A DNA stretch of 34,707 nucleotides from Desulfobulbaceae bacterium (GTDB lineage Bacteria; Desulfobacterota; Desulfobulbia; Desulfobulbales; Desulfobulbaceae): the NCBI GenBank assembly GCA_015489765.1, contig WFZC01000243.1, positions 1 to 34,707 of the forward strand. Direction: 5' to 3'. Numbering within the stretch: position 1 is the first letter of the stretch; each line of letters starts with the position of its first letter. The translations under genes and the position numbers were made by a program. The notes below the pieces were generated by a model. That model did not search any database. It was not told the origin of the DNA and was given only the letters and a program-made list of their open reading frames with translations. Below, piece by piece: positions 1 through 34,707 of the stretch.

Positions 1-112
1 CCCCTGCTTTGACCAATAACACAGCCGACAACGGATTATCAAAGCCTCACTGTCTACCATTTCCGTTCCGGAAACGGGAACCATTCGTAAAAAATGGAAG
101 GGCCGCCTGCCG

Positions 113-1804
113 GTGGCCCTTCTCTATCCCAATACCTATTCCCTGGCCATTTCCAACCTCGGATTCCAGCTCGTTTACAGCCTGATCAACGGGCAGCCGG
201 ATATTGTCTGCGAGCGGTTTGTCTATCCCGAAACAGACCAACCGCTGCGCTCTCTGGAATCCAACCACCCCCTGACCGATTTTGCGATAGTCTGTGTCTC
301 GGTGAGCTTTGAACATGATTTTCCCCGTCTTGCCGGAATGCTGGCCGCCGGAGGAATAGCACCCATGGCCGCTGACCGGGCGGCAGACATTGCCCCCGGT
401 TCCCCCCTGGTCCTCATGGGCGGGGTCGGCGTCTTTATGAATCCGGAGCCTCTGGCCCCCTTTGCCGATCTCATGGTCATCGGCGAGGCCGAAGCCGTGC
501 TGCCCGAGCTTCTTCCTCTGCTTTTGCGGGTGCGGGCAAGCGGTATCGACAGGGCTGCCTTCCTGCGCCGGTGCGGTCTTGTCAGAGGCTGTTATGTCCC
601 TTCCCTGTATACGCCCGCCTATGGTGCTGATGGCCGGGTGGAGCGGATCACCGCTGAGCCCGGTCTGCCCGAACGGGTGGAAAGGGTGATGCTGGCAGAG
701 ACCTCCTGCGCTGCCCATTCCATGCAGCTGTCACCAGCGGCGGAGCTGGGGATGTACATGATCGAGCTCGGGCGCGGCTGCAGTCGCGGCTGCAGGTTCT
801 GTGCCGCCGGTTTCATCTATCGCCCCCCGCGTCTCTGGACAAAAGAGGCCATCCTCTGTGCCTTGAACCAACGGCCGCCCCATGTCGACCGCATCGGTCT
901 TCTCGGTATGGAAATGGCATCATCGGAGACCCTGGACCATATTGCCGCCGCCCTGCAGGAGCAGCAATGCGCCCTGTCCTTTTCTTCCCTGCGGGCCGAT
1001 CGGATTTCACCGCAACTGATCAGCCTGCTGGCCGATTCCGGCCTGAAGTCGGTGGCCATTGCCCCGGACGGGGCCTCGGAGCGGCTGCGGCGTATCATCA
1101 ACAAGGGACTTTCCGAGGCCGATCTTCTCGATGCGGCCTTGCGCCTGGTTGAGGCAGGTATTGTTCATCTGAAACTCTATGTCATGATCGGCCTGCCCAC
1201 GGAAACCAATGAGGATTTTGATGAATTGGCCCGCATGCTGGCCCGCATGCGCGAGATTCTTTTGCCTGTTGCCCGCAAACAGGGACGGATGGTGGAGATC
1301 ACCCTGTCGGTGAACAGTTTTGTTCCCAAGCCCTGGACCCCGTTTCAATATCTTTCCTTTGGCGGCCTTGACCGTAACACCGCTCTGGCCATGAAAAATT
1401 CTGCCGCGGCCCTGCTGGCATTAAAGCAGAAAATCAGGTATCTTCGACGAATGGTCAATAAACTTCCCAATGTGCGTCTCAAGGTCGATCGCCCCGAGCG
1501 GGTGCTGGAACAGGCCGTGTTTTCCAGGGGCGACAGGCGCCTTGCCGGCGTGCTCCTTGATATGGGTATTGGTAAATATTCTTTCAAACAGGCGATGAAG
1601 GCCCATAACCTGACAAGCTGGCAGTATGCCGTCCGGCCCAGGGAGGCGGATGAGTTGATGTGCTGGCAGGTCCTTGATCACGGAATCAGGGAAGGATTTC
1701 TCTACCAGGAGCTTGAACGGGCCTGCAGACTGCAGGCCACCTCCCCTTGCAATACCAGTCACTGCCGGCGATGCGGAATTTGTCATGGGACTCGGGAAGA
1801 TTGA
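113..1804 (+). CDS. B12-binding-type radical SAM protein, N-terminus uncertain
   Basis: Radical SAM enzyme of the large family whose members carry a degenerate cobalamin-binding-like N-terminal half; substrate not predictable from sequence. The [4Fe-4S]-binding motif CSRGCRFC is visible at about residues 223-230, followed by the barrel with LYVMIGLPTE. The C-terminus has a second cysteine cluster (CNTSHCRRCGIC), as in radical SAM proteins of the TIGR03960 type. The only usable start is GTG at 113, which lies inside conserved-looking protein. The frame stays open upstream to a TAA at 17-19 and encodes a plausible RKKWKGRLP lead-in, but contains no ATG, GTG or TTG. The real start may therefore be a rare codon (CTG at 50 or ATT at 59), or there is an error near the contig edge. 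First gene of the plus-strand run; its end overlaps the kinase start by 20 nt. Confidence 0.85.
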   Translation: MALLYPNTYSLAISNLGFQLVYSLINGQPDIVCERFVYPETDQPLRSLESNHPLTDFAIVCVSVSFEHDFPRLAGMLAAGGIAPMAADRAADIAPGSPLVLMGGVGVFMNPEPLAPFADLMVIGEAEAVLPELLPLLLRVRASGIDRAAFLRRCGLVRGCYVPSLYTPAYGADGRVERITAEPGLPERVERVMLAETSCAAHSMQLSPAAELGMYMIELGRGCSRGCRFCAAGFIYRPPRLWTKEAILCALNQRPPHVDRIGLLGMEMASSETLDHIAAALQEQQCALSFSSLRADRISPQLISLLADSGLKSVAIAPDGASERLRRIINKGLSEADLLDAALRLVEAGIVHLKLYVMIGLPTETNEDFDELARMLARMREILLPVARKQGRMVEITLSVNSFVPKPWTPFQYLSFGGLDRNTALAMKNSAAALLALKQKIRYLRRMVNKLPNVRLKVDRPERVLEQAVFSRGDRRLAGVLLDMGIGKYSFKQAMKAHNLTSWQYAVRPREADELMCWQVLDHGIREGFLYQELERACRLQATSPCNTSHCRRCGICHGTRED

Positions 1805-3356
1805 TTTTTCGGCAATACGGGCAAGATTGCCCGGCAATTTGGTTGCGCGCATTCTGGCCCTGTTGCGCCGGTTGTGGTCCGGATTATGCTTAGGCAAAGA
1901 CAATCTGCGGGCCATGTGGTCCCGGCGGCTGGATAGGGATGCGCTGCTCCCCTTTGAGCTGGTCAAGTATTTTGCCGTTACCAGTCTGGCTCTGATTTTC
2001 TGTGCTTCCCTGTTACTTTCCTGGATTCTTGCCAACAATGCCAAACATGTGCTCCTCAAGCGCAGCGAGGCCTATTCCCGGCTTTTTGCCGAAAATCTCA
2101 ACCGCCAGGTTTTTCTCCAGTTTGTCCTGCCCACGGTGGTCCGTTACGGCCGGATAGCGCTTTCCGATGAGCGTCAGTTCAGAAGGCTGGACGGAATCGT
2201 TCGCAATATTACCCGGGGAATGCACATCGATTCGGTCACTATCTTTGATTCCCGGGAAAATATTATCTCCTATTCCACCATCACCGAAATGGTGGGGCGC
2301 CGTAACATGGGCGGTCTTGAATATGAAAAGGCCAGGAAGGGGGAGGACAATTCCGTTCTCATCAGCAGCGGCTCATTGCTCAATCTGCTGCCGGGATTCC
2401 CGCCGGTCTACTGCACCCTGAAGACCTATGTTCCCTTTCGTCAGGAAGACCGGACCGGCATGCGGTCCGGAGAGATTATGGGCGTCATCGAGGTGGTGCA
2501 GGATCTCTCTGCCGACCTGCGGGCCATTATCGGCCTGCAGGGACGGATTATTCTCCTTTCCCTGCTGATCATGGGCATCCTTTTTGCCATCCTGGCGGTT
2601 ATTGTTGTCCGGGCCAACAAGATAATGGCCCGGCGGGCCGAGGAACGACTGCTCCTTGAGGAAAAGCTCGGTGAGGCCGAGCGGCTGGCAACCCTGGGCA
2701 AGATGGTGGCGGCGGTTTCCCATGAGATCAAGAATCCGCTCGGTATCGTTCGTTCCACCGCTGAAATTCTTGGAAAGCGAATCTCCAGGGTGGCGCCGGG
2801 CAATGAACATCTGGCAGCCATTATCGTTGAAGAGACGACCCGGCTTGATACCATTGTCCGGGAATTTCTCGATTTTGCCCGCCCGCGTGAGCTGACAACC
2901 CGGCCGGAATCCATCAATGCACTGGTTACGCGCATTGAGAGATTCTTTGAACGGGAGTTTGAGAAAAAAGGTGTGCAGGCGGCCACCGAGCTTGATCCCG
3001 AGCTGCCCATGGTCCGGATGGACGGGGAACAGATGTACCAGGTCCTGTTTAACATGGTGTTCAATGCCCTGCAGGCCATGCCCGAGGGCGGGACTCTGAC
3101 GCTTGCCACCAGGTATGATGACGTGCATAAAGAGGTGAGTCTTCGGGTGGCAGACACCGGCATCGGCATTGATGAGGAAAAGAAGGCGCAGATATTCACC
3201 CCCTTTTTTACCGATAAAAACCGGGGTACCGGCCTGGGCCTGGCCATAGCGAAAAATATTGTCGAAAAGCATGGCGGCCGGATAGAGGTGCATTCCGTAC
3301 CGGGACAGGGAAGCAGCTTCACCATTATTCTGCCGTTACAGGATGGGGAGTCGTAA
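1785..3356 (+). CDS. Membrane sensor histidine kinase (ZraS/NtrB-like)
   Basis: Two-component sensor kinase, autophosphorylating on His. Two transmembrane helices (about residues 62-83 and 254-278) enclose an extracytoplasmic sensor region of about 170 residues. The H-box SHEIKNPLG places the phospho-acceptor at His313. An N-box-like stretch (NMVFNALQAMPEGG) and the ATP-lid glycine boxes DTGIGI and GTGLGLAIAK follow, so the ATPase domain is complete. A longer reading from 1674 would overlap the radical SAM gene by 130 nt. The ATG at 1785 overlaps it by only 20 nt and is preferred. No cognate response regulator lies beside it in this operon, making it an orphan kinase locally. The cue is unknown; by position it may report on the envelope or lipid state handled by the downstream genes (inference). 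Confidence 0.9.
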   Translation: MGLGKIDFSAIRARLPGNLVARILALLRRLWSGLCLGKDNLRAMWSRRLDRDALLPFELVKYFAVTSLALIFCASLLLSWILANNAKHVLLKRSEAYSRLFAENLNRQVFLQFVLPTVVRYGRIALSDERQFRRLDGIVRNITRGMHIDSVTIFDSRENIISYSTITEMVGRRNMGGLEYEKARKGEDNSVLISSGSLLNLLPGFPPVYCTLKTYVPFRQEDRTGMRSGEIMGVIEVVQDLSADLRAIIGLQGRIILLSLLIMGILFAILAVIVVRANKIMARRAEERLLLEEKLGEAERLATLGKMVAAVSHEIKNPLGIVRSTAEILGKRISRVAPGNEHLAAIIVEETTRLDTIVREFLDFARPRELTTRPESINALVTRIERFFEREFEKKGVQAATELDPELPMVRMDGEQMYQVLFNMVFNALQAMPEGGTLTLATRYDDVHKEVSLRVADTGIGIDEEKKAQIFTPFFTDKNRGTGLGLAIAKNIVEKHGGRIEVHSVPGQGSSFTIILPLQDGES

Positions 3357-3368
3357 CGAAAAGGGAAT

Positions 3369-4592
3369 ATGATTTCTATCCAATCCAGTCCTGTCGCCGC
3401 CTGTCTGCGGCGGATTCGCTCCGTTGGAGTCCGGGTCTATTTTTCCTCGATAAAGCCGGTCAACAGCTGTTCCTTGCCTGAAGAAGAGGGGGTTGTTGTC
3501 TTTGCCAGCATCCACAGAAACGGCGCTGTGGACGGTCCGGTCCTGGAAGGGCTTCTTCCTGTGCCCCTGTTGATCGCTGGCAAGAATCTTGCCAAAGCGC
3601 CGCTGCTTGGCCTGCTCCTTGGCGATTGCATCACTATTTACCGTCATCCGGCCAGTGTTGCCGAGCAGCGGCAGAACATCCGTGAGTTAAAAAGGGCCGC
3701 GGATGCAGCCATTGCCGGCAGACAACTGATTATGTTCCCGGAGGGCACCAGCAGTCTTGGCCCGGGACTGCAGCCAATAAGAAGAGGGGTGGAGTATCTT
3801 GTCCGCTGGATCAGGAAAAAGGAAAGAGCGCGGCCTGTCCATATTATTCCTGTGGGCCTGCATTATGGCCGCGGGTTTGAGTTTCGGAGCAGGGTGGAAG
3901 TGGTCTTTGGCCCTGCTATCACCCTGTCGGAAGAAAGCCGTCCCCCCGGTCAACTGACCCGGCAGTTGGCCCGTGCCATGGCCCGGGTTGCCGTTATTTT
4001 TTCAGACCGGGAGAGTCAGCGCCGGGCAGAGCTTTTTGCCGACATGGTTTGTGCTCTGTATCCCGACCAGTCCCATCGTTTCACCTGTCTGGCCTATCGG
4101 GACGGCAGGCTTCCCACTGACTTGCGGAGGCGGTTCGACAGGCTTGTCCAGGGCCGGCCGCGGCATGGCCGGCCGCCTGTTGTCACTCGCACTCCTTTTT
4201 TTGATCTCATCCGCCTGGCGCTTATCTCGCCGGTTGTTTTGGCGGCATTTATTGTGAACCTGCTACCCGTTCTGGGCGCTTGGCTTGTGGCCGGAAAAAT
4301 GGCTGATGATGATAATGTCATTACCCTGTGGCGGTTGCTTGCCGGACCGCCCCTGCTTGCTCTCCAGTTGCTTGGATATCTGATACTTGCCTGCGGGTTG
4401 TCCCCAGGTGGTGGTTTGTTGTTCTTTGTCCTGTATGGAGGAATCAGCTTGAGCGGAATCCGTTTGTATGACCGTTGGCGGAGATTGTGGCACGGCTGGA
4501 TGGGCATGTTTTCTCCTGACAGGAAACGTCTTATTCGTCTGCAAGAGGAGGTTGGGCAATGGCTTATGGCCGCGGCAAAACAGCATCGTTGA
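3369..4592 (+). CDS. PlsC-like 1-acyl-glycerophosphate acyltransferase with C-terminal membrane domain
   Basis: Lysophospholipid-type acyltransferase of the PlsC/LPLAT superfamily, transferring an acyl chain to a glycerophosphate-like acceptor at the inner membrane. The catalytic pair appears as HRNGAVD (His49, Asp55), the H-X5-D spacing seen in NHPNxxxD-type members rather than the classic H-X4-D. The acceptor-binding block FPEGTSS follows at residues 123-129. The domain ends by about residue 215. The remaining part carries two to three hydrophobic helices (about residues 275-300 and 318-365), an extension that plain PlsC proteins lack. It starts 12 nt after the kinase stop and overlaps the PAP2 gene by 34 nt, indicating translational coupling. 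The actual acceptor is unknown. Confidence 0.82.
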   Translation: MISIQSSPVAACLRRIRSVGVRVYFSSIKPVNSCSLPEEEGVVVFASIHRNGAVDGPVLEGLLPVPLLIAGKNLAKAPLLGLLLGDCITIYRHPASVAEQRQNIRELKRAADAAIAGRQLIMFPEGTSSLGPGLQPIRRGVEYLVRWIRKKERARPVHIIPVGLHYGRGFEFRSRVEVVFGPAITLSEESRPPGQLTRQLARAMARVAVIFSDRESQRRAELFADMVCALYPDQSHRFTCLAYRDGRLPTDLRRRFDRLVQGRPRHGRPPVVTRTPFFDLIRLALISPVVLAAFIVNLLPVLGAWLVAGKMADDDNVITLWRLLAGPPLLALQLLGYLILACGLSPGGGLLFFVLYGGISLSGIRLYDRWRRLWHGWMGMFSPDRKRLIRLQEEVGQWLMAAAKQHR

Positions 4593-5425
4593 CCGGTTTT
4601 GACAGGGTGCTCATCCATGAGTGGGCCATGGGGATGATGCTGGTGCAGATCATGGCGCGCCTGGTGATTGCCGGGGTGGCAACGGGATGGCTTGCCGCCT
4701 ACCTTGCAGTGGCCGGCGGCTATGTTGTTCTTATCACCTTGGGCATACGGACCGGATCGCCCTTGTGGAACCGGTTGCGTCTGCTTTGGAACATCATTGC
4801 CATGAACTTTGCCTTTACCAGCATAAAATTTATCGTTCCGGCCCTGGGATTGACGATCAGGGACCAGAACCTGGCCGCCATTGACCGGTTTCTCGTCGGC
4901 GGAGACTTGAGTATTGCCGTGCAGCGTTATTTCAGCAACTCCCTGACCGAGTTGATGAGTCTTGGCTATATGCTCTTTATCGTTTTTCTTTTTTTTGCCT
5001 TTTACCACTATGGCATACGGGCAAAGCTGGCAAAACTGTCGCTTTTCTGTTCCGGTCTTTTTACCCTGTATGGCATCGGCATAACCGGCTATACCCTGGT
5101 TCCCGCCCAGGGTCCTTATGTGTACTTTGCAAACAAGTATACCGTGCCCCTACAGGGCTATCTCTTTACCCGGCTTAATGAACTGATGGTCCGCGCCGGC
5201 TCGAGCGGTTATGATGTCTTCCCCAGTCTGCATGTGGGAGTTGGCCTGTACCTGTTTCTGTTTTTCTACTTTTATGATCGACGGATATGGCAGCTGTACT
5301 GTATTCCCTTTGTCCTGCTTGTCATCTCAACCATCTATCTGCGTTATCATTACTTTATTGACCTGCTCTGCGGCGCCTTTCTGGGGCTGTTCTGTTTTAT
5401 ATTGACTCGATGGAGAAAGATATGA
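4559..5425 (+). CDS. PAP2-superfamily integral membrane phosphatase/transferase
   Basis: Polytopic membrane protein with about six or seven hydrophobic helices and PAP2 active-site motifs: FPSLHV (catalytic His and Ser) around residues 220-227, and YLRYHYFIDLLCG, holding the last catalytic His and Asp, around 261-273. This is the arrangement of lipid phosphate phosphatases and of inositol-phosphorylceramide-synthase-like PAP2 proteins. It may dephosphorylate a lipid phosphate, or transfer a phospho-headgroup, on the outer face of the inner membrane. AGGAGG lies eight bases before the ATG. The gene overlaps the acyltransferase by 34 nt and the following gene by 4 nt (ATGA), so the three are almost certainly co-translated and probably act on the same lipid (inference). 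Confidence 0.85.
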   Translation: MAYGRGKTASLTGFDRVLIHEWAMGMMLVQIMARLVIAGVATGWLAAYLAVAGGYVVLITLGIRTGSPLWNRLRLLWNIIAMNFAFTSIKFIVPALGLTIRDQNLAAIDRFLVGGDLSIAVQRYFSNSLTELMSLGYMLFIVFLFFAFYHYGIRAKLAKLSLFCSGLFTLYGIGITGYTLVPAQGPYVYFANKYTVPLQGYLFTRLNELMVRAGSSGYDVFPSLHVGVGLYLFLFFYFYDRRIWQLYCIPFVLLVISTIYLRYHYFIDLLCGAFLGLFCFILTRWRKI

Positions 5426-7887
5426 ATGTGACCTGGTTTTCCGAACCCGGCAGCGTGGAAGAGTCGGGCGGCAAGGGCTATAATCTCAAACGCCTGACCC
5501 TGGCGGGATTTAATGTCCCCCATGGCATTGTCATCGGCGCATCATGTTACCGTGATTATTATCCTTCTCCACCAAAATTTCATTTTGACAATGGCCCGGA
5601 GCTCGAAGAGCAATGCCGCCGGATGCGGGAGATGATCCTCGGCCGGGACCTGCCCCCCGGGCTGGAGGCGGCCATCAGCGACAAACTGAAACGATTTGAT
5701 CCCGCGACCAACTATGCCGTCCGCTCCTCTTCCACCTTTGAAGACCTGGACAGCGCGGCATTTGCCGGCCAGCATGATACCTTTCTCAACGTTCCTTTGC
5801 CCGGCGTATACGAGGCTGTAAAAAAATGTTATGCCTCCCTCTGGCATCCACATGCGGTGCTCTATCGCCATCACAATGATTTTGATCAGCAGCAGACAGC
5901 CATGGCCGTGGTTGTTCAGTGCATGCTGTCGTCGGAAAGCTCCGGGGTGGCCTTTTCCGTTGATCCGGTAAGCGGCATTCTGCAGCATGTACTTGTTGAG
6001 GCCAATTTTGGCCTGGGCGAGTCTGTTGTCGGCGGAGAATATACGACAGATTCCTGGGTGGTCCATCCGGAAGAGGAGTTGATTATTGAAAGACGTATCA
6101 GCCGCAAGAAAAAAAAGATCGTCCGGGATACCACCGGAATCGTGGAAAAGGAGATTCCAGCGTCAAGTCAGGATGAACCCTGCCTCGCTGATCCCGAGGT
6201 TATCCGTATCGGCAGGCTGGCCAAGGCTGTTGAATCAGCCTTTGGTCTTCCCCAGGATATCGAATGGTCCTTTGTCGGTGATGAGCTTTTTCTGCTGCAG
6301 GCGCGTCCGCAGACAAAGATACCGCCGCGTTTTACCCGGGATGAATCAGCGGAGCGGTTTCCCGAGCCGCTCACTCCCCTGACCTGGAGTTATGTCGAGG
6401 AGGCCTTTAATATCTCCCTTGACCATTCCCTTGCCCTGATGGGCATCAGTCTTCCCACCCGTCCCTGGTTTGCCCTGATCGATTCCTATGTGTACGGTAA
6501 CCAGAACGCTGTGGAACTGCTTGCCCTGAACCGTCCGGTCGACATGACAAGCTTTGCGGCCCTGCGCAGGCAGCTTCCCGAACTCCATGACAGGTTTCAA
6601 TGGGTAATCGATTTGCCCAATCAGTGGGCCACGGACCTTGATGATTATCTCCTTGGCCTTGGCCGTCTGGCCGCTGTTGATTTTGCTTCCTTTACCTGTT
6701 CGGAGTACCAGCGCTATTTTCAGGAGTTGTTTCACCTCTCCTGTGAGTATTTTCGGCCCAATATCGCCATCTCCATGACCCAGTCCTTTCTGGTCAGGAC
6801 CCTGTTTGAGTATCTTGGTCTGTTGCTTGAAGACCGGTTTGAGGTCCAGGGGGTGTTGAAAAATCTCATCGCCGACTGTGGCGTGAAAACCGCCCAGGTA
6901 AATGGTGGTCTCAATAATCTTGCCGCACTGGCTCGGCAGGATGATGAACTCCTTGCACTCTTCGGACTGGGCGGGAAAAAATTTCTCGAATGTATTGATC
7001 AATTTGAGGAGTTTGCCGGACAGTTTGCCGACTTTCTGCAAAGTTACGGCCACCGCGAGATCAGCTTTGACTACTATCAACCAACCTGGTGCGAGGCCCC
7101 GGAGGTGGTCCTGGACCTTATCCATGTCATGGCCACCGCCGGCCAGGAAGATCAGGCAGACAAGCAGAAAAAGCTTCTTGCCCAGCGAGTGGAAGCCACC
7201 CATTTTGTCATGGAAAACACTCCGAATGATCTGCGGGTCTTTGCCGATGAACTGATTCGGCTGACCCGCCAGTTTTCCTGGCTTGATGACGTGGAGCATT
7301 TTCAGACCACCCGGATCAATGTTCTGGTACGCAAGGTTATCGGTTCCTTTGGCAGGTATCTTGGTCTTGCCGATGCGTATGATCTCTTTTTCCTCAACCG
7401 TGCGGAGATAGAATCCATTGGCGGGCAAACCCTTTCAGACCACCTGGTCGAGCTGATACAGACAAGGAAAAAGGAATTTTTCGAGGCCAAAAAACGGGAA
7501 CCGGTATGGGATTTGAGCCGGCTTGATCAACAGCCAACAGAAGCGGCGGCCGCAATCATTGGCGTGCCCGGCAGCCCCGGTATTCAGGAAGGACCGGTTT
7601 ACCTCGTCCAGGGCGCGGAAGATTTTGCGGGCATGCCCGAGAACGCCGTGCTGGTGGCCAGAACGACCAATCCTTCCTGGACACCTCTGTTTTATAAATG
7701 CTGTGCCTTGATAACCGAGTCCGGTGGCCCCCTGTCCCACGGTGCGGTGACCGCCCGGGAGCTTGGCATACCGGCGGTCATGTGTGTCCGGGGCGCCATG
7801 TCCAGGTTTCAGAATGGTGACCTCGTCCGGGTTGACGGATTGCGCGGCACGGTGGAGGTGCTGACGGAAAATGGAGAAAAACAGTGA
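5422..7887 (+). CDS. PEP-synthase/rifampicin-phosphotransferase-like dikinase
   Basis: 821-residue protein with an N-terminal PPDK/PEP-synthase ATP-grasp domain (GGKGYNLKRL near the start, YAVRSSSTFEDLDS around residue 100), a long middle region (about 310-700), and a C-terminal swivelling phospho-histidine domain with GGPLSHGAVTARE, catalytic His773. The C-terminal PEP/pyruvate TIM barrel of true PEP synthase is absent. ATP-grasp, unique middle and His domain is the order found in rifampicin phosphotransferase, where the middle domain binds the acceptor. A beta-phosphate transfer from ATP to an unknown acceptor is therefore likely, and pyruvate is unlikely. The start at 5422 (ATGA overlap with the PAP2 stop, GGAG seven bases upstream) is better than the in-frame ATG at 5410. 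The surrounding lipid genes suggest an envelope-related acceptor; resistance to an antibiotic is a less favoured alternative. Confidence 0.82.
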   Translation: MNVTWFSEPGSVEESGGKGYNLKRLTLAGFNVPHGIVIGASCYRDYYPSPPKFHFDNGPELEEQCRRMREMILGRDLPPGLEAAISDKLKRFDPATNYAVRSSSTFEDLDSAAFAGQHDTFLNVPLPGVYEAVKKCYASLWHPHAVLYRHHNDFDQQQTAMAVVVQCMLSSESSGVAFSVDPVSGILQHVLVEANFGLGESVVGGEYTTDSWVVHPEEELIIERRISRKKKKIVRDTTGIVEKEIPASSQDEPCLADPEVIRIGRLAKAVESAFGLPQDIEWSFVGDELFLLQARPQTKIPPRFTRDESAERFPEPLTPLTWSYVEEAFNISLDHSLALMGISLPTRPWFALIDSYVYGNQNAVELLALNRPVDMTSFAALRRQLPELHDRFQWVIDLPNQWATDLDDYLLGLGRLAAVDFASFTCSEYQRYFQELFHLSCEYFRPNIAISMTQSFLVRTLFEYLGLLLEDRFEVQGVLKNLIADCGVKTAQVNGGLNNLAALARQDDELLALFGLGGKKFLECIDQFEEFAGQFADFLQSYGHREISFDYYQPTWCEAPEVVLDLIHVMATAGQEDQADKQKKLLAQRVEATHFVMENTPNDLRVFADELIRLTRQFSWLDDVEHFQTTRINVLVRKVIGSFGRYLGLADAYDLFFLNRAEIESIGGQTLSDHLVELIQTRKKEFFEAKKREPVWDLSRLDQQPTEAAAAIIGVPGSPGIQEGPVYLVQGAEDFAGMPENAVLVARTTNPSWTPLFYKCCALITESGGPLSHGAVTARELGIPAVMCVRGAMSRFQNGDLVRVDGLRGTVEVLTENGEKQ

Positions 7888-7951
7888 ATTTCCCGGATGG
7901 GAAGCAGTTTGTTGTTTGCCTGTGTACAGGGAATGATTAAGGTCTTGTTTT

Positions 7952-9040
7952 ATGGCTGTAACCCAACGAATACGCATTGGTTGCTGCATAACGCCGCACG
8001 GGTTTGGCCATGCTGCCAGGATGGCTGCAATCCTGGCAGCCATCGGCCGGCGGCTGGACATCGAACCGGTTATCTGCACCACGGTTCCCCGCTGGTTTTT
8101 TATCGATTCCCTGTCCATGCCTTTTGTCTATCATGCATCGGCAAGCGATATTGGTCTGGTGCAGAAAGATTCCCTGGTCGAAGAACTGCCGGCAACCCTT
8201 CAGGCCCTGGACCGGTTTTATCCGCTCTCGGAAAAGCGCATCCAAGGGACAGCGGAAACATTTAAGGATTGTTGCTGTATCATCTGTGATATCGCGCCCC
8301 TTGGCATTGCCGCGGCCAGGCGCCTTGGGGCTCCGTCGGTGCTTATTGAAAATTTCACCTGGGACTGGATTTATAGGGGATATCTTAACCGGGAAAAGGG
8401 ACTGCTGCCCCATATTGAATATCTACGATCGATATACCGGCAGGCTGATTACCACCTGCAAACCATCCCGGTCTGTAATCATACTCCGGGGGCAGTGACG
8501 GTTGCGCCGGTTAGCAGGCAGCGAAAAAAGGACCGGGCCGAGATTCGCCGCCTGCTTGCCCTTGGTAAAGAGGACAGGGTTGTTTTGGTGACCATGGGCG
8601 GTATTGGCGGGGATAGTTGTGATATAAGTCTGTTGCAACGGGCAGGGGAATATGTTTTTCTGCTTACCGGGCAGCAGGAGTCATTAGTAGTTTCGGGGAA
8701 TCTTCGTTTCCTTCCCGGCGACTGCGGTTTTTTTCATCCCGATTTGATAGGCGCCTCGGACCTGGTGGTCGGCAAGGTCGGCTATTCCACTCTGGCTGAG
8801 GTCTATGCTGCCGGGGTTCCCTGGGCCTGTATTCCGAGGGAAACGTTCCCGGAGTCCAGGGTTTTAGTCGAATTTATCCGGCAAAACCAGATGGGCGTTG
8901 AGGTGACGGTAGATGATTTTTACAAAGGCGCTTGGTTGCATCGACTGCCGGAGCTGATCAATATGGAGAGACAGACCAATCCCCGTGAAAACGGCGCCGA
9001 TGCTGCAGCCGACTTCATCATTGATCGGGTGTTGTCATAA
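7952..9040 (+). CDS. GT-B fold glycosyltransferase (MurG/GT28-like)
   Basis: 362 residues with the GT-B pattern. The N-terminal glycine/histidine motif GFGHAARMAAI is close to residue 20 (the acceptor-side loop, as in MurG-like enzymes). The C-terminal donor-binding segment GKVGYSTLAEVYAAGVP is around residues 272-288, followed by IPRETFPESRVL. A TMGGIGGD loop opens the second Rossmann half. No signal peptide is seen, so it is cytoplasmic or peripheral. AAGG sits nine bases before the ATG. It lies 64 nt after the dikinase-like gene on the same strand. It may glycosylate the lipid or polymer made by the upstream acyltransferase/PAP2 pair; acceptor and sugar donor cannot be named. Confidence 0.78.
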   Translation: MAVTQRIRIGCCITPHGFGHAARMAAILAAIGRRLDIEPVICTTVPRWFFIDSLSMPFVYHASASDIGLVQKDSLVEELPATLQALDRFYPLSEKRIQGTAETFKDCCCIICDIAPLGIAAARRLGAPSVLIENFTWDWIYRGYLNREKGLLPHIEYLRSIYRQADYHLQTIPVCNHTPGAVTVAPVSRQRKKDRAEIRRLLALGKEDRVVLVTMGGIGGDSCDISLLQRAGEYVFLLTGQQESLVVSGNLRFLPGDCGFFHPDLIGASDLVVGKVGYSTLAEVYAAGVPWACIPRETFPESRVLVEFIRQNQMGVEVTVDDFYKGAWLHRLPELINMERQTNPRENGADAAADFIIDRVLS

Positions 9041-9110
9041 AGGGATAAAAAACACCTATTTGCTCAGGGTAGGCCGGAAAAATTACACAGGAACAAGGCA
9101 GGACCATGCC

Positions 9111-9725
9111 ATGGATCGGCTTATAGTTGATAATTTACGCTTTCGCGACCGGGGGCCTTATTCCTTTGCCATTGCCGGTGGCGAGTGTCTGGGACTGCAG
9201 GGAGAGTCCGGGGCAGGAAAGACCCTCCTTCTCCGGGCCATAGTGGATCTTGATCCGCACCAGGGAAGTTTGCGGCTTGATGATCTGGAATGTGATCGCA
9301 TGCCGGCGCCGCAATGGCGAAAAAAGGTGTCCATGCTGCCGGCGGAGAGTTGCTGGTGGCTGGATGTGGTGGCAGAACATTTCCATGATTTTCATACTGT
9401 TTCCCAAGAGCATCTTGCCCTGCTTGGTTTTGGCCCCGAGGTTGGAGGCTGGCAGGTCAGCCGGTTGTCCACTGGTGAAAAGCAGCGGCTGGCCATATTG
9501 AGAATGCTTGAAAACAGGCCCAGTGCCCTGCTTCTTGATGAGCCCACCGCAAGTCTTGACCAGGCCAACAGCAACGGGGTCGAGCAGTTGCTCGGCGAAT
9601 ACAGCCGGGGCAATAATGCGCCGCTGCTCTGGGTCAGTCACGATCCGCAACAGCTTGACCGGGTTGCCGACCGGTGTTTGTTTATGCAGGCGGACGGCAG
9701 TCTCAAGCCCTGTGGAGGAGAATGA
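9111..9725 (+). CDS. fetA: ABC transporter ATP-binding protein, FetA-like iron exporter subunit
   Basis: Compact ABC ATPase of 204 residues with Walker A GESGAGKT, signature LSTGEKQRLA, Walker B ALLLDEPTASLD and a switch His in WVSHD. Short length and the partner permease directly downstream identify the FetA (YbbL) type, which with FetB exports iron in Escherichia coli and helps against oxidative stress. An upstream in-frame ATG at 8985 would overlap the glycosyltransferase. The ATG at 9111, eight bases after AGGCAGGA, gives the usual FetA length and is chosen. Its stop overlaps the permease start. Confidence 0.85.
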   Translation: MDRLIVDNLRFRDRGPYSFAIAGGECLGLQGESGAGKTLLLRAIVDLDPHQGSLRLDDLECDRMPAPQWRKKVSMLPAESCWWLDVVAEHFHDFHTVSQEHLALLGFGPEVGGWQVSRLSTGEKQRLAILRMLENRPSALLLDEPTASLDQANSNGVEQLLGEYSRGNNAPLLWVSHDPQQLDRVADRCLFMQADGSLKPCGGE

Positions 9726-10522
9726 TGGGGGTAAAACCGTTAAGCGCCTTTGATTTAAGCCTGGCCGCCGGACTTGTCGTGGCCCTGGCCCTGTGCAGCT
9801 GGCGTCTGCGCCTGGGCCTTGAGAAGCGCATGGCAATTTCCGCCCTGCGCACCACTGTCCAGCTTCTTCTCATCGGCCAGGTCCTGCGGGTTTTATTTGC
9901 CCATGCGAGTTTTCCTTTTGTTTTTGCTATTTCCATGGTGATGTTGATGGTTGCCGGTCGGGAGGTCGGCGCCCGCCAGCACCGGCGCATCAAGGGGGTT
10001 TCCGGCTGGCTGCTTGGGACAGGCTCCATGTTTGTCTCCTCCTTTGCCGTCGCCTTTTTTGCCCTGGCCGTGGTCATTGCCAATGATCCCTGGTATACGC
10101 CCCAGTATGCCATCCCCCTGCTCGGCATGCTGCTGGGCAATACCATGAACGGGATCGCTCTGTCCATGGACCGGTTGACGGAATCTCTGTGGCAGCAGCG
10201 ACAGACGGTTGAGCAGCGGCTGCTTCTTGGCCAGACCAGCCTGGAGGCCATCCACGAACTGCGGCAGCAGGCCATGCGTTCTGGCATGATCCCCATTATC
10301 AATTCCATGGCCGCGGCCGGCCTGGTCAGTCTGCCTGGCATGATGACCGGCCAGATCCTTGGCGGATCTTCACCCATGGATGCGGTCAAGTATCAGATTC
10401 TGATCATGTTTCTGATTTGTGCCGGTACCGGTTTCGGTGTTGTGACCGCCATCACCCTGACCAGTCGGAAGCTCTTTGATGATCGCCAACGGCTGCGTCT
10501 GGATGTGCTGCAGAAGGGGTAA
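9722..10522 (+). CDS. fetB: FetB-like iron export permease (UPF0014)
   Basis: Permease with about seven hydrophobic segments. Family hallmarks include PLLGMLLGNTMNGIALSMDR in the middle and MIPIINSMAAAGLVSLPGMM in the second half, both typical of the FetB/YbbM family. It forms a complex with the preceding ATPase. The ATG at 9722 overlaps the fetA stop by four bases (ATGA), so the two are coupled; an alternative ATG follows directly at 9725. Last gene of the long plus-strand run. Iron rather than another metal is assumed from the family. Confidence 0.85.
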   Translation: MMGVKPLSAFDLSLAAGLVVALALCSWRLRLGLEKRMAISALRTTVQLLLIGQVLRVLFAHASFPFVFAISMVMLMVAGREVGARQHRRIKGVSGWLLGTGSMFVSSFAVAFFALAVVIANDPWYTPQYAIPLLGMLLGNTMNGIALSMDRLTESLWQQRQTVEQRLLLGQTSLEAIHELRQQAMRSGMIPIINSMAAAGLVSLPGMMTGQILGGSSPMDAVKYQILIMFLICAGTGFGVVTAITLTSRKLFDDRQRLRLDVLQKG

Positions 10523-10582
10523 AAGCTTCAGATCATTTTCCCTCTGTCCTGGAGGTGCTTTTGCCAGGCATTATCATATAAA

Positions 10583-10773
10583 CCAGCATGGCTGGACCAT
10601 ATTGGCCAGCCACAACGAACAATGAAAATCTCCGGCTCCGGCATGGGCAGCCATGTCCTCTGTGGGCGATTTTCGGATAATCCAGCATGGCTGTACCATA
10701 TTTTATGTCCCAGCCACAACAAATGATGAAAAAAGTCCGAAAGGACATAGCTATACGGACTGTTTTCGGATAA
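10583..10773 (+). repeat. Two tandem copies (A and B) of a structured ~95 bp repeat
   Basis: Unit A (10583-10680) and unit B (10682-10773) lie head to tail, one base apart. Both begin CCAGCATGGCTG, share CAGCCACAAC in the middle and end TTTTCGGATAA. Each can fold into a 5' hairpin CCAGC-ATG-GCTGG and a 3' stem closed by GAAAA/TTTTC. The 3' stem interior differs: GAAAATC/GATTTTC in A; in B an AGTCCG/CGGACT stem is added inside GAAAA/TTTTC. A third, inverted copy is at 13876-13968. Reading frames crossing this block on the minus strand have no ribosome site and look accidental. Function unknown. Together with the next element it fills the 467-base gene-free stretch 10523-10989. Confidence 0.75.
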
Positions 10774-10782
10774 AAATGTAAT

Positions 10783-10973
10783 TGATCACAGGCTTTGTAA
10801 CCATGTGTTTTCATATACCTTAACCTTGTAATTGGTCAGGGCGCCGTAGATTCGTGCAGGCGCGACTGGTTGCAGCTAATCGTAGCGGAGACACCGATAG
10901 CCCACTATGTAGACAGTCGCGACCGTGCGAAGAGGTAAGCAAGGAACGAGACTCCGTGCGGTGCCCCTGACTA
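10783..10973 (+). ncRNA. Structured repeat element X, copy 1 (candidate RNA or cis-regulator)
   Basis: A block closely resembling 34535-34682. A conserved lead of about 50 bases (TGATCACAGG ... ATATACCTTAA) precedes two nested long-range helices. P1 pairs 10834-10846 (GGTCAGGGCGCCG) with 10959-10972. P2 pairs 10851-10868 (from TTCGTGC) with 10914-10931 (to GTGCGAA). Both helices re-form in the second copy although loop lengths differ by about 43 bases. The element ends 16 bases before the response-regulator ATG, which has no Shine-Dalgarno sequence of its own, so this could be a 5' leader. A free-standing small RNA or a REP-like DNA repeat are alternatives. I do not recognise an established family. 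Confidence 0.6.
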
Positions 10974-10989
10974 CTTACTAAAAAAATGC

Positions 10990-11598
10990 ATGAAGAAAAA
11001 AATATTAGTCGTTGATGATGATGAAATAATCCGGACAACACTGGAACTTAATCTTCTTGAGGTCGGGTATTCAGTGGATACGGCGGCTTCAGGTGAAGAG
11101 GCCTGCACCATGTTTGCGAACGGATATGATCTGATTATAACCGATCTGCTAATGGAAGGGGTTGGCGGCCTTGAAGTCCTGCGCCGGGTAAAGAAGCACA
11201 ATCCGTACACCATTGTCTTTATCCTGACCGGGCACGGTGAATTGGATTCCGCTGTCGAGGCATTACGGGCTGGTGCTGAGGATTATCTACTCAAGCCGTA
11301 TAACCACGATGAGCTGCTGATGCGAATTGATCGTGTTTTTGAGAAACAGGACATGCGTACGACCATTGATCTGTATGAAAATATCCTTTCGGTCTGCAGT
11401 GAATGTAAAAAGATACGCGATAATACCAGTAACAAACAGGGAGATGAAAACTGGGTTTCCATGGAAAAGTATCTCAGCCGTACCACCGGGTCTTCTTTGA
11501 GCCATGGCCTTTGTCCGGATTGCTATCGCAAACGGTTGAATGAGCTGGCAAGTATCAGTGGAGGGATTTCCAGCGATAAAAAAAAGAAAAAAATATAA
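10990..11598 (+). CDS. Response regulator with C-terminal double Cys-pair tail
   Basis: Receiver domain (residues 1-120) with the acidic pair in VVDDDE, phospho-acceptor Asp52 (ITDLL), Thr80 and Lys102 (LKPY), so it should be phosphorylatable. The output is no known DNA-binding or enzymatic domain. It is a short segment with SVCSECKKIRDN (Cys136, Cys139), then ENWVSMEKYL, then SHGLCPDCYRKR (His172, Cys175, Cys178), ending in a lysine-rich tail. The CxxC...H..CxxC layout suggests a zinc or other metal site, or a redox switch; similar tails occur on receivers in sulfate-reducing and related bacteria. No Shine-Dalgarno sequence is seen before the ATG and structured element X ends just upstream. 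It faces the chemoreceptor gene, 105 nt away. Confidence 0.85.
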   Translation: MKKKILVVDDDEIIRTTLELNLLEVGYSVDTAASGEEACTMFANGYDLIITDLLMEGVGGLEVLRRVKKHNPYTIVFILTGHGELDSAVEALRAGAEDYLLKPYNHDELLMRIDRVFEKQDMRTTIDLYENILSVCSECKKIRDNTSNKQGDENWVSMEKYLSRTTGSSLSHGLCPDCYRKRLNELASISGGISSDKKKKKI

Positions 11599-11603
11599 AA
11601 AAA

Positions 11604-11633
11604 TTGATTTTTCCGGCTTTCCGGCCATACAAT
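11604..11633 (+). promoter_or_regulatory. Candidate sigma-70-like promoter of the chemoreceptor gene
   Basis: TTGATT (11604-11609) and TACAAT (11628-11633) are separated by 18 bases, with the coding start 70 bases further on. Two TGATCA sites lie between this and the gene (near 11642 and 11663). Motif reading only. Confidence 0.35.
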
Positions 11634-11703
11634 ATCCCAAGTGATCAGGGCATGGACAACTTGATCATAATAAGATAGTCTACCCATTGCCGGAGAGAGC
11701 CGA

Positions 11704-13731
11704 ATGAAGGAGTTTTTATTGCGCAGGATGGAGGTGTTGCTGCATCTGCATGATTTGAACGTCAAACAGAAGCTTACCCGCCTGATTGTCTTTTTCCTCT
11801 GTATTCTCACCATTATTGTCCTCTACTCTTCCCTGACCCTTTATCGCCAGAAACATGATGGTCTGGTGGTAAATATTGCCGGTCGGCAGCGGATGTTGAC
11901 CCAGAAGTTCACCAAGGAGTTTTTTCTTCTACTGCATCAGAAAACTTCCGGAGACCGAAAACAGGTTTCCGGGCAGATGTTGCAGACCAGAAAATTATTT
12001 GAGGTTTCTCTGCAGGCCCTTGCCGAAGGGGGAAAAACCTACAAAGACCTGGGAATGAAAAAACCTGTCCAGCTCCCATCCGGGATCGGTCCCAAAATTC
12101 AGAAACAGTTGCTTCTCGTTCGACAGCTTTGGGAGCAGCTGCTGCGGGAAGTTACTACTATCAAGCCGGATAATCCACAGTCACAACAGTTGATTGGCGT
12201 AAACAGCATGAGCGTGAAAACCCTGGCCGCAATGAATAAGGCAGTTGGCATGCTGGCCGACAAGGCTGATGGCAAGGTACGTGTTTTGCAGATTGTACAG
12301 GTTGGCATGTGGTTTCTTGCCCTTGGTGTTTCCTGGTTGATTTCCTCTCTTCTGGTCACCAACCTAACCGAACCACTTTCCGGAATGGTGAAAACGGCTC
12401 AACGTATTGCAGGTGGTGATTTAAAAAAATATCAAGCTATTGACTGTTCCCGGGATGAGATCGGGGCACTGGCCGGGCATGTTGATAAAATGCGGAGGTC
12501 CTTAAGCGATGTGATTCGCAACGTCCAGCAGAATTCCCGGCAAATGGCCCATTCCTCGCACCAGGTGGCCTCTATTTCAAAGGAGATCTCCGAAGTCGGA
12601 GCCAGACAACGGGAGCGGTCATCCAAGGTATTACAGGAAATAGTCTCACTACAGGAAATCTCGGGTCAGGTCGATGAATGCATATCAGGGGCCAAGGAAG
12701 TAGTTATCAGGACCAAACAGGAGGCAGAGGCCGGCATAGCAGTGGTTGAGGAGAATATCGCCATGCTTTCCCATGCTGTTGAGAGTGTGCATGCAACAGC
12801 GGAAGAGATCGAGTCCCTTGATCATGCCTCCGGCAAAATACACACCATTATTGAGTCCATTCAAAATATAGCCGATCAAACCAACCTGCTGGCGCTCAAT
12901 GCCACCATTGAGGCCGCCCGGGCCGGTGAGGCCGGCAAAGGGTTTGCCGTTGTCGCCAATGAAATAAAAGAACTGGCCAAGCAGACGGCCGAGTCAACCG
13001 ATGAAATTACCGAACTCATCAATCTCCTCACCAACCGTGTTTCCGGGTCGGTGACCTCCATGCGGCAGGTTGTGGAAGAGGTCAATAATTCCCAGCAGAT
13101 GTCCAAACAGACGGTGGGCGCATTCCAGACCATGCGGGACGGCATCGATGAGACAAACACGGGCACGGGTAAAATTGCAGAGCTCAATAATCAGCAGGTT
13201 GAGCAGCTCGAACGATTGCAGGAAAAACTTGGCGAACTCTTTACCATTCTTGAAGAGAATGCGAAAAAATCAGAATCAACAGCGCTTGTTGCCGAAGATA
13301 TGTACGAAGTTTCGGACCAGCTCAACTCCACCCTGGCCAGGTTTGCCATAGATCCACTGGAGTATGTCCCGAGGAAAAAAGATGACAAAAGGGCTCATCC
13401 CCGGATCAGGAATCGTCTCCAGGTTGATGTAACCGTTGATGATGAATGTATCAAGGCTGTGACCAATGATATCAGTTTGCGGGGATTAAATATCAAGTGT
13501 AAGAAAAGAGTCAAGCTCCACCAGAAATTTTTGGCGCATCTGCATATCCCTGCTGAGGATGGGAGTGATTCCGGCAAACTCCTGCCCTTGAAAGTGCGCG
13601 CCCTGCGAGAACGGAAAAACGGCGATTATTACATGTATGGCCTGGAGTTTACCTTGGAAAATGCGCGTGATGAGTCCCTGTTAAAAGATGTTTTCACCTT
13701 TTTTCGCAAGCCTTACCAGTATCAGAGTTGA
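11704..13731 (+). CDS. Chemoreceptor: PilJ/NarX-type sensor, HAMP, MCP signalling domain and PilZ domain
   Basis: 675-residue receptor. A first transmembrane helix lies at about residues 24-45. The sensor begins with [10 protein letters not shown] (about 60-69), the hallmark of PilJ/NarX-like four-helix sensors. A second helix at about 199-220 leads to a HAMP linker. The MCP hairpin tip includes [20 protein letters not shown] and [20 protein letters not shown] (about residues 393-432). After the methyl-accepting domain comes a PilZ domain (about 560-672) with RAHPRIRNR and DISLRGL, matching the RxxxR and (D/N)xSxxG c-di-GMP-binding motifs. A receptor joining periplasmic sensing, CheA control and c-di-GMP readout is implied. 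No cheA/cheW genes are nearby, so it must work with machinery elsewhere. No classical C-terminal CheR-tethering peptide is seen. Confidence 0.9.
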
Positions 13732-13875
13732 GGTGATTGGCACCCGATAGGAAACGAGCAATCAGCAACCGGCGCCTTTGAAGCATAACAGACCCGCCAC
13801 CCGGGTTGAAGATAAAACCCGCCTGGACGTAACCTGTTAATTTTCAAGGTTTGTTGTGCTGATAAGCCTGCCGGT

Positions 13876-13968
13876 TTGGCCGAAAACAGTCGGCGTAGCT
13901 GTGTCGTTGCGGACTATTTTTATCATCAGTTGTGGCTGGGACGGTGCAATCTGGTCCTGCCATGCAGG
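13876..13968 (-). repeat. Inverted third copy (C) of the structured ~95 bp repeat
   Basis: Read on the minus strand this starts CCTGCATGGCAGG, contains TCCCAGCCACAAC and AGTCCG, and ends CGACTGTTTTCGG. It aligns with unit B (10682-10773) along its whole length at roughly four in five positions by eye. The 5' hairpin changes from CCAGC/GCTGG to CCTGC/GCAGG, a compensated A-T to T-A swap that keeps the stem. It sits in the 328-base gene-free gap 13732-14059. The rest of that gap shows no convincing gene, terminator or promoter. Confidence 0.7.
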
Positions 13969-14059
13969 TTTATCCCTATTGACAACTCGTCCAATTCACG
14001 GCAAGGTACATTCCTGACCTCTTTATCAATACAGAAGCCTGTCAACCGTTAAGGTAGCC

Positions 14060-17000
14060 GTGAAGAAAATAATTCTTGTCTCCGCTCTTTGTCTCGGGCT
14101 CGTTTTTTGTATTCTTGTCCTGTCCCTGCCAGCCTTGCTCTCTTCCCCGTTTGTTCTGCACAAGGTCCTGGCCCGGGTGAATTCCCGGCCGGAAACATCC
14201 CTGCAGATCAAGGATTTCACTATCGGTTGGCGCAAAGGCCTGCGGATAGATTCCCTGGTCTATGCAGATTCATCCAGGGGACTGCGGGTACATGTTGATC
14301 AGGTTCAGGGTGACCGGGGGATGCTGGCCCTGCTGGCCGCTCCGAAAAAGCTCGGCACCATTCGGGTCCTGAACCCGGTCATTGACCTGTTACCACCTAA
14401 GAATGCCTCTTCCAATGGTCATCCGTCAACATCAGGAAAATCTACTCCAACCGGTGTTGAACATTCCCGACCTGAAAAAACAGCATCAGCCGGGAAATCT
14501 GACGACCGATCGGCGCCGCCCTGGGAAGATTTTGCCGTCCGGATCATTGTCGAGGGCGGGCAGATCATTGTGCGTGATAACAAAGGGAAAAATGATGTTC
14601 CCCAAGGGACAATAGCCCTTACCTCTTCTTTGAGCGAGGGAACTGTCAACTACAGCCTGCAGTGGCAGGGAGGCGCCCAGGGAACCCTTGCCGCCGATGG
14701 ATACATTAACCTGCCTGCCCGGCAGGAGGACTTTTTCAGCACCCTGGTGGCCCAAATGCATCTTACGCTCAAGCGGTTTCAACTGGCTCCGATTCTTGCT
14801 CTTGCCGCTCGGGGCGGAAAGGTTCCAACGGGCAAAGGCCTGCTTGATGGAGAAGTCACGATAAACGGCGCCGGATTGGAGAAACTTAGCTTGCTTGGAG
14901 ATCTTTCCTGCACCGGTCTTACCCTGTCCGGAGGTTTTTTGGGGCCTGACCATCCCAGGGCAGAGAAAATCACCCTGCGGATAGATGGTGGCAAAAAAGA
15001 TGCAACCGACTGGTATGTCAATACATTCAGCATTGACGGTGATCCCGGACAGGTACACGGCAGCGGCACGTACGGCGGCCAGGATACAAGCGCCCGGGTA
15101 AAGGGGTCGCTGCAATTGCCCTTTTTCCTCACCCAGTTGCCCCATCTTTTCAAGCTTCAGGATGGTGTTGCCGTGACCTCCGGCAAGTTGAGCTTTGACG
15201 GCGGGGTGATCAAAGAGGAAAAAGGACTGCAGGTGCACGTGCAGGCCGCGGCCAGGAAGGTTGCCGGTCTTTTGGGCACGCATCGTTTTTCCTGGCCCAA
15301 GGCTGCAACCCTGACCATGGCCGGATCTGAATCGGCTGGAAAGATTACTGTTGATACCCTTGATGTAACCACTGCCTTTGCGCACCTGCAAGGTAAGGGA
15401 GAACCGGCTGATTTTTCCTTGAACGGCAGCCTGGATCTGGCCAAGGCCAATCAACAAATCAGCCGGCTTTTTGCCTTGCCCTGGAGCGGCGTTGGCCGGC
15501 TCTTTGTCCAGGCAACATCGAAAGTGATAAAAGATGATCGCTATCAGATACAATTTCATGCGACAAGTCCCAAAATTTCACTGAGCAAACATGGAAAAAC
15601 CGTTCTGCCCGCTGCCCCTCTGAAAATTAACGGCAGGGTCGTGGCACCGGGTAATTGGCTGCAGAAAAAAGGACGGGCCGATATCAGTTGTGACGCGACC
15701 CTGTGGCCCGGCAAAATTGCGGTATCGGCAACCGGTGTGACCCGCAGCCCGACCGGAATTTCAACCGGCTATGACCTGTCCGTGAACATGCAGCTGCAAC
15801 GTATCGCCAGAATGTTGCATAATATGGGGGTTTTACCTTTGACCACCGGCTTTTCGGGCCAAATGCGGGCGGTTGCGGCAGGGTATCTTGACGGCAGGAC
15901 GATAGCGATTCGGGAACTGGATGCGGGTATAAATAAGTTGGCCGTTGCCAGGGGAACAACGTCATTTAAAGAAGATAATCTTGTTGTCCGGACAAAAAAG
16001 GCTGACGCAGGCGACAAGGCACCCATTGCCGTCCATAAACTCCAGGTTGCCTCCACCTTGAAAAAATGGCGGAAGCAGGGAGGGGCATTTCTCTCCCTTG
16101 ATATGGAAAAGCAGCGGCTTGGTTGTCGCGGTCTTGTGTTGCGCAGCTCAGTTGCTGATATAGATGTCTACAGCCTGGGTGTTGATGACCTGCGCCGGGC
16201 AGCGCAGTCATGGCAGGCTGACCTTGGCGGCCGGATTGATCTTGCCCGTCTGGGAGCATTTTTACCTGAAAGGTTTTTAGCAAGGAAACAGCTACAGCTC
16301 TCGGGCGAGACCACTTTTACCCTTGCGGCTGATCAGCGGCAGAAACCCTATCCGGTTGTCCTTGATTGTACAATCCCGAAATTTCAACTGATCAAAGCGG
16401 GTCAGGTGATTTTTCCGGGACAAAAAGTCAGCGCTGTTCTTCGATCTTCCGGCCTGCTGACCGGAGAAAAGGTAGCAGTCAGCAGGCTGGAGATCAATAC
16501 CCCACTCCTTGCCCTGCAGACCAGCGGCAGTATTGGTCGGGCAAAGGAGACGACCGTCTACCTGCAGGGGAAACAGACGGTCGATTTTGCAGCCGTTGCT
16601 CAACTAATCAAGGCCTGGACAGGAAAGGACATTGTCATGCAGGGCCGCAGACAACAGGATTTTACTGTTGATACGGCCCTGGATAAAAAAGGACTTGAGA
16701 AAGGACGGTTTGCCACCTCACTGTGGATAAAAAAACTGACGTTTTCCGGTATTGAGGCCGGTCCGCTCTCGATCCCGGTTTCTCTGGCCGGAGGCAATCT
16801 GCATGCGGCCGTACAGGGGGGATTGAACAGTGGTCGTCTCAATGTTGACACCACATATCACCTTGCGGCCAGGCCTGGCGCTATTACCATGCCGGAAAAA
16901 TCGCCGATTCTTACAAATGTCCGGATAGACAAACCCCTCGCCGACGGGGTGCTTGCCAAAATTCATCCTCTTTTTGGTGTGCTGGCCAGCCCGTCCGGAT

Positions 17001-17521
17001 CGGTAAGCGGGCGGATGGAACAATTTTACTGGCCGGTGACAAAGGGTGGTGGTGATAAGGCCAGATTCCAGGTTGTTTTCGATGTTGGCCGGGTGACCCT
17101 TGACAGCCGTGGTATTCTGCAGGAAGTTCTGCGCCTGCTCCACGTTGCCGACCAGACCCTGACCCTGAAGGAAAGTGAAATAACCTGCACTGGCAAGAAC
17201 GGTCGTATTGGCTGTACGCCGGTGAGGGTACTGGTGGCTGATTCGGAGATGACCATCAGCGGTTCGGTGGGCCTGGATCAGACCATCGATTATCTGCTTG
17301 AGATTCCGGTAACGGAAAAACTCATTGGCCGGGAAGGGGCCCGGGTCCTTGAGGGAACAACGATTAAGGTACCTATTCGCGGTACCTTGAAAAAACCGGA
17401 TTTCAACAGAAATATGATCACCGATACCCTGTCTGATCTTGCCGGTCAGGCTGCCAAGAAGGCCATAAAAGATGAGGTAAAGAAGCTGGTACCGGGACTG
17501 TTTAAAGGATTGAAATTTTGA
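14060..17521 (+). CDS. AsmA-like large envelope protein
   Basis: 1153 residues with a single N-terminal membrane anchor (about residues 4-28) and a long periplasmic part of repeated short beta segments of the AsmA/TamB-like repeating beta-groove kind. The C-terminus has the family ending: SEMTISGSVGLDQTIDYLLE, then LEGTTIKVPIRGTLKKPDF. AsmA-like proteins are thought to bridge the periplasm and move or balance phospholipids towards the outer membrane. Residues about 113-155 form a low-complexity Pro/Ser/Lys linker. The GTG start follows AAGG by six bases. The gene stands alone, 328 nt after the chemoreceptor and 190 nt before crcB. Specific subfamily not resolved. Confidence 0.8.
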   Translation: MKKIILVSALCLGLVFCILVLSLPALLSSPFVLHKVLARVNSRPETSLQIKDFTIGWRKGLRIDSLVYADSSRGLRVHVDQVQGDRGMLALLAAPKKLGTIRVLNPVIDLLPPKNASSNGHPSTSGKSTPTGVEHSRPEKTASAGKSDDRSAPPWEDFAVRIIVEGGQIIVRDNKGKNDVPQGTIALTSSLSEGTVNYSLQWQGGAQGTLAADGYINLPARQEDFFSTLVAQMHLTLKRFQLAPILALAARGGKVPTGKGLLDGEVTINGAGLEKLSLLGDLSCTGLTLSGGFLGPDHPRAEKITLRIDGGKKDATDWYVNTFSIDGDPGQVHGSGTYGGQDTSARVKGSLQLPFFLTQLPHLFKLQDGVAVTSGKLSFDGGVIKEEKGLQVHVQAAARKVAGLLGTHRFSWPKAATLTMAGSESAGKITVDTLDVTTAFAHLQGKGEPADFSLNGSLDLAKANQQISRLFALPWSGVGRLFVQATSKVIKDDRYQIQFHATSPKISLSKHGKTVLPAAPLKINGRVVAPGNWLQKKGRADISCDATLWPGKIAVSATGVTRSPTGISTGYDLSVNMQLQRIARMLHNMGVLPLTTGFSGQMRAVAAGYLDGRTIAIRELDAGINKLAVARGTTSFKEDNLVVRTKKADAGDKAPIAVHKLQVASTLKKWRKQGGAFLSLDMEKQRLGCRGLVLRSSVADIDVYSLGVDDLRRAAQSWQADLGGRIDLARLGAFLPERFLARKQLQLSGETTFTLAADQRQKPYPVVLDCTIPKFQLIKAGQVIFPGQKVSAVLRSSGLLTGEKVAVSRLEINTPLLALQTSGSIGRAKETTVYLQGKQTVDFAAVAQLIKAWTGKDIVMQGRRQQDFTVDTALDKKGLEKGRFATSLWIKKLTFSGIEAGPLSIPVSLAGGNLHAAVQGGLNSGRLNVDTTYHLAARPGAITMPEKSPILTNVRIDKPLADGVLAKIHPLFGVLASPSGSVSGRMEQFYWPVTKGGGDKARFQVVFDVGRVTLDSRGILQEVLRLLHVADQTLTLKESEITCTGKNGRIGCTPVRVLVADSEMTISGSVGLDQTIDYLLEIPVTEKLIGREGARVLEGTTIKVPIRGTLKKPDFNRNMITDTLSDLAGQAAKKAIKDEVKKLVPGLFKGLKF

Positions 17522-17711
17522 TGGCGTCGTAAAATCTTTGATTTACTGTGTCGTTTGTTCCGGGGCGATTCACAACATATTACCTGTATAGTTGAGACCC
17601 GGCCTGAAGCACTACTCCTCGGAGTCTCCGCTTACCTGTATATCTATGTTTTTACTTAGCCATCTTTGAAAAAAAAATGACTTTTTTCGAGGTCATCAAT
17701 TTTATATAACC

Positions 17712-18104
17712 ATGGAATCAATTATCAGGCTCGGCATTATCGGTGCCGGTGGTTTTGTCGGCGCGATTCTGCGCTATCTTGTCAGTGGCTGGGTCCAGTA
17801 TCGCAGCGGTTCTCTTATTTTTCCGTTTGGCACCATGTCGGTGAATATGATCGGCTGCCTGGTCATTGGTTTCATGACCTGGCTTGTCGAGAGCAGATCA
17901 ATGTTTTCTCCTGAACTTCGGTCATTTGTTCTCATCGGTCTGCTCGGCGCATTTACAACCTTCTCAACATTTGGCAATGAGACCCTGGGGTTGATTCGGG
18001 ACAACAGAATCGATCTTGCGCTCATAAATGGAGGGTTTCAGGTTATTGTCGGGGTCGGTATGGTCTGGCTTGGCCGTATCCTGGCAGCAAATATCTGGAG
18101 GTAA
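17712..18104 (+). CDS. crcB: Fluoride channel/exporter FluC (CrcB)
   Basis: 130-residue four-helix membrane protein carrying the FluC signatures GGFVGAILRY at the N-terminus, GTMSVNMIGC in helix 2 and GLLGAFTTFSTFGNET in helix 3 (the broken-helix sodium/phenylalanine-box region). It forms a dual-topology dimer that lets fluoride leave the cytoplasm. No clear Shine-Dalgarno sequence precedes the ATG. The 190-base leader holds an A/T-rich hairpin-like stretch (17668-17688) but nothing resembling the fluoride riboswitch consensus. The next gene starts two bases after its stop. Confidence 0.95.
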   Translation: MESIIRLGIIGAGGFVGAILRYLVSGWVQYRSGSLIFPFGTMSVNMIGCLVIGFMTWLVESRSMFSPELRSFVLIGLLGAFTTFSTFGNETLGLIRDNRIDLALINGGFQVIVGVGMVWLGRILAANIWR

Positions 18105-18106
18105 AA

Positions 18107-18454
18107 ATGAAACTTCCGCAGGAAGGCAGTCTGTTACGTATCATTATCGGGGAATCCAGTCGTTATCACGGCATGCATCTGTATGAGTGGATTGTCAACA
18201 AGGCCCGTGAATGCGGCATTGCCGGAGCAACGGTCACCCGCGGCATGATGGGGTACGGGGCCAGTTCCCGGATAAAAACAGCCTCGATCCTCTGTCTTTC
18301 CGAGGACCTGCCTGTTATCATCGAGCTGGTTGATGAACAGAACCTGCTCGAGGATTTTCTTGACCTGATCGATCCGGTCATCGGCGAGGGGCTGGTTACC
18401 ATGGAAAAGATGCATATTCGCCTGTACAGGCACAAGAAAAATAAGAAGAAATAA
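18107..18454 (+). CDS. DUF190 family protein
   Basis: 115-residue DUF190 protein, a ferredoxin-fold family related to PII signalling proteins and very often encoded beside crcB. Recognisable segments are SLLRIIIGESSRYHG at the start, ATVTRGMMGYG in the middle and EGLVTMEKMHIRLYRHKK at the end. GGAGG lies five bases before the ATG and only two bases separate it from crcB, so both are co-translated. A regulatory or accessory role for the fluoride channel is inferred from the pairing; its ligand is unknown. Confidence 0.9.
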   Translation: MKLPQEGSLLRIIIGESSRYHGMHLYEWIVNKARECGIAGATVTRGMMGYGASSRIKTASILCLSEDLPVIIELVDEQNLLEDFLDLIDPVIGEGLVTMEKMHIRLYRHKKNKKK

Positions 18455-18496
18455 AGAGCAGCTCTGCTTGTCGATAGATTTTGGAGGAGAACAAGG

Positions 18497-20221
18497 ATGG
18501 AGAAAAAAATAGTTATCATCGGCGCGGTTGCGGCCGGTCCCAAGGCGGCCTGTCATCTCAAACGTTTGAGGCCGGGCTGGGATGTCACCATGGTTGACCA
18601 GGACAGCCTGATTTCCTACGGCGGCTGTGGAATCCCCTATTATGTCTGTGGCGATGTCTCGGATGAGGCGGAATTACGCTCCACCAGCTTTCACATGGTG
18701 CGGGATGAAACGTTTTTCCGGCAGGCCAAGGGGGTGGAGGTCCTGACCAGGACCCGGGCCCTGGCCATTGACCGGAAGGAGAAGGTTGTGCGGGTGAAAA
18801 ACCTGGACAGCGGCGAGGAAAGGGAACTGGCCTATGACAAGCTGATGCTGGCCACCGGTGCCAGGCCGTTTGTCCTGCCCATTGCCGGCAGTGATCTGGA
18901 TGGAGTCTTTACCATTGCCAATTTGCACAAGGCCATTGAAATTAAAAAGCGGATCGCCGGCGGCAAGGTTTCCAGGGCCGTGGTTATCGGCGGCGGGGCC
19001 ATTGGCGTGGAAATGGCCGAGGCGCTGAAGGATCTCTGGGGCATTGAAACCACCTTGATTGAGTTCATGCCGCAGTTGTTGCCGAAAATCGTTGACTGGC
19101 AGTTTGCCGGTATGCTGAAAACGCATCTTGAGGAAAAGGATGTCACAGTGTTTATCAACGAGGGGGCAACGGCCATCCTCGGAGACGAAAAGGGGATGGT
19201 GATCGGGGTGCAGACGCCGAAAAGGACCTTGGATGCCGATCTGGTGATCATGGCCGCCGGTGTCAGGCCCCGCAGTGAACTTGCGGCCGAAGCCGGGCTC
19301 CTGGTGGCGCCCTGGGGTGGAATTATCGTCAACCAGCGCATGCAGACCAGTGATCCGGACATTTACGCGGCCGGTGACTGTGTCGCCCTGACCAATCTGG
19401 TCAGCGGCCGGGAAACCTATGCTCCCCTCGGATCACTTGCCAACCGGGAGGGCAGGGTGGCCGGGGACAACATGGCCGGGATTGCCAGCCGCTTTAAGGG
19501 GACCGTCGGTTCCTTTATCATGAAGGCCTTTGATCGCTGTATAGGGGCCACCGGATTGACCTACGAGGCGGCGCTGGCAGAAGGATTTGACGCTGATTAT
19601 GCCCTGACCGCACCGGCGGACCGGGCTCATTTTTTTCCGGGCGAGGCCATTGCCGTCTTTCAGCTGGTTTTTGACCGGACGAGCAGGAAGGTTCTCGGGT
19701 TGCAGGGTTTTGGCGTTATGAATGATGCCATCTCCGTCCGAATTGATGCCGCTGCCGTCATGATAACCGCCGGCGCTGTTATCGAGGACTTCCGGGATGC
19801 GGAGATGGCCTATGCGCCACCATTTTCCGCAGCCATTGATTCGATTAACGCCGCCGCATTTGTCGCCGATAATCTCTGTGCCGATCGTCTGCGCAAGCTT
19901 GACATGGACCGTTTCCTGGCCTGGATGGAAGATTTTTCCCTTGAGCCAGACTGGATGGCCCTGGATATCAGGCATCCCCTGGAAGCAGGCCCGTTTGTGG
20001 AAAAATTCGGCAAGGACCGCTGGCTGGCTATTCCCTACATCGAGGTACGCAAGCGATATGAGGAAATTCCGGAAGAGAGGACAATGATCATTCTCTGTGA
20101 TGCCGGTACCCGTTCCTATGAGGTACAGATTTTCCTTGACCATATCGGTAAAAACAATACCATGGTAGTAAGTGGTGGTTTTAATGTGATTCGGCGTCTT
20201 GGCGTGGACTGGCTGCCATAA
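18497..20221 (+). CDS. FAD-dependent CoA-disulfide reductase fused to rhodanese
   Basis: 574 residues. The N-terminal pyridine nucleotide-disulfide reductase part has the FAD-binding IIGAVAAGPKAA, the single-cysteine active site YGGCGIPYY (Cys44, the CoADR-type position), the NAD(P)-binding VVIGGGAIGVEMAE and IYAAGDCVALTN. A dimerisation domain follows, then a rhodanese domain from about residue 480 with active-site loop CDAGTRS (Cys534). This is the CoADR-Rhd/Npsr layout, acting on CoA-disulfide, CoA-persulfide or polysulfide with NAD(P)H. In a presumed sulfur-cycling anaerobe it would handle intracellular sulfane sulfur. GGAGGA precedes the ATG. It lies 42 nt after the DUF190 gene and could share its transcript. 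Confidence 0.9.
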   Translation: MEKKIVIIGAVAAGPKAACHLKRLRPGWDVTMVDQDSLISYGGCGIPYYVCGDVSDEAELRSTSFHMVRDETFFRQAKGVEVLTRTRALAIDRKEKVVRVKNLDSGEERELAYDKLMLATGARPFVLPIAGSDLDGVFTIANLHKAIEIKKRIAGGKVSRAVVIGGGAIGVEMAEALKDLWGIETTLIEFMPQLLPKIVDWQFAGMLKTHLEEKDVTVFINEGATAILGDEKGMVIGVQTPKRTLDADLVIMAAGVRPRSELAAEAGLLVAPWGGIIVNQRMQTSDPDIYAAGDCVALTNLVSGRETYAPLGSLANREGRVAGDNMAGIASRFKGTVGSFIMKAFDRCIGATGLTYEAALAEGFDADYALTAPADRAHFFPGEAIAVFQLVFDRTSRKVLGLQGFGVMNDAISVRIDAAAVMITAGAVIEDFRDAEMAYAPPFSAAIDSINAAAFVADNLCADRLRKLDMDRFLAWMEDFSLEPDWMALDIRHPLEAGPFVEKFGKDRWLAIPYIEVRKRYEEIPEERTMIILCDAGTRSYEVQIFLDHIGKNNTMVVSGGFNVIRRLGVDWLP

Positions 20222-20273
20222 CTGAGCAACAGAGTCCGGCGGTCGGAAATGCAATTGATGTGGAGAAGAATGA

Positions 20274-21905
20274 ATGGCGGAACTGAATGAAGAACATATG
20301 ATTGAGGAGATCAAGGCCAATATTGCAACCGGCGATTCGTTAAAGGCTCGGCTGGTCCTTGATCATCTCGGCAGTGTTGACAGAAAGACCCAGCATCGTC
20401 TTCTGTATGAACTTTCCCGGGCCGATGCCGACTTTGCCATCCCTCTTCTTAACCATGTGCTGACCACCTTCCCTGAGCTGGCAAAGGAATTGCCCGTTAT
20501 CCGGGAAACCCTTATTTCGCACCTGATTGCCTACCCGGATTTGCTGATTGACGGGCTCCGAAATCCTGTTATCCAGGATAAAACGATCCTGGTAGAAACG
20601 GCAGGGGAGTTGAAGCTTGAAGAGGCAACACCTGCACTGATTGATCTGCTTGGAGAAACCGAAGACGGTCATCTGTTGAAGCTGATTATCGAGACCCTTG
20701 GTCTTATCGGCGACCCGCAATGTATTAACACCCTGACCGATTATCTGTATGCTGCTGACCGGGAGTTGATCATTACGGCCATTCATGCCCTTGGGCAGGT
20801 AGGCACGCCCACGGCCATGCATCGGTTGGCGGAACGGATGGGCACAGACAATGAGCTTGACCTGTTGATTCTCGGTATATTTTCAGATGTACAGGACCAG
20901 GTTTCCCTGGAAAAGCTCAATGATACGCTGCGTTCCCATCATGCGCACATGCGCATTTATGCCAAGGATGAACTGATCCGGATCGGGGTGAAAGCAGTGC
21001 CGGTGCTGATCGAGAACCTGAAAGAGCATGATGATGATTTCCTCGTTCATACCCTGAACGTGCTTGGTGATATAGGTGATGAGAGCGCCATCATGCCTAT
21101 CCGCAAGCTGCTGGATACGGTACCGAAAAACGCCAATGTTCGTTTCGCCGCCTATGAGGCGCTGGCCCTGTTGCCGCTCCGTAAAGGGGCCTATACCCTG
21201 GCGGCCGGCTTGACCGACAAGGAGGACCATGTCTGTGTGGCAGCGGCCCGGGCCATTGATCGTAATTTTAATGAAATCCTTGCCGCAGGCATCAAGAATA
21301 TGATCCGCGGCAAGGACGATGAGGCCCGTCATATCGTCAAGATAATAACCAATGCCCAGGTCGATAATATCTTTTTAAGTCTTGCCGGTGAAGATTATTT
21401 TCAGGAAATGGCGCTGGACTATCTGCCCCACAGTCACAAGGACATACGGGACCACTACATTGCCCTGCTCCGGAAAAACGGGTTTGATGATTTTGCCGCC
21501 AGGGTGGCTGGAGAGGGAAAAGACAGCGGTGCAGCCAGGGCTAAGATATGCGCGGTTGATGATTCGAGAATGATCCTCAATATCTATAAGGCAACACTCC
21601 ATGAAATCGGTTTTGAGCCGGTCCTGTTTGAATTTCCCGCCGGGGCTCTGCAGTGGCTGGAAAAGGAAAAACCGAGCCTGGTGCTGACTGATTTGAATAT
21701 GCCGGAAATATCCGGCATTCAACTGACCCAGGGAATACGGAAAAAATATTCCGCGGAAGAATTACCGGTCATCATGGTGACGACCCAGAGTGATACCCAG
21801 GACCATGAGGCGGCTGAGGCTGCCGGCGTAAATGACATTTTGATCAAACCATTTAACGCCGAATCCTTAAAAGCAGCCATTGGCAAATATATTCCGGTTC
21901 CCTGA
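20274..21905 (+). CDS. HEAT-repeat protein with C-terminal receiver domain
   Basis: 543 residues. Residues about 1-415 consist of HEAT-like helical repeats (for example TPALIDLLGETEDGHLLKLI, ALGQVGTPTAMHRLAERMG and VPVLIENLKEHDDDFLVHTL). Residues about 420-543 are a receiver domain with AVDDSRM, phospho-acceptor Asp473 in LVLTDLNMPE, a Thr in VTTQSD and the Lys in LIKPF. Receiver at the C-terminus and a protein-interaction scaffold at the N-terminus is the reverse of a normal response regulator. It suggests phosphorylation-controlled binding to a protein partner. GGAG is nine bases before the ATG. It lies 52 nt after the CoA-disulfide reductase gene on the same strand. Confidence 0.88.
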   Translation: MAELNEEHMIEEIKANIATGDSLKARLVLDHLGSVDRKTQHRLLYELSRADADFAIPLLNHVLTTFPELAKELPVIRETLISHLIAYPDLLIDGLRNPVIQDKTILVETAGELKLEEATPALIDLLGETEDGHLLKLIIETLGLIGDPQCINTLTDYLYAADRELIITAIHALGQVGTPTAMHRLAERMGTDNELDLLILGIFSDVQDQVSLEKLNDTLRSHHAHMRIYAKDELIRIGVKAVPVLIENLKEHDDDFLVHTLNVLGDIGDESAIMPIRKLLDTVPKNANVRFAAYEALALLPLRKGAYTLAAGLTDKEDHVCVAAARAIDRNFNEILAAGIKNMIRGKDDEARHIVKIITNAQVDNIFLSLAGEDYFQEMALDYLPHSHKDIRDHYIALLRKNGFDDFAARVAGEGKDSGAARAKICAVDDSRMILNIYKATLHEIGFEPVLFEFPAGALQWLEKEKPSLVLTDLNMPEISGIQLTQGIRKKYSAEELPVIMVTTQSDTQDHEAAEAAGVNDILIKPFNAESLKAAIGKYIPVP

Positions 21906-21966
21906 GGGTTTCCAGAGAGATTGCCGGGACTGTATCGTGGTCATCCAAGGTTTGCAACCTGTCCCT

Positions 21967-22296
21967 TTAATGGGGCTCCTGGTCGTGTTCAATTTCTTTT
22001 TTTACCAGCCGGTCCAGGAAGCGGAGAGCCCTGTCGGATGGCTGATCAGAATTGATTTCACCAACTATTTGATCAATACCATTTGGCGACGTTGCATCCC
22101 ATATGCGCAAAAGGTATTGTTCCATCATAGGCCCGATCATTCGGAGCTGGGCCAGCTCTGTTGCATAGCAGGCCAATGCGGGTTTGTTTTTAAATATCTG
22201 GAGCAGGCGATATTGCAACCGCCCAGGTTATTCCTGCAGAATCTGGGCTGAAACGCTCAGCCATTGCTTGGTTTCTCTTCTGTTCCCTGGTTGCAT
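21967..22296 (-). pseudogene. Small gene interrupted by an in-frame TAA
   Basis: On the minus strand an ATG at 22296 lies eight bases after GGAGG and opens a frame (MQPGNRRETKQW...) of 22 codons that ends in TAA at 22228-22230. The same frame continues without further stops to 21967, giving 86 more residues (…LAQLRMIGPMMEQYLLRIWD…KKEIEHDQEPH). The downstream part alone can only start at a TTG with no ribosome site. One point change would restore a helical protein of about 109 residues. It may be a recently killed gene, an assembly error, or two short peptides. I do not recognise the family. It converges on the HEAT-receiver gene. Confidence 0.5.
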
Positions 22297-22487
22297 AATT
22301 CTTTCCTCCCCCTGTGTCATTCCGAGCTCTCCCGGGCAGAGTATACAAAACACAAAATACACTGTTACACTCTCACTATATCATGGGGGTCTTACATTTT
22401 TCTGACATTGGAGAAGGGGGATTAAAAAAAATCTGCGGAAAGAAGATATGGGCTAATTTTGGGAGGTTAATCCGGCGGAAAAAGTGA

Positions 22488-23285
22488 TCATGATCGGGAA
22501 AACATGGACTGGAACCAATGCGGGAGCCGCTCAAAAAAGCGTCCCACCTGCGCGGGATGGTGGGCATCGGAGCCGACGACCAGGGGAATGGCAAGCTGGA
22601 TGGCCCGTTTTGTTATTTGGGAACAGGGATGAGGCTGGCCACGAATGGCAAAACCGGCCGTGTTCACCTCAAGTGCCACTCCTTTTGTCCGCATACGTTC
22701 AAGCAGGGTGTCAATCAGGTCCAGGTGGTGGCCATTTAATTGAAATGCGGGAACATGACGCATGACAGCGTCAAGATGACAGATTTTATCGCAGGTAATA
22801 TGGTCAAGGGCCTGAATCAGGCCGCGGAAATAATCTTCGGCAACCCTGTCAAGGCCCCTTGCCTGCAAGGCGGAAATATGCTCCCGGTTACGGCCTACCA
22901 TGGTATAGTGCATTCCAGCCATCGGATAAAAATGATAGGACAGGCCGATTGTGTCCCAGGGATACCGGGCAAGGGTATGCTGCAGGTCTTCTATTGCCTG
23001 GGGATTGTATCCCGCCTCCACCCCGATTCCGATCTTCAGGCGGCCGCGGTACTTCTTCTGCAGCCGCCTCCCCTGGCGGAAGTATTCGGCAAAGTCATCC
23101 GGGTCCAGCCAGCTTTGTCGCCGGCTGTGAATATCTACCTCAAGATGTTCAAGGAAGATGATTTTGCGTAATCCGGCATCCAGGGCGGCTTTAACATAGT
23201 CTTCCATGGCTCCTTCGGCATGTCTACATAACCGGGTGTGTATATGTCCGTCGATGGCAAGATCGACGCTGAAGGGGTGGGACAT
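22488..23285 (-). CDS. PHP-family phosphatase, histidinol-phosphatase (HisJ/HisK)-like
   Basis: 265-residue PHP-domain metal-dependent phosphoesterase. The metal-binding ligands are visible in order: GHIHTRLCRHAEG near the N-terminus, EHLEV, GIGVEAGY, LSYHFYP, CHLDAV, LEVNTAG and SDAHHP. These match the trinuclear metal site of HisK/HisJ histidinol-phosphate phosphatases. Histidine biosynthesis is the best-known role, though no other his gene is nearby and PHP enzymes also hydrolyse other phosphoesters. Its start lies 12 bases after the stop of the upstream small gene. No good Shine-Dalgarno sequence is seen before the ATG, consistent with coupling to that gene. Confidence 0.85.
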   Translation of the reverse strand: MSHPFSVDLAIDGHIHTRLCRHAEGAMEDYVKAALDAGLRKIIFLEHLEVDIHSRRQSWLDPDDFAEYFRQGRRLQKKYRGRLKIGIGVEAGYNPQAIEDLQHTLARYPWDTIGLSYHFYPMAGMHYTMVGRNREHISALQARGLDRVAEDYFRGLIQALDHITCDKICHLDAVMRHVPAFQLNGHHLDLIDTLLERMRTKGVALEVNTAGFAIRGQPHPCSQITKRAIQLAIPLVVGSDAHHPAQVGRFFERLPHWFQSMFSRS

Positions 23286-23297
23286 GCAGGACTGATA

Positions 23298-23498
23298 TTA
23301 TGCATTTCCCTTTGGGAAAAAATGGACGACACCATCGATATCGGAAGTATCACAGACCTCGCCGATTTCCATCTCCAGGTCAAATATCTCTTCAAAACTA
23401 CTTTGCATGTTGACGGCCAGGGTGGGGCCATCGGGAAGGTGATATATAAGGGTCTCCACCTTACTGAAATCTATGGTTGGAGTGAATATTTTTTTCAT
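23298..23498 (-). CDS. Small conserved-looking acidic protein, function unknown
   Basis: 66 residues starting MKKIFTPTIDF and ending VVHFFPKGNA, acidic, with no membrane segment or recognisable motif. The frame is open upstream to 23570, but that part is not protein-like and the ATG at 23498 is the natural start, although no clear ribosome site is seen. Only 12 bases separate it from the PHP phosphatase, so they probably form a two-gene operon. Confidence 0.5.
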   Translation of the reverse strand: MKKIFTPTIDFSKVETLIYHLPDGPTLAVNMQSSFEEIFDLEMEIGEVCDTSDIDGVVHFFPKGNA

Positions 23499-23828
23499 TG
23501 CGCAAATATATATGCAAATCACAGCGGCAGAACAAATATGTCGCCATTGGCGGTGTTTGATCCGGTACAACGTTTGTGGCTTATCCTCAATTACGTTCGC
23601 TGTGAAGATTTTTTAATATGACGGGTTGTTCTATTTTGTTGAATATACTATTTTTTTTGTATTACGTTTCCGGGTTTGTCTTGCCATTTTTATTTTGTTG
23701 GTATGATCATCAATTTATAGGCATTTTTTGCGGAAAGTGCAAGTCGGCTTTTGTTTCATCGGTTCGTGACAGGCGGTATTGATTTTGCTGCGGGGGCTAA
23801 GAAAAAACAGTGATTCATTGCTTTGGGT

Positions 23829-23856
23829 TTGACACGTTGAGCTGTGATGGTAATAT
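23829..23856 (+). promoter_or_regulatory. Sigma-70-like promoter of the YkgJ-type gene
   Basis: TTGACA (23829-23834) and TAATAT (23851-23856) are 16 bases apart, giving a near-consensus promoter with a leader of about 110 bases before the ATG at 23974, which has GAAGAGGT as ribosome site. It lies in the A/T-rich gene-free stretch 23499-23973, where nothing else was recognised. Confidence 0.6.
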
Positions 23857-23973
23857 AGAAAATTCATGTCTGGACAGCCGCAATGACCCTGTTTGCTATA
23901 TCGTGTTGATATATTTGAAAATAAACAGAAAGTTTAATCACATAATCCCGGCATCGGGAAGAGGTAGATTGTA

Positions 23974-24930
23974 ATGAGCAAGGATAAGCATCTTGACGAC
24001 AAGTCGGATTTTATAAAAAATACGGATAAAAATCCATCCCACATCCAACCGGAGAAACTGACGCTGGATTCACCGCTTCAGTTTGAGTGCCATCCCGGAG
24101 TACCCTGTTTTACCGCCTGTTGTCACAATATCAAAATAGTGCTCACTCCCTATGATATTCTCATCCTGTCCCGCCGCCTTGGAATTCCGGCCCATGAATT
24201 TGTTACTAACTACACCGAACCGACCTATCTGGAAAAGACCGATATGCCCGGTGTCCAGATCAAATTGACCGAGGATAAAAAGGCCTGTCCTTTTGTCACA
24301 CCTGATGGGTGTACCGTGTACAGTGACCGGCCAACAGCCTGCCGGTATTATCCGGTTGGCATGGCCGATTTCCATGAGGGCGGAACCAATGACGCTGCCG
24401 AGGAAAAATTTTTCTTCCTGGTGAAAGAACCGCACTGCAAGGGTTTTGAAGAGCCCAAGCGTTGGACTATCCGTGAATGGCGGGCGGACCAGGGCGTTGA
24501 AGAACGGGACGAATACAATAAAGAGTGGCTGCGTCTTGTCATGCGGCGCAAATCATTTGGCTACCAGGCAAGCCTGTCCGAGGCGGCCAAACGCATGTTT
24601 TTTATGGCCTCGACCGATCTTGACAGTTTTCGGCGTTTTGTCTTTGAAAGTTCATTTCTTGAGACCTACGAGGTCGATGAGGAGACCATCGAAAAGATCA
24701 GAAATGATGATATTGAGCTGATGCAATTTTCTTTCACCTATTTGGCAAATACCCTTTTTGGCGCTGAGGGCATGAATATCAAAAAGGAAAAGATCAAAGA
24801 AAAGGTAAAAGAAATCAAGGCCCGCCAGGACGAGGCCTTGAAAAAGGCGGAACAGGAGTATCTTGAGCTCAAGGCGGAGCGTGACCGGTTGCGGAAGGAG
24901 GCGGAAGAAAGGAAAAAGGCCAACAAGTAA
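23974..24930 (+). CDS. YkgJ-family cysteine cluster protein with C-terminal coiled coil
   Basis: 318 residues. The N-terminal domain holds the CxxxCC-type zinc/iron-chelating cluster of the YkgJ family: CHPGVPCFTACCHN (Cys39, 45, 49 and 50) and later KKACPFVTPDGCTVY with RPTACRYYPVG. From about residue 265 the chain becomes a charged coiled coil (repeating KEK/EAEE pattern) ending in a Lys-rich tail, an addition to the plain YkgJ fold. The biochemical role of the family is not settled; metal-site proteins linked to oxidoreductases or flagellar functions have been suggested. Single-gene unit with its own promoter and terminator. Confidence 0.85.
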   Translation: MSKDKHLDDKSDFIKNTDKNPSHIQPEKLTLDSPLQFECHPGVPCFTACCHNIKIVLTPYDILILSRRLGIPAHEFVTNYTEPTYLEKTDMPGVQIKLTEDKKACPFVTPDGCTVYSDRPTACRYYPVGMADFHEGGTNDAAEEKFFFLVKEPHCKGFEEPKRWTIREWRADQGVEERDEYNKEWLRLVMRRKSFGYQASLSEAAKRMFFMASTDLDSFRRFVFESSFLETYEVDEETIEKIRNDDIELMQFSFTYLANTLFGAEGMNIKKEKIKEKVKEIKARQDEALKKAEQEYLELKAERDRLRKEAEERKKANK

Positions 24931-25006
24931 ACGACGGCCGCGGCAAAGCAAGTTTTATCCCTGGAGGTAACGGTTCTCTTTGTCGGCGTTGCCGCAATAT
25001 GAAAGC

Positions 25007-25044
25007 GGGGACCCATGCCAGGCATGGTGTCCCCGTTTCTGTTT
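25007..25044 (+). terminator. Rho-independent terminator after the YkgJ-type gene
   Basis: GGGGAC-CCATGCC pairs with GGCATGG-T-GTCCCC around a very small loop (25007-25034), followed by GTTTCTGTTT. The hairpin begins 76 bases after the stop codon. Confidence 0.7.
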
Positions 25045-25069
25045 CAGGAGAATCGAACTCGGCCAACCG

Positions 25070-25223
25070 TAACTTCTCAATAACTGATGGTAAGTTGCTG
25101 CTAATTATATGGATTCCGGCCAACAACCTGCCGGAATGACCCCGTTGCAGGCAATTCAGAGCGTCATCCCCGCAGTCTGTTGGGCGGGGATCCAGACTTA
25201 TATGACCACTTATTGAGAAGTTA
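25070..25223. mobile_element. 154 bp MITE-like element with terminal inverted repeats and 10 bp target duplication
   Basis: The element starts TAACTTCTCAATAA (25070-25083) and ends with the exact reverse complement TTATTGAGAAGTTA (25210-25223). The 10-base sequence CGGCCAACCG stands directly outside both ends (25060-25069 and 25224-25233), as expected for a target-site duplication. Inside are two hairpins in opposite orientation, ATTCCGGC/GCCGGAAT (25113-25137) and ATCCCCGC/GCGGGGAT (25166-25191), resembling the widespread GTCATCCC...GGGGATCC-type bacterial repeat. There is no coding capacity, so movement would need a transposase supplied elsewhere. It explains most of the 329-base gap 24931-25259. 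Confidence 0.8.
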
Positions 25224-25259
25224 CGGCCAACCGATCCAACTGCTTGTTTTTGTCTACGC

Positions 25260-25748
25260 TTATCCTGATACCCCGAGCAGGTCGGCCAGTTCCTGCAGGG
25301 CCTTTTTTTCTTTGTCGCTTACCCTGGTGCCGCCAAAACCGAGAAACCCACCCTCTTTGGCCGCCTCGGCGGTTTTCACCCCCAGTTCATAGAGCCAGTT
25401 TTTTATTTCATCGGCCTCTTCAGGGGTAGCCTTCTCAGCCAGCAACCGGACAACCTTTTCCAGGGCTGTACGGGCTGTTTGTTGCATGGCTTCCAGGTCC
25501 TTTTTATCAAACTTCAGACGTGCCTGTTTGACCATGTCCTTGTCTTTGAAATCTGCCAGCAGGGATGTCAACAGTTCACTGTTATGTTCTTTTTCCCTGC
25601 TGATAATGCCTGCTGAGACAGCAAGGGCCTCTTTCATGCTGCCAATGACAAAGTTCGGATCCGCCATCATGATATACATGCCGGCCGCAGTCGGCGCCTG
25701 CAGCAAACTGGTCCATTCCTCGTCTGTAAAGTCGGCTTTCGTTGTCAT
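25260..25748 (-). CDS. Conserved small helical protein of unknown function
   Basis: 162 residues, predicted to be almost all helical and soluble, beginning MTTKADFTDEEWTSLLQAP and including MYIMMADPNFVIGSMKEALA. No catalytic motif is seen. The frame is open further upstream, but the ATG at 25748 follows GGAGGG at a good distance. It is the last gene of the minus-strand HU-to-Kbp run, 85 nt after Kbp, and the MITE-like element lies just beyond its end. Function unknown; context suggests a stress or envelope role. Confidence 0.7.
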   Translation of the reverse strand: MTTKADFTDEEWTSLLQAPTAAGMYIMMADPNFVIGSMKEALAVSAGIISREKEHNSELLTSLLADFKDKDMVKQARLKFDKKDLEAMQQTARTALEKVVRLLAEKATPEEADEIKNWLYELGVKTAEAAKEGGFLGFGGTRVSDKEKKALQELADLLGVSG

Positions 25749-25833
25749 CGCTCTGTGTCCCTCCTTGGAGTTTTGCAAAATAGGGCTACGCATGTTTTAT
25801 GAGCAACCGGTTGATTTCCTTATGATTGTGAAA

Positions 25834-26265
25834 TCAGTCAACAGGGATACGGATTTTCTGGCCGACATAAATCTTGTCCGGATCCTTGATCACCTCCCGG
25901 TTTGCCTCGAAAATACGCATATAGGCCGACCCGTCGCCATAAAATTTTTTGGCAATTCCCGATAGGGTATCGCCGGAGACTATTTCATAGTATTCCACCT
26001 TGACCTCGGCAACCGGGGCTGTGACGGCATCATATTTGACCTCGCTTATTCCATCGACATTACCGGCCATCAGTACCGCCTTTTCCAGGGCCTCCCGGCT
26101 GTCGGCTTCACCACTAAGAGAGGCAACCCCATCAATAACAGTAACCTTCAGATTGTTAACCCCCGGATTATCTTCCTCGATATAGGTGGCTATTTTTTCC
26201 GATGCCTCTTCTTCCCTGTGAAAGAGTTTTTTACCAATATTTTTTGCAAAGCTTAAAAGTCCCAT
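25834..26265 (-). CDS. kbp: Kbp/YgaU-like BON and LysM domain protein
   Basis: 143 residues with a BON domain (about 20-88) followed by a LysM domain (about 92-142: YYEIVSGDTLSGIAKKFYGD ... IFEANREVIKDPDKIYVGQK). The start MGLLSFAKNIGKKLF and the order match Escherichia coli Kbp (YgaU), a cytoplasmic potassium-binding protein needed under high external potassium. No signal peptide is present, in agreement. GGAG lies seven bases before the ATG. The family match is clear; potassium sensing here is inferred. Confidence 0.9.
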   Translation of the reverse strand: MGLLSFAKNIGKKLFHREEEASEKIATYIEEDNPGVNNLKVTVIDGVASLSGEADSREALEKAVLMAGNVDGISEVKYDAVTAPVAEVKVEYYEIVSGDTLSGIAKKFYGDGSAYMRIFEANREVIKDPDKIYVGQKIRIPVD

Positions 26266-26325
26266 TTTTTTCTCCGTTGAGCTGATATAGTTACATCATT
26301 GTGATACCTTGTTTGTCCGTTTAGG

Positions 26326-27126
26326 TTATTGGACTCCAAGAAACTGATGAATATGATCTATCACCTGCGGGTCCAGACCAAGTCCCTGCGCCAGTTGCTG
26401 CATGTACTGCTGTTCAGCCGGAGTATCAACTTCAATGGCCAGCAGGGAGGCGGAATAGATCTGCGCCGCCATCTCCGGCCGGCCACCGGCAGAGGCGATG
26501 ACCGCGTCAATATCCATGGGTTTGCTCGCCTCGGTCATGAACAACTCTTTTTCCTCTTCCGTCAGGCCGTCCTCCTGCAACTTGCCGACGATTTTTTGAA
26601 TTTCATTGTCATCGATCCGGCCGTCCGCCTTGGCGGCGTTGATCATGGCCTTGACGATAATTTCAGCGTCCTGTTCCAGGGCCTGCTGATCTTCTGCCGT
26701 CTGTGGCTCGAGCAGGGCGCGGGGAGTGGATTGCGGTGTCTGTCCTGCCTTGCGCAAGGCGGCAATGGCAAGGGAGGCCAGCATGGCAAGACCGCCACCA
26801 CCGATGGCGCCCCTGGCGGAACTTCGTCCTCCACCGAGCAGAGCGCCCGCCAATGCTCCGAGACCTCCAAGGGCGGCCCTGTTATTGCCGAGACTGCCCA
26901 GCACTTCGCCGACAACACCGCCGAGATTACCCAGACCACCAGGTCCGGCCTGTGGCGCAGACCCTGTCTGCGGGCCTCCCCCAAGCGCTCCGGCCAGACC
27001 ACCGAGGATATCGGTCAAAGAACCGCCGGAACCGCCACCACCAAATGCATTGGCCATGCGTGTACCTGTTGACTGCGACATACCCTGCTGCATCATTGAT
27101 CCCAGAATGTCCATAAAACCTGCCAT
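26326..27126 (-). CDS. DUF533 (YebE/TerB-like) protein
   Basis: 266 residues. The N-terminal 120 are Gly/Ala-rich low-complexity sequence with a hydrophobic stretch (GGLAMLASLAIAALRKAG). The C-terminal half (about 145-266) is the DUF533/TerB-like helical domain, with ADGRIDDNEIQKIVGKL, an acidic loop typical of that family, and AAQIYSASLLAIEVDTPAEQ. AAGGAG precedes the ATG. Members such as YebE are inner-membrane proteins induced by envelope stress in enterobacteria; exact role unknown. It lies between the DUF2959 and kbp genes on the same strand. Confidence 0.85.
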   Translation of the reverse strand: MAGFMDILGSMMQQGMSQSTGTRMANAFGGGGSGGSLTDILGGLAGALGGGPQTGSAPQAGPGGLGNLGGVVGEVLGSLGNNRAALGGLGALAGALLGGGRSSARGAIGGGGLAMLASLAIAALRKAGQTPQSTPRALLEPQTAEDQQALEQDAEIIVKAMINAAKADGRIDDNEIQKIVGKLQEDGLTEEEKELFMTEASKPMDIDAVIASAGGRPEMAAQIYSASLLAIEVDTPAEQQYMQQLAQGLGLDPQVIDHIHQFLGVQ

Positions 27127-27205
27127 GATAAATCTCCTTTCAGGAAAAGTTTTTTCTTGAGGTCTTGAAATAGCCTTTCTTCAGGACAGAAACGGAAACC
27201 AGATA

Positions 27206-27934
27206 TCAGGTCCCCATCTGTTCTATAAATGTATTGGATTGCCCTATCGCCTCGTTCATCCGTTGAATGAGGATATCAATATCCTTTTTCAGCGATGAAA
27301 ATTCTCTTTGCAGCGATCCGATTGCCTGGGCATTGAGGTTGTGTTTCAAAAAGAGGACATTATCACGAAAGGTCCGAAGTACCGGGGTCATGGATGCTTC
27401 AGCCGTTCGCATTGATGCGAGCATTTTGGTGTACCGGGACCTGGTTTTTCCGAGCTGTTGCTTACTTGCCCGCGCAAGGTCCTTGTTGCTGTAAAGCCCT
27501 ATTTCATCTTCCCATTCATCAAAGAGCGCTTCCGAGACATCTTCCACCTTGTCAATTCGTTCCGACACCTTCTCTGCGGCCTCTTCACACTGTTTATATT
27601 CCCTGTTCAGCTTTTCGTAGGCCTGTTTGAGATCGGTATCTTTCAGTTGAATGACGGAATTAAACTGTTCAAGTGCTGATTTGAACTGCTCCTGGGCCTC
27701 GGTCTGCGAGTCCCGTGCCGCTTCAACCCGATCAACGAGGATGTCACGTTTATGAACGCCCACTTTTTCCATGGCCGCGTAATAGGTTCTGGAGCAGCCG
27801 CAGAGACAGAGAACCAGGCAGAGAGACAATAATACAAGGCGAAACGTGGGAAAACATGGCGCCCACAGGCAAGATTGAGCACATGGCGCCGGTCCGACAG
27901 GCGCTGTTGCAGATGCTGTAATTTGTTTATTCAT
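27206..27934 (-). CDS. DUF2959-family coiled-coil lipoprotein
   Basis: 242 residues. After a long N-region comes a hydrophobic helix ending CLCGCSRTYYAAMEK, an acceptable lipobox with the lipidated Cys at about residue 50. The rest is long alpha-helical coiled coil (SQTEAQEQFKSALEQFNSVI ... VSERIDKVEDVSEALFDEWE), typical of DUF2959. The frame is open upstream inside lemA, but the ATG at 27934 overlapping the lemA stop by eight bases is the natural start, despite no strong ribosome site. Translational coupling to lemA is likely. Function of the family unknown. Confidence 0.8.
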   Translation of the reverse strand: MNKQITASATAPVGPAPCAQSCLWAPCFPTFRLVLLSLCLVLCLCGCSRTYYAAMEKVGVHKRDILVDRVEAARDSQTEAQEQFKSALEQFNSVIQLKDTDLKQAYEKLNREYKQCEEAAEKVSERIDKVEDVSEALFDEWEDEIGLYSNKDLARASKQQLGKTRSRYTKMLASMRTAEASMTPVLRTFRDNVLFLKHNLNAQAIGSLQREFSSLKKDIDILIQRMNEAIGQSNTFIEQMGT

Positions 27935-28502
27935 TTTTTTCTGATTCAGTTGGCGCAAACGATACATCAGGCATTTCCCGCTGGGTGGCCAGTTCCAGGG
28001 CCAGGTAATCCATTTTTTCAAAATGAAACCAGCGGGCAAGCAGAGAGGCCGGGAATGAATCAACCAAGGTGTTGAACCGGGCAATGTAACTGTTGTATCG
28101 ATTCCTTGCCTGCTGGATGTCCTGTTCTATCTTGTTCAAGCTGTTTTGCAGTTCCAGATAGTTGCTGCTGGCCTTCAGGTCCGGATAGGCCTCGGCGACG
28201 GCAATCAGACCGCCGATGTTGCGGGCAATGTCCTGTTCCTGTTCCACCCTCTTGGGATCCGAGAGCATACCGAGTCTTCGGGTTTTTTCCTGAAAAATCT
28301 TTCCCTCGTGCTCGCTGTAGCCCTTGATGATGCGCACCAGGTTGGGGACAAGGTTGGCCCGCCGCTTCAGGGCAACATCAATGGAGTTGAGAGACTCTTC
28401 AATCCGGTTTTTGTACTTGATAAACCTGTTGTAGGTGCCTATCATCCAGGCGCAGACCACAACAGTCACAAAGAAAACGGGGACAACAAAGGCTGGATTC
28501 AT
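27927..28502 (-). CDS. lemA: LemA family membrane protein
   Basis: 191 residues. A single N-terminal transmembrane helix (about 4-22) is followed by the LemA helical domain: NSIDVALKRRANLVPNLVRI, AEAYPDLKASSNYLELQNSL and NRYNSYIARFNTLVDSFPAS are diagnostic. LemA proteins sit in the inner membrane with a helical bundle outside; their function is not settled. The gene is 115 nt downstream of HU and overlaps the DUF2959 gene. Confidence 0.93.
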   Translation of the reverse strand: MNPAFVVPVFFVTVVVCAWMIGTYNRFIKYKNRIEESLNSIDVALKRRANLVPNLVRIIKGYSEHEGKIFQEKTRRLGMLSDPKRVEQEQDIARNIGGLIAVAEAYPDLKASSNYLELQNSLNKIEQDIQQARNRYNSYIARFNTLVDSFPASLLARWFHFEKMDYLALELATQREMPDVSFAPTESEKNE

Positions 28503-28617
28503 GGATTTCCCGGGAACATGTTAAATTTCAAGGCCGGTATATTTTTTATTGCGATTTGGTGCCCGGCCCCGTGCCGCGTAATACCCTCGTGTTTTACTGA
28601 CCAGTTGCCGGCTCTTT

Positions 28618-28890
28618 TTACTGAACCTGTTCCGAGAGCTTTTTGCCTGGTCTGAACTTTACCGCCTTACGGGCAGGGATGGTCATCTTTTTCCCGCTTT
28701 GAGGATTTCTGCAGCATCGTGCGGCCCGGTTGACGATTGTAAAGGTCCCAAATCCAGTGAGGGAGATTTTTTCTCCCCTGGAAAGCGATCCTGTCACGGT
28801 TTCAAGAAATCCCTGTACCGCTTTGCCAGCTTCTTTTTTATTCAGGTCCGTTGATTGGGTGATGGCATTGATAAGTTCTGTTTTGTTCAT
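28618..28890 (-). CDS. hup: HU-family DNA-binding protein
   Basis: 90 residues, the usual HU length, beginning MNKTELINAITQ with GFGTFTIVNRAARCCRNPQS and IPARKAVKFRPGKKL, the arm and core signatures of HU/IHF. The arm reads RCCRNPQSG where most HU proteins have a basic/Gly pair (R-T-G-R-N-P), so two cysteines replace the usual residues, an unusual detail. It bends and compacts DNA as a dimer. It has its own promoter-like region upstream and leads the minus-strand run of envelope genes. Confidence 0.93.
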   Translation of the reverse strand: MNKTELINAITQSTDLNKKEAGKAVQGFLETVTGSLSRGEKISLTGFGTFTIVNRAARCCRNPQSGKKMTIPARKAVKFRPGKKLSEQVQ

Positions 28891-28976
28891 TTTTCCCTCT
28901 TTTTCTTGTTTTTTCAGTATATGCTGTTGCAGGAATGAGGACAGAAAACCGAAAACAAATTCTGTCTTTGACTCAT

Positions 28977-29016
28977 ATAACGTACCGTTATTTTACGATA
29001 TTTATTGTTGTGTCAA
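28977..29016 (-). promoter_or_regulatory. HU promoter with overlapping operator-like dyad
   Basis: On the minus strand TTGACA (29011-29016) and TAAAAT (28990-28995) are 15 bases apart. The dyad ATAACG-TAC-CGTTAT (28977-28991) overlaps the downstream edge of the -10 box. Placed about 90 bases before the HU start. Spacing is short, so the exact -10 is uncertain. Confidence 0.4.
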
Positions 29017-29563
29017 GTGTGTCCAGGTTGGTAGCGGGGTGTTCGAAAACAGGTTTCATGATATCGGCCAAACGTCACATGGAGAAAACAGGAGGATGAA
29101 GCCAGTTGTTTCATGGATCGAAATGTATCGTCTCCGGCCACAACAGATACAGGTAAACTTCGGGCCACCTTGAAAAATTCCCGCTCGATCTCTGGGTCAC
29201 AGAAAAATGAAAAATGCTCACATATGTCTAATATGCTGTGCGTTTTAATTTTACTGTTCCTTGACCTCGAACGAAAAAACTAATTTTTCAAGGCACTCTT
29301 CGAATAATGAACATAGTCCTGGACGACAAAATTTCAGGTCTATTTCTTGATAGAAATATTTCCTGATGGAAATCATTACGAAAAAACAATACTTCCCCTG
29401 TTTTCTGATCACAAGAGGAAATTCCGGGATAAAGAATATTTTTACAGTGGTAATTATCCGGTAAGCAGGTGATTTTTTGGCCATGCAATTGATTGTCTTA
29501 TCATTGTGGAAACCCTGCCGGCCAGAGGAAGAGCGATAAAACCAGGTGGAGGACAGATAGAAC
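29017..29563. other. Gene-free stretch between HU and the CYTH gene
   Basis: With the HU leader this makes a 673-base gap. I find no supported gene. Short frames here lack ribosome sites or protein-like composition. The only clear structure is the pair of tandem dyads at 29342-29373. The composition is more A/T-rich than neighbouring genes. Confidence 0.5.
29342..29373. repeat. Two abutting 16 bp dyads with compensated change
   Basis: ATTTCTTGATAGAAAT (29342-29357) is followed without a gap by ATTTCCTGATGGAAAT (29358-29373). Each has six-base arms around TGAT. The two copies differ only by T/A versus C/G at mirrored positions, so symmetry is kept. This looks like a pair of protein-binding sites or twin hairpins; it lies about 190 bases upstream of the CYTH gene. 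Confidence 0.55.
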
Positions 29564-30028
29564 ATGGCTATTGAGATAGAGCGAAAATTTCTCGTGCAGG
29601 GAGAACTGTGGAAAAAAGGGGCCAGGGGTGTTCTCTATCGTCAGGGGTATCTGAGCACCAAAAAGGAAAGGACAGTACGGGTTCGCACTATTGAGGACAT
29701 GGCCTTCCTGACAGTAAAGGGGATCAGTACTGGAATTTGTCGTCTGGAGTTTGAATATGAAATTCCCCTGTCCGATGCCGAAAAAATGCTTGATGAACTT
29801 TGCCAACAGCCGATACTTGAAAAATATCGGTATCGAATACCATATAAAGGCTTCACCTGGGAGGTGGATGAATTTCTGGGTGACAATTCAGGCCTGGTCA
29901 TTGCCGAAATTGAACTTGACAGTGAAGATCAGGATTTTGCCCGTCCGTCATGGCTTGGCCGGGAGGTGAGCGGAGACCCCAGGTATTTCAATTCAGCATT
30001 AACCAGGCGTCCATATCGTTTCTGGTAA
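29564..30028 (+). CDS. CYTH-domain protein (triphosphate tunnel metalloenzyme family)
   Basis: 154 residues forming one CYTH domain. The ExExK-type signature is IEIERKF at residues 3-9, followed by alternating charged strands (RTVRVRT, FLTVKG, LEFEYEIPL, RIPYKGFTWEVDEF and VIAEIEL) that line the tunnel. Such single-domain proteins usually hydrolyse inorganic tripolyphosphate or other triphosphates with a divalent metal; adenylate cyclase activity is a rarer alternative. GGAGGA lies a little far (12 bases) before the ATG. It converges with nifJ across a shared terminator. Confidence 0.9.
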   Translation: MAIEIERKFLVQGELWKKGARGVLYRQGYLSTKKERTVRVRTIEDMAFLTVKGISTGICRLEFEYEIPLSDAEKMLDELCQQPILEKYRYRIPYKGFTWEVDEFLGDNSGLVIAEIELDSEDQDFARPSWLGREVSGDPRYFNSALTRRPYRFW

Positions 30029-30052
30029 TGGGTGAGCAGGATACAAAAGTAC

Positions 30053-30085
30053 AAAGGCCCTGCCGAAAAATTCGGCAGGGCCTTT
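30053..30085. terminator. Bidirectional terminator between the CYTH gene and nifJ
   Basis: AAAGGCCCTGCCGAA (30053-30067) pairs perfectly over 15 bases with TTCGGCAGGGCCTTT (30071-30085) around a three-base loop. Terminal A and T runs make it work in both directions. It lies 25 bases after the CYTH stop and 35 bases after the nifJ stop. Confidence 0.9.
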
Positions 30086-30119
30086 GCTGGTAGAGAGTAT
30101 GGAATGATGCTGCTGACAA

Positions 30120-33100
30120 TTACTCCACTTCCAGGGCCTTGAACCGTCCCTTCAATGCCTTCCATGCTCTTTCCACGTCTTTTTGTGACTCTTCCATGAG
30201 CTTGTCGGCCATTTTCGGGTTGGTCATCTTCAGCATCCGGTACCTGTTCTCACCCGTTGCATAGTCGGCAAAGGGGATGGTCGGTTCCTTGGAGTCGATG
30301 ATAAGGGGATTTTTTCCCTCATCTTCCAGCATGGGATTATAACGGTAAAGCGGCCAATGGCCACAGGCAACCGCCTTTTTCTGCTGTTCATGGGCCGTTG
30401 CCATGTTGATACCGTGGTTGATGCAGTGGGCATAGGCAATGATCAGGGAGGGACCGTTATAGGCCTCGGCCTCATTGACCGCCTTAACCAGTTGCTGGGG
30501 ATTGGCACCAAGCGAGACGCGGGCGATATAGATATTGCCGTAGGTGGAAAAGATCATGCCCATGTCCTTTTTGGGCATTTTCTTGCCGCCGGCAGCAAAC
30601 TGGGCCACCGCGGCCCGGGGGGTGGATTTGGACATCTGGCCGCCGGTATTGGAGTAGACCTCGGTATCAAGAACAAGGACGTTTATATTTTCGCCCGAGG
30701 CAAGGACATGGTCCAGGCCGCCGTATCCGATATCATAGGCCCAGCCGTCACCACCAAAGATCCAGACCGATTTTTTCACCAGGTAATCAGCCACATGATA
30801 CAGCCGTTTGGCAGTAAGTGACGTGGAAGCAGCCAGAGTTTCCTTTAAAGAGGCCACCCGTTCCCGCTGGGCATTGATCTCCTCCTCGGTCTGCTGGCTG
30901 GCGGTAAGCAGCTCCTTGGCGAATTTTTTGGTGATGATTTTTTCTTTTGCTGCCACATCAAGCAGTTCAGCCGCCTGGTGTGAGAGCTTGTTGACGGACT
31001 GGCGCATGCCAAGACCGAATTCCGCGTTATCCTCAAAGAGTGAATTGGACCACGCCGGCCCCCGTCCATCCGCGCGTTTGGCATAGGGTGTGGTGGGCAG
31101 GTTGCCACCGTAAATGGAAGAACAGCCAGTGGCATTGGCGATCAGCATCCGGTCGCCAAAGAGCTGGGTGACAAGCTTGATGTACGGCGTTTCGCCACAA
31201 CCTGCACAGGCGCCCGAGAACTCGAACAGGGCCCGTTTCATCTGGCTGCCCTTGATGGTTGTCGGGTTGACCTTGGCCGGGTCGACCTCGGGCAGGGCCA
31301 TGAAGATGTCCCAGTTCTTGGCCTCGCGCTTGGTGACCGCCTCGGTGTTGGTGATCATCTTCAGGGCTGATTCATCGGTTTTCTTGCCGTTTTTGTCTTT
31401 CTTTATGGCTGGGCAGACACGGACGCAATGGGTACAGCCGACGCAGTCCCGGGTTGATATCTGGATGGTAAATTTTTTCCCTTTGAACTCCTTGCCGACA
31501 GCGTCCGCTGTCTTAAAGGATTTTGTTGCCTTTGCCGCCTTGAGATCGGCCGGTGTGACGATTTTCATTCTGATACAGGCATGGGGGCAGACCAGCGAGC
31601 AACGTCCGCACTGGATACAGGTTTCAGGATCCCATTGCGGCACATGAACGGCAATATTTCGTTTTTCCCATTGGGTGGTTGCCGTCGGCCAGCGGCCGTC
31701 AGCGGGAATCTGGGAGATCTTGAGCTGGTCTCCCTTGCCCTCGATCATCCTGGCCGTTACTTCCTTGACAAATTCGGGCGCTTCATCCGGAACAGTGGGT
31801 GGCAGTTCATGACCGGTGATTTTCTTGGGAATCTTGACCTGGACAATATTGTTGACCGCAGCGTCAACGGCCTCAAAGTTCATGTTGACGACCTTTTCAC
31901 CTTTTTTGCCGTAGGTCTTTTTGATGGCATCCTTGATGGCCTTGATTGCCTCGTTCTTTTTCAGGATGCCGGAGATAAGGAAAAAGGCGGTCTGCATGAT
32001 CATGTTGATGCGGGCGCCCAGGCCAAGCGCCTCGGCCAGCTTGATGGCATCGATGATATAGAATTTCGCCTTTTTCTCGATGAGCTGTTTCTGGACCCTG
32101 GCCGGCAGGTGGTCCCATACCTTTGTTTTCGGATAGGGTGAGGTGAGCAGGAATATGCCGTTTTCCTCCAGGTTGGCCAGCATGTCGTAATGGTCCAGGA
32201 AACTGAAGTTATGGCAGGCGACAAAGTTGGCCTTGTTGATCAGATAGGGCGCTTCGATCTGGTTCTCGCCAAAACGCAGATGGGAGACGGTCATGGAACC
32301 AGATTTTTTGGAGTCATAGACAAAATAGCCCTGGGCCGAGTTGTCGGTTTCCGTACCGATAATTTTGATTGTGTTCTTGTTGGCGCCAACGGTTCCGTCC
32401 GATCCGAGTCCGAAAAACATGGCCCGGTAAACATCCTTGCCTTCGATATCAAAGGAGTTGTCGTAATCAAGGCTGGTAAAGGCAACATCATCGTGCGGAC
32501 CGACACAGAAATGATTTTTCGGCGCCATGCTCGCCATGTTGTCATAGACGGCCTTGACCATGGCCGGATTGAATTCGGCCGAACCCAGGCCGTAGCGTCC
32601 GGAAAGAATCAGGGGCATGAACAGGGTCGGGTTGGCCTCAACGGCCTCGCCAATGGCGGCGCGCACGTCCAGGTAGAGGGGTTCACCCATGGAACCCGGT
32701 TCCTTTGTCCTGTCAAGGACGGTGATACGCTCAACGGTCGCGGGCAGGGCATTGACCATGGCGGCCGCGTCAAACGGGCGAAAGAGACGGACAATCACCA
32801 GGCCCAGTTTCCGGCCCTGGGCCGCAAGGTAATCAACGGTTGCGGCAACGGTCTCGGCGCCGGACCCCATGATGACAATCACATCGGTGGCATCGGGAGA
32901 GCCGTGATAGTCAAAGAGGTGATACTGCCGGCCGGTCAGGGCGGCAAATTTGTCCATAGTCTCCTGGACGATGGCGGGAACGGCATTGTAATACTTGTTG
33001 ACCGTCTCCCGGCCGGAGAAATAGACATCGGGATTCTGGGCGGTTCCGGACATGGTTGGCCGGTCCGGCGTCAGGGCCCGTTTGCGGTGTTCGATCACCA

Positions 33101-33695
33101 GGTCCTCGTCGATGATTTCCCGCATGTCATCATAGGTAAGCTGCTCCATTTTCTGAATTTCATGGGAGGTGCGGAATCCGTCAAAGAAATGCATGAACGG
33201 AATGCGGGATGCCAGGGTGGCCTGGGTGGAGATCAGGGCCATGTCCTGGGCTTCCTGGACGTTTTGGGAACAGAGGGCGGCCCAGCCGGTCTGGCGCGCC
33301 GCCATGATATCACCATGGTCACCGAAAATGGAAAGCCCCTGGGCGGCCAGGGAACGGGCGGTGATATGAAAGACGGTCGGCGTCAGCTCACCGGCGATCT
33401 TGTACATATTCGGAATCATCAACAAGAGGCCTTGGGAAGCTGTAAAGGTGGTGCACAGGGCGCCGGTCAACAGGGAGCCGTGCAGGGAACCGGCAACACC
33501 GCCTTCGGACTGCATCTGGGAAATTACCGGAACAGAACCCCAGATGTTTTCCTGGCCGGCGTTTGCCTTGGCGTCGGCCTCGGCGGCCATGGGTGAAGAC
33601 GGGGTAATCGGATAGATGGTGATAACTTCACTGGTTGCATAGGCGACGTGGGTACACGCCTGGTTTCCATCAATGGTGACCATTTTTCTTGACAT
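30120..33695 (-). CDS. nifJ: Pyruvate:ferredoxin (flavodoxin) oxidoreductase, single-chain
   Basis: 1191 residues, full family length. It converts pyruvate and CoA to acetyl-CoA and CO2 with reduction of ferredoxin, central to anaerobic carbon metabolism. Domain order: pyrimidine-binding domain I with EVITIYPITPSSPMAA near the start, domain II, the gamma domain (around 420-600), a 2[4Fe-4S] ferredoxin insert with CIQCGRCSLVCP (from Cys693) and CVGCTHCVRVCP (from Cys751), then the TPP domain with GACAGCGETPYIKL and, around residues 980-1030, GDGWAYDIGYGG and SNTGGQMSKSTPRAA. AAGGAG lies nine bases before the ATG. It follows the CBS-ACT gene by 81 nt on the same strand and ends at a strong terminator. 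Confidence 0.97.
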   Translation of the reverse strand: MSRKMVTIDGNQACTHVAYATSEVITIYPITPSSPMAAEADAKANAGQENIWGSVPVISQMQSEGGVAGSLHGSLLTGALCTTFTASQGLLLMIPNMYKIAGELTPTVFHITARSLAAQGLSIFGDHGDIMAARQTGWAALCSQNVQEAQDMALISTQATLASRIPFMHFFDGFRTSHEIQKMEQLTYDDMREIIDEDLVIEHRKRALTPDRPTMSGTAQNPDVYFSGRETVNKYYNAVPAIVQETMDKFAALTGRQYHLFDYHGSPDATDVIVIMGSGAETVAATVDYLAAQGRKLGLVIVRLFRPFDAAAMVNALPATVERITVLDRTKEPGSMGEPLYLDVRAAIGEAVEANPTLFMPLILSGRYGLGSAEFNPAMVKAVYDNMASMAPKNHFCVGPHDDVAFTSLDYDNSFDIEGKDVYRAMFFGLGSDGTVGANKNTIKIIGTETDNSAQGYFVYDSKKSGSMTVSHLRFGENQIEAPYLINKANFVACHNFSFLDHYDMLANLEENGIFLLTSPYPKTKVWDHLPARVQKQLIEKKAKFYIIDAIKLAEALGLGARINMIMQTAFFLISGILKKNEAIKAIKDAIKKTYGKKGEKVVNMNFEAVDAAVNNIVQVKIPKKITGHELPPTVPDEAPEFVKEVTARMIEGKGDQLKISQIPADGRWPTATTQWEKRNIAVHVPQWDPETCIQCGRCSLVCPHACIRMKIVTPADLKAAKATKSFKTADAVGKEFKGKKFTIQISTRDCVGCTHCVRVCPAIKKDKNGKKTDESALKMITNTEAVTKREAKNWDIFMALPEVDPAKVNPTTIKGSQMKRALFEFSGACAGCGETPYIKLVTQLFGDRMLIANATGCSSIYGGNLPTTPYAKRADGRGPAWSNSLFEDNAEFGLGMRQSVNKLSHQAAELLDVAAKEKIITKKFAKELLTASQQTEEEINAQRERVASLKETLAASTSLTAKRLYHVADYLVKKSVWIFGGDGWAYDIGYGGLDHVLASGENINVLVLDTEVYSNTGGQMSKSTPRAAVAQFAAGGKKMPKKDMGMIFSTYGNIYIARVSLGANPQQLVKAVNEAEAYNGPSLIIAYAHCINHGINMATAHEQQKKAVACGHWPLYRYNPMLEDEGKNPLIIDSKEPTIPFADYATGENRYRMLKMTNPKMADKLMEESQKDVERAWKALKGRFKALEVE

Positions 33696-33776
33696 GAATA
33701 ATTCTCCTTGTACGGATAGATTGTCGTTTTGCCGGCAAATATCTGCCGTCCAAATCTTTTTTATTAGATAAAAGCC

Positions 33777-34460
33777 TTAGTTCTTGGAAGGCAGATTCTG
33801 CAGTTCGTCTTTACTGTGGGAGACAATGGTGTAATGGTCGAGGTTGGAGACAGCGTCTTCAAACTCGGCCAGTTTGTCATCATCCATGGTGATACGGATG
33901 GCAACCCGTTTCTGTCCGGGAGGGGCATCGTTAAACGAGGTTAGAATGGAGATCACCCGGGCGTTGTAGTCCCTGAGGATATCAATGACCCTGGTTACCG
34001 ATCCCCGCGTATCAGGCATATCGATCACATACTGATGGGCCCCGTCCTGGATGCCGGTGGCGTGGATAAAGCCCCGCAGGATATCGGTTTCGCTGAGCAG
34101 GCCGACCAGGTTGTCCTCATCGTCAAGAATCATGATCCCTGAAATTTTTTCCTTCAGCATCACCAGGGCCGCCTTTTCCAGGGTATCATCCTGACGCAGG
34201 GAAATACATTTATCGGTCATGACATCTTTTATTTTCATTTCCGAGAGCAGGTAATACATCTCGTGAATGTCCATGTCCGAGGTGGAGGATGGTGATGCCT
34301 CCTTCAGGTCACGGTCGGTAACCACTCCGGTCAGTCTTCCCTGGGAGAGTACCGGCAGTCGCCGGATGTTGTTTTCCTTCATGATCCGGGTTGCCCGCAT
34401 CACCGAGGTGTTGGCATCAACGGTCAGGACGGCGGTGGCCATCCAGTCTTTGATTAGCAT
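33777..34460 (-). CDS. CBS-pair plus ACT domain protein (AcuB-like)
   Basis: 227 residues. Two CBS motifs (about 1-65 and 78-135: IRRLPVLSQGRLTGVVTDRD, then ISGIMILDDEDNLVGLLSET) form a Bateman module that typically binds adenine nucleotides. An ACT-like domain follows (about 145-215: RGSVTRVIDILRDYNARVIS). This is the AcuB-type layout, implying an energy- or metabolite-sensing regulator without DNA-binding domain. AAGGAGGT lies nine bases before the ATG. Co-oriented 81 nt upstream of nifJ, so it may sense the adenylate pool to tune pyruvate/acetyl-CoA metabolism (inference). Confidence 0.9.
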   Translation of the reverse strand: MLIKDWMATAVLTVDANTSVMRATRIMKENNIRRLPVLSQGRLTGVVTDRDLKEASPSSTSDMDIHEMYYLLSEMKIKDVMTDKCISLRQDDTLEKAALVMLKEKISGIMILDDEDNLVGLLSETDILRGFIHATGIQDGAHQYVIDMPDTRGSVTRVIDILRDYNARVISILTSFNDAPPGQKRVAIRITMDDDKLAEFEDAVSNLDHYTIVSHSKDELQNLPSKN

Positions 34461-34534
34461 CTATTTCAGACCTCCTTGATAGGGGCGGGTGTAAGGTAGT
34501 TTCCGTTTATTGGTCGGAAAAAGCCGCCGCTAAC

Positions 34535-34682
34535 TGATCACAGGATTTGGAACAATGTGTTTTTATATACCTTAAACCTTTAAGTGGTCAGGGGTGCCGT
34601 AGATTCGTGCAGTCGTGACCGGATGCTATAACCCGCTATGCGGACAGTCGCGGCCGTGCGAAGATGCGGTGCCCCTGACCAC
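34535..34682 (+). ncRNA. Structured repeat element X, copy 2, at the contig end
   Basis: Second copy of the element at 10783-10973. The lead TGATCACAGG ... TATATACCTTAA is almost identical. P1 pairs GGTCAGGGGTGCCG (34586-34599) with CGGTGCCCCTGACC (34667-34680), including two G-U pairs. P2 pairs the segment from 34604 (TTCGTGC) with the one ending at 34662 (GTGCGAA). The apical loop is much shorter than in copy 1, while both helices are kept. It is divergent from the CBS-ACT gene; whatever gene lies downstream is beyond the contig. The strand is assigned by analogy with copy 1. Confidence 0.6.
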
Positions 34683-34707
34683 CTGTCTCTTATACACATC
34701 TCCGAGC
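34683..34707 (+). other. Illumina Nextera adapter (Tn5 mosaic end) left on the contig
   Basis: CTGTCTCTTATACACATCT (34683-34701) is the 19-base Tn5 mosaic end used in Nextera libraries, and the following CCGAGC (34702-34707) is the start of the Nextera read-2 adapter. This is a library artefact, not genomic sequence. Confidence 0.97.

Follow-up and report, generated by a model that had tools for sequence, protein, structure and literature searches.

Element X, a putative IS66-mobilised MITE whose + strand appears to be selected for folding

The stem-loops of bacterial MITEs are usually regarded as by-products of their inverted repeats. The ERIC, YPAL, RUP and Correia/NEMIS families are multicopy, intergenic elements of 100–200 bp, the transcripts of which are predicted to form long stem-loops (PMC2229807), and ERIC and Correia/NEMIS repeats have been reported to control the stability or processing of neighboring transcripts (PMC2229807, PMC10969869). 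QMITE2 of Coxiella is a further short MITE, with direct repeats of 7–9 bp and a folded transcript (PMC10969869). ISDge4 is an IS66 element of the ISBst12 group; its terminal inverted repeats (TIRs) are GTGACTACTCAGCA and GTAACTGCTCAGCA, and its direct repeat is 8 bp long (PMC12898284). Outside the transposons, integron attC sites are described as functioning as folded, strand-specific hairpins (PMC6393395).

Element X has features in common with each of these systems, and differs from each. It shares with ERIC, YPAL, RUP and Correia/NEMIS the size range, multiple intergenic copies and a predicted long stem-loop, but its termini and the length of its target duplication are unlike theirs, it carries a record of order-wide covariation and of G•U pairing on one strand, and in its helix the partner of the right TIR is an inner copy, where theirs run end to end. 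It is like QMITE2 in being a short MITE with direct repeats and, most likely, a folded transcript, but compared by description the two differ, as TIRs of 23–29 bp with a core are reported for QMITE2 (PMC10969869). With the ISBst12 group of IS66 (e.g. ISDge4) it has in common termini of the GTAACT..TCA type and an 8-bp target duplication; however, it is ∼157 bp in length, has no transposase gene, and through a third TIR copy makes a covarying hairpin, which is absent from the autonomous copies. Like an attC site it has an imperfect hairpin that is strand-specific and in which unpaired features are conserved, but it lacks an integrase context and makes 8-bp duplications. Recombination at attC makes no such duplications. 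Integron attC sites and hairpin ends of the IS200 type, which insert without target duplication, do not fit the element.

The window is the whole stretch analyzed, 34 707 nucleotides of contig WFZC01000243.1 from a Desulfobulbaceae bacterium. The two copies reported there in the earlier note are real, as are their helices, but their limits have moved. Copy 1, previously placed at 10783–10973, is complete at 10778–10978 on the + strand (201 bp), its ends being fixed by an alignment of 100 copies and their 8-bp target duplications. Copy 2, also on the + strand, starts at 34530 and is truncated at 34682; its right end has been lost because the contig is terminated by contamination, the 25 bases CTGTCTCTTATACACATCTCCGAGC at 34683–34707 being a Nextera transposase adapter. 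Copy 1 opens with its left TIR, GTAATTGATCACAGG (10778–10792, +), which matches the consensus GTAACTGRTCACAGG as well as the IS66 termini of the same genome, GTAATTGGTCACAGGG; this is where the conserved lead begins. The remainder of the AT-rich lead runs to the hairpin (10793–10827, +), and is inside the target duplication; in most copies the lead is ∼45–50 bp in length. The hairpin body (10828–10978, +) was placed by its fold and by a score of 35.3 bits with covariance model R1, and has the right end CTTAC. At its base the right TIR is paired with a further TIR sequence on the left side, an inner copy that follows the left terminus and is the third in the element.

The length of copy 1 arises from two short repeats nested within it, both recognized by comparison with short copies: a decayed repeat of the type GGTAAGCG..AGACTCCG in the apical loop (10874–10896, +) and a second, AGGTAAGCAAGGAACGAGACTCCG, in the 3′ arm (10933–10956, +). 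Nested repeats of this kind, of 17–27 bp, account for the differences in apical-loop length to which the earlier note drew attention. The pattern GGTAAGCG-N0..14-AGACTCCG has 50 exact matches in the genome of the window, G000, compared with none for the reversed pattern. It also occurs at 17620–17636 of the window, and one named copy (L079) contains several in tandem. A different dispersed repeat, comprising two related units of ∼95 bp and having 51 matches in the same genome, lies at 10583–10775.

How widespread is the element? Far from being limited to two copies as first thought, it gives 22 BLAST pieces at ∼17–19 places (at least 17) in its own genome. A covariance-model search of the genome and its relatives, proposed at the outset, matched the hairpin in 151 of 258 genomes of the order and in 52 of 69 genera; in a sample of 395 genomes from the phylum, five that lie outside the order also matched. 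Carriers to which a name could be given, by a DNA pattern search, are metagenome-assembled genomes of Desulfobulbaceae, from which we infer that the order is Desulfobulbales. The element is multicopy and has no transposase gene. The typical copy is 157–158 bp in length; it comprises GTAACTGGTCACAGG and an AT-rich stretch until about base 50, followed by a hairpin of 107–108 bp that opens GTAAGTGGTCA and closes TGACYACTTAC. The earlier note recognized no established family, and indeed no Rfam family reaches its gathering score, nor does any match at relaxed thresholds. Collections of plasmids and phages gave no match, and no description of the element was found in the one literature library searched. 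Some distant hairpins, often near-perfect, have no recognizable lead or duplication (L233, L234, L236, L238, L240, L242, L243, L256 and L262). Several directly adjoin a gene of the opposite strand at its stop codon. No neighbor gene recurs among these lead-less hairpins, which are possibly decayed or retained. At another locus (L089, 2190–2483) a copy is broken within its lead by another hairpin element resembling Element X.

Element X is a transposon, as seen in its TIRs, its exact 8-bp duplications, its empty sites and the termini that it has in common with IS66. In 100 full-length copies from the same genome, genus and family, at least seven of the eight flanking bases are identical in 87 and all eight in 65, where shuffled pairs of flanks give an expectation of about one. 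The duplications abut the GTA..TAC ends exactly, and no length other than 8 bp fits these copies. Distant copies (L246, L250 and L266), in other families and in part outside the order, have the same layout and perfect duplications. Since the duplications bracket the lead and hairpin together, what had been taken for a separate conserved upstream block forms the element's left end, beginning with the left TIR. Across all full copies the duplicated sequence shows a weak target preference, roughly RWTTAAAC, and this may explain insertions at the stop codons of minus-strand genes. The duplication of copy 1 itself, with candidates ATAAAAAT on the left (10770–10777, +) and TAAAAAAA on the right (10979–10986, +), has decayed to five of eight bases, and this counts against our interpretation.

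Copy 1 ends just 11 bp ahead of the start codon of a response-regulator gene (10990–11598, +; Pfam Response_reg, 2.9e-27), and this location is what suggests a leader RNA of that gene. Yet the locus orthologous to copy 1 in genome G013 is uninterrupted, with a response regulator that is 97% identical and no element, and the element is similarly absent upstream of the orthologues in three more members of the genus, G009, G010 and G012. Copies elsewhere adjoin unrelated genes. As had been noted, the start codon has no clear Shine–Dalgarno sequence, but the same is true of the G013 orthologue that lacks the element. These empty sites refute a conserved leader; we see no functional link between gene and element, and a leader function is extremely improbable. 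The earlier preference for an RNA gene or leader over a transposon is borne out only as to the RNA-like structure. The dispersed repeat at 10583–10775 is likewise absent at the G013 site.

The termini lead to IS66. Within the order, members of this family are flanked by perfect 8-bp duplications and end in TIRs that match (GTAACTAATCACAGGG, GTAACCGATCAGGGG, GTAACTATTCAGCG and GTAACTACTCAGCC), and IS66 ends of the type GTAATTGGTCACRGGG are present in genomes G000 and G042. In the genome of the window the termini GTAATTGGTCACAGGG flank a DruA-domain gene and an IS66 transposase, while in G148 a copy of Element X (L226) and an IS66 end (L319) have a common variant, GTAACTATTCAG. TIRs of the IS66 type (GTAAC....TCA) are present in Element X, and an autonomous IS66 relative was found in the same genome as the element in G000 and G148. 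On the basis of these sequences the best filing is as an apparent IS66-type MITE. The weakness of this filing lies in the patchy distribution of IS66 genes. In 4 of 15 genomes tested, all four of which have Element X, no IS66 gene was found (G590, G241, G130 and G071), and in at least one of these, G590, the copies look recent; we infer that the mobilizer of such carriers is absent, has been lost or belongs to another type. The IS66 type bearing DruA in the genome of the window occurs in 17 of 258 genomes, too rarely to be the sole mobilizer. Two such elements of that genome, with DruA-domain cargo (PF14236, Druantia protein DruA domain) beside the transposase, are located at L059, 338–1210 and L060, 3303–4178. 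Nor is the hairpin part of autonomous IS66 elements, as 44 IS66-region loci gave a sole match that is a separate copy of Element X (L308).

The structure of the hairpin is preserved through extensive changes in sequence. In 42 hairpins that are <93% identical, aligned without reference to structure, 95.5% of cells are paired and 26 of 47 pairs have changes on both sides. Compensated cells number 179, compared with 51 in shuffled alignments, and none of 500 shuffles reached the observed value. The helix-preserving changes seen in two sequences are thus upheld well beyond them. The earlier note had set transposon marks without such changes against an RNA-like reading; the marks are there, and the changes are there too. 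Strongly conserved features include two tandem 5′-UG/3′-GU steps, a tandem G•A loop and an apical CTATAG..CTATG.

The same hairpins carry a signature of one strand. Read as the + strand, from lead to hairpin, there are 273 G•U cells versus 26 A•C cells, and in the genome consensus sequences 64 versus 1. The + strand has the lower minimum free energy in 87 of 87 copies. Changes from the consensus within genomes are 91 of G•U type versus 31 of A•C type in the hairpin, whereas in the unpaired lead, which serves as a control, the corresponding changes number 122 versus 117 (Fisher p = 1.6e-5). Wobbles remain at fixed columns, one pair being G•U in 40 of 42 hairpins. Could this be a passive DNA palindrome, in which the paired changes come from hairpin-templated repair and the wobbles from strand-biased mutation? 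Long palindromes are indeed prone to templated correction. However, templated repair would erase the wobbles that are retained here, and the lead of the same copies has no strand bias; therefore neither templated repair nor a general mutational strand bias explains the signature. The counts refute the palindrome unless mutation is biased solely inside the hairpin, and we consider that explanation very unlikely. Rather, these comparisons show apparent selection on folding of the + strand, and not a DNA palindrome.

A folded strand need not be RNA. Single-stranded + strand DNA would produce the same signature with G•T in place of G•U, and this counts against a reading as RNA. So does a scan around copy 1, which found nothing like a sigma-70 promoter in its region and nothing resembling a terminator inside the element. 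In the main rival to our interpretation the hairpin is the folded + strand of DNA, in which the right TIR and the inner TIR make a double-stranded site for transposase during replication or transposition, in the manner of attC. This accounts for the one-strand wobble, and also for a third TIR copy whose fit to the right TIR is better than that of the opposite terminus. Of 1305 cells, 1195 are complementary between the inner copy and the right TIR, whereas the outer TIR matches the right one in 901; at TIR position 5 the inner copy fits the right TIR in 83 of 87 copies and the outer terminus in 5 of 87. But this rival is weakened by autonomous IS66 elements that share the termini of Element X and have no hairpin, so that the hairpin is not needed for transposition. 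Moreover, tandem 5′-UG/GU steps and a tandem G•A loop, both conserved here, are typical of RNA. On balance we regard a folded DNA strand presenting the right TIR as unlikely, though well short of negligible.

If the fold acts as RNA, it might serve the host in cis, as a hairpin in mRNA that governs the stability or processing of neighboring transcripts. Many copies sit at the 3′ ends of genes, and ERIC and Correia/NEMIS provide reviewed precedents (PMC2229807, PMC10969869). Yet a count of orientation over 59 copies, using hexamer-based gene calls, shows no bias toward the sense direction, with 13 sense (L+R+) and 16 antisense (L−R−) tandem contexts. The first set of copies was similarly without bias (12 versus 12), the gene calls there being crude with many false ‘inside’ calls. 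The 3′ ends of genes lie close to the right terminus (p = 0.03), probably reflecting the weak target preference, which contains TTA. We consider a host-level function in cis improbable, to about the same degree as the folded DNA strand. As insertions have no sense bias, the benefit of the fold probably falls to the element itself, and fixed regulation of each neighboring gene is unlikely to maintain it.

We therefore return to Element X as a transposon-borne folded strand. The sequence comparisons make it probable that this is an IS66-mobilized MITE in which selection, acting on the element, favors folding of the + strand, most likely in the form of RNA. Single-ORF IS66 transposases of the ISBst12 type would move it in trans, recognizing the GTAAC..TCA ends and duplicating 8 bp of target; mobilization by IS66 is suggested by those shared ends and duplications. 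The internal 108-nt hairpin would act as the folded + strand, most likely in read-through RNA. Elements keeping the fold would spread or persist better, and the possible benefits include shielding by the RNA from processing or from harmful read-through, and binding of the RNA by a protein.

Element X adds an unlisted structured family, copies of which could be mistaken in annotation for a regulator of the adjoining gene. Its fold is testable, through the one-strand wobble bias and covariation of a family found in ∼150 genomes, and the folded + strand appears to be selected although copies insert in both orientations. Tentatively, a structured RNA or folded strand borne by the transposon may help the element to spread: the transposase site is present a third time, and selection across the order would keep it paired, on one strand, with the right end, as an aid that autonomous IS66 elements lack. 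Why small bacterial mobile elements bear RNA-like hairpins thereby becomes a directly testable question.
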